Origin: an uncultured Clostridium sp.
GTDB taxonomy: Bacteria > Bacillota > Clostridia > Lachnospirales > Lachnospiraceae
Reading direction: 5' to 3'
Length of the DNA: 51,951 nucleotides
Assembly: GCA_947644195.1 (NCBI GenBank)
Contig: CANRZB010000023.1
Location: 1-51,951 of the forward strand
This document shows, one piece after another, positions 1 through 51,951 of the stretch. The position numbers and the translations under genes were made by a program. The notes below the pieces were generated by a model that worked only from the letters and a program-made list of their open reading frames with translations, did no database searches and was not told the origin of the DNA. The first letter of the stretch is position 1; every line of letters begins with the position of its first letter.

Positions 1-37
1 AACTTCTGAACGAAACAGCAGGGTAAATGATGAAATT

Positions 38-77
38 TAATGGATAACAGAAAATGACCTGTCAGAAATCATCAATG
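38..77 (+). repeat. 40-bp direct repeat X, left copy
   Basis: This 40-bp block recurs at 18475-18514 in the same orientation with only two mismatches (G/T at 55, A/C at 71). It begins TAATGGATAACAG and ends TCAATG. No gene is visible over this copy. It lies nine bases left of a second repeat (87-107), which recurs inverted near the other copy. It could be one of many dispersed intergenic repeats or a boundary duplication. Confidence 0.85.
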
Positions 78-86
78 AATGATACC

Positions 87-107
87 ATTTGAAAATTGAT
101 TTCCGTG
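87..107 (+). repeat. 21-bp inverted repeat Y, left copy
   Basis: The 21 bases ATTTGAAAATTGATTTCCGTG (87-107) occur as a perfect reverse complement at 18427-18447. With the X repeats outside them the order is X, Y, about 18.3 kb, Y-inverted, X. Nothing else is seen between here and the promoter at 238. Confidence 0.85.
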
Positions 108-237
108 CCCGTGAGGATGATGCTAAAAATTCGCCAATATATTCGTTTTGTTGCAATTTCTTGCGTGAATTGTGGAGAAGGAGAATAAGAGATGGCAGCA
201 AATAAACGCTGTTGCTCTGAGAATAAGGGAACATGTC

Positions 238-265
238 TTGCTAATTTCTGAGAATGGTTTATAAT
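238..265 (+). promoter_or_regulatory. Sigma-A-type promoter for the thioesterase gene
   Basis: TTGCTA at 238-243 and a perfect TATAAT at 260-265 are separated by 16 bases. This is the only good promoter in the 307 bases before the first gene and would start transcription about 35 bases ahead of its start codon. Confidence 0.6.
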
Positions 266-307
266 GTAGAATAATGGTTTCAAAAGAGGATCAAAGGAGC
301 GGATGAT

Positions 308-1024
308 ATGTATAGTTTTGATAGCCGAGTGCGTTATAGTGAGACGGATGCAAGTGCGCATCTGACGATAGAGAGCATTATCAATTATATGCAGGATTGC
401 ACTAATTTTCAATCGGAAGATCTGGGGGTAGGATTGGAATTCCACAGGGAACATCAAACAATGTGGGTGCTTAATTTTTGGCAGATCGTAATAGACGAAT
501 ACCCGCGAATGGGAGAGAAGATCACGGTTGGAACCCAGGCATTTGGATTTGAGAAAATGTTTGGGTACCGTAATTTTCTGATTACCAGGCAGGGGATGCC
601 GGAGGAACGGATTGCGATTGCTAATTCTATCTGGGTATTGATGGATCTGAAAAAAGGGCGTCCCATGATTGTAACGCCGGAAACAGGGAATGTGTATGGG
701 ATTCATGAACCTTTGCCGATGGATTATGCTTCTCGTAAAATTCGTATCCCAGAGGGACAGGGGGATGCGAAACAGGGTTTTATCGTACAGGAATATCATT
801 TGGATACCAATCATCATGTGAACAATGGACAGTATGTGCGAATGGCTCTGGCGGCGATTGCAGAAGATATCACGGTGCGGGAACTTCGGGTGGAGTACCG
901 CAGGCAGGCGATGCTGGGGGATGAGATTTTCCCAGTGGTTTATCGTATGGATGGTGAATACTTGGCGGTGTTAAACGGGGCAGATGGAAAGCCATATGCG
1001 GTAGTACAATTTTTTGTAGCTTGA
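308..1024 (+). CDS. Acyl-ACP thioesterase (FatA/FatB family)
   Basis: This 238-residue soluble protein should hydrolyse acyl-ACP to free fatty acid and ACP, ending or diverting type II fatty-acid synthesis in the cytoplasm. The double hot-dog fold is suggested by an N-terminal domain beginning FDSRVRYSETDA, with a tyrosine/serine strand like other bacterial acyl-ACP thioesterases, and a C-terminal domain carrying LDTNHHVNNGQYV (about residues 163-175). This is the Asp/Asn-His catalytic signature of the FatA/FatB family. Length is normal for bacterial members. The start follows AAAGGAGCGG. A YdcF-like membrane protein begins 40 bases later, so the two may be co-transcribed. The chain length it prefers cannot be told from sequence. 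Confidence 0.9.
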   Translation: MYSFDSRVRYSETDASAHLTIESIINYMQDCTNFQSEDLGVGLEFHREHQTMWVLNFWQIVIDEYPRMGEKITVGTQAFGFEKMFGYRNFLITRQGMPEERIAIANSIWVLMDLKKGRPMIVTPETGNVYGIHEPLPMDYASRKIRIPEGQGDAKQGFIVQEYHLDTNHHVNNGQYVRMALAAIAEDITVRELRVEYRRQAMLGDEIFPVVYRMDGEYLAVLNGADGKPYAVVQFFVA

Positions 1025-1063
1025 TGGTCTTGGGAAAAGTGATTTTGGAAAGGGGTAAGTGAA

Positions 1064-1906
1064 ATGATAGCTGGGGGGATTCTGATGGGGGTAGGAACAC
1101 TGAGCATTGCTTACTTTATACTGTATGCAGTGTTAGTGGATCTGAATAATGCATTTACGTATTTTTGGCTGATTGTGGGAATTTTTCTCCTAGCGGGAGG
1201 ATTCTGGATATTTCGGATCTATCACAGAGGACATAGCCTGCCAAAGTGGTTTTTGCTGACCGTGGGTTCTGTTTGTGGTGTGGGAATTTTATTATTTGTG
1301 TTTGTTTTGAGTTGCATTATCCGAGAGGCACATTTGCAGCCGAAACCAGGAGCGGATTATATGATTGTACTGGGAGCGAGAGTAAGAGGAGACCGGGTAT
1401 CCCCGTTGCTACAATATCGTCTGGACCGGGCATTGCAATATTTGTCCGAAAATCAGGACACCGTTGTGGTTGTTTCCGGTGGAAAGGGCCCGGGAGAAAA
1501 TTTGCCGGAGGCAGAGGCGATGCAAAAGTATCTGTTGGATCATGGAATTGCCGAAGAACGTATTTTGACGGAGGCAGAATCTATGAATACGGATCAAAAC
1601 ATAAAAAACAGTATTCAGGTGATCCGTGCCCACGAAAAGAATGGAACACATGGGAACGAAAAAAAACATCTGGTACTGATTAGCAACGGTTTTCATTTAT
1701 TTCGAGCGACCAGGATTCTTCGCAAGCAACTTCGTGACACGGCAGCTTCTACGGAGGGGAAGCGGGACGGACAGAAGCAGGAAAGCGGGCTGAATCATGT
1801 CGTTGTGGAAGGGATGAGTGCTCCGACGAAATGGTATGTGGCGCCAAATTCTTATGTACGGGAAGTGTTTGCTGTGGTAAAATACAAATTAAGCGGGCAG
1901 ATTTAA
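1064..1906 (+). CDS. YdcF/ElyC-like membrane protein (DUF218)
   Basis: This 280-residue protein has three hydrophobic segments within the first 85 residues. An extracytoplasmic or cytoplasmic DUF218 domain follows. Its hallmarks are visible: the first strand DYMIVLGARV (about residue 99), VVVSGGKGP, the conserved acidic EAEAMQKYL helix, and LVLISNGFHLFRA. The family includes SanA, ElyC and YdcF. Members are linked to envelope integrity and some bind S-adenosylmethionine, but the reaction is not settled. An insert rich in charged residues (about 225-245) separates the last two strands. The start is preceded by GGAAAGGGG. It probably shares a transcript with the thioesterase gene upstream. Confidence 0.85.
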   Translation: MIAGGILMGVGTLSIAYFILYAVLVDLNNAFTYFWLIVGIFLLAGGFWIFRIYHRGHSLPKWFLLTVGSVCGVGILLFVFVLSCIIREAHLQPKPGADYMIVLGARVRGDRVSPLLQYRLDRALQYLSENQDTVVVVSGGKGPGENLPEAEAMQKYLLDHGIAEERILTEAESMNTDQNIKNSIQVIRAHEKNGTHGNEKKHLVLISNGFHLFRATRILRKQLRDTAASTEGKRDGQKQESGLNHVVVEGMSAPTKWYVAPNSYVREVFAVVKYKLSGQI

Positions 1907-1981
1907 GGGAAGATGGAATCGGATTGCCTTAGCAACTTCTGCCTGGAAAAGAATTTGAATGTAGCAGGATAGGATTGTGAT

Positions 1982-2692
1982 ATGAATATACGAGAATGGA
2001 AACAGGGGATCAGGGATGGGATCCCCATTGCTTTGGGGTATTTATCGGTAAGTTTTACGTTCGGTTTGATGGCGGCAGAGGCTGGCGTGAGTTGGTGGCA
2101 GGCGGTATTGATATCGGCGGCCAATCTGACTTCGGCGGGTCAGTTCGCAGGCTTGGATATTATGGTGGCACGAGGCGCCATCTTAGAAATGGCGCTTACA
2201 CAGTTGATTATCAATTTAAGATATGCTTTAATGTCTCTTTCCTTGTCCCAGAAATTGGACAAGAGGTTTGGGACGGGAAGCAGGCTCAGTTTAGGCTTTT
2301 TTATGACGGATGAAATCTTTGGCGTGGCAGCGAGCCGAAAGAGAAAAATTACCAGGAGCTATTTTCTGGGATTGGGGATGCTGCCAATGGCAGGATGGAC
2401 ATTCGGAACGATGGCGGGAGCGTTACTGGGAGGCGTGTTGCCGCCGATTGTCCAGTCCGCATTGGGAGTAGCGATTTACGGAATGTTTTTGGCAATCATT
2501 ATTCCGCAGGCGAGAGATGATATGCGGTATTGTAAGGTCATTGTGATAGCAGCTGCATTGGCTTGTGCATTTCATTACCTGCCGGGACTGAACCGGGTGT
2601 CCTCTGGTTTTGCAATTATTTTGTGTTCTGTGATTGCAGCGGCCGTGGGGGCTTGGCTGTATCCATTAGAAATAGAACAGGAGGAGAGATAG
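1982..2692 (+). CDS. azlC: Branched-chain amino-acid exporter, large subunit AzlC
   Basis: AzlC forms the large membrane subunit of the AzlCD exporter (LIV-E family), which expels branched-chain or related amino acids. The 236 residues are mainly hydrophobic. They carry the family N-terminus GIRDGIPIALGYLSVSFTFG, the AASRKRKITRSYFLG loop and about five to seven predicted membrane spans. The stop codon is directly followed by the azlD start codon, so the two are translationally coupled as in other genomes. No Lrp-type regulator sits next to the pair. The Lrp/AsnC gene at 27575 is far away, and any link to it is speculation. Confidence 0.92.
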   Translation: MNIREWKQGIRDGIPIALGYLSVSFTFGLMAAEAGVSWWQAVLISAANLTSAGQFAGLDIMVARGAILEMALTQLIINLRYALMSLSLSQKLDKRFGTGSRLSLGFFMTDEIFGVAASRKRKITRSYFLGLGMLPMAGWTFGTMAGALLGGVLPPIVQSALGVAIYGMFLAIIIPQARDDMRYCKVIVIAAALACAFHYLPGLNRVSSGFAIILCSVIAAAVGAWLYPLEIEQEER

Positions 2693-3004
2693 ATGCTTTT
2701 ATCGGTGCAGACGTTTATGCTATATCTGGCAGTTATGGCGGGAGTTACTTATTTGATCCGCGCCGTACCTTTTGCCCTGTGCCAGGGAGAGATTAAGAAT
2801 CGTTTTGTACAATCTTTTCTGGCATATGTGCCGTATGCGGTACTGGCATCCATGACTTTTCCAGCGATCTGGTACTCTACGGGAGGGCTGGCGTCTGGAC
2901 TGGCAGCAACGGTAACGGCTCTGGTGCTGGCTTACCGCAGACAGAGCTTGCTGACGGTGGCGATGACAGCCAGCGGCGTGGCGTTTTTGGTATTACTTTT
3001 CTAA
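2693..3004 (+). CDS. azlD: Branched-chain amino-acid exporter, small subunit AzlD
   Basis: The small partner of AzlC, 103 residues with about four membrane segments. The AzlD signature is clear: TYLIRAVPFAL near residue 21, then FVQSFLAYVPYAVLASMTFP. It starts at the base after the azlC stop, with its ribosome site GGAGGAGAG inside the azlC end. Both subunits are needed for export in characterised systems. The 136 bases after it contain no convincing terminator before the next gene. Confidence 0.92.
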   Translation: MLLSVQTFMLYLAVMAGVTYLIRAVPFALCQGEIKNRFVQSFLAYVPYAVLASMTFPAIWYSTGGLASGLAATVTALVLAYRRQSLLTVAMTASGVAFLVLLF

Positions 3005-3140
3005 TTTTGTCTATGGCTTCCCATGGTCTATTTTGTCTGATCTTCGCATATGATGAAAAAGGAATTTGAGTTACTATTCGCGGTCTATGCCTTGCCGGGA
3101 GTTGTAACGAACTTAAATCATCCCGTGGGAGGTCGGCCAA

Positions 3141-4340
3141 ATGGAAGATAAGTATGAAGAAATCCTGGCGCAATATCCGATACAATATAAAAATAAAAAA
3201 CGTGTACGAGGGGCGGTCCTGCTGGAGACAGAGGATGGTTTGCGGTTGCTGCGTAATTATACTGGACATCGGAATCATCTGGCTGTGGAAGAACAGATCA
3301 AACAATACCTGATCAACCAGGGATATCCCTATGTGGACCTGGCGGTAGCGAATGGGCAGGGAGAGCTGCTTACCAGGGATGCCGTGGGTGGATTTTGGAT
3401 CATGCGGAAATGGTATGCGGGACGGGAATGTGATATCCGGGATGATAAAGAAGTGTGTTTGGCAGCAGCGCATTTAGGGAAACTTCATCAGATGTTGGTG
3501 CTGCCGGAAGAGTTATTGCAGGAAATGGCAGGAGATCGGGATGACAACACAGACGATCCGAAAAGCAAAGATTTGTCTGCGGCAGCTGTCGATTCACAGA
3601 ATGGCATTACCTTGTCGGAAGATTTGGATGGAAGAAGGAACGAAGTGGAATCGAACTGTGGAACAGGGGATGGCAGTAGTCAGATAGAATACTCCGGGAA
3701 ACGTTATTCGGATAAGGCGGCAGCGGATCCGGCACAACGGCAGCCGGAACAGGTGTATTTTGCAAAACGGAATCGGGAATTAAAGCGGATTCATGGTTAT
3801 ATCCGCAAAAAAAGAAGAAAAAATGAAATGGAATTGGGCTTGTTAAATGCATTTTCCTATTATTATGAACAGGGATGCGAGGCAGAACGCATGGATGCAG
3901 AGGGGGATGTTTACGGTACTCTGTATCGGCAGGCTTTACAGAATCGACAATATATTCATGGCAGTTATAATTACCATAATCTGCTGATACAGGGAAAGAG
4001 AATTGCCACCACGAATTTTGAAAATGTTAAAATAGGTATCCAGGTGTTGGATTTATATGGTTTTTTACGCAAGGTTATGGAAAAAAATGGATGGCAGTGT
4101 GGGCTCGGCACACAGATCTTGAAATCTTATCAGCAGAACCGGGAGCTGACAGAACCGGAATGTAAATTGCTGTACACCTTTTTGCTGTATCCTGAAAAAT
4201 ATTGGAAACAATGCAATTTTTATTACAATGGAAAAAAATCTTGGATGTCGGTTAAGAATTACGATAAATTGCTGCGTTTGCAGGCGCAGGAACAGGACAG
4301 ACGCCAGTTTTTAGAAACGATAAAAGGGGTTTTATTTTAG
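3141..4340 (+). CDS. CotS-family spore-coat protein (kinase-like fold)
   Basis: This 399-residue protein resembles the CotS/YsxE/YutH family of spore-coat proteins, which have an aminoglycoside-phosphotransferase-like fold. The N-terminus (VRGAVLLETEDGLRLLRNYTG) matches the nucleotide-lobe strands. WIMRKWYAGRECDIRD and the later LHQ helix match the hinge. YIHGSYNYHNLLIQ (about residue 272) occupies the place of the kinase catalytic loop (HGDxxxxN), so the Asp is replaced by Ser. ATTNFENVKIGIQVLDLYGFLRK follows it. A low-complexity polar insert spans about residues 130-195. GGGAGG ends ten bases before the start. It implies the organism forms endospores. Expression in the mother cell is likely, but no sigma-E or sigma-K promoter was confirmed. 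Confidence 0.85.
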   Translation: MEDKYEEILAQYPIQYKNKKRVRGAVLLETEDGLRLLRNYTGHRNHLAVEEQIKQYLINQGYPYVDLAVANGQGELLTRDAVGGFWIMRKWYAGRECDIRDDKEVCLAAAHLGKLHQMLVLPEELLQEMAGDRDDNTDDPKSKDLSAAAVDSQNGITLSEDLDGRRNEVESNCGTGDGSSQIEYSGKRYSDKAAADPAQRQPEQVYFAKRNRELKRIHGYIRKKRRKNEMELGLLNAFSYYYEQGCEAERMDAEGDVYGTLYRQALQNRQYIHGSYNYHNLLIQGKRIATTNFENVKIGIQVLDLYGFLRKVMEKNGWQCGLGTQILKSYQQNRELTEPECKLLYTFLLYPEKYWKQCNFYYNGKKSWMSVKNYDKLLRLQAQEQDRRQFLETIKGVLF

Positions 4341-4427
4341 AAGTCTCTGTAGTATAATATCCAATGATCTATATGGTTTCCTGGTACAACGGACAGAGTT
4401 GGGCGTTGTGCGAATAAGGAGGTTGTG

Positions 4428-5810
4428 ATGTTATACCATAGAAAATGGTTTCAGAGAGGTTTTTTTCTATTATTTATCTTGATTGTGGCAGCAGCTTTGG
4501 CAGGATGCAGTAGTCGTGCCGGAAGGCAGCGAAGAAGTGGAACATTCCGCATGAACACGGAGGAGCCGGATCATACGAGCAGTATTACCGGGGTGATTGT
4601 GCTGCAGGATGTCCAAAATACGAAACTGACAGTGCGGGAATTGGACTCGGATGTAGAATCCATATTGCATTATGATTCCTCTGCGGAGGTGTATGATCAG
4701 TATAAACAGCCGATTCGGGCGGATCAGTTAAAGACAGGGCTGATTGTGGAAGCACATTACCGCCCGGAAGATGCGGTGCTGGTCAAGGCGTCTGTGCCGG
4801 AAGAAGTCTGGGAATATAATGAGGTCGGTTCGTTTTCCTTCCGGGAGGAAGACCGTATGATGAAGTTTGCCGGAGAAAAATATCAGTATTCGGATTTAAC
4901 GTTTATCAGCTCCGGAGTGCAAAATCTTATGCGGGAAGACCTCAATACGCAGGACGAGCTAACAGTTCGAGGTGTGGGATATCGGGTTTATTCGATTGTC
5001 CGTACTATGGGACACGGCTACATTCGTCTGGCGAATTATGGGGATTTTATTGGTGGAATGGTTGAGGTAGGAAATGATATTATTTTGCCGATTACAGAGA
5101 ATATGCTGATTACAGCCGGTGAGGGGATTTATCCACTGACGCTGATCCGTGGCGATATGGTTACGACCAAGACCATTACGGTCACGGCGGATCAGGAGAT
5201 TGTAGCGGATTTCTCAGATTATGTTCCGGCATTGGAAAATGTGGGAATGGTTACATTTCAAATTGACCCGGAGGGTGCGGATTTATTTATCAATGGGACA
5301 ACCGTTGACTATTCTGCTCCCGTTGCATTAAACTATGGAGAGTACCGTGTTGTGGTAAAATTGACAGGGTACGATACCTATTCCGGAACGTTGGATGTAG
5401 AAGAACCATCTTCTTCTGTGAATATTGATCTGATTGAGAAAGCTGCCGGGGTAGATGGGCAGGAGTCCAAGACGACGGATTCCCCTTCTGCTACGGATGA
5501 TGCCAACGATACTGAAGATTCCGATTCGACAACGACCAAACGGGTGGACAGTAACCATTCGATTCATGTGACAGCGCCGAATGGGGTTGAGGTATATCTG
5601 GATAATGTATATAAAGGATTGGCGCCGTGCAAGTTTAAGAAAGTCATCGGTTCGCAGACGATTACATTACGAAAGAATGGGTATATTACAAAGAGTTATT
5701 CGGTCGATATATTGGATGATGATGAAAATGTATCGCTTAGTTTTCCGGAACTGGCGGAGGATGTGAATACGCCGGAGGAAAGCAGTGCTGCAACCAGCAA
5801 TCCATCCTGA
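4428..5810 (+). CDS. Lipoprotein with two PEGA domains
   Basis: This 460-residue protein is exported as a lipoprotein: a basic N-terminus, a hydrophobic stretch and the lipobox LAGC near residue 24. The central part is beta-rich and has no match I recognise. Two PEGA-type repeats follow. The first is about 274-325 (IDPEGADLFINGTTV, then LTGYDTYSGTLDV), and the second about 378-442 (APNGVEVYLDNVYKGLAP, then KNGYITKSYSVDI), separated by an acidic Ser/Thr/Asp linker. PEGA domains occur in surface proteins and often lie near peptidoglycan or S-layer. I chose ATG 4428 over the adjacent GTG at 4425 because AAGGAGG ends five bases before it. A TATAAT at 4353-4358 may belong to its promoter. Confidence 0.82.
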   Translation: MLYHRKWFQRGFFLLFILIVAAALAGCSSRAGRQRRSGTFRMNTEEPDHTSSITGVIVLQDVQNTKLTVRELDSDVESILHYDSSAEVYDQYKQPIRADQLKTGLIVEAHYRPEDAVLVKASVPEEVWEYNEVGSFSFREEDRMMKFAGEKYQYSDLTFISSGVQNLMREDLNTQDELTVRGVGYRVYSIVRTMGHGYIRLANYGDFIGGMVEVGNDIILPITENMLITAGEGIYPLTLIRGDMVTTKTITVTADQEIVADFSDYVPALENVGMVTFQIDPEGADLFINGTTVDYSAPVALNYGEYRVVVKLTGYDTYSGTLDVEEPSSSVNIDLIEKAAGVDGQESKTTDSPSATDDANDTEDSDSTTTKRVDSNHSIHVTAPNGVEVYLDNVYKGLAPCKFKKVIGSQTITLRKNGYITKSYSVDILDDDENVSLSFPELAEDVNTPEESSAATSNPS

Positions 5811-5924
5811 TCGTCTGTATAGGGACTTCGGGGGCGGAATATCTTTAAAACTTTTAGGATTGTTCTATCAGGCACGCATGATTGCAGGGGGATTTCGGCA
5901 ATGATGTGTGTGGATCAATAATGA

Positions 5925-6080
5925 TATAATGATAAGTGTCAGGGCAAGTGGTTCTTGGGAGGGACAAGCCGATCAGGAATGCTTGTGGGGACACAACGGG
6001 ATTAAGACAAGTCTTATGATCGGGAAACTCGTAAATTTACAACATATGAGCCGGCTATGTCCGGGACAGGAGGATGCATC
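5925..6080 (+). promoter_or_regulatory. Promoter -10 and structured leader of the phosphohexomutase gene
   Basis: A perfect TATAAT at 5925-5930 (with only a weak -35) would start a leader of about 144 bases. The leader can fold: GTGTC (5936-5940) pairs with GACAC (5990-5994), GCAAG (5944-5948) with CTTGT (5982-5986), and CTTG (5954-5957) with CAAG (5965-5968). A further palindrome, AAGACAAGTCTT, lies near 6004-6015. I do not match this to a known riboswitch class. Confidence 0.4.
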
Positions 6081-7808
6081 ATGAATTACAAAGATATTTA
6101 TGAGTCTTGGTTAAGTAATCCATATTTTGATGAAGAAACCAAGGCTGAGCTTAAGGCAATTACAGATGAAAGCGAAGTGAAAGAACGATTCTATAAGGAT
6201 CTGGAATTTGGTACAGCCGGATTACGTGGTGTCATTGGCGCTGGTACAAACCGCATGAATATCTACACTGTCCGAAAAGCGACACAGGGACTGGCAAATT
6301 ATATCATTAAGGCTGGGAAACAGAATCAGGGAGTGGCCATTGCCTATGATTCCCGCCATATGTCACCGGAATTTGCGGATGAGTCAGCATTGTGCCTGGC
6401 AGCAAATGGAATTAAAACTTATGTGTTTGAATCTTTGCGGCCGACACCGGAATTATCATTTGCAGTACGTGAATTGGGCTGTGCCGCCGGTATCAATATC
6501 ACAGCCAGCCATAACCCGCCAGAGTACAATGGCTACAAGGTGTACTGGGAAGATGGCGCTCAGATTACGCCGCCTCATGACAGTGGTATTATGAATGAGG
6601 TAAAAGCAGTGACGGATTATTCGTCAGTAAAGACAATGGATAAGGCAGATGCGGTGGAACAGGGACTGTATCAACAGATTGGCGCAGAAATTGATGATAA
6701 ATATATTGCAGAATTAAAGAAACAGGTCATTCACCAGGATAGTATTGATGCTGTTGGCAAGGATATCACGGTGGTTTATACACCGTTGCATGGCACGGGG
6801 AACATTCCGGCACGTCGTGTATTAAAAGAAATTGGATTTGAGAATGTATATGTGGTGCCAGAGCAGGAATTACCGGATGGGGATTTCCCGACAGTAAGTT
6901 ATCCGAATCCAGAAGCAGAAGAAGCATTTGAATTGGCGCTCAAACTGGCGGAAGAAAAGGATGCGGATCTGGTGCTGGCTACCGATCCGGATGCAGACCG
7001 TCTGGGTGTATATGTCAAGGATACCAAAAGCGGGAAGTATATTCCTCTAACCGGAAATATGTCCGGTTGTCTGCTCGCGGACTATGAAATTTCGCAGATT
7101 AAGGAAACCAAAGGACTGCCAAAGGATGGTAAACTGATTAAGACGATTGTGACTTCGAATCTGGCAGATGCGATTGCAGAATATTACGGTGTCGATCTGA
7201 TCGAAGTATTAACTGGATTTAAGTATATTGGACAACAGATCTTGGGCTTTGAGACCAGTGGCAAGGGAGAATATTTATTTGGTTTCGAGGAAAGTTATGG
7301 CTGTTTGATTGGTACCCATGCCAGAGATAAGGATGCGATTGTAGCAACGATGGCATTGTGTGAGGCAGCAGCTTATTATAAGACGAAGAATATGACGCTG
7401 TGGGATGCCATGATTGCCATGTATGAACGGTATGGATATTACCAGGATGGCGTGAAGGCAGTGACGATGAAAGGAATTGAGGGCCTGGAAAAGATTCAGG
7501 AAATCATGACTTCACTGAGAAAGAATCCGCCAAAGGAGATCGGTGGACACCAGGTAACAGCGTTCCGCGACTATCAGGCCGATACAATTACTGATCTGGC
7601 AAGCGGTGCTGTGAAGCCGACCGGCCTGCCGAAATCAAATGTGTTGTATTTTGATATGTCAGATAAAGTCTGGATGTGTGTCCGCCCATCCGGGACAGAG
7701 CCAAAGATTAAGTTTTATTATGGCGTGGTGGGAGATTCCCTGGATAATGCCGCCAAGAAATCAGAGGAAATGGCAGCAGCAGTCGATGCCATGATTGCAT
7801 CCATGTAA
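6081..7808 (+). CDS. Alpha-D-phosphohexomutase (phosphoglucomutase type)
   Basis: Interconverts hexose 1-phosphate and 6-phosphate through a phosphoserine enzyme, feeding glycogen, cell-wall and nucleotide-sugar synthesis. The 575 residues show all four domain markers. The phosphoserine loop is TASHNPPEYNGYK (Ser143), the metal loop is DPDADR (302-307), and the sugar-specificity loop is GFEESYGCL, with E-S-Y as in glucose-preferring PgcA-type enzymes. The C-terminal phosphate-binding loop is RPSGTEPK (535-542). Length suits the long PgcA branch rather than GlmM. ATG 6081 is chosen because AGGAGG lies at 6068-6073; an in-frame ATG at 6057 has no such site. The neighbour glgB at 14.5 kb suggests a role in glycogen synthesis. 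Confidence 0.93.
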   Translation: MNYKDIYESWLSNPYFDEETKAELKAITDESEVKERFYKDLEFGTAGLRGVIGAGTNRMNIYTVRKATQGLANYIIKAGKQNQGVAIAYDSRHMSPEFADESALCLAANGIKTYVFESLRPTPELSFAVRELGCAAGINITASHNPPEYNGYKVYWEDGAQITPPHDSGIMNEVKAVTDYSSVKTMDKADAVEQGLYQQIGAEIDDKYIAELKKQVIHQDSIDAVGKDITVVYTPLHGTGNIPARRVLKEIGFENVYVVPEQELPDGDFPTVSYPNPEAEEAFELALKLAEEKDADLVLATDPDADRLGVYVKDTKSGKYIPLTGNMSGCLLADYEISQIKETKGLPKDGKLIKTIVTSNLADAIAEYYGVDLIEVLTGFKYIGQQILGFETSGKGEYLFGFEESYGCLIGTHARDKDAIVATMALCEAAAYYKTKNMTLWDAMIAMYERYGYYQDGVKAVTMKGIEGLEKIQEIMTSLRKNPPKEIGGHQVTAFRDYQADTITDLASGAVKPTGLPKSNVLYFDMSDKVWMCVRPSGTEPKIKFYYGVVGDSLDNAAKKSEEMAAAVDAMIASM

Positions 7809-7839
7809 TCATAGTGAGTTTGTAGTTAGAAATAGGTAG

Positions 7840-7888
7840 AGAGCGTCACTGGATATGCCGTTGCGGTATCGTGTGACGCTCTTTGTTT
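7840..7888. terminator. Bidirectional terminator between convergent genes
   Basis: AGAGCGTCAC (7840-7849) and its complement GTGACGCTCT (7873-7882) form a perfect 10-bp stem. An inner partial stem lies between them, and CTTTGTTTT follows on the plus strand. It lies between the mutase gene and the leftward gene ending at 7896, and so can serve both. Confidence 0.85.
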
Positions 7889-7895
7889 TAAATTG

Positions 7896-8759
7896 TTAAA
7901 ATGACACCTTGTATAGCTTGGCTTCGTATTCATTGCTTCCCTTTGCTATTTGTTGTACCGCGGTATACATTGCTTTTTGCGGAATGGCACTGATGGATTG
8001 CATTTCGAATCGTTTCGTGTTGGAAGATTCCTGATCATAAAGACCGAGCAAAGTGCAACCGGTGTAACTTGGGGATGGCCCCGTTAAAGACCATTTTGCG
8101 ATATAATTTTTGTTTATCTCCTCGTTTTTCTTTTTGCCATATACTTTATAGAGATGATCATACTCCACGAACATACCTTGTCTGGTTAGACCGGTTTCTG
8201 TATCTAAAGTGGCTGGAATAGTGCCGCTATCCTTATCTAATGTAAAATTTGTTTCGTCAACAAAACCGCCGGTTAGACTAGGGTCTATGGTGGTATACAT
8301 CCTACAGACGGCAACTCTGTTTCCGTTTCCTAATAGAAAAAATTCATCAGAAATATGTGAGATACATGTAATGGCATCACCCAGGTAAGATCCTCGGTAT
8401 TCATAGGTATGTGTCTTGAGTAAGGAATTTTGATCAAAAGCATATATTTCTTTGTTTTTACTTGTGACAACATAATAGTTTCCATTATAATAGGTACAGT
8501 CGTTGGCATGTTTTAAATTGGTTTTTATGCTGCTGATTTTTGTACCAGAACCTGATATCCGTACTAATCGCGATTCGTTTTCACGTTCGGTTTTATTTGA
8601 TTTTAACATGGCAAATAGCTGGTTGCCAGAAGAACCTGCCGTGTATCCTTCCAAAAAACGGAACGATTTGGCAGCTTCGGAATTTTCTTTTGCATCCTCC
8701 ATTTTTTTGATAACATTTATTTCTTGGGTTAATGTGATTTTTCCTTTCTTAACACTCAT
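7896..8759 (-). CDS. Unknown protein, beta-propeller-like, in AT-rich islet
   Basis: I do not recognise this 287-residue protein. It begins with a charged helix (about residues 1-30) and has no signal peptide or membrane span. The rest is a run of short beta-strand blades with repeating patterns such as NDCTYYNGNYYVVTSKNKEI, ITCISHISDEFFLLGNG and HLYKVYGKK. These resemble a YncE/NHL-type propeller that logs or reads out values. Many Tyr, Asn and Thr residues support a beta-rich fold. It has its own promoter (8835-8863) and is divergent from the leucine-rich-repeat gene. Base composition is AT-richer than the flanking housekeeping genes, which suggests acquisition by transfer. Function is unknown. 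Confidence 0.6.
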   Translation of the reverse strand: MSVKKGKITLTQEINVIKKMEDAKENSEAAKSFRFLEGYTAGSSGNQLFAMLKSNKTERENESRLVRISGSGTKISSIKTNLKHANDCTYYNGNYYVVTSKNKEIYAFDQNSLLKTHTYEYRGSYLGDAITCISHISDEFFLLGNGNRVAVCRMYTTIDPSLTGGFVDETNFTLDKDSGTIPATLDTETGLTRQGMFVEYDHLYKVYGKKKNEEINKNYIAKWSLTGPSPSYTGCTLLGLYDQESSNTKRFEMQSISAIPQKAMYTAVQQIAKGSNEYEAKLYKVSF

Positions 8760-8834
8760 AATTATTTCCCTTTCTCTGTTGTAGCATTATTGATTTTATC
8801 TAATGTGACTATATTGTCTATTTTTATATTTATA

Positions 8835-8863
8835 GTTATCGCACAGAAAAATTGATCTGTCAA
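8835..8863 (-). promoter_or_regulatory. Sigma-A-type promoter, leftward
   Basis: On the minus strand a perfect TTGACA (8858-8863) and GATAAC (8835-8840) are separated by 17 bases. This drives the unknown protein gene that starts at 8759. Confidence 0.6.
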
Positions 8864-8887
8864 TAATTTTATTTATAGAAAAATATA

Positions 8888-8916
8888 TTGCGTATTTTTT
8901 CCTATAAGAGTATAAT
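8888..8916 (+). promoter_or_regulatory. Sigma-A-type promoter for the LRR protein gene
   Basis: TTGCGT (8888-8893) and a perfect TATAAT (8911-8916) are 17 bases apart. The two divergent promoters in this islet are separated by only 24 bases, so a single regulator could act on both. Confidence 0.65.
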
Positions 8917-8973
8917 AAATATTAAAAAATCCATAGAATGGGATTCATATTAGATTTGGGGGAAAGAAATCCA

Positions 8974-10440
8974 ATGAAAAAAGTAATCTTAACATTTAGT
9001 TTGCTTTGTTTGATGCTCAGTTTTAGTTTGGGAAGTAATCACAAGACAGGAGCATCTGCTATTTCAATCGAAGAAAAACAGGAAAAGAATTATGCGAAAT
9101 GGGCATATGATGATGCAACGCATTGTTTGACGATTTCTGGGACAGGGGAAACACATGATGAAGAGCGTGCGCAAGGTGGAGATGAAGTTTTGTTTACTGA
9201 AGCTGCCATTCCATATCCATATGGAATGGCAAAGTCTGCGAAGGACGCGGAAAAAAAGAAGAAAGCAGTACGAAAAATTGTCATAGAACCGGGAGTTACA
9301 GCAATTAACCGGGCGGCATTTTTTGAGTTTACTAATTTGGAGAGCGTCATTATTCCAGATAGTGTAGAAACTATCAGTGATCATGTATTCTGGGGATGTA
9401 GTTCTCTAAGGGAGCTTATAATACCGGATAGTGTTACCTCCATTGGGACTGGTTGTTTTGCGCACTGCAAATCATTAAAAAAATTAGTTCTTGGCAAAAA
9501 TGTCCAAAGCATTGGGGAGGGAAATTTTTGTGACTGTCGTTCCCTACGAAAGATAACGGTGCATCCGGAAAATATGGAATTTATTACAAAGAAAGGCTGT
9601 CTGTATCAGCGGAAACAGAAGATTCTATGTTTTAGTTATGCAGATTCCCGTAGGGTCTCTATTGAAAAGGGAACAAAACAGATTGGGGCCTTTGCATTTA
9701 CCTTTCATAGTAAGCTTCAGGAAGTGAAAATTCCTGCTTCTGTAACAACGATTGGCGGGGGCTCCTTCTATCAGTGTAAAAATTTACGGAAGATTTTGTT
9801 TGCTAAGAAATCAAAGTGCCGGGAAATAGAATCTTTTTCGTGGCTTGGGATTTCGTGGGATTATGTTTATGAAGATGAAACAAATTATGGTTGTATTACG
9901 TTTTGTAACAGTCTAGAGGAGCTGTGTTTTCCAGAATCCCTTCGATATATTGGACATGATGCTCTGAGTAAGTGTGGTTCTTTGAAGAAAGTATTTTTTG
10001 GAAGAAGATTTCAAGGACATCGTTTAGATGAAAAAGAGGAAAAAAGAGATGGGCATCATCCTATAGAGATTAGGTCATTCAGATGGGAAACTGGACTTAT
10101 GATGGGAGATAGGGCGTTAAAATCGGTTGAAATATCAAAGAAGAATCCGTATTTTTGCTCTAGAGATGGTCTTGTTTATGACAAAAAGAGGACTATTTTA
10201 TATTTCTGTCCAGAAGCGAAAGCTGCGGCAAAAATCAAAATTCCCGGAAGTGTGAAACAAATTAAATATTATGCTTTTTGGCGGTGTAAAAAAGTACAAT
10301 CGGTTGTGATACCAGGGAAAAATACTAAAATAGGTCTCAATGCATTTAAAGATACTGAGCATATGGTCTTATATGGAAAGAAAAATTCAAAAGCACAGAA
10401 ATATGCTAAAAAACATAAAATGAAATTTGTTATCATATAG
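8974..10440 (+). CDS. Secreted BspA-type leucine-rich-repeat protein
   Basis: This 488-residue protein has a signal peptide (basic MKK, hydrophobic core, cleavage probably near the ASA at about 27-29). BspA-type (LRR_5) repeats follow. Typical units are ESVIIPDSVETISDHVFWGC, ELIIPDSVTSIGTGCFAHC and KLVLGKNVQSIGEGNFCDC, each with the SIxxxxFxxC frame. Later units are separated by longer charged inserts, and the chain ends in the usual KNSKAQKYAKKH cap. No sortase motif, lipobox or choline-binding repeats are seen, so it is probably released or loosely wall-bound. ATG 8974 is chosen because GGGGGAAAG lies at 8958-8966 and the signal peptide starts there. Such proteins often mediate adhesion. 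Composition is AT-rich like the genes beside it. Confidence 0.85.
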   Translation: MKKVILTFSLLCLMLSFSLGSNHKTGASAISIEEKQEKNYAKWAYDDATHCLTISGTGETHDEERAQGGDEVLFTEAAIPYPYGMAKSAKDAEKKKKAVRKIVIEPGVTAINRAAFFEFTNLESVIIPDSVETISDHVFWGCSSLRELIIPDSVTSIGTGCFAHCKSLKKLVLGKNVQSIGEGNFCDCRSLRKITVHPENMEFITKKGCLYQRKQKILCFSYADSRRVSIEKGTKQIGAFAFTFHSKLQEVKIPASVTTIGGGSFYQCKNLRKILFAKKSKCREIESFSWLGISWDYVYEDETNYGCITFCNSLEELCFPESLRYIGHDALSKCGSLKKVFFGRRFQGHRLDEKEEKRDGHHPIEIRSFRWETGLMMGDRALKSVEISKKNPYFCSRDGLVYDKKRTILYFCPEAKAAAKIKIPGSVKQIKYYAFWRCKKVQSVVIPGKNTKIGLNAFKDTEHMVLYGKKNSKAQKYAKKHKMKFVII

Positions 10441-10538
10441 CTTGTAACAATTAGAATATGGAGTCAGAAATTTCTTGTACATAGCTAAAAAAACGGTTGT
10501 AGCTGCTTTCGGACTACATAGTAATAGGGAGAGGATAG

Positions 10539-11597
10539 ATGGATATAAAAATATTACCTCTGGAGACGGTTCCGCTTACTGCATGGGCGGAACAGAATTT
10601 TTTATTTGGAATTGTGAAAAGTCAAGTTACCGGTTGGGACTGGTTATTGAATCAATTTATACAATTACGGGGAGCCCATTATGTGAATTTTGAGTACGGC
10701 GCTGTTGATTCTAGTATTACGTTTTATCCTTATTCTATACATCAATTAGCCCCCAATATGTTTGATTTATGTCCATTTATCAATAAATACACCATACCAA
10801 AGAAATATGTCATGAATCACTATGAAAGTTTTTATGATTTTGTCAAAGAAACATTGGATGATGGATTTTATCTATCGACTTTTTTAGATCAGTTTTTCCG
10901 GAAGGACAGGGATGGTGAGGGATTTCGCCATCCAAATTTTATTTATGGATATAATAAGAAGAATGATTCTGTTTACCTGGCAGATAATTTTGAGTACGGA
11001 AAATTTTGTAAAAAAGAAATATCAAGAATTGATTTAGAACGAGCTTTTGAACTTGTATCTGATAATTTATGGGAAGTAAGTGTTTTTTTATATAAATTAG
11101 TCGACTATCATCATCAATTTAACAGTAAGTATGTAAAAGAGCAGATAGAAGATTACTTACATCCTAATCGAGGAATATGTTATTTTAACCGGACAGTGTG
11201 TATAGAACCTGTTCATATGGATGAGCACTACCTTAATGAAGTTTATTTTGGTGTAGAGTGTTATGATCTACTGAGAAACTATATTGTAGCATTAATAGAG
11301 GGAAATAATGTTTATCTAAATGATGATTGGCGTAGTTTTGCAATGCTATTGGATCATAAGATAATAATGCAGGAAAGGTATGTTTATATGGTAGAAAATA
11401 CCTATATGAATGGGGATGATAAATTACGAATTGGGCTAGCAGAACTGAAGGATGAATGTGCAATTGTCAGGAATTTATTTTTGAAATATACGGTTAAGAG
11501 AAATACACTGATTTTATTTCGAATTGCAGAACGTTTACATCAAATCCAGGAGAAAGATAAGGAGTATATGAATTTATTCATGGATAAAATTTTATAA
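10539..11597 (+). CDS. BtrH/C39-like putative acyltransferase
   Basis: The 352 residues resemble a family found beside carrier proteins in peptide and aminoglycoside clusters, with an N-terminal domain like BtrH (which moves an acyl group from a carrier protein to an amine) and C39 peptidases. Visible pattern: N-terminal LPLETVPLTAWAEQNFLFGI, then CPFINKYTIP (C78), a YDFVKETLDDGFYLSTFLDQ helix-strand, and RHPNFIYGYN (H131) followed by SVYLADNF (D149). The His and Asp would match the C39-fold pair. No cysteine is present near the N-terminus where C39 peptidases carry the nucleophile. Residues 165-352 are helical and unassigned. GGGAGAGG sits just before ATG 10539. It is followed by an ACP and an adenylating enzyme. 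Family assignment is by pattern only. Confidence 0.55.
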   Translation: MDIKILPLETVPLTAWAEQNFLFGIVKSQVTGWDWLLNQFIQLRGAHYVNFEYGAVDSSITFYPYSIHQLAPNMFDLCPFINKYTIPKKYVMNHYESFYDFVKETLDDGFYLSTFLDQFFRKDRDGEGFRHPNFIYGYNKKNDSVYLADNFEYGKFCKKEISRIDLERAFELVSDNLWEVSVFLYKLVDYHHQFNSKYVKEQIEDYLHPNRGICYFNRTVCIEPVHMDEHYLNEVYFGVECYDLLRNYIVALIEGNNVYLNDDWRSFAMLLDHKIIMQERYVYMVENTYMNGDDKLRIGLAELKDECAIVRNLFLKYTVKRNTLILFRIAERLHQIQEKDKEYMNLFMDKIL

Positions 11598-11658
11598 TCC
11601 ATGATGTAGTATATATATCGAAAATTAAGTTAATTAAAAAGGGAAAAGAGGGATTAAG

Positions 11659-11913
11659 ATGCAGGATACGAAGAAAAAATTATATGCTATTATTGGAAAA
11701 TTGATGGAAAATGTAGATATTGCATTATCAGAGGATATGAACTTAATTGATGACTTAAATTTTGATTCTATTCAGTTAATAAACTTAATTATTGAAATTG
11801 AGGAGCAATTTGGTGTGGAATTTAATGACTCGGATTTACTATTTGATCATTTTAATCGTATATCAGATCTTTGTAGTTTGATTAACCAGCTATTGAATAA
11901 AGATAGCCAATAG
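11659..11913 (+). CDS. Stand-alone acyl/peptidyl carrier protein
   Basis: This 84-residue acidic four-helix protein carries the phosphopantetheine attachment motif DDLNFDSIQLINLI, with Ser37 as the modified residue. The flanking helices LYAIIGKLMENV and LIIEIEEQFGVEF have the PP-binding pattern. It is not the housekeeping AcpP: the motif is DSIQL rather than DSLD and no fatty-acid genes adjoin it. It lies between a BtrH-like protein and a PaaK-type adenylating enzyme, so it probably holds the acyl or aminoacyl unit as a thioester. A phosphopantetheinyl transferase is needed to activate it and is not encoded here. GAGGGAT precedes the start. Confidence 0.9.
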   Translation: MQDTKKKLYAIIGKLMENVDIALSEDMNLIDDLNFDSIQLINLIIEIEEQFGVEFNDSDLLFDHFNRISDLCSLINQLLNKDSQ

Positions 11914-11940
11914 CTCTGAAAAATGCATAGGGGGAAAGGT

Positions 11941-13173
11941 ATGTTGGATTTGGATGAAAAAAATATTCCAAAGGAAGTGGAAGAAATGGTACAGTACGCG
12001 TATAGTAAGGTACCGTTATATACCAGTTTGGCTAGGAAACATAATTTAACAGACCTGGATTTTTTTCAATTACCATATGTATCTAAGGATGTTTATATGG
12101 AAAGTAAAGAGTTATCTGTTTCTGTTGATTATTTGCCTCAAATGATGAAAGGTCAATTATTTTATGGAAAGACCTCTGGTTCTACGGGAAAAATAACAGA
12201 ATATTATTGGGACAGAAAAGATGAAAATAAGTCTTTAATGGAATTATGGTATTATAGAAGAAAGTATTATAATATTACGCCGGCAGATAAATTATGTTAT
12301 TTTTTTCCGATTTCATCAGAGGCCACTGAATGTATTGAAGATAAGCATATATTAGGAATTTCGAAAAGTTTTTTGTATAATGGTAGAATTGTCGATGCCT
12401 ATCTGCATATGTTAGAATATCAACCTAAATGGTTGATATTACAGCCTAGTGTAGCATGGATGCTTTGTCAGGCTATTAAAAATCAAAAATTGGAATATTT
12501 GCCTTCTGTAGATTATATAGAATTTACTGGGGAGTATTTAGAGGATAGTATTAGGCAGTTGGTAGAAGAGGTGTTTCGTTGTAAAACAGCAAACCAATAT
12601 GGTATACGGGAAGTAAATTCTATTGCATATGAATGTCCGGAAAGATGTATGCATGTTATGAACAAAAATGCATATATTGAGATTTTGGCAGATGACGGAG
12701 AAGTTGGGAATATCGTTGTGACATCTTTAAAAAACCGAGTTATGCCATATATTCGATATGATACTGGAGATAAGGGAAGATGGGTTGATAAGAAATGTAA
12801 ATGTGGAAATCATAATCCAATACTTGTGGTATGTAATGGACGAGATAATGATTGGGTTAGGAAAATAAATGGCGAGTTATTACATCCATATGCTTTGTTA
12901 GAAATAATCAATGAAATAAATTGTAAAATGAATGGCGCTATTATTCAATATCAACTAATTCAAAAGGAATTAGATTATTTCCAATATCGTTTTGTTGTCA
13001 GGGAGGATGCCGATACGGAATCTTTGGAGAAAGAATTGTGCCTCATGACAGCAGAACGCCTGCAACAGGAATTTAATTTGGAGATACGATATTATAGACA
13101 ATTAATCCCAGATATAAAAACAGGAAAAATTGCTGCTTTTTGTTCTGAAATAAATAAAGAAAATGAGGACTAG
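11941..13173 (+). CDS. PaaK/CapK-type adenylate-forming enzyme
   Basis: A 410-residue member of the phenylacetate-CoA ligase/CapK branch of adenylate-forming enzymes. Motifs in order are the phosphate loop YGKTSGSTGK (75-84), YGIREVNSIAYECP (220-233), YIRYDTGD (270-277), the cysteine pair CKCG (286-289), GRDNDWV (300-306) and a C-terminal TGKIAAF with the likely catalytic Lys near 396. It should activate a carboxylic acid with ATP and, given the adjacent carrier protein, load it as a thioester. The substrate is not predictable. ATG 11941 follows AGGGGG at 11929-11934; an in-frame ATG at 11923 lacks a good site. It is short for an NRPS adenylation domain and has no attached carrier or condensation domain. 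Very AT-rich. Confidence 0.85.
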   Translation: MLDLDEKNIPKEVEEMVQYAYSKVPLYTSLARKHNLTDLDFFQLPYVSKDVYMESKELSVSVDYLPQMMKGQLFYGKTSGSTGKITEYYWDRKDENKSLMELWYYRRKYYNITPADKLCYFFPISSEATECIEDKHILGISKSFLYNGRIVDAYLHMLEYQPKWLILQPSVAWMLCQAIKNQKLEYLPSVDYIEFTGEYLEDSIRQLVEEVFRCKTANQYGIREVNSIAYECPERCMHVMNKNAYIEILADDGEVGNIVVTSLKNRVMPYIRYDTGDKGRWVDKKCKCGNHNPILVVCNGRDNDWVRKINGELLHPYALLEIINEINCKMNGAIIQYQLIQKELDYFQYRFVVREDADTESLEKELCLMTAERLQQEFNLEIRYYRQLIPDIKTGKIAAFCSEINKENED

Positions 13174-13355
13174 CAAGTATGCCATAATAATGTAAAATCC
13201 CTCTGCACTATTCCCAAGAATTTGCATCAGGACGTTCTGACTTTTGTAAAAGAACGGGGCAGTCTGTTTCAGTCATATTTTTTCCTTTTCCTACATATAT
13301 TTATTAGGATTAGGGATCACTGCTAATGGAACAGCCAGAACGGGGGATATGATTT

Positions 13356-14225
13356 ATGAATGGAATTGTGAATATACATCAACGTATGTATTCCTATCAA
13401 CATATGGAGCAAGATTTGCAGAAAATTGCAGAAACATATCCACCAGAATCGGTTCGCCTGTTTTCGATTGGGGAGACAGTACAGCACCGGCAGCTTCGTT
13501 GTCTTCGTATTGGACCGGAAAATGCAGAACGAGCCATACTGGTACAAGCATCCATGCATGCCAGGGAATGGCTGAATACACAGTTAGTTATGCTGATGGC
13601 GGAACGGCTGCTTCGCAGAAATCAGATGGATATTTTATGGGAAGGGATCCCCTATCGACAATTGTTGAGACATTATGCCGTACATATCATTCCGATGTTG
13701 AATCCAGATGGGGTAGAGATTAGCCAGGGTGGAAGAAAGCGCTATAAGGCTAATGCAAATGGGGTGGATCTGAACCGCAACTATGAAATAGGCTTTGGAC
13801 GGGGGGAGAGCAGTGGAGAGAATGAATTGACCGGCGGAGACGCCGCATTTTTTCCGGGAGACTATCCGGGGTCGGAGAGTGAGACACAGGCGTTGATGAA
13901 GCTGGTGCAGGAGATTCAGCCAGACCTGGTCATCAATTATCATTCTGCGGGGGAGGAAATTATTTATCAAAAGTACTTCAATGCCCTGCGGTATATGAGT
14001 GATATGACGACATATCCTTTACATCATGAGACAGGAGCAGCCTATGGCTCTTTGGGGGATTGGCTGACAGAGAGAGGGATCCCCTGGTGTACCATAGAAA
14101 CAGGTTTGGGTAAAGCCCCCGTCTGGCACAGTCAAATCTACATACAGTGGTTTCGGCATAGAGATCTTCTGCCGTTAGTATTGGCGACGGTTCCCAGACA
14201 GGGAGCAAGTGTCCATAGAGTGTGA
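13356..14225 (+). CDS. M14 zinc carboxypeptidase
   Basis: A cytoplasmic M14-family zinc peptidase of 289 residues with no signal peptide. The zinc ligands are present as HAREW (H68 and E71) and NYHSAG (H195). Substrate contacts DLNRNY (N139, R140) and the catalytic Glu in IETGLG (E247) are all intact. The closest family type is the gamma-D-glutamyl-diaminopimelate endopeptidases (YqgT or ENP1-like), which trim cell-wall muropeptides. This reading is by resemblance. GGGGG lies about nine bases before ATG 13356. Base composition returns here to that of the core genes, marking the right end of the AT-rich islet. The 182 bases before it hold no clear feature. Confidence 0.9.
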   Translation: MNGIVNIHQRMYSYQHMEQDLQKIAETYPPESVRLFSIGETVQHRQLRCLRIGPENAERAILVQASMHAREWLNTQLVMLMAERLLRRNQMDILWEGIPYRQLLRHYAVHIIPMLNPDGVEISQGGRKRYKANANGVDLNRNYEIGFGRGESSGENELTGGDAAFFPGDYPGSESETQALMKLVQEIQPDLVINYHSAGEEIIYQKYFNALRYMSDMTTYPLHHETGAAYGSLGDWLTERGIPWCTIETGLGKAPVWHSQIYIQWFRHRDLLPLVLATVPRQGASVHRV

Positions 14226-14350
14226 ATAGCCAGTGAAACCAATTTTTCTCCTTGTATCTGGAAAATGATCTTGCATGGAAGTATCAGAAACTTAATATTC
14301 GCTGTACTAGTAGAAAAATCCTGCCATTTATGGTAAAATACTAATACTAT

Positions 14351-14390
14351 GGAGTAAAATATGACTCCTGGTCATTTGTGACCTTGTTTT
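14351..14390 (+). terminator. Tandem hairpins between M14 gene and glgB
   Basis: GGAGT (14351-14355) pairs with ACTCC (14364-14368), and GGTCA (14370-14374) pairs with TGACC (14379-14383) round a TTTG loop, followed by TTGTTTT. The second hairpin could be a weak terminator of the peptidase gene or a leader element of glgB. A TATAAT at 14415-14420 lies just downstream, without a clear -35. Confidence 0.4.
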
Positions 14391-14490
14391 GTGCAGGTTA
14401 CAGGATGGTGGTGGTATAATGCAGAATGAGATAACGAAATTCTGAAAGCCATTACGGATAAATCAAGAAAAATATTATGGGGGATAACGT

Positions 14491-16716
14491 ATGCAGGAAA
14501 AATTAGATCAGTGGATCAAATGGATGGAATACGATGAGATCCTGGCGGGAAAACACAATGCGCCTCACAACATTCTGGGATTACATGAGTTTGGCAAAGG
14601 ACAGGTATTTACGGTATATCGACCAGAGGCAGAGGGTGTGACGGTAACGGATGCAAAAGGCAAAAATCCGGTAGAGTTGGAGGAAATAGGAAAGAACAGT
14701 GGATTTTTCGGGAAATATGTTTCCGGCAAAAATTATAAGAAACCATATTTATTACATATTAAATATGGGGAGGATGATGTGGTTACCACGGAAGATCCGT
14801 ATAGTTTTGCACCGCAGATTAGCAGTGATGATCTGTATTTATTTGCGGAGGGAAAACATTATCAGATCTATGATAAACTGGGCGCACATCCAATGACGAT
14901 TCAAGGTGTGGAGGGTGTCTATTTCGCAGTGTGGGCGCCACATGCCAGAGCGGTTAGCGTTGTTGGCGACTTCAATATGTGGGATGGCAGATTACACCCG
15001 ATGCGTACCCTGGAGGTGTCCGGTGTCTATGAAGTGTTTATTCCAGGAGTAAAAACAGGGGCAGTCTATAAATACCAAGTACTGACCCGGACGGGTGAAA
15101 TCCTGATGAAAAGCGATCCCTATGCCAATTGTGCGGAGCTGCGCCCGAACAATGCTTCGGTGGTTACGGATATCCGTGGCTACAAGTGGTCGGATCAGAA
15201 ATGGATGCAGATCAGGGAAAAGGAGGATCGGGTAAGTCTCAGACAGAAGCCGATGGCAATCTATGAGATGCATTTGGGGTCCTGGCGGAAACGGGTGGAA
15301 GATGATGACGATGGATTTTACAGTTATCGGGAATTGGCTCCGATGATTGCTGAATATGTCCTAAAAATGGGATATACGCACATAGAATTGATGGGGATTG
15401 CGGAGCATCCATTTGATGGTTCCTGGGGCTACCAGGTAACCGGGTATTATGCTCCGACAAGACGATATGGTACTCCGGAAGATTTTATGTATTTTGTGGA
15501 TTATATGCATGGACAGGGGATTGGTGTGATTCTGGACTGGGTTCCGGCACATTTCCCAAAAGATGCTTATGCATTGGGGCAGTTTGATGGACAGGCATTA
15601 TATGAACATCCAGACAGCCGGCGTGGGGAACATCCGCATTGGGGTACGTATATCTTTAATTATGGAAAGCGGGAAGTGGAGAACTTTTTGTTAGCGAATG
15701 GGCTGTTCTGGCTCAAGAAGTTTCATGTGGATGGACTGCGCGTAGATGCGGTAGCTTCCATGCTATATCTGGATTATGGAAAAGACGATGGAGAGTGGCT
15801 GCCGAATAAGGATGGCGGAAATGAAAATTATGATGCCATTCATCTGTTCCAGCATATGAATGAAGAATTTGAAAAAGAAGTGCCTGGCTGTATGATTATC
15901 GCAGAAGAATCCACCGCGTGGGCCGGCGTCACTTCGCCAGCCTCTCTGAAAGGATTAGGATTCCTGTTTAAATGGAATATGGGATGGATGAATGACTTTC
16001 TGGAATATATGCAGATGGATCCGTTATTCCGTGCCGGAAACCATGGACGCCTGACCTTTAGCATGCAGTATGCATACAGTGAGAATTTTATACAGGTTCT
16101 GTCCCACGATGAGGTCGTACATGGAAAAGGTTCTATGATCAATAAGATGCCAGGGGAAGAAGCCGACAAATTTGCGAATCTTCGTACCGCTTATGGATTT
16201 ATGTATGGGCATCCGGGCAAGAAGCTGTTATTCATGGGGCAGGAATTTGCCCAGTTCCGTGAGTGGAGCGAGAAACGGAGCCTGGATTGGTATTTGCTGA
16301 ATGAAACCTATCATCAGCAAATGCAGGATTATGTTAGGGAGTTAAATCAGTTATATCAAAAATACGATGCCTTGTTTGTCAAAGACTATGATCCGTCTGG
16401 CTTTGAATGGATGAGCTGTATGGATGCAGACCACAGTACCGTTAGTTTTGTCCGTCGAGGAAATAGTACGAAGGATCAGTTATTATTTGTCTGCAACTTT
16501 ACTCCGGTGCAGCGTGATCAATTCCGTGTCGGGGTGCCATGCGCCGGCAAATATGAAAAGATCCTGTCTTCCGATGAGTTGCGCTTTGGTGGTATCGGCG
16601 TGGAGAATTCCAAGCAGGTTAAGGCACAGCCGGTCATGCATGATGGCAGGGAATATTCTATTCAGATGAATCTGCCGCCTTTGTCTGTAACCGTTTACCG
16701 ATTTGATTATCGCTAG
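14491..16716 (+). CDS. glgB: 1,4-alpha-glucan branching enzyme
   Basis: Makes alpha-1,6 branches in glycogen by cutting and re-attaching alpha-1,4 chains. The 741 residues comprise two N-terminal beta domains (a CBM48 at about 130-230 with YFAVWAPHARAVSVVGDFN), the GH13 barrel and a C-terminal beta domain. Catalytic residues are visible: nucleophile D419 in GLRVDAVASM, acid/base E472 in IAEESTAW, and D540 in LSHDEVVHGKG. GTYIFNYGKREV is typical of GlgB and not of debranching enzymes. Length matches bacterial GlgB of the long type. No other glycogen gene (glgC, glgA, glgP) is adjacent, so the pathway is dispersed in this genome. The mutase at 6.1 kb may supply glucose 1-phosphate. Confidence 0.96.
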   Translation: MQEKLDQWIKWMEYDEILAGKHNAPHNILGLHEFGKGQVFTVYRPEAEGVTVTDAKGKNPVELEEIGKNSGFFGKYVSGKNYKKPYLLHIKYGEDDVVTTEDPYSFAPQISSDDLYLFAEGKHYQIYDKLGAHPMTIQGVEGVYFAVWAPHARAVSVVGDFNMWDGRLHPMRTLEVSGVYEVFIPGVKTGAVYKYQVLTRTGEILMKSDPYANCAELRPNNASVVTDIRGYKWSDQKWMQIREKEDRVSLRQKPMAIYEMHLGSWRKRVEDDDDGFYSYRELAPMIAEYVLKMGYTHIELMGIAEHPFDGSWGYQVTGYYAPTRRYGTPEDFMYFVDYMHGQGIGVILDWVPAHFPKDAYALGQFDGQALYEHPDSRRGEHPHWGTYIFNYGKREVENFLLANGLFWLKKFHVDGLRVDAVASMLYLDYGKDDGEWLPNKDGGNENYDAIHLFQHMNEEFEKEVPGCMIIAEESTAWAGVTSPASLKGLGFLFKWNMGWMNDFLEYMQMDPLFRAGNHGRLTFSMQYAYSENFIQVLSHDEVVHGKGSMINKMPGEEADKFANLRTAYGFMYGHPGKKLLFMGQEFAQFREWSEKRSLDWYLLNETYHQQMQDYVRELNQLYQKYDALFVKDYDPSGFEWMSCMDADHSTVSFVRRGNSTKDQLLFVCNFTPVQRDQFRVGVPCAGKYEKILSSDELRFGGIGVENSKQVKAQPVMHDGREYSIQMNLPPLSVTVYRFDYR

Positions 16717-16779
16717 AGGTTATGCTATACTGTTCACGAAAGCTACGAGCGGTTCAAAAAATCAGAAACGAGGAAAACT

Positions 16780-17337
16780 ATGAGCGATATGATAACAATA
16801 ATGCCAGTACTGGCAGTGAAACCCTGGTTAATTGTAATGATTGTTCTTATTGTGGTATTGGTCGCTGCCTTTGTTGCGTTGACTATTTACGGTAAGAAAC
16901 TACAGGACAGGCAGGAAGCCTCTCAAAAGGAATTAGAGGCGGCGGCACAGAGCATGAAACTGCTGGTCATTGATAAAAAGAGGATGAAGTTTAAGGATTC
17001 TGGTTTGCCCGCCATTGTCTTAGAGCAGGTTCCGAAGTATATGCGGGGGCGCAAGGTGCCGATTGTCAAAGCAAAGATTGGGCCAAGAATTATGTCTTTG
17101 ATCTGCGAAGAGAAGATTTACGATCTGATTCCGGTAAAAAAGGAGATCCGGGCAACGATCAGTGGAATCTATATTATGGATGTCAAAGGACTGCGCGGCG
17201 GTCTGGAACAAGTGGATCCCAAGAAAAAGAAGAAACGATGGGGTGAAAAGCTGAGAGAAAAAGCCGATGAGCAGCATAAGGATCTGAAAAAAAGACAGGC
17301 AATCAAGGAAAAAGAATTAGGCAAGTTGAAAAAATAA
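16780..17337 (+). CDS. Small membrane-anchored protein, unknown
   Basis: I do not recognise a named family. The 185 residues have one strong N-terminal membrane span (about 15-35). A short coiled-coil-like segment rich in Gln and Glu follows (38-55), then a compact beta-rich domain (about 60-145, containing KFKDSGLPAIVLEQVPKYM and IGPRIMSLICEEKIYDLIPV). The C-terminal tail is very basic (KKKKKRWGEKLREKADEQ onward), helical and likely cytoplasmic, with possible nucleic-acid or phospholipid contact. The start follows ACGAGGAAAAC. It lies between glgB and convergent genes and has no partner that hints at function. Confidence 0.65.
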   Translation: MSDMITIMPVLAVKPWLIVMIVLIVVLVAAFVALTIYGKKLQDRQEASQKELEAAAQSMKLLVIDKKRMKFKDSGLPAIVLEQVPKYMRGRKVPIVKAKIGPRIMSLICEEKIYDLIPVKKEIRATISGIYIMDVKGLRGGLEQVDPKKKKKRWGEKLREKADEQHKDLKKRQAIKEKELGKLKK

Positions 17338-17366
17338 TAAATAGCCTTATAATATGGATCTGATTT

Positions 17367-17400
17367 ACATGCCAGCATTATGAAAATATTGCTGGCATGT
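17367..17400. terminator. Hairpin between convergent genes
   Basis: ACATGCCAGCA (17367-17377) and TGCTGGCATGT (17390-17400) form a perfect 11-bp stem. There is no clear T-tract on either strand, so it may work with Rho or as a processing and stability element. The right arm touches the stop codon of the leftward gene. Confidence 0.55.
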
Positions 17401-17849
17401 TAGCGTCCAGAAGTTTGTTCGTCTGGTACAATCGAGATCTTCATGGTACTGTCGGCTACGTGCATGCCGTTTAATTCTAAGACATATTGGATCAATACTT
17501 TTATGTAATTCTCGGTTTTCTCAATATCCAGTTCCGTTGTATGGATGGTCATATCGAAAACCCCCATAGGTGTTTGATAGAATCCATGAAAAGTATAATC
17601 TTTTTGATATTGCATTTCGGCACGGATATCGCCTTTTTTTATTAACGTAAATTTGGAATCCTGGATTTTCATAATGTTTTTGATGGCGCCTGCGGCATTG
17701 CCGTCATCATCCGGCATAATTTCTTCATACAGGACAACATCCATATCCGACATGGAACGGTAAATCCCCGGATGGATGGCTTCGATAGTCTGATTTTCAT
17801 GATCAATCGCCTGTGTACCACAGATTGTAATTAGAACATTTTTTGTCAT
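17400..17849 (-). CDS. DUF1934 (YwiB-like) beta-barrel protein
   Basis: A 149-residue protein of the DUF1934/YwiB family, a small calycin-like beta barrel found across Bacillota. Features seen are an N-terminal strand MTKNVLITICGTQ, VVLYEEIMPDD, the core strand FTLIKKGDIRAEMQYQKD, and the closing pair TPMGVFDMTIHTTEL and IKVLIQYVLELNG. No catalytic residues are known for the family. The start at 17849 is preceded by GGAAAGGAT at a good distance. An in-frame extension to 17960 would overlap the ArsC-like gene and has no supporting ribosome site. It follows the ArsC/Spx-like gene by 61 bases and may share its transcript. Confidence 0.78.
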   Translation of the reverse strand: MTKNVLITICGTQAIDHENQTIEAIHPGIYRSMSDMDVVLYEEIMPDDDGNAAGAIKNIMKIQDSKFTLIKKGDIRAEMQYQKDYTFHGFYQTPMGVFDMTIHTTELDIEKTENYIKVLIQYVLELNGMHVADSTMKISIVPDEQTSGR

Positions 17850-17910
17850 GGTGGTATCCTTTCCGATGTCAGTAATCGCACTTGTCAAATAAAGTAATTT
17901 AACGGAACTG

Positions 17911-18267
17911 TTATTTGAGAAGTTCTTCCCACGGATCTGGACGAAATCCAGGAAAAACACCTTGATCTGTGACCAAAAGAGGACGTTTTACCAACATGCC
18001 GTCAGTTGCTAAGAGCTTGTACTGTTCTTCTTCACTCATTTCCGGCAGTTTATTTTTTAATTCCATTTCTTTATATAAATTCCCACTGGTGTTAAAGAAA
18101 CGTTTCAACGGCAGTCCGCTTTTTAAATGCCAGTCTTTTAATTCATCCACAGTTGGATTTTGTTCCCGTATTGGCCGAATCTCTGCGGAATAGCCATTTT
18201 CTTCAACCCATTTTAATGCTTTCTTGCAGGTAGAACATTTATCATAACATAAAATTAATGGTTTCAT
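17911..18267 (-). CDS. ArsC/Spx-family thioredoxin-fold protein
   Basis: A 118-residue protein with the ArsC/Spx fold. An N-terminal CSTCKKALKW (C10-x-x-C13) motif follows the first strand, ending in a VKRPLLVTDQGVFPGFRPD segment that matches the conserved R-P loop and the cis-proline of ArsC relatives. Spx itself has CxxC at this point and binds RNA polymerase. Simple ArsC reductases usually have CxxS or a single Cys. It could therefore be a YffB/ArsC-like thiol protein or an Spx-like regulator; the sequence alone does not decide. GGAGGA lies before its start at 18267. Confidence 0.85.
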   Translation of the reverse strand: MKPLILCYDKCSTCKKALKWVEENGYSAEIRPIREQNPTVDELKDWHLKSGLPLKRFFNTSGNLYKEMELKNKLPEMSEEEQYKLLATDGMLVKRPLLVTDQGVFPGFRPDPWEELLK

Positions 18268-18426
18268 CGTTTTCCTCCATTTTTACTGATCCTCTAGGAA
18301 AGGATGGTTGATAGTGTGCACAGAATCAATGCAAATGTTTCCATGGCATAGACTTCTCCTTTGTTCTATTTTGTAATCAGTTTAACACAGAGAAGGATCA
18401 GGCTTCAAGAGGAAAAACGCAGGATA

Positions 18427-18447
18427 CACGGAAATCAATTTTCAAAT
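18427..18447 (-). repeat. 21-bp inverted repeat Y, right copy
   Basis: Perfect reverse complement of 87-107. It lies in the gap between spoIIR and the ArsC-like gene, 27 bases left of the right copy of repeat X. Confidence 0.85.
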
Positions 18448-18474
18448 GTTACCTTTTACTTGTGGTGGATTTTG

Positions 18475-18514
18475 TAATGGATAACAGAAAATTACCTGTC
18501 AGAAATCCTCAATG
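18475..18514 (+). repeat. 40-bp direct repeat X, right copy
   Basis: 38 of 40 bases match 38-77 in the same orientation. The right end overlaps the last two codons' worth of spoIIR, including its stop (18509-18511), so the repeat supplies the end of that gene. X and Y are in opposite relative orientation in the two places. Confidence 0.85.
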
Positions 18515-19405
18515 TTTTTTGATCCAGTCATAAATGGCGGAGTGAAATTCTGGTTGGGCAGTGGGCGCAGGACTGGCAGAATTTTGGTTTGACAGGCTAT
18601 GGTAGGCTTCTTCGGACAAAGAATCCTCCAGTTTTTCCTTGGATGTTTCTGGTACTTCCGCGGTGGTTTCATTCACGAAGCAGAGGCTGGGAAAAAGGAC
18701 GCACCACCAGTTTTTTCCCGCAGCGTTACCAATTTCAATACAGAGAGCTCGGTACGTTCCAGGTGGAAAAGTCAGATCTCCGTAAGTTTTTGCAGGGAAA
18801 TAGCGTTGTTCTAACACGACGTGAGCAGTATAAGGGTAGCCTTCTTCCTGAATTTTATGTTGTGCAATTTCCTGAATGGCTGGAATCATATTCTCTAGGA
18901 TATTTTCTGCTTCCTTCAGCGTTGCAGAGGGGATCAGTGAGGACTGAATTTGGGACAGGACTTCATCCCGGACTTTTAATTTGAGAGATTGATCTTCTGC
19001 AGTATCGCTATGGGCAATCACGTGGAGCCGGATAATATGGTCGGCAATATTCTGTTGTATTTCTTCCGCATTTTTTGTGCTCTGTCCCAGCGAATTTTCC
19101 TGTGGTGTTACTTCCGTTGTGGTTAGAGAGGATGTAAAATCCTGTATATTTTTGGAATCTGGGAGTTTCTGTAAATCTTCCTGGTTTTGGAAGGCAACGG
19201 TTGTTAGATTTCTAGCACTTTCCTGTAGATCTTGCTCCGGCTCAGCGGCTAAATTATGGCAGAACATGCGCAATCCAACTAAAAGCAAAGTAAATGCCAG
19301 GGAATATAAAAATAGAATGAGCAGCAGACGCCTGGAATGTGGAAATGGCAGATGCTCCAGTAGCACCCAGCGTTTGGTTTCATGAATGTTACCTGTTGTT
19401 TTCAT
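18509..19405 (-). CDS. spoIIR: Stage II sporulation protein R
   Basis: SpoIIR is the forespore-made signal that triggers SpoIIGA to process pro-sigma-E in the mother cell. The 298 residues have a membrane anchor at about 24-45, a Glu/Ser/Thr-rich spacer and the SpoIIR domain from about 110. That domain carries IIRLHVIAHSDTAEDQSLKL, KVRDEV, and FPPGTYRALCIEIGNAAGKN with WWCVLFPSLCFV, all classic. The tail of about 50 residues ends in YDWIKKH. Start 19405 is chosen because GGAGGA lies just upstream; an in-frame extension to 19474 has no ribosome site. A sigma-F-like promoter lies at 19475-19502. The stop codon falls in repeat X. The anchored, long form is typical of Clostridia. Confidence 0.95.
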   Translation of the reverse strand: MKTTGNIHETKRWVLLEHLPFPHSRRLLLILFLYSLAFTLLLVGLRMFCHNLAAEPEQDLQESARNLTTVAFQNQEDLQKLPDSKNIQDFTSSLTTTEVTPQENSLGQSTKNAEEIQQNIADHIIRLHVIAHSDTAEDQSLKLKVRDEVLSQIQSSLIPSATLKEAENILENMIPAIQEIAQHKIQEEGYPYTAHVVLEQRYFPAKTYGDLTFPPGTYRALCIEIGNAAGKNWWCVLFPSLCFVNETTAEVPETSKEKLEDSLSEEAYHSLSNQNSASPAPTAQPEFHSAIYDWIKKH

Positions 19406-19474
19406 TGGAATCCTCCTTAGTGGGCTGTGTATGTACCGTTTTGCGCCGCCCAATGCGCATCGGTTGTTATCCAT

Positions 19475-19502
19475 AGCATTTCCAATATTAGGTTAGTTAT
19501 AC
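19475..19502 (-). promoter_or_regulatory. Candidate sigma-F promoter of spoIIR
   Basis: On the minus strand GTATA (19498-19502) and GGAAATGCT (19475-19483) are 14 bases apart. The sigma-F consensus is GTATA, about 15 bases, GGnnAnAnT, so one core position and the spacing are slightly off. SpoIIR is a sigma-F target in Bacillus subtilis, which supports this call. Confidence 0.45.
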
Positions 19503-19551
19503 AGGTCAAGTTTTCGGTGCATAATAATCTTACTTTTTTCTGAATTATTCC

Positions 19552-19579
19552 TTGGAAAAGATGCATTTTCCCATAAAAT
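19552..19579 (+). promoter_or_regulatory. Possible promoter for the class A PBP gene
   Basis: TTGGAA (19552-19557) and TAAAAT (19574-19579) are 16 bases apart. Overlapping alternatives (TATGCT, TATGAT) follow within ten bases. A leader of about 130 bases contains the small hairpin GCCGTTAGGAACGGC. The 314-base divergent gap holds this, the spoIIR promoter and nothing else I can name. Confidence 0.35.
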
Positions 19580-19719
19580 ATGCTATGATATGTTCCGATA
19601 TAAGGTTAGAATTCCACGAGGAATCCCGAAAATATCATATGCGGCATGATTCGTTAATGTTTGTGCCGGAGGGCTGTATATCATGATGAGAGCCGTTAGG
19701 AACGGCATAGGAGATTATT

Positions 19720-22104
19720 ATGAGCGAGAAAAGTAAAGCAAAAAAGCTGGAACGTTTTAACCGGCAGAAAGGCCAGAAAAAAAAGCATAAAAAACATCCA
19801 AAGCTGCGGTTGGCAATGAAAATTATGCTCCTGGTTTTTTTGCTGCTTGTGTTAGCTGGCATGCTTGTGTTTTATGTAAAATTCGGTGATGATCTGATTA
19901 AATGGAAAGCGGAGGCCAAAGAAGCGGTCAAGGAATCCACGACGGATACTTTTCGGTCTTCGGAAACCAGTTTTATCTATGCTTCCAACAAAAAGCCGAT
20001 TGCAAAGCTGGTACAGGAGCGAGATGCGTATTATCTGACGTTTGATGAGATCCCACAGTATGTCAAAGACTGCTTTATTGTGACAGAGGACCGGGATTTT
20101 TATGAGCATGACGGGGTTAATTTCCTGTCAACAATTAAGGCGGCCGCATTGCTGGTAGAGAGCCGTATCAAGGGGACTAAAATTACCCGTGGAGGTAGTA
20201 CGATTACGCAGCAGCTGGCAAGAAAAACCTTTCTCTATGACGACCAGACCTATGAGCGGAAGATCCGGGAAATGTTCTATGCCATGGAATTAGAGAAGAA
20301 ATACACCAAAGACCAGATTTTGGAGTTTTACATCAATAACATTTATTTCCAAAACGGAAAATATGGGATTGAGGCGGCGAGCAGAGCCTATTTTAGTAAA
20401 TCTGCCTCTGAATTGGATTTGTCAGAAATTGCATTTCTGTGTACGACGCCTAACCGTCCAAATTATTATAATCCCCTGGATGAAGAAGGATTTACTCATA
20501 TGATTGAGCGTCGTGGGCGTATTTTGGACCAGATGCTATCCGAGAATAAGATTTCGGAATCGGAGTATAGTGTGGCAGTATCCAAGGAGATTATATTGAA
20601 TCCTGCGGAATCTATTAAGACACAGGATTATATGACCACATATGCGGTCAGTTGTGCGATCAAAGCGTTGATGGAACACCAGGGTTTTGAATTCCGGTAT
20701 GAGTTTACCGACTCTTCGGATCAGAAAAAATATGAGAAAGAATATGATGATTTATATCAGGAATGTAAAGATAACTTGTACAACGGCGGATATCGGATTT
20801 ATACATCGTTGAGCAAGTCCAAACAGAGCCAGTTGCAGAAACAGGTGAATGAAAATCTGTCTGCATTTAAGGAAAAGACAGAGGAAGGGATTTTTAAGCT
20901 ACAGGGGGCGGCAACCTGTATCGACAATGAAACCGGATTTGTGGTAGCGATTGTGGGTGGCAGGAAGCAGCAGACTTCTACAAAATATACGTTGAACCGG
21001 GCATATCAGAGTTATCGTCAGCCTGGAAGCTGTTTTAAGCCGATTGCTGTTTACACGCCTAGCCTGGAACGGGATTATACGCCGGATTCCATTGTAGATG
21101 ATACCTATTTCAAGGATGGGCCGAGGAATTCAGACGGCACATATCTAGGGAAAATTCCGTTACGCCGTGCGGTGGAAAAATCCAAAAACGTAGTGGCATG
21201 GCGTCTGATGGATGAGTTATCCCCGAAAGTTGGCTTGTCTTATGTACTCAAAATGAACTTTGGGAACATTGTTTCCGATGACTATTATCTGGCGTCTTCG
21301 CTGGGCGGACTGACGAACGGTGTGACGACTGTGGAAATGGCGTCTGCCTATGCTACTCTCGCTAATGACGGTATTTTCCGGGCGCCGACCTGCATTAAGA
21401 AAATTACAGACTCTGAGGGCAATGTTGTATTGAAAAATACCGGGTCCAAGCGGGTGGAAAAACAGGTTTATGAGAAAAAAGCGGCCCGAGAAATGACGGA
21501 TATATTAACAGGAGTTTTGGTCCGTGGTACTGGTGCCGGACACCAGTTAAGCAATATGTCATGTGCGGGGAAAACCGGTACTACCAGTGATAAGAAGGAT
21601 GGCTGGTTCTGTGGTTTTACCCCATACTATACGACGGCGGTCTGGGTAGGTTTTGATTCGCCAAAGACCCTGAATGATTTGTATGGTAATACGTATCCTC
21701 TGCGAATTTGGGAAGCATATATGAATCAGATCCATGAGGGATTGGAAAATCGGGAATTTCCATCTCCGTATGAAGATGAGGAAGGGGACGATGACAGAGA
21801 TTCCTCTTATGAAGATGATAATACACCGAAGGTAACTCCAGATGTCACTGTGGATCCAGATGCAGAAAAAGTTCTGGGAGATGAGGACGAGGAGGAAGAG
21901 CCGACAAAAGCGCCTAAAACAACGAAGCCTCCCAAGGCAACCAAGATACCGGAACCAGATCCGACAGATCCACCGATTACGGCGCCTCCGGAAGAAACTG
22001 GAGATGGTACTGGTGGAGAAGGCAGTGGAGGCGATACTGGTGACGGAGGAGAAAACGATCCGGGTACCGGGGAGGATCTGCAGCCAAATAACGGGATGGA
22101 ATGA
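19720..22104 (+). CDS. Class A penicillin-binding protein (PBP1A type)
   Basis: A bifunctional peptidoglycan synthase of 794 residues: glycan-strand polymerase plus transpeptidase, acting at the outer face of the membrane. A basic cytoplasmic tail and one membrane span (about 35-54) are followed by the GT51 domain, with the catalytic Glu in VTEDRDFYEH (E123) and GGSTITQQLARK. The transpeptidase motifs are SCFK (S437, K440), SKN (488-490) and KTG (618-620). A C-terminal extension of about 110 residues is acidic, then Pro/Thr/Lys-rich, then Gly/Asp/Glu-rich. It is disordered and probably spans the wall. GGAGATTATT precedes the start. It is divergent from spoIIR. A role in sporulation or vegetative growth cannot be distinguished. 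Confidence 0.95.
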   Translation: MSEKSKAKKLERFNRQKGQKKKHKKHPKLRLAMKIMLLVFLLLVLAGMLVFYVKFGDDLIKWKAEAKEAVKESTTDTFRSSETSFIYASNKKPIAKLVQERDAYYLTFDEIPQYVKDCFIVTEDRDFYEHDGVNFLSTIKAAALLVESRIKGTKITRGGSTITQQLARKTFLYDDQTYERKIREMFYAMELEKKYTKDQILEFYINNIYFQNGKYGIEAASRAYFSKSASELDLSEIAFLCTTPNRPNYYNPLDEEGFTHMIERRGRILDQMLSENKISESEYSVAVSKEIILNPAESIKTQDYMTTYAVSCAIKALMEHQGFEFRYEFTDSSDQKKYEKEYDDLYQECKDNLYNGGYRIYTSLSKSKQSQLQKQVNENLSAFKEKTEEGIFKLQGAATCIDNETGFVVAIVGGRKQQTSTKYTLNRAYQSYRQPGSCFKPIAVYTPSLERDYTPDSIVDDTYFKDGPRNSDGTYLGKIPLRRAVEKSKNVVAWRLMDELSPKVGLSYVLKMNFGNIVSDDYYLASSLGGLTNGVTTVEMASAYATLANDGIFRAPTCIKKITDSEGNVVLKNTGSKRVEKQVYEKKAAREMTDILTGVLVRGTGAGHQLSNMSCAGKTGTTSDKKDGWFCGFTPYYTTAVWVGFDSPKTLNDLYGNTYPLRIWEAYMNQIHEGLENREFPSPYEDEEGDDDRDSSYEDDNTPKVTPDVTVDPDAEKVLGDEDEEEEPTKAPKTTKPPKATKIPEPDPTDPPITAPPEETGDGTGGEGSGGDTGDGGENDPGTGEDLQPNNGME

Positions 22105-22159
22105 GTTTGTTTCGTAGTAAGGCACGGGAAGGAATACCTGGGATAGAAGAGGAATACTG

Positions 22160-22180
22160 ACACCAATGCTGGTGTTTCTT
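22160..22180 (+). terminator. Weak hairpin after the PBP gene
   Basis: ACACCA (22160-22165) and TGGTGT (22170-22175) form a 6-bp stem with an ATGC loop followed by TTCTT. It lies directly before the ribosome site of the next gene and could be a partial terminator or a translation-start modulator. Confidence 0.3.
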
Positions 22181-22199
22181 GGAGGAAGGAGCGAGTTGG

Positions 22200-23168
22200 A
22201 TGGCAACGTTTAGTCTATGCATGATTGTCAAGGATGAAGAACAGGTTTTGGCACGTTGCCTTGACAGCCTGGCGCCTTGTATGGATGAGATCATCATTGT
22301 CGATACGGGTTCTACGGACCGGACGAAAGAGATTGCCGGAAAATATACGGATCAGATTTACGATTATGTGTGGACAGGTAATTTTGCGGATGCACGGAAT
22401 TATGCGGCTTCCAAGGCAACCCAGGAATATATTTATACAGCCGATGCAGATGAATATTTGGAGCCGCAGGATCAGCGCAGATTGCAGGAATTAAAGAGTG
22501 TTTTATTGCCGGAGGTTGAAATAGTACAGATGTACTATTGTACACCGGCAGATCACAACGCCTTGTATAATTTTGAAAAAGAATACCGCCCTAAATTATA
22601 TCGCAGACAGCGGGAGTTTGTTTGGATTGATCCGATTCATGAAACCCTTCGTCTGGATCCGGTGGTTTTTGACAGTGAGATCGAGATACAACATCGGCCG
22701 ACAGAACTCCATACAGGCAGAGATCTATCTGCTTTATGGGAGATTCATGCAAATGGAATCCGGTTGTCGAAGAAACTGCATCACATGTATGCGATGGAAC
22801 TATATCATTCCGGGACCGCCAGTGATTATCAAAAGGCAGAGTCCGTATTTTTGACCACATTGAGCCAGTCAGACCGTTCTCAGGATGAATGGCGGGAAGC
22901 AGTCTGCGTATTGACTAGGGGGTATCGTCTGAATGGCGATACGGTACATTTTTTGGCCTATGCAATGCGGGATGCCGTGACAAACCCCAGCGCAGAACTT
23001 TGCTGTGAACTGGGGGCATATTTTGAGGAACAGAATGATCCGGCGGAGGCTGCTATGTGGTATCAAAATGCACTGACGGAGACAGAGAGTATCTTGGATC
23101 TCCGTACTTCTCAGGAAATACCACAGGCAGGAATTGCACGGTGTGAAGAACTACGAAAATATAAATAG
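22200..23168 (+). CDS. GT2 glycosyltransferase with TPR-like tail
   Basis: A 322-residue glycosyltransferase of family 2 (GT-A fold). It starts with FSLCMIVKDEEQVLARCL and has IIIVDTGSTDRTKEIA and the metal-binding TADADEYL near residue 83. The second half is a run of helices (DAVTNPSAELCCELGAYFEE, DPAEAAMWYQNALTE) resembling TPR repeats. The layout is common in Clostridia proteins annotated as SunS-like or TPR glycosyltransferases, which may glycosylate proteins or peptides; the acceptor is unknown. ATG 22200 is chosen because GGAGGAAGGAG lies at 22181-22191; the in-frame ATG 22179 overlaps that site. A strong terminator follows. Confidence 0.85.
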   Translation: MATFSLCMIVKDEEQVLARCLDSLAPCMDEIIIVDTGSTDRTKEIAGKYTDQIYDYVWTGNFADARNYAASKATQEYIYTADADEYLEPQDQRRLQELKSVLLPEVEIVQMYYCTPADHNALYNFEKEYRPKLYRRQREFVWIDPIHETLRLDPVVFDSEIEIQHRPTELHTGRDLSALWEIHANGIRLSKKLHHMYAMELYHSGTASDYQKAESVFLTTLSQSDRSQDEWREAVCVLTRGYRLNGDTVHFLAYAMRDAVTNPSAELCCELGAYFEEQNDPAEAAMWYQNALTETESILDLRTSQEIPQAGIARCEELRKYK

Positions 23169-23178
23169 CATAAATATA

Positions 23179-23224
23179 ACACGCAGCTACTTTGGGTAAG
23201 ATTTCGCATAGCTGCGTGTTTTAA
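23179..23224 (+). terminator. Intrinsic terminator after the GT2 gene
   Basis: AACACGCAGCTA (23179-23190) and TAGCTGCGTGTT (23209-23220) form a 12-bp perfect stem, followed by TTTTAATAAAA. It probably also ends transcription from the right (nadE). Confidence 0.85.
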
Positions 23225-23292
23225 TAAAAGAATATTATTATCTGCGATGGAGATACTGGTTTCCTTCGGTTACTGTTTAAAAGATGGCCTGT

Positions 23293-25272
23293 TTATACAG
23301 TATGGCTTTTGTCATCCGGCTGCAATGTATCTAGTTCCCGCATCCATACATCGACAGAAGCATCACTTGGCATACGCCAGTCGCCACGTGGAGACAGGGC
23401 TACGCTTCCGACCTTTGGGCCGTCCGGCAGGCAGGAACGTTTAAATTGTTGGGTAAAGAATCGGTGGTAAAAGATCCGCAGCCAATGATAAATGGTGGTA
23501 TCAGAGTATTCCCCGGCAAAGGTATAGCGGGCTAAACGGAAAATTTTAGTCGGGGTGTATCCGAAACGCATCAGATAGTAGAGGAAGAAGTCGTGAAGCT
23601 CGTAAGGGCCAACGATGTCTTCCGTTTTTTGTGCAATTTTTCCATCCTTTGGCGGCAGAAGTTCAGGACTGACGGGCGTATCCAGAATGTCTAACAGCAC
23701 CTTTTGCAGTGCAGGATCTGGTGTGGTTTCCGCATAATATAAGACCAGATAACGCACCAGTGTTTTTGGTACAGAACAATTGACGCCATACATGGACATA
23801 TGGTCTCCATTATAGGTTGCCCAGCCCAGGGCCAATTCCGACATATCGCCGGTGCCGATTACCAACCCATTATTTTGGTTTGCCAGATCCATGAGAACCA
23901 GGGTGCGTTGCCGTGCCTGTGAATTCTCGTAGGTAATATCATGATTGTTGGGATCGTGGCCAATATCCTGGAAATGTAATGTCACAGCTTCATGAATAGG
24001 GACTTCCTGCAGGACCGCTCCTAACTTTTGGGTTAATGTGCATGCGTTTTGGTAGGTACGGTCTGTTGTACCGAAACAAGGCATGGTTACCGCGAGGATT
24101 CCGCTGTGATCCAGTCCCAGCATATCGAACGCTTTGACAGTGACTAATAAAGCCAGGGTAGAATCCAGTCCACCGGAAATACCAATCACGGCATGGTCGC
24201 AATGGGTGTGTTCCAGGCGTTTTCGTAATCCCATTGCCTGGATGTTCAGGATTTCATCGCATCGACGGTCCCGATCTTCTTTGGTATGTGGAACGAAAGG
24301 TGTCCGGGAATAGGTACGTGTCAGTTCGGTCTGATGCAGGTCCTGGAAACGAAATTCTATGGTTGGATAGTCGGGTTTTGCCAGTGTCAAATCGGATGCT
24401 GGTTCTGTGTGGTAGGTGGTAATACGTTGCCGTTCGCTTGCCAGACGCCCCAAATCAATTTCCGAGCAGATGAGCTGATCATCGGCAAATCGTTCTGCTT
24501 CCATAAGCAGACTTCCATTTTCTGCTATCAGGTTATGGCCTGCAAAAACCAGGTCGGTAGAAGATTCTCCCAGTCCAGCATCGGCATAGATATATCCACA
24601 GATCAATCGAGCGGATTGTCCGGTTACCAAATCTCGGCGATAGCTGTCTTTGCCAGTGGTTTCATCACTGGCAGACAGGTTGGCAATGACGGTTGATCCA
24701 TGTACGGCAAGTCCACAGGATGGTGGGGCAGGCGTCCAGAGATCTTCGCAAATTTCCACGCCCAGAGTAAATCCCGGCAGATTTTCAGCAGAAAACAGAA
24801 TCTTTGATCCAAATAATATTGGGCTGCTCTGTTCGCCAAGGGATGGAATTTGAATGGGAATCCATTCCGCCGGAGCAGGAGAAAAATGTCTGCCTTCATA
24901 AAATTCTGAATAATTCGGGATACAGGTTTTAGGAACCAGTCCCAAAAGTTCACCTCGAAAAATTACGGCAGCTACATTATATAGGCTGTTTTGATGCAGG
25001 AAAGGCAGTCCGACCAGGGTAATCATATCGAGATCCTCGGAGATAGCGAGGATTTGTTGCAATCCATCCAATGCGCCTTGCAATAGACTGTCTTGCAGAA
25101 ACAAGTCGCCACAGGTGTAGCCCGTCAAACAGAGTTCGGGAAAAACGACCAGCTTACAGCCCGCATGGTCGGCCCGTTTCATTTCCTTGATTATCTGTGT
25201 TGTGTTGTAGCCGGGATCAGCAACACGGATCTGTGGCGTTGCTGCGCCGACTTTGATAAATTTTTCTTTCAT
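23293..25272 (-). CDS. nadE: Glutamine-dependent NAD+ synthetase
   Basis: Last step of NAD synthesis: ATP-dependent amidation of nicotinic acid adenine dinucleotide using glutamine. The 659 residues have an N-terminal nitrilase-type glutaminase with the triad E46 (FPELCLTGY), K115 (LVPKTCIPNY) and C175 (GVEICEDLW). The C-terminal synthetase has the pyrophosphate loop SGGLDST (366-372) and GTGDMSELALGWATYNGDH. It is the two-domain form, as in mycobacteria and many Clostridia. The start follows GAGGTAGG. Its promoter (25316-25345) is divergent from the M56 gene. Single-gene transcript, ending at the shared terminator at 23179-23224. Confidence 0.96.
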   Translation of the reverse strand: MKEKFIKVGAATPQIRVADPGYNTTQIIKEMKRADHAGCKLVVFPELCLTGYTCGDLFLQDSLLQGALDGLQQILAISEDLDMITLVGLPFLHQNSLYNVAAVIFRGELLGLVPKTCIPNYSEFYEGRHFSPAPAEWIPIQIPSLGEQSSPILFGSKILFSAENLPGFTLGVEICEDLWTPAPPSCGLAVHGSTVIANLSASDETTGKDSYRRDLVTGQSARLICGYIYADAGLGESSTDLVFAGHNLIAENGSLLMEAERFADDQLICSEIDLGRLASERQRITTYHTEPASDLTLAKPDYPTIEFRFQDLHQTELTRTYSRTPFVPHTKEDRDRRCDEILNIQAMGLRKRLEHTHCDHAVIGISGGLDSTLALLVTVKAFDMLGLDHSGILAVTMPCFGTTDRTYQNACTLTQKLGAVLQEVPIHEAVTLHFQDIGHDPNNHDITYENSQARQRTLVLMDLANQNNGLVIGTGDMSELALGWATYNGDHMSMYGVNCSVPKTLVRYLVLYYAETTPDPALQKVLLDILDTPVSPELLPPKDGKIAQKTEDIVGPYELHDFFLYYLMRFGYTPTKIFRLARYTFAGEYSDTTIYHWLRIFYHRFFTQQFKRSCLPDGPKVGSVALSPRGDWRMPSDASVDVWMRELDTLQPDDKSHTV

Positions 25273-25315
25273 AGTTTCCTACCTCGCTTTGGATGAAATA
25301 CAGTGCTAATTCCAT

Positions 25316-25345
25316 ATTATAACAGAATTTATTGGATCAAGACAA
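25316..25345 (-). promoter_or_regulatory. Promoter of nadE
   Basis: On the minus strand TTGTCT (25340-25345) and a perfect TATAAT (25316-25321) are 18 bases apart. No NrtR or NiaR operator was recognised by eye. Confidence 0.5.
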
Positions 25346-25419
25346 CTATTCAAAAATATGATACACTGGTAAAACGAATACGAATAATATCCTAAATCTT
25401 TTAGAAAGTTGGAATAGAT

Positions 25420-27588
25420 ATGACATTCGATCCTTTATATCGTTATTTTTATGTGGTTTTTGCCATGGATCTGGCAGCAGTTGCCTTATTTCCAATGGTT
25501 TTAGTATTGCGTTTTATCCTGCGCGATATGCAACGAAAATATATGGTCTGGATCTGGCGCCTGTACTTTCTTCGCATTGTTTGTCCGATTGCGATTTCCA
25601 GCGTTTTTAGCGCTGTACCGATGTGGAATAGAATGTATCATCAGATATTAGCTTCTCTGGGGCTGACGTTAGAGGGAGATTATGGTCTGCTGACCGGATG
25701 GCATACGGTATATGAGACAGAGATTGCGACGACGGTTCCGTATCGTGTTTTTGCAATGGTCTGGATCTTAGGAGGACTGGTGTTGTGCGGACTTGCCTGT
25801 TTCCGTCAGAGGGTAATTCATCGTGAAATTAGACGTGGCGAAGTTTTGTTAGAGGGCAGGATCCGTCAGTCAGCGGTCCAGACGCCGGTATTACTGGGCT
25901 TGTTTCGAAGTCGATACTATCTGCCTAGACAGATGGAGGTTAGTCAATTACGTTATTTATTGCCTCATCTCGAGGCGCACCGGAGCAGGAAGAGTCCGTG
26001 GTGGCGTTTGTTGGGATTTCTGATTTTGCTGCTGCATTGGTACAATCCTCTGGTATGGGCCGCCTATGCTCTGGCAAATCGGGATGAAGAAATGGCTTGC
26101 GATGACCTGGCGGTAAGACAGCTTGGGGAGAGGGAAGCGTTGTCTTACGCACAGAATTTATTAAATTTTGCCAAAGAAGAGGTGGTAGTTCCCTACTCGA
26201 TCTCTGCTTTGTTTGAGACAAATTTAGAGAAGCGTGCAGCACGGATGTTATATTATCGACCTGATACTGCCAGACAAGGATTAAATGCGTTGCTGCTGGC
26301 ATCCCTCTTGGCAGTATGGATCTTTGGCTTACGTCCGCTGCAAATTGCGTGGAATGGCGGCACCTGGGGCCAGGGAACGGCTACAGAATCAAAGAAATCA
26401 TTGGAAACTGTGGATTCAGGAAAAGTGGTGGGGAAATGTGGTGTTTCCTCTCCAAATGGGTTGCCATTTGTATTGCGTCTGTTAATGACAAAAGGAGAGC
26501 ATGCCGATAATCAGTATAGAGGGAAATTTGCGTTGGAATTGCTGGACTCCATGGGGGATGTTCTGGATACTGTTTCATTGAAACAATCCTGGAGTGAAAA
26601 AGGAATGTCGGCCGAATCTATGGTGTTTTCCGATGGATTGTCTATGCAGACTGGAGATTTTAATGGGGACGGTGCCCAGGAACTTATGTTAGGGCAGCAG
26701 CGGGATTGGAACACGGAGCAGAAGAAGAATGTGCGGGATACGTTATTTTTAACGGAACAAAACGCTGGAGAGAGGGAATACATTTATCTCATATATCAGA
26801 TCGAAGAGACAGAATTAAAAGTGATATCGGACCCAATTTTTGCACTGGGAGAGGATCGCCGGGAGACCGCGCTACCGTTGACCGAGGAAGGGATGGATGA
26901 TCTCTTTGCTGTTCCTGTTCCCGATGGAAAGAATTATTATGTTTGGGATATGGATGGAATGTGTTATCGGCGGGAAAAGATGACACAGGAAATGTTAAAC
27001 CAGCACAGGGAGGCATCAAAAGGAACGGCAGAAACCGGTGTCCGGGATACACAGACGTTATCGGATTCCAAAGGGAAGGTGCAGATGACGGTGGAGACCC
27101 GAAATGACACGACGGGCAGCCCGGAAATTCAGTCCATAGCGGTTGGTCCGAAAGACAGACAGAAAAAAATGGAGAAATTGGATGGTTATTATTGTGATCT
27201 GAAATGGGCGGTCAGTGAAGATGGTGTGAAGGACCGTTTTGCGGTGCTGACTTATAACGGAACCCGGGCGCAGACTTTTGTCGTCTATGATGTACAGGAA
27301 AAGATGGAATATTACCGCCAGGAGGATGGTAACAGTGTTTTGGCAGACGCTTTCGGGCAATACAATGGTTCGGAGATTTCTTTTGCAGACGGTGGCGTGG
27401 CAGTGTATGGTTTACAGTCCCGAAAAGGGGACACACTTACCGTTAGTTTTGCGGCAGATGCCGATGGCGGAAGGACTGTGAGGGGAAGTTATCAGTACAG
27501 TTTGAAAGATGATAGAGTGATGAATTTGAGTTTTAGCCAGACCATGGATTCGGAGAATCAAAAGGAGAACGAAGATGAAGAACAATGA
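25420..27588 (+). CDS. M56 (BlaR1-like) membrane protein with degenerate zinc site
   Basis: The 722 residues have an M56/BlaR1-type N-terminal half: three to four membrane spans, RQSAVQTPVLLGLFRSRYYL, then the peptidase region, HWYNPLVWAAYALANRDEEM and the hallmark ACDDLAV. The zinc-binding HExxH is altered: residues read LLPHLEAHRSRKSP, with Leu in place of the catalytic Glu next to the first His, and the usual RRxD is also lost. A span near 290-308 leads to an extracellular part of about 400 residues without a penicillin-binding domain. That part contains a GDFNGDGAQEL segment like FG-GAP repeats and many beta strands. No BlaI/MecI repressor adjoins it. It overlaps the following Lrp-type gene by 14 bases. 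Probably a sensor or scaffold, not an active protease. Confidence 0.8.
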   Translation: MTFDPLYRYFYVVFAMDLAAVALFPMVLVLRFILRDMQRKYMVWIWRLYFLRIVCPIAISSVFSAVPMWNRMYHQILASLGLTLEGDYGLLTGWHTVYETEIATTVPYRVFAMVWILGGLVLCGLACFRQRVIHREIRRGEVLLEGRIRQSAVQTPVLLGLFRSRYYLPRQMEVSQLRYLLPHLEAHRSRKSPWWRLLGFLILLLHWYNPLVWAAYALANRDEEMACDDLAVRQLGEREALSYAQNLLNFAKEEVVVPYSISALFETNLEKRAARMLYYRPDTARQGLNALLLASLLAVWIFGLRPLQIAWNGGTWGQGTATESKKSLETVDSGKVVGKCGVSSPNGLPFVLRLLMTKGEHADNQYRGKFALELLDSMGDVLDTVSLKQSWSEKGMSAESMVFSDGLSMQTGDFNGDGAQELMLGQQRDWNTEQKKNVRDTLFLTEQNAGEREYIYLIYQIEETELKVISDPIFALGEDRRETALPLTEEGMDDLFAVPVPDGKNYYVWDMDGMCYRREKMTQEMLNQHREASKGTAETGVRDTQTLSDSKGKVQMTVETRNDTTGSPEIQSIAVGPKDRQKKMEKLDGYYCDLKWAVSEDGVKDRFAVLTYNGTRAQTFVVYDVQEKMEYYRQEDGNSVLADAFGQYNGSEISFADGGVAVYGLQSRKGDTLTVSFAADADGGRTVRGSYQYSLKDDRVMNLSFSQTMDSENQKENEDEEQ

Positions 27589-28021
27589 ATTGGATCATAT
27601 TGACAAAAAGATTTTGCAGATGCTGCAGAAAAATGCCCGTATGTCTCTGAAGGATATTGCGGAGCAGGTATATCTATCCTCCCCTGCGGTGTCTGTCCGC
27701 ATTGAAAATATGGTAGAGGCCGGTTATATCGAAGGGTTTCACGCAGTAGTAAATCCTGTCAAAATGGGTTATCACATCAAGGCTTTTATCAACCTGGAAG
27801 TTTCGCCAGTGGACAAGGAAAAGTTTTATCCGTACATTGCCGCCTGTAAAAATGTAGTAGAATGTAATTGTGTGACGGGGGATTATTCGATGTTGTTGGA
27901 GGTGCTGTTTCCAAGTACGGATGAATTGGATCAGTTTATTGGGGAGCTGCAGCAATACGGCAGGACAAATACGCTGATCGTCTTTAAGACCTCGGTGGAA
28001 CATCGAGGGATACAATTTTAA
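27575..28021 (+). CDS. Lrp/AsnC-family transcription regulator
   Basis: A 148-residue Lrp/AsnC regulator with an N-terminal helix-turn-helix (LDHIDKKILQMLQKNARMSL then VYLSSPAVSVRIENM) and a C-terminal RAM ligand domain (IKAFINLEVSPVDKEKFYPY then VVECNCVTGDYSMLLEV). These proteins sense amino acids. It begins inside the end of the M56 gene (14-base overlap), so its translation is probably coupled to that gene. GGAGAACGAAG precedes ATG 27575. A dCMP deaminase gene follows after 17 bases. Targets are unknown; azlCD is one conceivable target, because Lrp-type regulators control it in other bacteria. Confidence 0.93.
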   Translation: MKNNELDHIDKKILQMLQKNARMSLKDIAEQVYLSSPAVSVRIENMVEAGYIEGFHAVVNPVKMGYHIKAFINLEVSPVDKEKFYPYIAACKNVVECNCVTGDYSMLLEVLFPSTDELDQFIGELQQYGRTNTLIVFKTSVEHRGIQF

Positions 28022-28038
28022 CAAGTGGAGGTAGGAAG

Positions 28039-28527
28039 ATGAAACGACGGGATAAAGTCAATTATTATCTGGATCTGGCGGATGTAGTATCGAGAAGGGG
28101 TACCTGCCTGCGCAGGCATTATGGTGCCGTGATTGTGAAAAATGATGAGGTAATTGCAACTGGATATGTGGGGGCACCGCGGGGAAGGAAAAATTGTTCG
28201 GATATGAATCGGTGTATCCGCGAGGAGATGAAGATTCCCAGGGGGGAACGGTACGAATTATGTCGAAGTGTGCATGCCGAGGCAAATGCGATCATCAGTG
28301 CAGAGCGAGAAAAAATGATTGGCGCTGCATTATATTTATCCGGCAGAGAAGTGTCCACAGGAGAATATGTGAAGAATTCCAACAGTTGTTCTATGTGCAA
28401 GAAGATGATTATTAATGCAGGTATTGAACGGGTTTTTGTACGGGATGATGAAGAGAATTACCGGGAGATATCGGTACAGGAATGGGTTGATGAAGATGAA
28501 TCTCTGTTGGGACAGATGGGATATTAG
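28039..28527 (+). CDS. Deoxycytidylate deaminase (ComEB-like)
   Basis: A 162-residue zinc deaminase that turns dCMP into dUMP for thymidylate synthesis. The zinc and catalytic residues are H79 and E81 in SVHAEANAI and C117/C120 in SCSMCKKMI. The usual proline before the first cysteine is replaced by serine. RRHYGAVIVKNDEVIATGYVG is the typical substrate-site strand, and the N-S-C inserted loop with C53 and C59 may carry a second zinc. Length is normal. GTGGAGGTAGG precedes the start. It follows the Lrp gene and ends at a terminator at 28562. Confidence 0.92.
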   Translation: MKRRDKVNYYLDLADVVSRRGTCLRRHYGAVIVKNDEVIATGYVGAPRGRKNCSDMNRCIREEMKIPRGERYELCRSVHAEANAIISAEREKMIGAALYLSGREVSTGEYVKNSNSCSMCKKMIINAGIERVFVRDDEENYREISVQEWVDEDESLLGQMGY

Positions 28528-28561
28528 TACAATTAACATGGTAATATGAAATGAGAAATTT

Positions 28562-28596
28562 GGGCAGAGAGCAGGGCTTATCTGTCCATTTTTTAT
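28562..28596 (+). terminator. Intrinsic terminator after the deaminase gene
   Basis: GGGCAGA (28562-28568) pairs with TCTGTCC (28581-28587), with one G-T pair, followed by ATTTTTTAT. It closes the M56, Lrp and deaminase transcript. Confidence 0.7.
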
Positions 28597-28615
28597 CTGG
28601 TTTACAGTGCTATTT

Positions 28616-28717
28616 TGTGGATAAGTGACCCAATATGCGGACAAAAAGTGCATAACTAGGGAAAATATGCTCGAAAAACGTAAAAAACCGTAAAGTTATC
28701 CACTAAACTGTGAATAA
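28616..28717. promoter_or_regulatory. Cluster of DnaA-box-like nonamers
   Basis: In the 361-base gap before the glucokinase gene, TGTGGATAA (28616-28624) is a perfect DnaA box on the minus strand. TTATCCACT (28696-28704) differs from the consensus at one base on the plus strand, and TGTGAATAA (28709-28717) has one mismatch. The DNA between and after is A-rich. It might titrate DnaA or link expression to replication. No replication-origin gene is nearby. Confidence 0.45.
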
Positions 28718-28758
28718 AAAGTGCAAAATTTCTAACATGGATCTCTGCCAGATAATGG

Positions 28759-28787
28759 ATGACAAGCTACATTATATTTGATAGAAT
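28759..28787 (+). promoter_or_regulatory. Sigma-A-type promoter for the glucokinase gene
   Basis: ATGACA (28759-28764, five of six) and TAGAAT (28782-28787) are 17 bases apart. The leader of about 95 bases contains a small GGCC/GGCC hairpin near 28855-28865. Confidence 0.55.
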
Positions 28788-28888
28788 AAGAATCGGAAGT
28801 CTGGGGCCGGACTATGGGAAACGGCTCTGAGATTTCGGATTATATCACAATGCGGGCCACGGGCCTGACGCAGAAATGGAGGAGTTTC

Positions 28889-29830
28889 ATGGCAAACTAT
28901 ATATATGGGATTGATCTTGGGGGAACTACGGTAAAGATGGGGTTATTTGACGGAGAAGGTACCATGATCGACAAGTGGGAGATAGTAACCCGCAAGGAAA
29001 ATGAAGGAAAACAGATTCTGCCAGACATCGCTGCTTCTATCCGGGAGAAAAATGAGGAAAAAGGAATTGCTCAGAATGAGATAATAGGCATTGGCATGGG
29101 TGTACCTGGGCCGGTTAATGAGGACGGTGTCGTGTTAAAATGTGCGAATCTGGGTTGGGGTATCTTTTCCGTGGCGGAAGAGCTGCAGAAATTGACAGGA
29201 ATAGAGAAAATCAAAATTGGTAATGACGCAAACGTGGCGGCTTTGGGTGAACAGTGGAAAGGCGGCGGGCGCGGCTTTGACAGTATCGTAATGGTGACGC
29301 TGGGTACCGGTGTCGGTGGAGGCGTCGTGTTAAATGGCAAGATTTTGACGGGATCCAACGGAGCTGCCGGTGAAATTGGCCATTTGACGGTAAATATCCA
29401 TGAAAAACGGGTCTGTGGTTGCGGCAAGAGAGGATGCCTGGAACAGTATTCTTCAGCGACAGCAATTATGCGTGACGCACGGGAGCGAGTAGCAAATACG
29501 GATACACCGTCTTTGCTGCGTGACTATCCAGAAATTACTGGCAGAGAAATATTTGATGCATACCAGGCAGGGGACGATATGGCAGAAGATGTCGTAAATA
29601 CTTTTGCAGAGTATTTGGGACTGGGTCTTTCCCATGTCGCACAGGTCATTGACCCGGATGCCTTCGTGTTGGGCGGTGGTGTTTCAAAAAATGGACCGGT
29701 CGTAGTGGATGTTGTAAAGGAAAAATACGAAAAGAATGTTATGTTTGCATTAAAAGATAAAGAATTCCGTCTGGCGGAACTTGGGAATGACGCTGGTATG
29801 TATGGGTCTGTCCGTATGGTACTATCATAA
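28889..29830 (+). CDS. ROK-family glucokinase
   Basis: A 313-residue ROK kinase, most like the bacillary glucokinase GlkA that phosphorylates glucose with ATP. Motifs are the ATP loop YGIDLGGTTVKMG (about 5-17), the sugar-binding IGIGMGVPGPV, and the region GNDANVAALGEQW with the catalytic Asp. EIGHLTV and the zinc motif CGCGKRGCLEQYSS (C-x-C-x4-C) follow. GGGVSKNGP completes the fold. Start 28889 is chosen because GGAGGAG lies at 28878-28884; a longer frame from 28814 lacks that. It stands alone with its own promoter. Glucose made from internal stores or non-PTS uptake would enter glycolysis here. Confidence 0.93.
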   Translation: MANYIYGIDLGGTTVKMGLFDGEGTMIDKWEIVTRKENEGKQILPDIAASIREKNEEKGIAQNEIIGIGMGVPGPVNEDGVVLKCANLGWGIFSVAEELQKLTGIEKIKIGNDANVAALGEQWKGGGRGFDSIVMVTLGTGVGGGVVLNGKILTGSNGAAGEIGHLTVNIHEKRVCGCGKRGCLEQYSSATAIMRDARERVANTDTPSLLRDYPEITGREIFDAYQAGDDMAEDVVNTFAEYLGLGLSHVAQVIDPDAFVLGGGVSKNGPVVVDVVKEKYEKNVMFALKDKEFRLAELGNDAGMYGSVRMVLS

Positions 29831-29897
29831 ATCTTCTGTTCTAAATGCTTGTCTTTTCTCATATAGATGAAACAGTAAATACATGGGAGGGGACGAG

Positions 29898-31517
29898 ATG
29901 AACCAGTATCAAAGAATGATATCCTATCTATATGAGTATAAACGTGGTGTCAAGGGCGTCAATGTGGGATATGTACGAATAGAACAGAGGGGCGATGCAT
30001 GCCGGATCAGCTTGCAAATGCGCAGCCGTAATTTAGGACAACTGTGGGATGTGGCAGTATTTCGTCAAAGTGCAGCTGGGATTCGATATTATTCCATCGG
30101 CACTTTGACAGAGAGGAATGGAGATTACAGATGCAGAATAGAAACAGAATCTGCAAATCTCATGGATTCCGGGATTGATTTATCAGAGGTAGACGGGATT
30201 ATCCTGTATCAGGATGATTCTTACTATATTGCGACTACCTGGAAGAATCAGGGAATCCGCCTGGGAGAGAGAAAGATCTGGGACCCATCGGAACCAGATG
30301 ATTTTGTCAGGACAGAATCGTCTGCACCGGAGGAGGGAATGGCCGATAATTCCATGGAAGAAACTGATTCACAGAGCGAGGAGCAGACAATAGGGCAGCA
30401 ATCTTTTGAAGAGGATACCGAACCGATGCTTCCATTGTCACAGGAGCAGACGGAGGTTAGTTCGGAGCAGGATAAAAGACCAGATGCTAAGTGGAACAAG
30501 GGATTGGAAGATGGGATAGAAACGGCTGAACAGCAAGTTTCCCGTCAGGAGAATGTACCAAAAACAGGACAGAAGCTGATGGGTAGGAACGGTGTTTCTG
30601 AAAGCGGAATGCAGGAGAAAGTGTCAGATTCAGTACAACAATCCGTGGGACAGGAGATGTCCACACGGACAGAAAGAGCACAAAATCCAGGGCAACCATT
30701 CATGGGACGTGGAAAAGTACCGAATCCGGGACAGCAATTTCAGGAACAGGAAAGACGGCAAAATCCGGGACGACAAATCCAGGAACAGGAAAGAGAGCAA
30801 AATTCAGGATCGCAGATGTCAGGACAGCAATCTTTGGAACAGAAAGAAGTGTCAGGAATGGCACAGCCATCACAGAGACAGAATGGTATGCCGGGAATGG
30901 CGGCGAGATTCCCAAGAATGGGAAGCATGCCATTTTTCAGACGTCGTCCTATGGGAGGCGGAAACGTGCCGATGCCGATTCAGATGACGGGAGAATGGGG
31001 CAATGGAAACCGGCAGACCGTCGAATCCAGGACAACAAATCAAGAAACTGCCCCGACAGGAGAGAGGCAGGGAACTGATTCAGAGCAGGGGATCGCTGCT
31101 CAGGCAGAGTGTCAGGAGCAGATGCAAGAGCAGGCGGTATGTAGAAATTGTCCGTTCAAGCGGAAAAACATTGATTATGGAAAACGTATTTTGATGACGT
31201 TTCCTGTGATGCGTCCCTTCCCCAATGACCAGAAACATGCCTGCGTTCGGATTGAACCACAGGATCTGGGATGTCTGCCGATGCAGATGTGGACGTTAGC
31301 GAACAATCATTTCTTGTTGCAGGGGTATTATTGCTATCGGCATTTAATTTTTATGGAAACAGAGGAACATGGATATGCCCTGGGCGTACCGGGAATCTAT
31401 GGCGGAAGGGAAAGCCATCAGGCAGAACAGTTTGGCTTTACGCAGTTTCGTGCGATTTGCAGCGGTAGGCAGTGTGAGGGGGCGTTTGGCTATTGGTTGA
31501 TGCCGCTGTCGTGCTGA
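29898..31517 (+). CDS. DUF6128-like protein with long polar repeat linker
   Basis: A 539-residue protein of a type seen in Lachnospiraceae, with no known function. The N-terminal domain (about 1-125) is beta-rich (VKGVNVGYVRIEQRGDACRI, then NLGQLWDVAVFRQ). The C-terminal domain (about 410-539) starts with a cysteine pair CRNCPF and contains FPNDQKHACVRIEPQDLGCL and LLQGYYCYRHLIF, typical of DUF6128. Between them about 280 residues are Gln/Glu/Gly/Pro-rich, with imperfect repeats such as NPGQQFQEQERRQ and NPGRQIQEQEREQ. No signal peptide is seen. ATG 29898 follows GGGAGGGG; the in-frame ATG 29883 overlaps that site. The linker would tolerate length change between strains. Family name is from memory and uncertain. 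Confidence 0.65.
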   Translation: MNQYQRMISYLYEYKRGVKGVNVGYVRIEQRGDACRISLQMRSRNLGQLWDVAVFRQSAAGIRYYSIGTLTERNGDYRCRIETESANLMDSGIDLSEVDGIILYQDDSYYIATTWKNQGIRLGERKIWDPSEPDDFVRTESSAPEEGMADNSMEETDSQSEEQTIGQQSFEEDTEPMLPLSQEQTEVSSEQDKRPDAKWNKGLEDGIETAEQQVSRQENVPKTGQKLMGRNGVSESGMQEKVSDSVQQSVGQEMSTRTERAQNPGQPFMGRGKVPNPGQQFQEQERRQNPGRQIQEQEREQNSGSQMSGQQSLEQKEVSGMAQPSQRQNGMPGMAARFPRMGSMPFFRRRPMGGGNVPMPIQMTGEWGNGNRQTVESRTTNQETAPTGERQGTDSEQGIAAQAECQEQMQEQAVCRNCPFKRKNIDYGKRILMTFPVMRPFPNDQKHACVRIEPQDLGCLPMQMWTLANNHFLLQGYYCYRHLIFMETEEHGYALGVPGIYGGRESHQAEQFGFTQFRAICSGRQCEGAFGYWLMPLSC

Positions 31518-31627
31518 CTTGGGAATCGGTAGAAAAGATAGATGTTGTGGAAAGCAACCGTGAGACAGAAAGATAGGAAGATAGGAAGGACAGTCAGGGG
31601 TGTCTGATGCGGAGAAAGGGATCGCCA

Positions 31628-32173
31628 TTATTGCTGTAAGTAGGTATAGAGGAAATGATCGCGCCATTCTCCATTGATCTGTGCAAATGAGTGCAGATAA
31701 CCTTCTCTGATAAAATGCAGCCGTTCTAGCAAACGAACAGAGGCAGTATTATCAGGAAGCACCATGGCTTCAATGCGCCGTACATGGCAGGTCTGACTGA
31801 GTTCCGGGAGCAGACAGGACAGTGCTTCGTACATATATCCATGGTGACAGGCCCGTTCATCCAATTTATAACCTACCATACAGCTGCTAAAGGCCCCTTT
31901 GAGAAAGTTGCTGAAGCTGACACAACCCAGCGGATGATAAGGATCTTCCGGCAGGAACATCCAGTATCGCATGTATTTCAATTTTACAAAGGAATTATAT
32001 TCACACACCAGATTGGAACGTTGAAACTTTGGAGTATAAAATTGTTCTGGTCTGGTTGCCTCCAAAGGCTCTAAGAAGTGTTTATTTCTTTCATAGAATT
32101 CCAGGACAAGATCTTCTTGCCCTGGTTTTAATATTTTCATAATCATGCGGTTTGTCTGATAAGTAGTATGCAT
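31628..32173 (-). CDS. GNAT acetyltransferase (RimJ/RimL type)
   Basis: A 181-residue N-acetyltransferase of the RimJ/RimL branch. The fold is visible as an N-terminal acidic segment (ILKPGQEDLVLEFYERNK), a central strand GCVSFSNFLKG, VGYKLDERACHHGYMYEAL (the acetyl-CoA pyrophosphate loop region, here H-x-G-Y-M rather than the usual G-x-G-x-A) and VRRIEAMVLPDNTASVRLLE, then HFIREGYLHSFAQINGEWRD. The substrate could be a ribosomal protein, a small amine or an antibiotic. AGGAG lies nine bases before the start. It is convergent with the DUF6128-like gene and divergent from tadA. Confidence 0.85.
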   Translation of the reverse strand: MHTTYQTNRMIMKILKPGQEDLVLEFYERNKHFLEPLEATRPEQFYTPKFQRSNLVCEYNSFVKLKYMRYWMFLPEDPYHPLGCVSFSNFLKGAFSSCMVGYKLDERACHHGYMYEALSCLLPELSQTCHVRRIEAMVLPDNTASVRLLERLHFIREGYLHSFAQINGEWRDHFLYTYLQQ

Positions 32174-32262
32174 ACGGTGTTTTCTCCTGATAGCTATGAT
32201 AGGGATTGTTTTAGTGTAACGGAAATGAATCAGAAATGCAAGATTTCAAAGTGGAATTCATA

Positions 32263-32291
32263 TGTACAATACCTGCAAAAGAAGTTATAAT
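32263..32291 (+). promoter_or_regulatory. Sigma-A-type promoter for tadA
   Basis: TGTACA (32263-32268) and a perfect TATAAT (32286-32291) are 17 bases apart, giving a leader of about 110 bases before the tadA start. Confidence 0.55.
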
Positions 32292-32408
32292 CAGAGTAGT
32301 GTATCTGATAGGGATCAGATATATGAATTCGTTGTCTCAGGCGGAGCAGTGGCTCGATGGATCAGTGATAAAAAGTCTGGGAGGATGCAGGATGAGAGGT
32401 GTGGAACG

Positions 32409-32882
32409 ATGGAAGAGGATGAGCGGTTTATGCGTGAGGCTGTCAAGCAGGCACGGAAAGCCGCAGCAATAGAGGAAGTACCGATCGGCTGTGTGATTGT
32501 CCGGGAGAACAAGATTATAGCCCGCGGATACAACAAGCGGAATACCCAGGGATGCACTTTAGCACATGCGGAGTTGATCGCTATTCGAAAAGCCAGCCGT
32601 AAGCTGAACGATTGGCGTCTGGAGGACTGTACGATATATGTAACCCTGGAGCCTTGTCCCATGTGTGCTGGGGCGATTCTGCAGGCGAGAATTCCCCGTC
32701 TGGTCATCGGAACGATGAACCCCAAAGCCGGATGCGCAGGAAGCATTATTAATATTTTGCAAAATCAGCAGTTTAACCATCAGGTAGAACAGACACAGGG
32801 TGTATTGCAGCAGGAGTGTCAGCAGATGCTTCAGGATTTTTTTCGGGAATTGCGCCGCAGCAAAAAGAAAGAAAATAATTAA
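32409..32882 (+). CDS. tadA: tRNA-specific adenosine deaminase
   Basis: Converts adenosine 34 to inosine in tRNA-Arg(ACG). The 157 residues have the zinc site HAE (H53, E55) and PCPMC (C83, C86), and the flanking FMREAVKQARKAAAIEEVPIG and NPKAGCAGSIINIL patterns of TadA. The C-terminal tail is rich in Gln and Lys. I start at ATG 32409, with AGAGGTG upstream; the frame is open back to 32262 but the extra 49 residues are not TadA-like. An SRP RNA gene follows at once, the arrangement commonly seen in Bacillota. Confidence 0.94.
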   Translation: MEEDERFMREAVKQARKAAAIEEVPIGCVIVRENKIIARGYNKRNTQGCTLAHAELIAIRKASRKLNDWRLEDCTIYVTLEPCPMCAGAILQARIPRLVIGTMNPKAGCAGSIINILQNQQFNHQVEQTQGVLQQECQQMLQDFFRELRRSKKKENN

Positions 32883-32935
32883 TAGTACGATCCTGGAAAC
32901 AGGCGAAAATTGCGGACAGAGATCTCTAAGGAAAC

Positions 32936-32964
32936 TTGACAGAGTGGGGCTCAACCGATATAAT
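32936..32964 (+). promoter_or_regulatory. Strong consensus promoter of SRP RNA
   Basis: A perfect TTGACA (32936-32941) and a perfect TATAAT (32959-32964) are separated by the ideal 17 bases. This is the best promoter in the window, as expected for an abundant RNA. Confidence 0.9.
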
Positions 32965-33006
32965 AAACCCACGCTGTCTTGTGTGGGCAGCTCCATATGT
33001 CATAAG

Positions 33007-33285
33007 ACTTCCGTGCTAGCCGGGGAGATAGCGGTTCCCTACACCTGCAATCCGCTATAGCAGGGGTGAAAGTCTGTTTCGGATCTGTGGTATGCAAAGC
33101 CGCCCTAGGCAAGTGGCGATGACGCTTTGGTCTTACGCAATGAGAACTCATGAACCGTGTCAGGAGGGGAACCTAGCAGCACTAAGTGAGACCTCTCGTG
33201 TGCCGTGAGGTCGCCGGGGCCGAGTTAACTGCCGAGGTAACGTTTGCAGACAATGGATACAACGCAGACGTGCACGGATTTTTTT
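33007..33285 (+). ncRNA. ffs: Signal recognition particle RNA, large Bacillus type
   Basis: The RNA matches the long (about 270-base) Bacillus-type SRP RNA over its whole length. It starts ACTTCCGTGCTAG and has the Alu-domain stretch GGGGAGATAGCGG, then CACCTGCAATCCGCTATAGC. It next has the S-domain core GAACCGTGTCAGGAGGGGAA followed by CCTAGCAGCACTAAG, and ends GTGCACGGATTTTTTT. CCGTGC (33011-33016) pairs with GCACGG (33272-33277) to close the molecule. A leader of about 36 bases lies between the promoter start and the mature 5' end and contains a CCCAC/GTGGG hairpin, so the ends are probably processed. Open reading frames drawn across this region are false. Confidence 0.95.
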
Positions 33286-33298
33286 ACGGTATCGCAAG

Positions 33299-33320
33299 GT
33301 AAGCCGTCCGGCTTGCTTTT
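33299..33320 (+). terminator. Terminator after SRP RNA
   Basis: GTAAGCC (33299-33305) pairs with GGCTTGC (33310-33316) around a GTCC loop and is followed by TTTT. It separates the RNA from the protein gene that starts at 33346. Confidence 0.75.
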
Positions 33321-33345
33321 CATAACGTATAGAGGAGGAACGGGA

Positions 33346-35691
33346 TTGAAAGCAGAACTGAAGAAAGCCAGTGTGAATCAGATTATCAAGGGCTATGACA
33401 TCTTTGTCAAGGGAGAGGATGCTCTCTATGTTGGATTAGTTTTAAAGGGAAGAATAAAAGTTCATGCAGAGGGAATTAATCTGGAAATTGGTTCCGGTCA
33501 TTTTCTGGGAATCTGCGATTTGCCGGATGCCTCCTATCGTGTGACATATACGGCGACGACGAATTCTGCGATCTATATCTTTGAGGCCAAAGACGATTTA
33601 CAGGAAACGCTTGATGGAATTTTGTCTGCCAATAAAGAATACGGTGCGCTGATGGTCTCCGCGATGAATAAATATATTCGCAGCCTTGGAGATATCTACC
33701 AGAGTATGGAGAAACAGGCAGAAAATACGTTTCTGCGTATTGGGGAACTCTGCCAGAGTTACCATAATATGTGTAAGCTTCATGGTACGGAGCAGATGGT
33801 GATTGATATAGATGATAAATTACTTTCAGATACCCATCAGCATGTGGTAGATACCGATAGGATTGAATATTATCAGGCATGCGCTGTGGTAAAACCAGAG
33901 GTGCAGAAGGCGTTTTATGGATCTTCGGAATCCATTGTCCGCTATCATTTGGCAGAACAGATTGCCCTGATACGAATGTTATTGGAACAATGCACAGAGG
34001 CGGCGAAATATTTGCAGGGATTAATGCAACCGTTAATGCTGTCTCCCAAAAATCTGTACCAGGCTTCTATGAATCTCACGAACTCTTTGCAAAATATGGA
34101 TATCAGTGATAAGGACAGCATGAAGCTGTTTGATCAGATCATTGACCAGATCAATGAAGTAGAAGCTGTTTTGTATGATAAGGCTTCTGTGGATATGCAG
34201 ATTGACCATAAAACGATGGAGGAGCAATATTTCTCATTGTTAAGCCATGGCAACACCGCGGCCGGCCCATCTGTGTCAATGGAGGAATTTGCTCTGGTAG
34301 AGGATAATTTTGTGGCGATCGAAGAATTGGATCAAGCGATGAACAAGATTCTGGCAGCGGCCGCATTGGATGCAGACAAGGAGCAGGAATTCCGAGAGCT
34401 CATCAAACGATTTGAAGATCTGCCTGATAAATCATCTACTGCGGATGATGAGCGTACCTTGCGCCGCAGTATTATGAAAATATACTATGACATCTATGAA
34501 AAAGTGTTCCTGAGTGATTTTGAGAGTGGGGAAGATACCCCGATTGTGATTGATTTGTTCCTGCGATATGGTTATCTCAGCGAGACACTTCTCAGCGAGG
34601 AGATGCGGGAGGAATTGCTCAGTTTTGATCGCAGTAGTTCCAACCAGGGAGAATGTCAGGTATATGACATGAAAGAATGGCTGACAGCGATCCTGAAAGG
34701 GGAGAAAGAGCCGTCAAAGAATGATTTTGACCAGGATTACCAGGAATATCTTCGGGAACAGAAAAAGACCGGAGCGATTACTGCGGATGAGATGAAGAAT
34801 CTCGAACAGGATTGCAAGGCGAAATTTCACTATGAGATACAGAACATGTTCCGCAGCAACCAGCGCCTGTTGAGCGGTCAGACGGCGATCTTTGTGCCGT
34901 TTCTGTATACGGAAGGCTGTATGTCTTCGCTGGCTCGCTCGTACTTATCCAAGGATAAAGTTACCTCTTGTATCCGAAAGCTGTGCCAGATTGATTATTC
35001 TGTCTTTTATCGGGAGATATTATATATTGAAGGTGAATGGAGTGATAAAAAGGAACATATTATGGAAGAAGTGTTCCCAGATGTGATCGTTATGCCTGGA
35101 TGTGGATCCAAAGGATTGATGTGGCAGGAGTTGAGTGGACGAAAGAGAAATTCGAAGGGCAGATTCCTGATGCCGATTTTCTTTGAGGGAGAATTGGAGG
35201 CAGTCATGATCGCATTGTTTGGCAGATTCCGTTGGGAGCTGTGCCGGACAATGCAAGGTGGGGCCTGGAATAATGTTCAGATCAAATCTCTGACCAGCGA
35301 ATATAGTGACTTTATTCAGTTTTATCGCAAAAACAGGGAGCTTTCGGATACCCGCAAGGAGAAGTTAAAATTGCAGATCCAAAAGAGCCGAAACAATACC
35401 AGGGAAGTATTTGTGCTGGATTACCTCAATTGGATTCGGCATGAGTCCAAGGGTGGTATGCTCTTGAGCAAACCGGTGCGTGAAATTATGGCGACCTATT
35501 GTCCATTTTCCAAAGAAATCCGGGAATCCATTGCAGATCAGCCGTTATTTAAGGATGCAATGGCGAGATACCAGCGTGAAAACGGCAAAAAACAGAAAGA
35601 ATATGATTTGAAATTCCGCGTATGGGAAAAAGATGGCATCCAGGTTCCAGAAGAAATTCTGGAAACCCAACGGTTTTATCGGGATATGTGA
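33346..35691 (+). CDS. Large protein with N-terminal cNMP-binding-like domain
   Basis: The 781 residues open with a Crp-like cyclic-nucleotide-binding fold (about 1-90: IIKGYDIFVKGEDALYVGLV, KGRIKVHAEGI, GHFLGICDLP, AIYIFEAKDDL). No DNA-binding helix-turn-helix follows. The rest is mostly helical, with no membrane span and no family I know, including a region of acidic helices (about 320-400) and a C-terminal part (about 520-780) that mixes strands and basic helices. It starts at TTG 33346, because AGAGGAGGAA lies at 33331-33340. The open frame back to 33244 lies inside the SRP RNA. It is likely a cytoplasmic regulator or scaffold. It appears to be a family of large Lachnospiraceae proteins without a characterised member. 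Confidence 0.75.
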   Translation: MKAELKKASVNQIIKGYDIFVKGEDALYVGLVLKGRIKVHAEGINLEIGSGHFLGICDLPDASYRVTYTATTNSAIYIFEAKDDLQETLDGILSANKEYGALMVSAMNKYIRSLGDIYQSMEKQAENTFLRIGELCQSYHNMCKLHGTEQMVIDIDDKLLSDTHQHVVDTDRIEYYQACAVVKPEVQKAFYGSSESIVRYHLAEQIALIRMLLEQCTEAAKYLQGLMQPLMLSPKNLYQASMNLTNSLQNMDISDKDSMKLFDQIIDQINEVEAVLYDKASVDMQIDHKTMEEQYFSLLSHGNTAAGPSVSMEEFALVEDNFVAIEELDQAMNKILAAAALDADKEQEFRELIKRFEDLPDKSSTADDERTLRRSIMKIYYDIYEKVFLSDFESGEDTPIVIDLFLRYGYLSETLLSEEMREELLSFDRSSSNQGECQVYDMKEWLTAILKGEKEPSKNDFDQDYQEYLREQKKTGAITADEMKNLEQDCKAKFHYEIQNMFRSNQRLLSGQTAIFVPFLYTEGCMSSLARSYLSKDKVTSCIRKLCQIDYSVFYREILYIEGEWSDKKEHIMEEVFPDVIVMPGCGSKGLMWQELSGRKRNSKGRFLMPIFFEGELEAVMIALFGRFRWELCRTMQGGAWNNVQIKSLTSEYSDFIQFYRKNRELSDTRKEKLKLQIQKSRNNTREVFVLDYLNWIRHESKGGMLLSKPVREIMATYCPFSKEIRESIADQPLFKDAMARYQRENGKKQKEYDLKFRVWEKDGIQVPEEILETQRFYRDM

Positions 35692-35734
35692 GAGAACGCT
35701 GACCATTCCTTTTGGTGAATCGGAAGAGATCAGA

Positions 35735-36466
35735 TTAAATCCAGCCGCCATCCAATGAAATAACCTGTCCCGTAAGATAATCAGGGCTTTCCAATATGGA
35801 TAATACCATCCCGGCTGCGTCATCCGGTGTACCGGCACGACCAGCCGGGATTTCGTTGCAAAGCTGTTGTTTCTCGTCTGCGCTCAGATGTTGATTCATT
35901 TCGGTATCTATATAACCACAGGCGATTGCATTGACACAAATATGGCTGGGAGCCAGTTCTTTGGCAAGGGCTCGCGTAAGAGAATTAACGCCGCCCTTGG
36001 TGGCGGAGTAGGCAGTTTCCATGGAAGCGCCGGCAACGCCCCAAACCGAGGAAATGTTGATGATATGGCCTGCCTTTTTTGAGAGCATGACGGGAATAAC
36101 CTGTCTACAGCAATAGAATACAGAAGATAGATTGGTCTGCAGAATACGATTCCATTCCATATCAGTCATATCCTGTAGCAATCCTATGTGGGAAATACCA
36201 GCATTGTTGACCAGTACATCAATTTCGGGATATTGTTGGGAAATCAGGGCAAAGAATTCCTGGACCTGTTTTGAATTTCCCATATCTCCGGTATAGGCAA
36301 TGCATTGGCCTCCCCGATGGAGGATTCGGTTCTGGACTTCATTTAATGCTGTAGTATTGGTCCGGGCACAGATGGCAAGGTCATAGCCTGCCTCCGCAAG
36401 GCGGATGGCAAGTGCGCGGCCAATACCGCGGGAAGCTCCGGTAACGATTGCTGTTTTACGATGCAT
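35735..36466 (-). CDS. Short-chain dehydrogenase/reductase (FabG or YmfI type)
   Basis: A classical 243-residue SDR. The NADP-binding loop TGASRGIG (9-16), NNAG (about 89-92), the catalytic Ser in INISSVWG and the YSATKGG motif (Tyr and Lys) are intact. It ends with LTGQVISLDGGWI. Close relatives include 3-oxoacyl-ACP reductase FabG and YmfI, which reduces the 5-aminopentanone group on EF-P. With no fatty-acid genes nearby, the second is attractive but unproven. The start follows AAAGGAG. Single gene, leftward, convergent with the cNMP-domain gene. Confidence 0.85.
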   Translation of the reverse strand: MHRKTAIVTGASRGIGRALAIRLAEAGYDLAICARTNTTALNEVQNRILHRGGQCIAYTGDMGNSKQVQEFFALISQQYPEIDVLVNNAGISHIGLLQDMTDMEWNRILQTNLSSVFYCCRQVIPVMLSKKAGHIINISSVWGVAGASMETAYSATKGGVNSLTRALAKELAPSHICVNAIACGYIDTEMNQHLSADEKQQLCNEIPAGRAGTPDDAAGMVLSILESPDYLTGQVISLDGGWI

Positions 36467-36653
36467 AGTTGTGCTCCTTTCAAAAATAATTTGCGAGCCT
36501 GTGATTCGAGGATCATAAGTATGTTTTCAAAGGCGTGTTTATGCGTTCATTGTACCATAAACACTGGGGTTTACATAGGGTTTGTTTTTTGATATAATCA
36601 AAAGACATGGCATTTATGTGTCCAATTTCTGGAAAGCGGAAAGGATATAAAAG

Positions 36654-37985
36654 ATGAAGAATGGCAAAAATCTATTAAAATATTTTGGAATCAATCTTCT
36701 GAAATCTTTGCTCAGTATCTGTGTACTGATTGCAGTAGGATGCGTCAGTTATATGATATCGTATCATTTCCTGTCCCAAAAGGCGGATCAGGAAAAGAAA
36801 CAGGTGGAGCAGGATACCTTGGAGGAGATAAAACACGAGGCTCAGGTTGATGAAGTTTCCAAAAATCTAATCTATGTTTCTGACGACAAAAACAAGATCA
36901 CTCATATGATCCTGGAGATCTGTAATACCCAAACGAACAATATGGACTATATTACGATTCCGACCAAGACGGATTACACGATTCCTACGACAATGTATCG
37001 GAAATTGTGTACGATCAATGATGAAATCCCTCAGATCATCCGCCTGAGCCGGATGAAACAGTATTTTGAAAATGAGGATGACGCCTATGGATATGGACTC
37101 CTGATTGTACAGAAGATGCTCGGAACGAAATTGAGCTACTACACGGTGCTGAATACAGAAACCTATACGAGTTTTTGTCAGGAGGTCAAGGTAAAAGTTA
37201 GCTATAAAAAGACGGAAGATCCAGAGGCATCCCCATCTCCGTCGCCGACAGCGGAACCGACGGAAGATCCGGAAACGGGTAAGGTGCCGAAGCAGAAAAA
37301 GACAGGCACAAATACGAAAACCAAGATGAATATTTCCATCGCTAGCTTGGAGTTTACAACGCAGTTAAATGATATCAAGGGAAATCAGGAAAAGATTGCG
37401 GCGTATATCCAGAACTTGTATGATAAAGTGAATTCAAATCTGACAGTATACAATAAACTGGGGTATCTGGATTGCTATGAAAAGATGGATGTCAACTTAT
37501 TCCACTATTGGGGGATACCGGGCGAATATAACATCAGTAAGGTATTTGAAGTGGATACCAAGGCCGCTAAAACATTCCTGAAACAATTGGTGGATAATCC
37601 GACATATACGGAGGCACAGGATCTGACGACAACACAGAAAGCGGAAGCCTCACCGTCGCCGGAACCGACGGCGGAAGCTGGCAAAAAGAAGAATAAGCCG
37701 GATAAAGTCATTAGTTCCAAGGGAGCTAAAATCATTATTTTGAATGGCAGCAGAATCAATGGGCTGGCAGGCAAGATGAAGGAAAAATTAGAAAAGAAGG
37801 GGTATACGATAGGGGAAATCGGTGATTATACAAAAGAAACACTCACGCAAACTAAGATTATCGTGAAAAAAGAGGGGCAGGGCGAGGATCTGGTGAAATA
37901 TTTCAAGGATCCAACGGTAACTGTCGGGATGGTTGAGGACGGATATGATATCGAGATTATCGTCGGAACCGCCGATGCAAATTAG
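36654..37985 (+). CDS. LCP-like protein with LytR_C domain, catalytic residues absent
   Basis: A 443-residue membrane-anchored protein (span about 13-36). The first domain (about 65-260) looks like a divergent LytR-CpsA-Psr domain: NLIYVSDDKNKITHMILEIC, YITIPTKTDYTIP and LSYYTVLNTETYTSF follow the LCP order. The conserved Arg/Asp of the pyrophosphate site (usual IPRDT) reads IPTKT, so phosphotransfer is doubtful. Two Pro/Ser/Thr linkers (ASPSPSPTAEPTEDPE near 190, ASPSPEPTAEAG near 330) flank a helical part. The C-terminal 85 residues are a LytR_C domain (AKIIILNGSRINGLAGKMKE). It is followed after 20 bases by a TagA/WecG-like gene, suggesting a shared cell-wall polymer role. Confidence 0.78.
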   Translation: MKNGKNLLKYFGINLLKSLLSICVLIAVGCVSYMISYHFLSQKADQEKKQVEQDTLEEIKHEAQVDEVSKNLIYVSDDKNKITHMILEICNTQTNNMDYITIPTKTDYTIPTTMYRKLCTINDEIPQIIRLSRMKQYFENEDDAYGYGLLIVQKMLGTKLSYYTVLNTETYTSFCQEVKVKVSYKKTEDPEASPSPSPTAEPTEDPETGKVPKQKKTGTNTKTKMNISIASLEFTTQLNDIKGNQEKIAAYIQNLYDKVNSNLTVYNKLGYLDCYEKMDVNLFHYWGIPGEYNISKVFEVDTKAAKTFLKQLVDNPTYTEAQDLTTTQKAEASPSPEPTAEAGKKKNKPDKVISSKGAKIIILNGSRINGLAGKMKEKLEKKGYTIGEIGDYTKETLTQTKIIVKKEGQGEDLVKYFKDPTVTVGMVEDGYDIEIIVGTADAN

Positions 37986-38005
37986 TACAATGATTGGATG
38001 GTGGT

Positions 38006-38764
38006 ATGCGAACTTCGGTAAAGATTATGGATATAGACGTTGATATGATGACGAACGATGTCTTTATTCTGAAGATGAACGAATACCTGCTGGATGATAC
38101 CTTGCATGTGATCTTTTTTGCATCTACGGATGTATTAAATCGTGCAGTCAACGATGAAAGCTATCGGGAAATTGTGGATCAGGCAGATCTGTTTTTGCCC
38201 GGCGAAGAGGCTCTGCTCAGTGCTCATCATGTAGAAGTATTAGAAGCAGGAGATATGGTAGTCAGTTGTAAAAGTTTTGGAATGATGTTGGAAAATCTGT
38301 GGAAAGAAGAACGCAGTATGTATATCATTGCCAAAAATGAGCTGGAAGTGGAAACGCTGGAGGCCTGGTGTAAACGGATGCAGCCGGAATTGCGGGTTGT
38401 GGGTTCTCAGGCGTATGATCCGGAGATGGAGGATGCGGCGTTGGTCAATGAAGTCAACAGCCATATGCCGGACATGCTGTTGGTGGATTTGGACAGTGGC
38501 ATGCAGGAACAATGGATCATAGAACATAAAGGCATGCTGGGAGCCAAGCTTTGCATCGCGATCGGCGGTGTGGCAGGGTTAATACTGGCAGAGGAAAAAG
38601 AAGTGCCTGGCTGGGTCAGTAAAATGCGTCTGGGCGGCGTCTATGACAAGCTGGTAAAGCAGCAAAAAGTCAAGAAAGATTTCCGCGCACGAATATTTCG
38701 GAAACAGGTGGTACAATATAATAATCAGTTAGAAGAAAATGATACCAAAAAGGATGATGTATAA
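38006..38764 (+). CDS. WecG/TagA/CpsF-like protein, catalytic motif altered
   Basis: A 252-residue protein of the WecG/TagA fold (GT26), in which active members add N-acetylmannosamine or similar sugars to lipid-linked acceptors. Order and spacing fit: VIFFASTDVLNRAV for the usual T-x-N strand, then ADLFLPGEEALL where active enzymes have the catalytic Asp in PDG, and SGMQEQWI where they have G-x-P-x-Q-E. CIAIGGVAGLILAEEKEVPG follows. The missing PDG Asp and the altered GxPxQE suggest reduced or lost activity. ATG 38006 is preceded by GGATGG; an in-frame TTG at 37994 is less likely. It is paired with the LCP-like gene, and both seem to be pseudoenzymes. Confidence 0.75.
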   Translation: MRTSVKIMDIDVDMMTNDVFILKMNEYLLDDTLHVIFFASTDVLNRAVNDESYREIVDQADLFLPGEEALLSAHHVEVLEAGDMVVSCKSFGMMLENLWKEERSMYIIAKNELEVETLEAWCKRMQPELRVVGSQAYDPEMEDAALVNEVNSHMPDMLLVDLDSGMQEQWIIEHKGMLGAKLCIAIGGVAGLILAEEKEVPGWVSKMRLGGVYDKLVKQQKVKKDFRARIFRKQVVQYNNQLEENDTKKDDV

Positions 38765-38783
38765 AGATTACACATCCTTTTTT
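38748..38783 (+). terminator. Terminator overlapping the end of the TagA-like gene
   Basis: AAAAGGATGATGT (38748-38760) pairs with ACACATCCTTTT, with one bulge, followed by TTCC. The stem includes the last codons of the gene, and the T-tract is part of the right arm. Confidence 0.75.
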
Positions 38784-38844
38784 CCTTTATTTGCAACTAT
38801 AGGCAAAGACCTTTGGGCTACCGATTTGGAATATGGGAGGCAAT

Positions 38845-39711
38845 ATGTGGGGTGAAAAATTCTGGCGTCAAGAGCTGTGGCGTATGTTGGTGGGAACTAC
38901 CTTGATGGCGTTGGCAATCAATATTGTATATGATCCGATGGGAATGGTACCAGGCGGTTTTTCCGGGGCATCTATCCTGTTGGCGCATCTTTCCGGGGGG
39001 TTGATAAAAGGTGGAATCCCGGTCTGGCTCTTTAATATGCTGTTAAATGTACCGGTATTTCTCTGGGGTTTGTTTATCCGAGGACGGGAATTTATTGTAA
39101 AATCCCTGATTACCAATCTGATGTTCAGTACTATGTTGTATCTGATTCCCATTCAACCGGTGGCACAAAAGGACTATTTCCTGGCAGCCATTATCGGGGG
39201 CGTTCTAACTGGCAGTGGAATTGGATTGGTGTTTTCCGTAGGATACTCAACGGGAGGCACTGATTTGCTCAGCAGTCTTATTCAGAAATATCTTCCGCAC
39301 TATCCGGTGGCAAAACTTCTATTTGTTTTGGATGCGCTTGTGATATTGGCCGGAGCAGTGTATTTTGGTATTGATAAGGCAATCTATGCGGCGGTTTCCG
39401 TGTATCTGACAACCCAGATCATGGATGGGATTCTGTCCGGATTGAATGTCAGCAAACAGGTCATGATTATCTCGGCGCAATACGATCAGATCAGCGGTGA
39501 TATTATCAGCCAGATGGATCGAGGGGTGACCCAGCTTTCTGCAAAAGGGGGATACAGCAGGTCGGATCGTCCGGCGTTGTTGTGCATTGTGGGCAGGAGG
39601 CAGGTTGCCAAGCTGCTCCGCATTGTGAAAGAAAGAGATCCGGCGGCTTTTGTCATAATCACGGATGTCAGGGAGGTCTTAGGGGAAGGATTTGGTCAGA
39701 TTCAATCCTAA
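38845..39711 (+). CDS. YitT-family membrane protein
   Basis: The 288 residues form the usual YitT layout: about five membrane spans (INIVYDPMGMVPGGFSGASI at the start of the first repeat, then a GGTDLLSS motif) followed by a C-terminal DUF2179 domain (about 215-285) with LLCIVGRRQVAKLLRIV. Members are widespread in Firmicutes, often in several copies, and their transported substrate is not established. ATG 38845 is chosen because GGGAGG lies just upstream (38836-38841) within the longer frame starting at 38833. It lies between two terminators and probably forms its own unit. Confidence 0.9.
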   Translation: MWGEKFWRQELWRMLVGTTLMALAINIVYDPMGMVPGGFSGASILLAHLSGGLIKGGIPVWLFNMLLNVPVFLWGLFIRGREFIVKSLITNLMFSTMLYLIPIQPVAQKDYFLAAIIGGVLTGSGIGLVFSVGYSTGGTDLLSSLIQKYLPHYPVAKLLFVLDALVILAGAVYFGIDKAIYAAVSVYLTTQIMDGILSGLNVSKQVMIISAQYDQISGDIISQMDRGVTQLSAKGGYSRSDRPALLCIVGRRQVAKLLRIVKERDPAAFVIITDVREVLGEGFGQIQS

Positions 39712-39982
39712 CACAGGATGTATTTGGTTATATTGCACATGAGAATGGGAGAAAAAGTAAAAATATTTAATGCAATATGAACAAAGAAAATTTTTTTTTA
39801 TCGGTTTGCACAAAAGGATAAAACTTTCTTTGTAAAATTGTGCTATGGTCAAAAAAATTGGTTTAGTGTATCATAGGCTATAAGTTGATTGAGATAGGTG
39901 AAAAGTCTGTTGAGCCAATGGGCGGGAGACTGGAGCTAATCTGAGGATACTATAATTTATGGCAAACAGGAGGGCAAAGAAA

Positions 39983-41095
39983 ATGGCAAGTTTATCTTTG
40001 AAAAACATTTGTAAAACATATCCTAACGGATTTGTGGCAGTAAAGAATTTTAATTTGGATATTGCGGATAAGGAGTTTATCATCTTCGTTGGACCATCTG
40101 GATGTGGTAAGTCTACGACACTTCGTATGATTGCTGGTCTGGAAGAGATCTCAGAGGGTGAGCTTTGGATTGGTAACAATATGGTGAATGATGTAGAGCC
40201 AAAGGATCGTGATATCGCGATGGTATTCCAGAACTACGCTTTGTATCCACATATGTCAGTATACGATAATATGGCATTTGGTTTGAAATTAAGAAAGACT
40301 CCAAAGGAGAAGATTGATAAGTTAGTACATGATGCAGCACGTATTCTGGATATCGAGCATCTGTTAGACCGTAAGCCGAAGGCTTTATCCGGTGGTCAGA
40401 GACAGCGTGTGGCCATGGGTCGTGCAATCGTTCGTAATCCAAAGGTATTCCTCATGGACGAGCCGTTGTCCAACTTGGATGCAAAACTTCGTGTACAGAT
40501 GCGTATTGAGATTTCCAAGATCCATCAGAGACTGGAAGCAACCATTATTTATGTAACACATGACCAGACAGAGGCTTTAACACTTGGTACACGTATCGTC
40601 GTTATGAAAGACGGTGTTATGCAGCAGGTAGCTACTCCTATTGATTTGTATACAAAACCATGTAACCTGTTCGTTGCAGGATTCATCGGATCTCCACAGA
40701 TGAACTTTATTGACGCTGTTGTTGTTCAGGAAGGCAACGATATCAAGTTAGCATTTGGTTCCTATGCAGTGAAGATCCCAGAGATGAAGGCAGAACGCAT
40801 CATTGAAGGTGGTTATGTCGGCAGAGAAGTAACCTTTGGTATCCGTCCAGAGGATATTAAGGATGAGGAAATTTTCGTAAATGCTGGAACAGACAATGTT
40901 CTGGATGCAACGGTTAAAGTATATGAGATGTTAGGTGCCGAAGTATTCTTATACTTCACGGTAGAGGGATATGATGTAACAGTTCGTGTAAATCCTCGTA
41001 CCACAGCACGTCCGGGTGATACCATTAAGATTGCTCTGGATACCTCTAAGATCCATATCTTTGATAAAGAGACTGAAAGAGTTATTACCAACTAA
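39983..41095 (+). CDS. msmK: Carbohydrate ABC transporter ATPase (MsmK/UgpC type)
   Basis: This 370-residue ATPase powers sugar ABC importers. Features are the Walker A loop GPSGCGKST, the signature LSGGQRQR, Walker B VFLMDEPLSNLDAK, and a C-terminal TOBE/MalK-like regulatory domain (IKLAFGSYAVKIPEM, VTFGIRPEDI, DTSKIHIFDKET). It is an orphan: no permease or binding-protein gene adjoins it. In streptococci and some Clostridia one MsmK serves many CUT1 importers. Codon use appears more biased than its neighbours (many GGT, CGT and ATC codons), which fits high expression. AGGAGGG lies at 39968-39974. A strong terminator follows. Confidence 0.93.
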   Translation: MASLSLKNICKTYPNGFVAVKNFNLDIADKEFIIFVGPSGCGKSTTLRMIAGLEEISEGELWIGNNMVNDVEPKDRDIAMVFQNYALYPHMSVYDNMAFGLKLRKTPKEKIDKLVHDAARILDIEHLLDRKPKALSGGQRQRVAMGRAIVRNPKVFLMDEPLSNLDAKLRVQMRIEISKIHQRLEATIIYVTHDQTEALTLGTRIVVMKDGVMQQVATPIDLYTKPCNLFVAGFIGSPQMNFIDAVVVQEGNDIKLAFGSYAVKIPEMKAERIIEGGYVGREVTFGIRPEDIKDEEIFVNAGTDNVLDATVKVYEMLGAEVFLYFTVEGYDVTVRVNPRTTARPGDTIKIALDTSKIHIFDKETERVITN

Positions 41096-41140
41096 AGGTA
41101 GTAGCGTTTTGGTACTTTGAAAGGTTAGGGAAATACGGAA

Positions 41141-41176
41141 AACAAGCGCTCCATTATGGGGCGCTTGTTTTTTGTT
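41141..41176 (+). terminator. Intrinsic terminator of msmK
   Basis: AACAAGCGC (41141-41149) pairs with GCGCTTGTT (41161-41169), with inner CC/GG pairs, followed by TTTTTGTTTTT. The gap from here to 41324 holds no coding frame I can support. Confidence 0.88.
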
Positions 41177-41323
41177 TTTATAGAAAAAATTGTCCTATCC
41201 AGTAAGAATACTTGGTAACAAATGGAATATGTTGCTTGTACCAATCGTCGGAGGCAGAGAAGCTCGTAGATGTGGTTTTTGTTGCTGATCTAAAAAAATA
41301 GCCAGCTGGGTTGCAGGAAAGTG

Positions 41324-41350
41324 GAAGTGTCGAAAGACACTTCTTTTTTT
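41324..41350 (+). terminator. Second terminator-like hairpin, orphan
   Basis: GAAGTGTC (41324-41331) pairs with GACACTTC (41336-41343) round a GAAA tetraloop and is followed by a run of seven T. It is not attached to a protein gene and might end a small RNA transcribed from about 41180 or serve as a backup. Confidence 0.75.
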
Positions 41351-41436
41351 GCATTATCGGCTAAACGATTGCTGCTGGTATTTAGAAGCGCCGAAGGTAA
41401 AGTGGAATACTGTGCGAATTTCTTTGTCGAGCGGTC

Positions 41437-41484
41437 AAATTGGTGCGAAAAAGTACCAATTTTTGCTCAAAAACAAATTGGTAC
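41437..41484. promoter_or_regulatory. Candidate GntR-family operators of the PTS operon
   Basis: AAATTGGT (41437-41444) and ACCAATTT (41455-41462) form a dyad with a 10-base centre, and AAATTGGTAC recurs at 41475-41484. A related CCAAATTGGA lies near 41539-41548. HutC-type GntR regulators bind sites of the form TGGTATnnACCA, and two such regulator genes lie at the end of this locus. Which protein binds is not known. Confidence 0.6.
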
Positions 41485-41504
41485 AAAAATACATTAAAAT
41501 GGTC

Positions 41505-41532
41505 TTGATTTTTGTGCAAATTGTGGTACAAT
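41505..41532 (+). promoter_or_regulatory. Promoter of the PTS and deglycase operon
   Basis: TTGATT (41505-41510) and TACAAT (41527-41532) are 16 bases apart. The candidate operators lie just upstream and a further half-site (ATTGTGGTACAAT) covers the -10. Repression by steric block is plausible. The leader is about 65 bases. Confidence 0.6.
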
Positions 41533-41602
41533 AAAATTCCAAATTGGATTACAAAAAGAACCGATAGAAATGGAGTGTTGCTATTAGTAAGGAGGAAATG
41601 CC

Positions 41603-42721
41603 ATGGAGAAGGATATGGAATATTACATTAGAGTTTCCGGGGAGGTTATGGAGAAAAACCTGGATCGTCGAAAGGAACTGACCCAGGAATTGGTTGATAA
41701 ATTTTTGGAGTCTGGTAAGAATACTATCTGCATTATTGCTTCTGGATCTTCCCTGAATGGAGCGTTGACGGCGGAGTGGTTCATGAATAGATTTCTGGGA
41801 AACACTGTGATAGTGATGAGCCCTACGGAATATTTGGACTACAGAAAAGAAATGGTTCGCGACAGATTTCTGATTGTGATATCCCAGAGTGGTTGTAGTA
41901 CCAATATTATTGAAGCTGTCAAGGATATGAAGAAGGATGGGATTCAGCCTGCTGTGCTTACAGGAAATCTGGAAGGGGATTTGAAGGAATACTGCGAAAC
42001 CATGATTGAGTATGGTGTAGGAAATGAGTCAGTGGATTATGTGACGCTGGGAATGGTTACATTAGTGGAGTTTTTGATTTTGTTTAGCATGGAGGCGGCC
42101 AGGAGTAAGGGACTTCTCTCAGAAAATGAGTATGAAGAGATCGTCAGCGAGATCAGGACATGCTGTGGTGCCAGCAGAGAAATTTATGAGCGGTCTGTGT
42201 CATACACAGAAAGATTTTACGATCACTTATTACATATGGAAAGCGCCATGATTGTGGCAGATGGGGCCAATATGGGAGTGATACGGGAGGCAGCGTTAAA
42301 ATTTGGGGAGACATTAAAAATCCCTGCACTTTATTATGAGAACGAGGAGTATATTCACGGCCCTAACATGCAGTTGACGCCAGAGAGCACCGTGTTTTTT
42401 ATTGATACCAATGAACGGCACAGTCGGATCTATGATGTGTTCCGCGCTACGGAATTGGTAACGGAGCATGTTTGTCTGGTAACCAATAAAGATCTACCAG
42501 AGGATGACAAAATTATTAATGTGCCAAACAATGTGATGAATGAACTAACCCCTCTATTTACGGTAGTGCCGTTTCAATATATCTCTGCCCATGTGACGAA
42601 AGAAAAAAATAATTTTGAATGTCATCCGCTGTTTGATGAGTTTGAAAAGAAAATCAAGTGCAAGACAGATGATTATGAGCAGGTGATGGAAAGAAAGATT
42701 CAACAGGCAAAGGAGGAGTAG
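41603..42721 (+). CDS. SIS-domain sugar-phosphate protein (GfrE-like)
   Basis: A 372-residue protein with two sugar-isomerase (SIS) domains. The first (about 30-165) has TICIIASGSSLNGALTAEWF and ISQSGCSTNIIEAV, with the serines that hold the sugar phosphate. The second (about 200-340) has ESAMIVADGANMGVIREAAL, the EEYIHGPNMQL loop and VFFIDTNERHS. The order matches FrlB, AgaS and DgaF/GfrE-type proteins that cleave or deaminate phosphorylated amino sugars. As the operon also has an FrlB-like partner, it may be a glucoselysine-6-phosphate deglycase; this is inference. GGAGG lies seven bases before the start. First gene of the operon, followed after four bases by EIIA. Confidence 0.75.
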   Translation: MEKDMEYYIRVSGEVMEKNLDRRKELTQELVDKFLESGKNTICIIASGSSLNGALTAEWFMNRFLGNTVIVMSPTEYLDYRKEMVRDRFLIVISQSGCSTNIIEAVKDMKKDGIQPAVLTGNLEGDLKEYCETMIEYGVGNESVDYVTLGMVTLVEFLILFSMEAARSKGLLSENEYEEIVSEIRTCCGASREIYERSVSYTERFYDHLLHMESAMIVADGANMGVIREAALKFGETLKIPALYYENEEYIHGPNMQLTPESTVFFIDTNERHSRIYDVFRATELVTEHVCLVTNKDLPEDDKIINVPNNVMNELTPLFTVVPFQYISAHVTKEKNNFECHPLFDEFEKKIKCKTDDYEQVMERKIQQAKEE

Positions 42722-42725
42722 GAAT

Positions 42726-43139
42726 ATGAGAAAATATGTGATAGCGACACATGGAAAGATGGCGGAAGGTATCCGGTCAACCTTGGAAATTATCGTTGGT
42801 CCTCAGGAGAATCTCATCTGTATTAGCGGTTATACGGAGGAGTGCCCTGAACCGGTAGCAGAAATGAAGAGGATTGTGGAGGAGAACCAAGAGAATGATG
42901 TTGTTTTCATGACCGATTTGCTGATGGGAAGTATTAACAATAATGCAGTTAGCTTGATGTCTTCAGGAAAGGTTCACGTGGTAACGGGAGTGAATCTGGC
43001 GGCAGTAATTTCGCTGGTAATGTCCGACCCAGGCCAGGACACGGCGGAGGCAGTGAGAGAGGCCGTGGAGAGTTCCCGGGAGATGATTGTTTGCTGCAAT
43101 GAAATAAAAGAAGAAGGGGATTTGGAGGAGGATTTTTAG
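42726..43139 (+). CDS. PTS mannose-family EIIA
   Basis: A 137-residue EIIA domain of the mannose (Man) family with the phospho-acceptor H9 in YVIATHGKMAEG, followed by the strand NDVVFMTDLLMGS and VTGVNLAAVISLVM. It takes phosphate from HPr and gives it to EIIB. It is a separate protein, as in the gfr and dga systems and unlike fused ManX. AGGAGTAGGA spans the preceding stop codon. The tail after 120 is acidic. Confidence 0.92.
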   Translation: MRKYVIATHGKMAEGIRSTLEIIVGPQENLICISGYTEECPEPVAEMKRIVEENQENDVVFMTDLLMGSINNNAVSLMSSGKVHVVTGVNLAAVISLVMSDPGQDTAEAVREAVESSREMIVCCNEIKEEGDLEEDF

Positions 43140-43168
43140 TACCAATAAAATAAAGGAGGAGGAAGAGC

Positions 43169-43639
43169 ATGATTAAAGCAATTAGAGTGGATTACAGGCT
43201 ATTGCATGGTCAGGTGGCAGTTTCCTGGACATCGGCATTGGGGGCCGATTGCCTGCTTCTGATCAGCGATACGGTAAAAGATGACCCCATGAGAATGAAT
43301 GCGCTGAAAATGGCAAAGCCATCGGGGGTGAAAGTAGTAATCAAGAACACAGAAGAAGCGGTGGAAGCATTGCAAAGTGGCGTGACAGATAAGTATAAAC
43401 TTTTCATTATCTGTGAGGACTTGGAAATTGCCAGCACCATTGTGGAGGCCGCGGGAGAAAAGAGCCTGAATATCGGGAACACTCCTTTTCGGGAGGGGAC
43501 GAAGCAGTATGGAAAGAGTGCCCACCTGACAAAGGAGGAAGAGAAGTTGATCAAGGGAATGCTGGATGCGGGAATTGATGTGTACATTCAGATGGTTCCG
43601 GCAGAAAAGAGCATCAAATGTAAGTCAATATTTAAATAA
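43169..43639 (+). CDS. PTS mannose-family EIIB
   Basis: A 156-residue EIIB protein with the phosphohistidine H13 in RVDYRLLHGQV, close to the N-terminus as in all Man-family EIIB. LLLISDTVKDDPMRMNALKM and NIGNTPFREGTKQYGKSAHL are further conserved segments. It hands phosphate to the sugar brought in by EIIC and EIID. AGGAGGAGGAAG lies before the start. The following EIIC gene begins 16 bases later. Confidence 0.94.
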   Translation: MIKAIRVDYRLLHGQVAVSWTSALGADCLLLISDTVKDDPMRMNALKMAKPSGVKVVIKNTEEAVEALQSGVTDKYKLFIICEDLEIASTIVEAAGEKSLNIGNTPFREGTKQYGKSAHLTKEEEKLIKGMLDAGIDVYIQMVPAEKSIKCKSIFK

Positions 43640-43654
43640 AAAGGAGGTAGGAAA

Positions 43655-44443
43655 ATGATCATTAAAACAATACTTATTTTCCTGATAGGTCTTCTGGGAT
43701 ATTCGGAGTGGTTGCTGGGTACCAGCTTTCTCCAAAGACCGATCGTACTTGGCCCCCTGGTGGGGCTTGTGATGGGGGATCTACAGGCGGGGATTATCAT
43801 GGGTGCCACATTGGAGTTGGCGATGATTGGTGCAGTTTCCATTGGTGCATACAATCCGCCGGATTTGATTTCAGGAACGGTTTTAGGTGTGTCTCTGGCG
43901 ATTTCGTCGGGCGCAGGGGCGGATGCCGCATTGACATTGGGTATTCCTATCGCTACGGTGATGCTGGCAGTGGATACGGCTTTGGGTCAGCCGATCATGT
44001 TGTTCTTTATCCACAGATGCGATAAGCATGCGGAGACAGGGAATATCAGGGCGTTTAATCGATGTATGTTTATCGCCGGGTATGCTCAAAGTATTTTTGG
44101 CATTATCTGTATCCCATTAGCATTTTATTTCGGTGTGGATGCTGTGGCAAAGTTATTGGGTGTGATTCCAGAGTTTGTTCAGACGGGTATGGACATTACC
44201 GCTGCATTGCTTCCGGCTTTGGGCTTTGCGATGTTGGCGCAGACGATGATGAACAAGAAGGTGGCGCCATTCTTCTTCATTGGATTTTTCCTGGTGGCGT
44301 ATCTCAAGATATCCATTACGGGGGTAGCAATCTTCTCGATTCTGTTGGTACTGATGTTAATCATGTTTGGTGTGATTGGCAGACCGAATGGTAATGTAGC
44401 TGTGGCGGCAGAGGAAGAAGGAGGTGATTTTGATGAATTTTAA
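43655..44443 (+). CDS. PTS mannose-family EIIC
   Basis: Membrane channel component EIIC, 262 residues with about seven spans. LGPLVGLVMGDLQAGIIMGA and LELAMIGAVSIGAYNPPDL are the diagnostic Man-family segments. Together with EIID it forms the translocator. Its last 11 bases overlap the start of the EIID gene. AAAGGAGGTAGG precedes ATG 43655. Confidence 0.95.
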   Translation: MIIKTILIFLIGLLGYSEWLLGTSFLQRPIVLGPLVGLVMGDLQAGIIMGATLELAMIGAVSIGAYNPPDLISGTVLGVSLAISSGAGADAALTLGIPIATVMLAVDTALGQPIMLFFIHRCDKHAETGNIRAFNRCMFIAGYAQSIFGIICIPLAFYFGVDAVAKLLGVIPEFVQTGMDITAALLPALGFAMLAQTMMNKKVAPFFFIGFFLVAYLKISITGVAIFSILLVLMLIMFGVIGRPNGNVAVAAEEEGGDFDEF

Positions 44444-45263
44444 CATACATTCCGACTATGAGAAAAAGATAACGAAAGGTGATTTGAAAAGAGTCTTTTG
44501 GAGATCTATTCCATTGGAACATTCCTGGAACTATGAAAGAATGGGAAACGTGGGATATACCTATGCCATGTATCCTATCCTCAAAAAGCTATATCCAGAT
44601 AAGGATGATTTGGCCCAAGCCATGAAGAGACATCTGACTTTGTATAATGTGACGCCTTACATCTGTACTTTCCCATTGGGAATCAGTGCGGCAATGGAGG
44701 AAGCTAATTCGATGGAGGAAGATTTTGATACAGAGTCCATCGGCGCTGTGAAATCAGCTCTCATGGGTCCGCTGTCAGGCATTGGCGATGCATTTTTCTG
44801 GGGGACTTTGCGGGTCATTGCTACTGGTATTGGCTGTAGCCTTGCGATGAAAGGGAATATTCTGGGTCCGATTTTGTTCCTTCTGGCGTTTAACGTGCCG
44901 CATTATTTGATACGGTATTTCGGGACGTTTCTGGGGTATAAGCTGGGAAGTGAATCCATTACGAAGATTATGGCTTCTGGTTTGATGGACAGTGTCATGG
45001 AGGCGGCTTCTATCGTGGGTATGATGGTGATTGGCGCCATGACCATGGATATGACGGCGATCAATTTTGTCACACAGATTGGAAGCGGCGAGGAGGCCAC
45101 TACCCTGCAGGAACTGCTGACGGATATTGTGCCCGGTTTGCCGGTGCTGGGGTTGTTTGGCTTAGTATATTGGATGTTGAAAAAGAAGTTGAATCCGTTG
45201 TTAATTATGCTGTTTATGCTGATATTAGGCATTGTGGGTGCATTTTTCGGATTCTTAGGTTAG
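44433..45263 (+). CDS. PTS mannose-family EIID
   Basis: The 276-residue EIID subunit. The N-terminal amphipathic part has ITKGDLKRVFWRSIPLEHSW and YERMGNVGYTYAMYPILKKLY, followed by MGPLSGIGDAFFWGTLR and a terminal membrane span. Start 44433 is chosen because the near-perfect ribosome site GAAGGAGGTGAT precedes it at the right distance; the in-frame GTG 44424 lies inside that site. It overlaps EIIC by 11 bases, which indicates tight coupling. Substrate choice in this family depends on EIIC and EIID and cannot be read directly. Confidence 0.95.
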   Translation: MNFNIHSDYEKKITKGDLKRVFWRSIPLEHSWNYERMGNVGYTYAMYPILKKLYPDKDDLAQAMKRHLTLYNVTPYICTFPLGISAAMEEANSMEEDFDTESIGAVKSALMGPLSGIGDAFFWGTLRVIATGIGCSLAMKGNILGPILFLLAFNVPHYLIRYFGTFLGYKLGSESITKIMASGLMDSVMEAASIVGMMVIGAMTMDMTAINFVTQIGSGEEATTLQELLTDIVPGLPVLGLFGLVYWMLKKKLNPLLIMLFMLILGIVGAFFGFLG

Positions 45264-45284
45264 AAAAAGGAGGGAAAGAATAAA

Positions 45285-46301
45285 ATGGCATTGAGAAATT
45301 TTGATGTAGAGAAGTATTTGAAAGAGGGAGAACAGGCATACGGCAAGAGAGGCGAGATTGAGGCATTGGTGGATAAATTGTCCAAGACGGAATATGAGAA
45401 TGTGTGCCTTCTGGGTATCGGCGGCACATGGGCGGAATGGTATCCCGTGGTGGAGGTTGCCAAATATTATAGCGACCTGCCGATCTATCTAGAGAATGCT
45501 GCGGAATTCCTGGTGAAGAAAAACAAGAAGTATATTTCGGATAAGACACTGGTGTTTACATCATCAGCTTCTGGCGATACCATGGAGATTGTGAAGTCGG
45601 TGAAAATGTGTCAGGATATGGGGATTGATGTGTATGGATTCACAAAGGATGATACCACACCTCTGGCGAAACTTCTGACAGAGCCAATCTATAATCCGTG
45701 TGGCGACTGTGAGGATTCTTACTTGCTCTATTATTTTATTATATTGCGCCTTCTCTTTAACAGGGGAGAATTTCCTAAGTATGAGGCGTGGGCTGATCAG
45801 ATGGCAGGGATACATAAAAATCTCTTGAGGATCAGGGAAGAGTTCGAGCCTAGGGCGGCAGAAATTGCAAGGACATACAGCCAGGAACCTTATACAATGT
45901 TTACAGGCTCCGGTGTTCTCTGGGGAGAGACCTATCTCTTTACGATGTGTATCCTGGAAGAAATGCAGTGGGTAAGGACGAAATCCGTGACCTCCGCAGA
46001 CTTTTTCCACGGCCCACTGGAATTGGTGGATGACAGAGTTCCGGTGTTTGTTATCAAGGGGGAAGATGAGTACCGGGAATTGGACGAGAGAGTGGAGCGG
46101 TTTGTGAAGAAACATACCAAGAAGGTGGAGGTCTTCGATACCAAGGATTATATTTTGGAGGGAGTAGACGATGAGTTCCGGGTAATTTGCTCTCCGATGA
46201 TTATTACAGCGATTTTGACGGAACGGCTGGCTGCCCACTATGAATTAAACACGGGACACAGTTTGGAGTTCCGGCGTTATTACCGCCAGTTTGAGTATTA
46301 A
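45285..46301 (+). CDS. Fructoselysine-6-phosphate deglycase-like SIS protein (FrlB/GfrF)
   Basis: A 338-residue double-SIS protein. Length, domain order and several motifs match FrlB: FFHGPLELVDDRVPVFVIKG, the RVERFVKKHTKKVEVFD helix-strand, and the C-terminal RRYYRQFEY (FrlB ends RRYYGGLVEY). FrlB splits fructoselysine 6-phosphate into glucose 6-phosphate and lysine, and GfrF does so in Salmonella. The N-terminal domain has CLLGIGGTWAEW and FTSSASGDTMEIV for phosphate binding. It directly follows the four PTS genes with AAAGGAGGGAAAG before the start. The amino part of its true substrate may differ from lysine. Confidence 0.85.
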   Translation: MALRNFDVEKYLKEGEQAYGKRGEIEALVDKLSKTEYENVCLLGIGGTWAEWYPVVEVAKYYSDLPIYLENAAEFLVKKNKKYISDKTLVFTSSASGDTMEIVKSVKMCQDMGIDVYGFTKDDTTPLAKLLTEPIYNPCGDCEDSYLLYYFIILRLLFNRGEFPKYEAWADQMAGIHKNLLRIREEFEPRAAEIARTYSQEPYTMFTGSGVLWGETYLFTMCILEEMQWVRTKSVTSADFFHGPLELVDDRVPVFVIKGEDEYRELDERVERFVKKHTKKVEVFDTKDYILEGVDDEFRVICSPMIITAILTERLAAHYELNTGHSLEFRRYYRQFEY

Positions 46302-46302
46302 G

Positions 46303-46977
46303 ATGATTCGGGCAGTGATTTTTGACATGGATGGTGTATTGATTGACAGCGAACCGGTGTATGCGGGATGGCTGGAATCTTTCTTGAGAAAGCATCATGT
46401 GGAGGTGCCAAATTCTGAGTTGAGGAGAGTGGCGGGAATATCCTCCCAGGATTTCAAGAAAAAGCTGCAATCCTGGTGGACTTCGGGGAGGAAACCATTC
46501 CTGTCAGGGGAGGACATCGACAAAATGTTTGAAAAATATTGCGATGGCTTTCGATTATCATTCAAAGAAATTATGGATACCCATGCGGAGGAGGTGATGG
46601 CTTGGCTGAAAGAGGCGGATTGCAAGGTGGCAGTTGCCTCCTCCTCTCCTATGGATGATATTAAAAAGGTGCTGGCAGACACAGGGCTTTGCAGGTATGT
46701 AGATGTTAAGGTCAGTGGAGAGATGTTTGCCAACAGCAAGCCGGACCCACAGATTTATCAGTATACTTTGAAGCAGTTGGGATTGGAGGCTGGAGAGTGT
46801 CTTGCTGTGGAGGATTCTACTTACGGTATTCAGGCAGCAATCCGAGCCGGCATCAAGGTCATTGCCAAGAAGGATGATCGGTTTGGGTTTGACCAGTCCC
46901 AGGCGGATTACCAGGCAGATCATCTGGGGCAGGTAATTGAGATTGTAAGGATGGCAAATGAATGTGTCCTTTCATAA
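46303..46977 (+). CDS. HAD phosphatase, beta-phosphoglucomutase-like
   Basis: A 224-residue HAD hydrolase of subfamily IA. Nucleophile and acid Asp are D8 and D10 in IFDMDGVLIDSEPVY. The helical cap spans about 18-90. The motif II serine is in VAVASSSPMDD, the motif III lysine in NSKPDPQIY, and VEDSTYGIQAAIRAG is motif IV. Beta-phosphoglucomutases usually have an Arg/Lys pair in the cap; this is not evident, so a sugar-phosphate phosphatase is more likely. ATG 46303 begins one base after the stop of the deglycase gene. Last gene of the operon before a terminator; it may remove phosphate from a side product. Confidence 0.88.
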   Translation: MIRAVIFDMDGVLIDSEPVYAGWLESFLRKHHVEVPNSELRRVAGISSQDFKKKLQSWWTSGRKPFLSGEDIDKMFEKYCDGFRLSFKEIMDTHAEEVMAWLKEADCKVAVASSSPMDDIKKVLADTGLCRYVDVKVSGEMFANSKPDPQIYQYTLKQLGLEAGECLAVEDSTYGIQAAIRAGIKVIAKKDDRFGFDQSQADYQADHLGQVIEIVRMANECVLS

Positions 46978-47106
46978 ATTAGAGGATAGTCTTGTCATGT
47001 TCGTTGACAGAGTAAGACATGTTCCATGATTAATAAAATTATTATATCAGACAGGTTGTATTTTCAATATTTGTGAAGGCATTTTGCTTTTGTTATCTTG
47101 GACTGC

Positions 47107-47157
47107 ATCCGAAAAAGAATGGCTGGCTTGTCCACGATTTCTTTTTCGGATTTTTTA
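47107..47157 (+). terminator. Terminator of the PTS operon
   Basis: ATCCGAAAAAGAA (47107-47119) pairs perfectly with TTCTTTTTCGGAT (47139-47151), followed by TTTTT. The 346 bases between the HAD and GntR genes hold this, the promoter at 47249 and an imperfect repeat of CATGTTC (46997-47033) of unknown role. Confidence 0.85.
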
Positions 47158-47248
47158 TCAAGTAGGAAATTCCTGCTATTCCATAAAAACAATCCGAAGG
47201 TCAATATCACTTTGCTATTTCGTGGATGAATCGAAATGAAGAATCAGG

Positions 47249-47276
47249 TTGAAATATAACCAAAAGTTGATATACT
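47249..47276 (+). promoter_or_regulatory. Promoter of the GntR regulator pair
   Basis: TTGAAA (47249-47254) and TATACT (47271-47276) are 16 bases apart. I saw no copy of the AAATTGGTAC element here, so the regulators may not repress themselves through that site. Confidence 0.55.
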
Positions 47277-47323
47277 TAAAGGTATAGAGGGATGGTAGTT
47301 TTTACCGAAAGAAATGGAGGAGT

Positions 47324-48103
47324 GTGAGAAAAAGAATTATGAAACTGCTGAATAAGGATGAGTTTATTGCAAACGAAATGAAGTACTATTTCTTGAGAAA
47401 TCATATGAAAGAGGGAGAGAAGCTGCCTTCCGAGCGGCACTTGTCAGAGTTTTTTGGTGTTCAGCGAGCTACAATCCGGGCAGCGTGTGAAATTTTGGAG
47501 GAGGAGGGGATTCTTAAAATCAAGGAACGAACGGGCAGATATTTGGGACATTCCAGGATCACTATTAATCTCCAGGAAATCAAATCATTTAGTGATGAAA
47601 TGTCTGAAATCGGAATTGGAATGGAAAGTAAACTGTTGGCTTTTCAGTTTCTTGAGGTTGACAAGGAGTTGTCCCGAAAGATGAAGCTGCCGATAGGAAC
47701 GCCGGTAAATAAAATTACCAGGGTAAGGAAAGCAGTGTGGGGCGAAACGGTGGTTCCTGTGGCGATAGAATATTCCTATATCCCGGAAGAAATGGCCCCC
47801 AAGCTAATGAAATATGATTTGGAAGAAAGCTCTTTGTTTGGGATTTTATCAAAGGAGTATGGAAGGATTCCCAAGAGGGATGATCAAATTATTGAAATTG
47901 TCTATGCCAATGAATTCGAATCGAAGACGCTTAAGGTAGACAAACTGACAGCATTGGTTAAAAAAAGTGGAATTACATATGACAAGGATGATAATGTCCT
48001 TCAATATCTACATGCAATTATGAACAAGGAATGGCTTCAGTATGAGCAAAGTAATGAGATTATACAAAAAAAGGTAAAAGAGGTGTTATATCATGGATTA
48101 TAG
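47324..48103 (+). CDS. GntR/HutC-family regulator 1
   Basis: A regulator of about 259 residues with an N-terminal winged helix (EGEKLPSERHLSEFFGVQRA and ATIRAACEILEEEGILKI) and a C-terminal UTRA ligand domain (about 85-250: KSFSDEMSEIGIGMESKLLA, TRVRKAVWGETVVPVAIEY). UTRA regulators sense sugar phosphates or amino-acid derivatives. The start is uncertain: GTG 47324 is only three bases after GGAGG, while ATG 47339 is far from it. The product differs by five residues. It overlaps regulator 2 by 11 bases. Its likely target is the PTS operon upstream, by position. Confidence 0.88.
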   Translation: MRKRIMKLLNKDEFIANEMKYYFLRNHMKEGEKLPSERHLSEFFGVQRATIRAACEILEEEGILKIKERTGRYLGHSRITINLQEIKSFSDEMSEIGIGMESKLLAFQFLEVDKELSRKMKLPIGTPVNKITRVRKAVWGETVVPVAIEYSYIPEEMAPKLMKYDLEESSLFGILSKEYGRIPKRDDQIIEIVYANEFESKTLKVDKLTALVKKSGITYDKDDNVLQYLHAIMNKEWLQYEQSNEIIQKKVKEVLYHGL

Positions 48104-48827
48104 GATGCCGTTGTATATTCAGTTGCAGGATATTATTATCAAGAAAATAGAGGAGAAACAATACCTGCCTGGAGAGGCTATTCCCAGTGAGAGGAAGATG
48201 GCGGAGACCTATGGGGTAAACCGTATGACGGTCAAACGGGCAGTAAATAAGCTGGTGGAACAGGAATATCTGTATCGGAAACAGGGGGCGGGAACGTTTG
48301 TCGCCAAAAGGGATAATAAGAAAATTGATATGGATTATGCTGATGAGACTGGCAATACTGGTATTAGCGCTGTTTTTCGGGAAAAGGGCATTGAAATAAT
48401 CAATAAGGTACTGGGGATGGGTGAAATTTGCGACAGCAAGTATCTCAACTACAAGTTAGCCCTGAAAGAGAATGAAACGGTGTGGGGATTGCACCGCGTC
48501 CGCATTGGTGATGATGTTCCGGTCGCTGTAGAATATACATATGTCCCTCGTAAATTTTTTAAAGATATGGAAAAGTATGATTTTGCAAAGGTGTCTTTAT
48601 ATGATTATATGGATTCCTATGGTCATATGCCAGTGCATTTTATACAGAATCTGATTATCTGTGAAGCTAATGAAAAGATAGCGGATTTGCTGAATGTGAA
48701 AAAGGGAGCTGCCATATTTAAAATCGAATATCAGGGAGCGGATCAGGATTATAATGTGGTAGAATACACGAAAAGCTTTATTAATCCAGAGTTTGTTGAA
48801 TTTAAATTTGCTGCAGATACAGAGTAG
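48093..48827 (+). CDS. GntR/HutC-family regulator 2
   Basis: A 244-residue GntR regulator with winged helix (LPGEAIPSERKMAETYGVNR then MTVKRAVNKLVEQEYLYRKQ) and UTRA domain (about 80-240: ISAVFREKGIEIINKVLGMG, HRVRIGDDVPVAVEYTYVP). It starts 11 bases inside regulator 1 (ATGGATTATAGG), with AAAGAGGTG in front. The two are clearly related but divergent, particularly in the helix-turn-helix, so they should read different or asymmetric operators or form heteromers. A hairpin spans its stop codon. Confidence 0.92.
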   Translation: MDYRMPLYIQLQDIIIKKIEEKQYLPGEAIPSERKMAETYGVNRMTVKRAVNKLVEQEYLYRKQGAGTFVAKRDNKKIDMDYADETGNTGISAVFREKGIEIINKVLGMGEICDSKYLNYKLALKENETVWGLHRVRIGDDVPVAVEYTYVPRKFFKDMEKYDFAKVSLYDYMDSYGHMPVHFIQNLIICEANEKIADLLNVKKGAAIFKIEYQGADQDYNVVEYTKSFINPEFVEFKFAADTE

Positions 48828-48843
48828 GTTTGCTCTGTATCTG
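48814..48843 (+). terminator. Hairpin enclosing the stop codon of regulator 2
   Basis: CAGATACAGAG (48814-48824) and CTCTGTATCTG (48833-48843) form a perfect 11-bp stem, and the TAG stop is in the 8-base loop. There is no T-tract. It may stabilise the message end or work with a termination factor between the convergent transcripts. Confidence 0.55.
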
Positions 48844-48930
48844 TAGCATGTGTGTAGTAGTACAGCGGATATTATGTTTTCGTTGTTTCATATACGTTGT
48901 GTCCGAAATATAGTACACTGGTAATCCATA

Positions 48931-49929
48931 TTAGAGTAATGCTAACTGATAAATCTTCTGTAAATTTTGTCCGGTTTGGTTCATGCTCCGTTCCACTGCT
49001 ACTTGGTATCCATGTTCTGTGAGGTCTGGCGTTGTGCCGTTGCAGATTTCCATAATTCGATGGGCAGCCTGCTCCTGGTTTTGGAAGGTATAGACGTTCT
49101 CTCCATTTTTGAGCCAACCCTGATAAACTGGGATGTCCCGGATTAATACCGGTATCCTCATGGCCAATGCTTCCAGAACAACGATGCCTTCGGTTTCTTC
49201 GTAGGTTGGAAACCAGAAAAGGTCGCTGCCTGCATATGCCTGACGCAATTCTTTCTTTGGCACATATCCTGCAAAGCGCAGGTTTGGAAGGTTACTGCGT
49301 ACACCCTCCCGGATTTCCTTTGGTACACTCCAAATATTGGAGTCCCCAAACCAGATAAATTGATATTCCGGTAATTGCTTTGCCATTTCTATAAAGTCCA
49401 GGATGCCTTTTCGTCGGATCCATAATCCCGCGGACATAATGACGTTATCGGTGTCGGAATAGCCATATTTTTCTCGAAAACTATTTCTATCATTGGCTTT
49501 TCTTTGATAATATTCCAGGTCGATTCCATTGGACATGACGCAGACGGGCCGGGTCATGCCTTGGGACAACAATAGCTTCCTGGCATATTCACTGGGAGTT
49601 ATCACAATGTCTCCCAATTGATAGCAAAAGTGGATCCACCGGCCAAACAGACCTGCTATGGTGTTTGACCCAATGAAAGAATTCCGAAAATCTTCTCTGG
49701 TGGAATGGGCGTGAAATACGACCTTTTTTCCATGCTGTTTCGCCCATAGCGCCATGCGGATCGACCCCGGAAAAATGGTGTTAATATGAATGACATCTGC
49801 ATCTTCTTTGTGTTCCGTTAGTTCAATGCCTGTGGTTTTGGATATCGCATTTTTCTGATGATAGATTGCTCTGCCTACTCCGCTGTGTTCAATCCATTTC
49901 TGGTACTCTGAATAAATATAGATTTTCAT
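48931..49929 (-). CDS. GT4 glycosyltransferase (CpoA-like)
   Basis: A 333-residue GT-B glycosyltransferase. The N-terminal domain has DADVIHINTIFPGSIRM and KKVVFHAHSTREDF. The C-terminal nucleotide-sugar domain has SAGLWIRRKGILDFIEMAKQ, FIWFGDSN and the GT4 E-x7-E motif in EETEGIVVLEALAM. Spacing and wording resemble CpoA of pneumococcus, which adds galactose to glucosyl-diacylglycerol. Start 49929 is chosen because GGGAGAA lies just upstream; a longer frame to 49980 has no such support. Third gene of a leftward operon with a second GT4 and a VTT protein. The lipid acceptor is inferred from that pairing. Confidence 0.82.
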   Translation of the reverse strand: MKIYIYSEYQKWIEHSGVGRAIYHQKNAISKTTGIELTEHKEDADVIHINTIFPGSIRMALWAKQHGKKVVFHAHSTREDFRNSFIGSNTIAGLFGRWIHFCYQLGDIVITPSEYARKLLLSQGMTRPVCVMSNGIDLEYYQRKANDRNSFREKYGYSDTDNVIMSAGLWIRRKGILDFIEMAKQLPEYQFIWFGDSNIWSVPKEIREGVRSNLPNLRFAGYVPKKELRQAYAGSDLFWFPTYEETEGIVVLEALAMRIPVLIRDIPVYQGWLKNGENVYTFQNQEQAAHRIMEICNGTTPDLTEHGYQVAVERSMNQTGQNLQKIYQLALL

Positions 49930-50007
49930 AGGTTCTCCCTTCTTAAGTATTTTCACTGATACTTCGTTTTTCTGTTTCATTATATTTCATATCAATAGAT
50001 CAGAACT

Positions 50008-50613
50008 TTAGTGTAAAAATGTATGAATCGCATATTGTACAATCTGAAATAACCCCATGCTGTACAGAAAGATGGCCAAAGGTTTTCCCAGCAGGATAAT
50101 GACAGTAAAGCGCTTTAATGTCATGCTGCTGACTCCCGCCAGGTAGCATAGAAAGTCATCCGGGGCAACAGGCAGGAAGATTAATAATGCAAAAATTCGC
50201 TCAAATTGTTTCTTCTTACTAAGAAATTTCTGGTATTTCAAATAAAACTTATCTCCTGTTACATTTTTTACAAAGAGAGTGCCATAATGTTTGGCTACCA
50301 GAAATGCCCAGACAGAGCCGGCACAGATTCCGATGTAATTGTAGATAAAACCCCAGACTGCCCCAAAAAACATAACCCCAAAGGCGCAACCAATAGAACC
50401 GGGCAAAATGGGGATCACTACCTGGATGGCTTGGATCAATATAAATAGAATGGGAGCCATAATGCCGCATTTGCCCAAAAATTTCTCCAGAGCATCGGGA
50501 TTGGTGATTAGTCCACTGCGGAGACACCATGCCATAAGCCCCAGCATAAGGATCCAGCCGCTAATTTCAAATATTTTTTTATGCTGCAAAAATTGATCCA
50601 TGATTTTCTTCAT
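50008..50613 (-). CDS. VTT/DedA-type membrane protein (TVP38/TMEM64)
   Basis: A 201-residue membrane protein with about five spans and the VTT (SNARE-associated) domain: ILPGSIGCAFGVMFFGAVWG (about 72-91), AGSVWAFLVAKHYGTLF, and LLIFLPVAPDDFLCYLAGVS, the reentrant-loop signature in which the usual Arg is absent. Relatives move polyprenyl phosphates or scramble lipids across membranes. It lies between two lipid-type glycosyltransferases and overlaps the upstream one by 35 bases, so a role in flipping the glycolipid or its carrier is plausible. Confidence 0.87.
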   Translation of the reverse strand: MKKIMDQFLQHKKIFEISGWILMLGLMAWCLRSGLITNPDALEKFLGKCGIMAPILFILIQAIQVVIPILPGSIGCAFGVMFFGAVWGFIYNYIGICAGSVWAFLVAKHYGTLFVKNVTGDKFYLKYQKFLSKKKQFERIFALLIFLPVAPDDFLCYLAGVSSMTLKRFTVIILLGKPLAIFLYSMGLFQIVQYAIHTFLH

Positions 50614-51772
50614 CTTTTCTCACATCCTGTTTTTTTATCTTGCTCTGATAACGTGCTTCTATCTGCGATGCAAATTGTGCCTGCCCCAGACCCGCTACAC
50701 TGGCTCGGATGTTTTCCGGGGAAAAGCGTGGATTATGTTTGGCAGCGGTACACAAGAACTCTAGGCCATGCTGAAAAGAAGATTCGTCTACGTAACCAAC
50801 GCCGTTTTCATAATCCCACAGAATTCCGTCCAGACATTCGTCCTGCCGAACCAGAAGTGGAATACCACATGCCAGAGCTTCAATGTAGGTAAGGCCCTGA
50901 GTTTCGGAAGTGGAAGCGGAGACAAAAATATCTCCCAGTGCATAATAATCCTGGATCTGATCGAAAGGAACCATACCCGCGAAAATTACCTGGGATTCCA
51001 GATGCAGATCCCGTGCCTGTTGCTCCAAAGATTCCCGTTCCGGTCCGTCTCCAACGATTAGAAATACCAATTCCTGGTTTTTTGTTTTTTGCATATAGGT
51101 CAGTAATTCTGTAATGTTTTTTTCTGTGGAAAGTCTTCCAATATATAGCAGTACGGTTTGATGGTCAGAGATGCCAAACTGCTGCCGAAGCTGTTGAGTG
51201 TGGTTTCTGTCCGGGGCAGCAAATTTCTGTAAAGAGATACCGCTTGGAATGACATGGACCTGGCGTTTCACGCCATACTGCCCCAACAATTTTTTGACTT
51301 TTTCGGTGGGCACGATAATTTCATCGGTGCGGTTACAGCAGATCCGGCTGAATTGCTGTACGATTTTCCGGAAGCATTGTTTATCCGGCATATGCAGATA
51401 GGAGAGATAATCTTCGTAAATGGTATGATAAGTATGAAGGTGGGGAAGTCCCAGATTGTCCGCTATTTTGCGCCCCAAATGTCCCATCGTAAATTCTGTA
51501 TGGGTATGAATCACATCCAAGTGTAATTTTTTCACTTTCTGCTCCCATAGTTTAGAAAAAGTGACGCCAATGCGCCGTTCCTTTAACATGGGAAAAGGCA
51601 CGCTGGTAACCCGGTATACACCTTTTTCATCCAAAGGAGCAGCCGGATTGGTAACAGTAAAGATAAATACAGAATGACCCAGATTTTCCAATCCTTTTTT
51701 CAATTCAAAGATGGAACTTGCTACGCCATTCACTTCAGGATAATACGTATCTGTAAAAATTCCTATTCTCAT
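50579..51772 (-). CDS. GT4 glycosyltransferase, alMGS-like
   Basis: A 397-residue GT4 enzyme similar in layout to alpha-monoglucosyl-diacylglycerol synthases. It opens GIFTDTYYPEVNGVASSIF, has VIHTHTEFTMGHLGRKIA and HTYHTIYEDYL in the lipid-facing domain, and LYIGRLSTEKNITELLTYM, FAGMVPFDQI and the E-x7-E motif in SETQGLTYIEALACG. It should transfer glucose from UDP-glucose to diacylglycerol on the inner face of the membrane. Start 51772 is preceded by GGGGAATT; an in-frame ATG at 51799 has less support. It is the first gene of the operon, with a promoter at 51857-51884. Confidence 0.87.
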   Translation of the reverse strand: MRIGIFTDTYYPEVNGVASSIFELKKGLENLGHSVFIFTVTNPAAPLDEKGVYRVTSVPFPMLKERRIGVTFSKLWEQKVKKLHLDVIHTHTEFTMGHLGRKIADNLGLPHLHTYHTIYEDYLSYLHMPDKQCFRKIVQQFSRICCNRTDEIIVPTEKVKKLLGQYGVKRQVHVIPSGISLQKFAAPDRNHTQQLRQQFGISDHQTVLLYIGRLSTEKNITELLTYMQKTKNQELVFLIVGDGPERESLEQQARDLHLESQVIFAGMVPFDQIQDYYALGDIFVSASTSETQGLTYIEALACGIPLLVRQDECLDGILWDYENGVGYVDESSFQHGLEFLCTAAKHNPRFSPENIRASVAGLGQAQFASQIEARYQSKIKKQDVRKDEENHGSIFAA

Positions 51773-51856
51773 AATTCCCCTCTTTTCTGTACAGATCAAT
51801 TTCGTTCTACGGTCTGCACGATCCCCTCTTTTTTCGTTGGTACAACTGTAAAACTT

Positions 51857-51884
51857 ATTTTATAATACGATACCATAATATCAA
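51857..51884 (-). promoter_or_regulatory. Promoter of the glycolipid operon
   Basis: On the minus strand TTGATA (51879-51884) and TAAAAT (51857-51862) are 16 bases apart; a TATTAT overlaps the second. The leader is about 80 bases. The remaining bases to the window end hold no visible feature. Confidence 0.5.
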
Positions 51885-51951
51885 TTAGATTTTTATTATT
51901 TGACTTTCCCCATTTTTTGAAATCCAATCATCCAAAAGCCTCTATACCAAA

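Follow-up and report, generated by a model that had tools for sequence, protein, structure and literature searches.

What does a cassette of only three genes, encoding a protein that matches no annotated family, a free carrier protein and an adenylating enzyme, do for the bacterium that carries it? The question is raised by a stretch of 51,951 nucleotides from an uncultured Clostridium sp. of the Lachnospiraceae, referred to here, at its full length, as the window. An earlier note on this DNA had proposed that the set activates an acid, holds it on the carrier and passes it to an amine by way of a BtrH-like protein. Activation, carrier and transfer are still the best explanation that we can infer from the genes and their relatives, but we settle neither on a standard BtrH enzyme nor on an amine as acceptor. 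In our judgement the cassette is probably a mobile, multi-copy carrier-protein acyl-transfer set, in which the first protein, P1, moves an acyl group from the carrier to a nucleophile.

The cassette in the window

The cassette and its immediate surroundings comprise the following features, called as open reading frames (ORFs) by a simple script.

7809..13355, no strand: AT-rich island, lying between a phosphoglucomutase-like gene and an M14 carboxypeptidase gene
7896..8759, minus strand: 287-aa protein without a predicted signal
8938..10440, plus strand: BspA-type LRR_5 protein of 500 aa, predicted to be exported, immediately 5' of the cassette on the same strand
10539..11597, plus strand: P1, 352 aa, predicted BtrH/CcbD/CtaG fold, with D117, H131, D149, D263-x-R265 and H273-K274
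11659..11913, plus strand: free carrier protein, 84 aa, with phosphopantetheine Ser37
11923..13173, plus strand: PaaK/CapK-type adenylating ligase, 416 aa, with the family motifs

The names phosphoglucomutase, glgB, ribosomal protein and, for one cluster discussed below (L036), radical SAM were assigned by eye, without a family search. The three cassette genes have a GC content of 0.315, compared with 0.445 for the rest of the window without the island at 7809-13355, and P1 and the carrier are separated by 61 bp. Read from the sequence, the start of the ligase may be better placed at the ATG at 11941, behind GGGGGAAAGG. Promoter-like sites numbered 34, against 26.0 (sd 5.1) in shuffles. The ORFs of the cassette include no gene for a transporter or exporter, for an acceptor-making or tailoring enzyme, or for another transferase.

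Two of the three proteins show the motifs of their families. The carrier matches Pfam PP-binding (PF00550) at 3.4e-10, with 40.4 bits against a cut-off of 20.8, and all 11 aligned carriers share its Ser37; against the peptide-maturation carrier model TIGR04069 it scores 17.6 of the 70 bits needed, below cut-off. The ligase is placed among the PaaK/CapK-type adenylate-forming enzymes by its P-loop, adenylation motifs and C-terminal lysine, namely TSGSTGK (84), QYG (225), YDTGD (279), CxCG (292) and the lysine of a C-terminal TGK, K402, which is invariant in all nine aligned ligases. The closest solved relative of its profile is 9s3l (1.4e-34), and it passes no NCBIfam equivalog cut-off, the best being DVU1553 with 90 of 300 bits, while PaaK itself gives 44.4 of 646. 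The earlier note was thus correct in describing three consecutive AT-rich genes on one strand, a free carrier with Ser37, a PaaK/CapK-type enzyme with all motifs and a set that lacks a transporter, and the His/Asp pattern that it saw in P1 is present as H131, D117 and D149.

In the scheme that we favour, the ligase would make an acyl-adenylate from a carboxylic acid and load the carrier, the Ser37 arm of which would be installed by a phosphopantetheinyl transferase (PPTase) encoded elsewhere in the genome (contig C31 or C21). P1 would then dock the acyl-carrier and deliver the acyl group to a nucleophile, such as an amine.

The fold and active site of P1

P1 has no match in Pfam or NCBIfam at E<=1, and its profile finds none among PDB sequences at E<=10. 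Its predicted structure is nevertheless that of a papain-like amide synthase over the whole chain, as judged from structural matches within Foldseek's top 1000 chains, and hhalign detects profile homology to the BtrH family (E 1e-9) from column 97 onward, with H131 and D149 aligned to the His and Asp of that family. P1 lies below the gathering cut-off of Pfam BtrH_N (PF14399; 29.7 bits), with no match at E<=1, and two relatives, from loci L043 and L144, reach 15.7 and 17.4 bits against the same cut-off. These observations point to a family of previously unannotated proteins of amide-synthase fold, mostly encoded beside a carrier.

In papain-like families, according to one study, the cysteine is always at the N terminus of the core helix (PMC10318531). 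The core helix of the P1 model begins at residue 17, and the cysteines of CcbD and CtaG map near residues 16-17, a position that comes from the model and from extending the VIA structural-match ranges without gaps beyond their ends, rather than from residue alignment. Sequence aligners left the N-terminal register unsettled: the hhalign alignment starts at column 97, and MAFFT left the N termini of the BtrH proteins unaligned at that position. The first cysteine of the window P1 is residue 78.

Conservation was followed in an alignment, A5, of the window P1 and 29 sequences retained out of the remaining 79 clustered P1 proteins (n = 30), and in ten relatives beyond it, giving 40 distinct sequences overall. 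None of the 39 that reach position 16 or 17 has a cysteine there (the 40th is cut), position 16 being Trp, Phe or Tyr in all 30 rows of A5; some relatives have a non-conserved cysteine elsewhere before residue 44. The BtrH_N set, on the other hand, has C14, H121 and G127 in ten of ten rows and a nearly invariant D139, and P1 has no counterpart of that cysteine. The BtrH/C39 assignment of the earlier note therefore survives as regards predicted fold and His/Asp pattern but not as regards the catalytic cysteine near the N terminus, and P1 as a standard BtrH enzyme is rejected for the lack of a cysteine at the expected place.

Other residues of the putative active site are kept to differing degrees. 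D263 and R265 are present in 40/40 distinct sequences and H131 in 39/40 (30/30 in A5), with Lys in one of the ten further relatives. Position 117 is Asp in 37/40 and Asn in three, all of these among the ten further relatives; position 149 is Asp in 33, Glu in one and Gly in six, the Gly residues again being confined to the further relatives, as A5 has 29 Asp and one Glu. Because P1 has no nucleophilic cysteine at the usual place yet retains the histidine and acidic residues, direct attack appears the likeliest mechanism: an acceptor activated by His131 would attack the thioester of the carrier, with no acyl-cysteine intermediate at that place.

Two other accounts of the missing cysteine were weighed. 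P1 could be a pseudoenzyme, a scaffold, gatekeeper or sensor that binds the acylated carrier while another protein carries out the transfer. The absence of the cysteine throughout the 39 sequences fits this, as does the variation of D149, D117 or H131 in some relatives, and inactive papain-fold proteins are on record (PMC10318531). The near-invariance of H131 and the full conservation of D263 and R265 argue against it, as does the lack of another transferase in the window cassette, and we regard it as unlikely. Alternatively, Cys78 could be a relocated nucleophile, so that the mechanism would be ordinary ping-pong. Cys78-Pro79 occurs in 30/30 sequences of A5. Among the ten further relatives Cys78 is kept in two, and four of the eight without it have a cysteine within about five residues, but the other four (C67, G003, G006C14 and G053, three of them in the same kind of cassette) have none nearby. 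Cys78 as a universal nucleophile is rejected on account of these four, and we think it improbable that relocation explains the family.

The closest known proteins differ from P1 in several respects. AziU3, which we take to come from an azinomycin-type cluster, was solved together with AziU2 and has 10% sequence identity to P1. For CtaG, of the closthioamide pathway, PDB titles name variants of C11, H128 and D144, of which P1 keeps only the His and acidic counterparts. The lincosamide amide synthases CcbD and LmbD provide a further comparison, CcbD having a Cys-His-Glu triad, where P1 has no cysteine, and belonging to a large antibiotic cluster, unlike the short P1 cassette. CcbD is described as working by ping-pong through its cysteine (PMC12945683).

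Whole gene sets can be compared similarly. The petrobactin set AsbC-AsbD-AsbE combines a stand-alone adenylase, a carrier and a condensing protein, and the AsbD model gives the cassette carrier 1.6e-8 and 34.9 of the 100 bits needed. The joint occurrence of a ligase, a carrier and a BtrH-like protein in pathways is already known. The three are found together in the closthioamide pathway (PMC6772006), and aryl-polyene/dialkylresorcinol pathways combine a BtrH-like protein with carriers and an AMP ligase (PMC3949708); a prediction of 2010 placed transacylases of the papain-like kind, the BtrH family among them, next to carriers and acyl ligases in operons for peptide synthesis (PMC2922099). The aryl-polyene/dialkylresorcinol and flexirubin sets are larger pigment gene clusters than the cassette, the ligase of which matches the FlxY model at 2.5e-15, below cut-off, while a Paenibacillus relative of P1 matches the DarH model at 0.0034, also below cut-off. 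What is new is a P1 clade without the usual cysteine, the very short, mobile and multi-copy form of the set, and its exported-gene context; a search of open-licence PMC papers and titles found no literature on the cassette. The P1 family allows one to ask whether, and how, an amide-synthase fold transfers acyl groups without the usual active-site cysteine.

Copies, relatives and the insertion site

The cassette is mobile and multi-copy, and its insertion site is unoccupied in relatives. The genome of the window (G000) contains four cassettes, on contigs C23 (the window), C68, C61 and C67, and the 287-aa protein at 7896..8759 resembles a 281-aa protein that adjoins the C68 copy (phmmer 7e-19). 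In genomes G003 and G011 the phosphoglucomutase-like gene and the M14 carboxypeptidase gene are adjacent, with no island between them, and in several others the former is followed by a gene resembling the next gene of the window, glgB-like by eye. After this gene G010 has another cassette, of carrier, ligase and matrixin, the M14 gene lying on another contig. As this cassette and that of the window differ and occupy one junction, no fewer than two different cassettes have entered this site.

The junction 3' of the phosphoglucomutase-like gene is in itself a variable place in the genus, empty in some genomes and differently filled in G000 and G010. A scan of viral contigs with the P1 profile confirmed no relative, phage records gave only distant ligase matches of at most 31% identity, and no pair of repeats bracketing the island stood out among the pairs listed.

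How faithfully the three genes keep together depends on which is used as the query. A search with the ligase profile through 28 genomes of the genus finds 17 strong loci and two weak ones near E 2e-23. Ligase, carrier and P1-like protein are all present in 13 of the 17; at the G010 locus the contig ends after carrier, ligase and matrixin, and three loci (L148-L150), apparently one orthologous place, have lone ligases. Over the 13 loci the proteins diverge together, with Mantel r of 0.73 for P1 and carrier, 0.54 for P1 and ligase and 0.80 for carrier and ligase (p <= 0.001). With the window P1 as query, matches are found in 8 of 61 genomes, its own included, and the distribution is therefore patchy.

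A scan of a genome collection with P1 gave 108 confirmed relatives, of which 80 were kept and, with the window, make up a set of 81 loci, some on short contigs. Loci L038-L042 are on the same contigs as L021, L022, L023, L028 and L024 and enter the 81-locus counts only under the former names; each cassette on a duplicated contig was counted once. In 73 of the 81 loci a carrier gene lies no more than 400 bp from P1. The ligase family is near P1 in six and was not found in the other 75, some of them on short contigs, which suggests that in most relatives loading takes place elsewhere or differently. A cluster of PPTase-like proteins, from which one representative was tested against Pfam (2.7e-14), occurs in 46/81 loci, and in 39/80 it supplies the next gene on the same strand. 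Many distant loci, mostly from ruminant-gut Lachnospiraceae by their titles, have the order L11-L1-carrier-P1-PPTase, the ribosomal names being given by eye. The co-occurrence that the earlier note proposed to look for is thus borne out from the side of the ligase, where 13 of 17 loci are complete, but not from that of P1, where only 6 of 81 have the ligase. As the set is kept in other genomes, chance is rejected as the source of the gene order.

Within the range L044-L117 (e.g. L062 and L085), carrier and P1 relative, frequently accompanied by a PPTase-like gene, stand behind L11-L1 genes in many Lachnospiraceae without a nearby ligase of the cassette family; L109 has a large ORF nearby that looks AMP-binding by eye. 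Relatives also occur beyond the Lachnospiraceae, in Ruminiclostridium cellobioparum and Paenibacillus arenosi, and on two Paenibacillus plasmid records (24-25% identity), in one case surrounded by annotated genes for two carriers and two adenylate-forming enzymes and in the other beside NRPS genes.

Exported neighbours and the possible acceptor

As acceptor we give about equal weight, roughly one third each, to an exported protein from the same operon and to a small amine. The first possibility arises from the neighbourhood of the cassettes. Export was predicted with a crude, home-made signal-peptide rule, for ORFs of at least 100 aa within two genes of the cassette on the same strand, leaving out the lone-ligase loci L148-L150; the background was five stretches of the window's genome, counted on both strands, from which the island and the biosynthetic part of L036 had been removed. 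By this count 34 of 57 nearby ORFs are predicted to be exported, compared with 6 of 90 in the background (Fisher p 2e-12), p-values here being nominal because the loci are related and the rule is crude. A looser count at the same loci gives 54/94 near and 17/66 far. Between the core genes themselves (five loci, ORFs of at least 100 aa), ten of 13 are predicted to be exported, the remaining three being an AMP-binding enzyme, the C61 protein that resembles amino acid:carrier ligases, and an ORF overlapping the gene of a predicted exported protein; exported-protein genes stand in this position in L144, L145, L147 and L023.

The exported proteins are diverse. They include LRR_5 proteins, matrixins (M10), subtilases (S8), C70 papain-like proteins, SpoIID, 3D, and GH5 with Big_2 and LRR_5, and several have no Pfam match. 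In the window the sole neighbour of this kind is the LRR_5 protein directly adjoining the cassette, and LRR_5 proteins are also found near the cassettes of L007, L144, L146, L147 and L023.

It is possible, then, that exported proteins encoded in or beside the cassette receive the acyl group from the carrier before Sec export, with a partner that varies from copy to copy. The enrichment near and within cassettes and the diversity of the partners would agree with this, as would the fact that the window cassette encodes neither an exporter nor a tailoring enzyme and, post hoc, an excess of exported proteins that end in cysteine (6/55 near cassettes, 0/100 in a background partly from other genera, with a slightly looser export rule and several of the proteins related). 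A precedent by analogy is offered by the HlyC-type acyltransferases, which have an acyl-ACP donor, an exported protein target and a proposed acyl-His intermediate; it is an analogy for protein acylation only, and no dedicated ligase is described for HlyC in the available part of the source (PMC8339906). Against this, a shared target motif was not found in the partners by eye, the p-values are nominal, and hitch-hiking in regions rich in exported genes could explain the association. The broad P1 family, moreover, is mostly beside ribosomal-protein genes, although L048 has exported-looking genes after P1.

The alternative is that the cassette makes a small N-acyl amine or ester, the exported genes being unrelated or acting on the product, a reading close to that of the earlier note, to which we assign similar, limited confidence. 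The substrate of CcbD is a small amine, and P1 relatives lie in or beside biosynthetic genes of Paenibacillus. Also encoded in the C61 copy are a second carrier, a BtrH_N protein that has the cysteine, and a protein resembling amino acid:carrier ligases, which matches NCBIfam PRK07080 at 2.9e-37 but with 128 of the 357 bits needed. Yet the exported genes are inside four cassettes rather than merely adjoining them, and the window cassette has no transporter, acceptor-making or tailoring enzyme.

If exported proteins were the acceptors, one conserved modification machine would travel with changing exported substrates. In its full form, a mobile protein-acylation machine in which a dedicated ligase and carrier supply a papain-fold transferase that lacks the usual cysteine and acts on changing exported hydrolases and LRR proteins from the same operon, the proposal is tentative, and we would call it somewhat doubtful. 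Whichever acceptor is correct, the genus has short, mobile cassettes, present in several copies and associated with exported enzymes, and these properties bring new acylated small products, or a new bacterial protein acylation, within reach of reconstitution from two or three proteins.

Several related loci deserve mention. The enlarged C61 cassette (L008, 2714-7474) encodes a P1-like protein, a carrier, the cysteine-bearing BtrH_N protein, the amino acid:carrier ligase-like protein, a second carrier and a PaaK-type ligase, and thus appears to have two loading routes in one operon. Elsewhere in the same genome, L036 (G000:C2:8000-27900) has at 3680-12811 a biosynthetic-looking cluster with amino acid:carrier ligase-like, BtrH_N and carrier genes, together with genes that look by eye like those for radical SAM proteins and ABC transporters. 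In G008 (Bacterium D16-51) a P1 relative lies in a RiPP-like cluster (L026, 98-9351) with radical SAM/SPASM-like, carrier, subtilisin-like with a TIGR04066-like part, FkbM-type methyltransferase and B12-type radical SAM-like genes, the NCBIfam matches being mostly below cut-offs. Exported hydrolases with a C-terminal cysteine are found at L009, L023, L143, L147 and L028. Finally, a secreted family of about 410-465 aa recurs beside cassettes (L009 560-1945 and 3737-5134; L147 10257-11576; L023 1694-2947); the members tested have no Pfam match, the family looks papain-like by eye (YNCYNYAW ... H in L009), and in L009 and L023 it is accompanied by lipoprotein-like genes.
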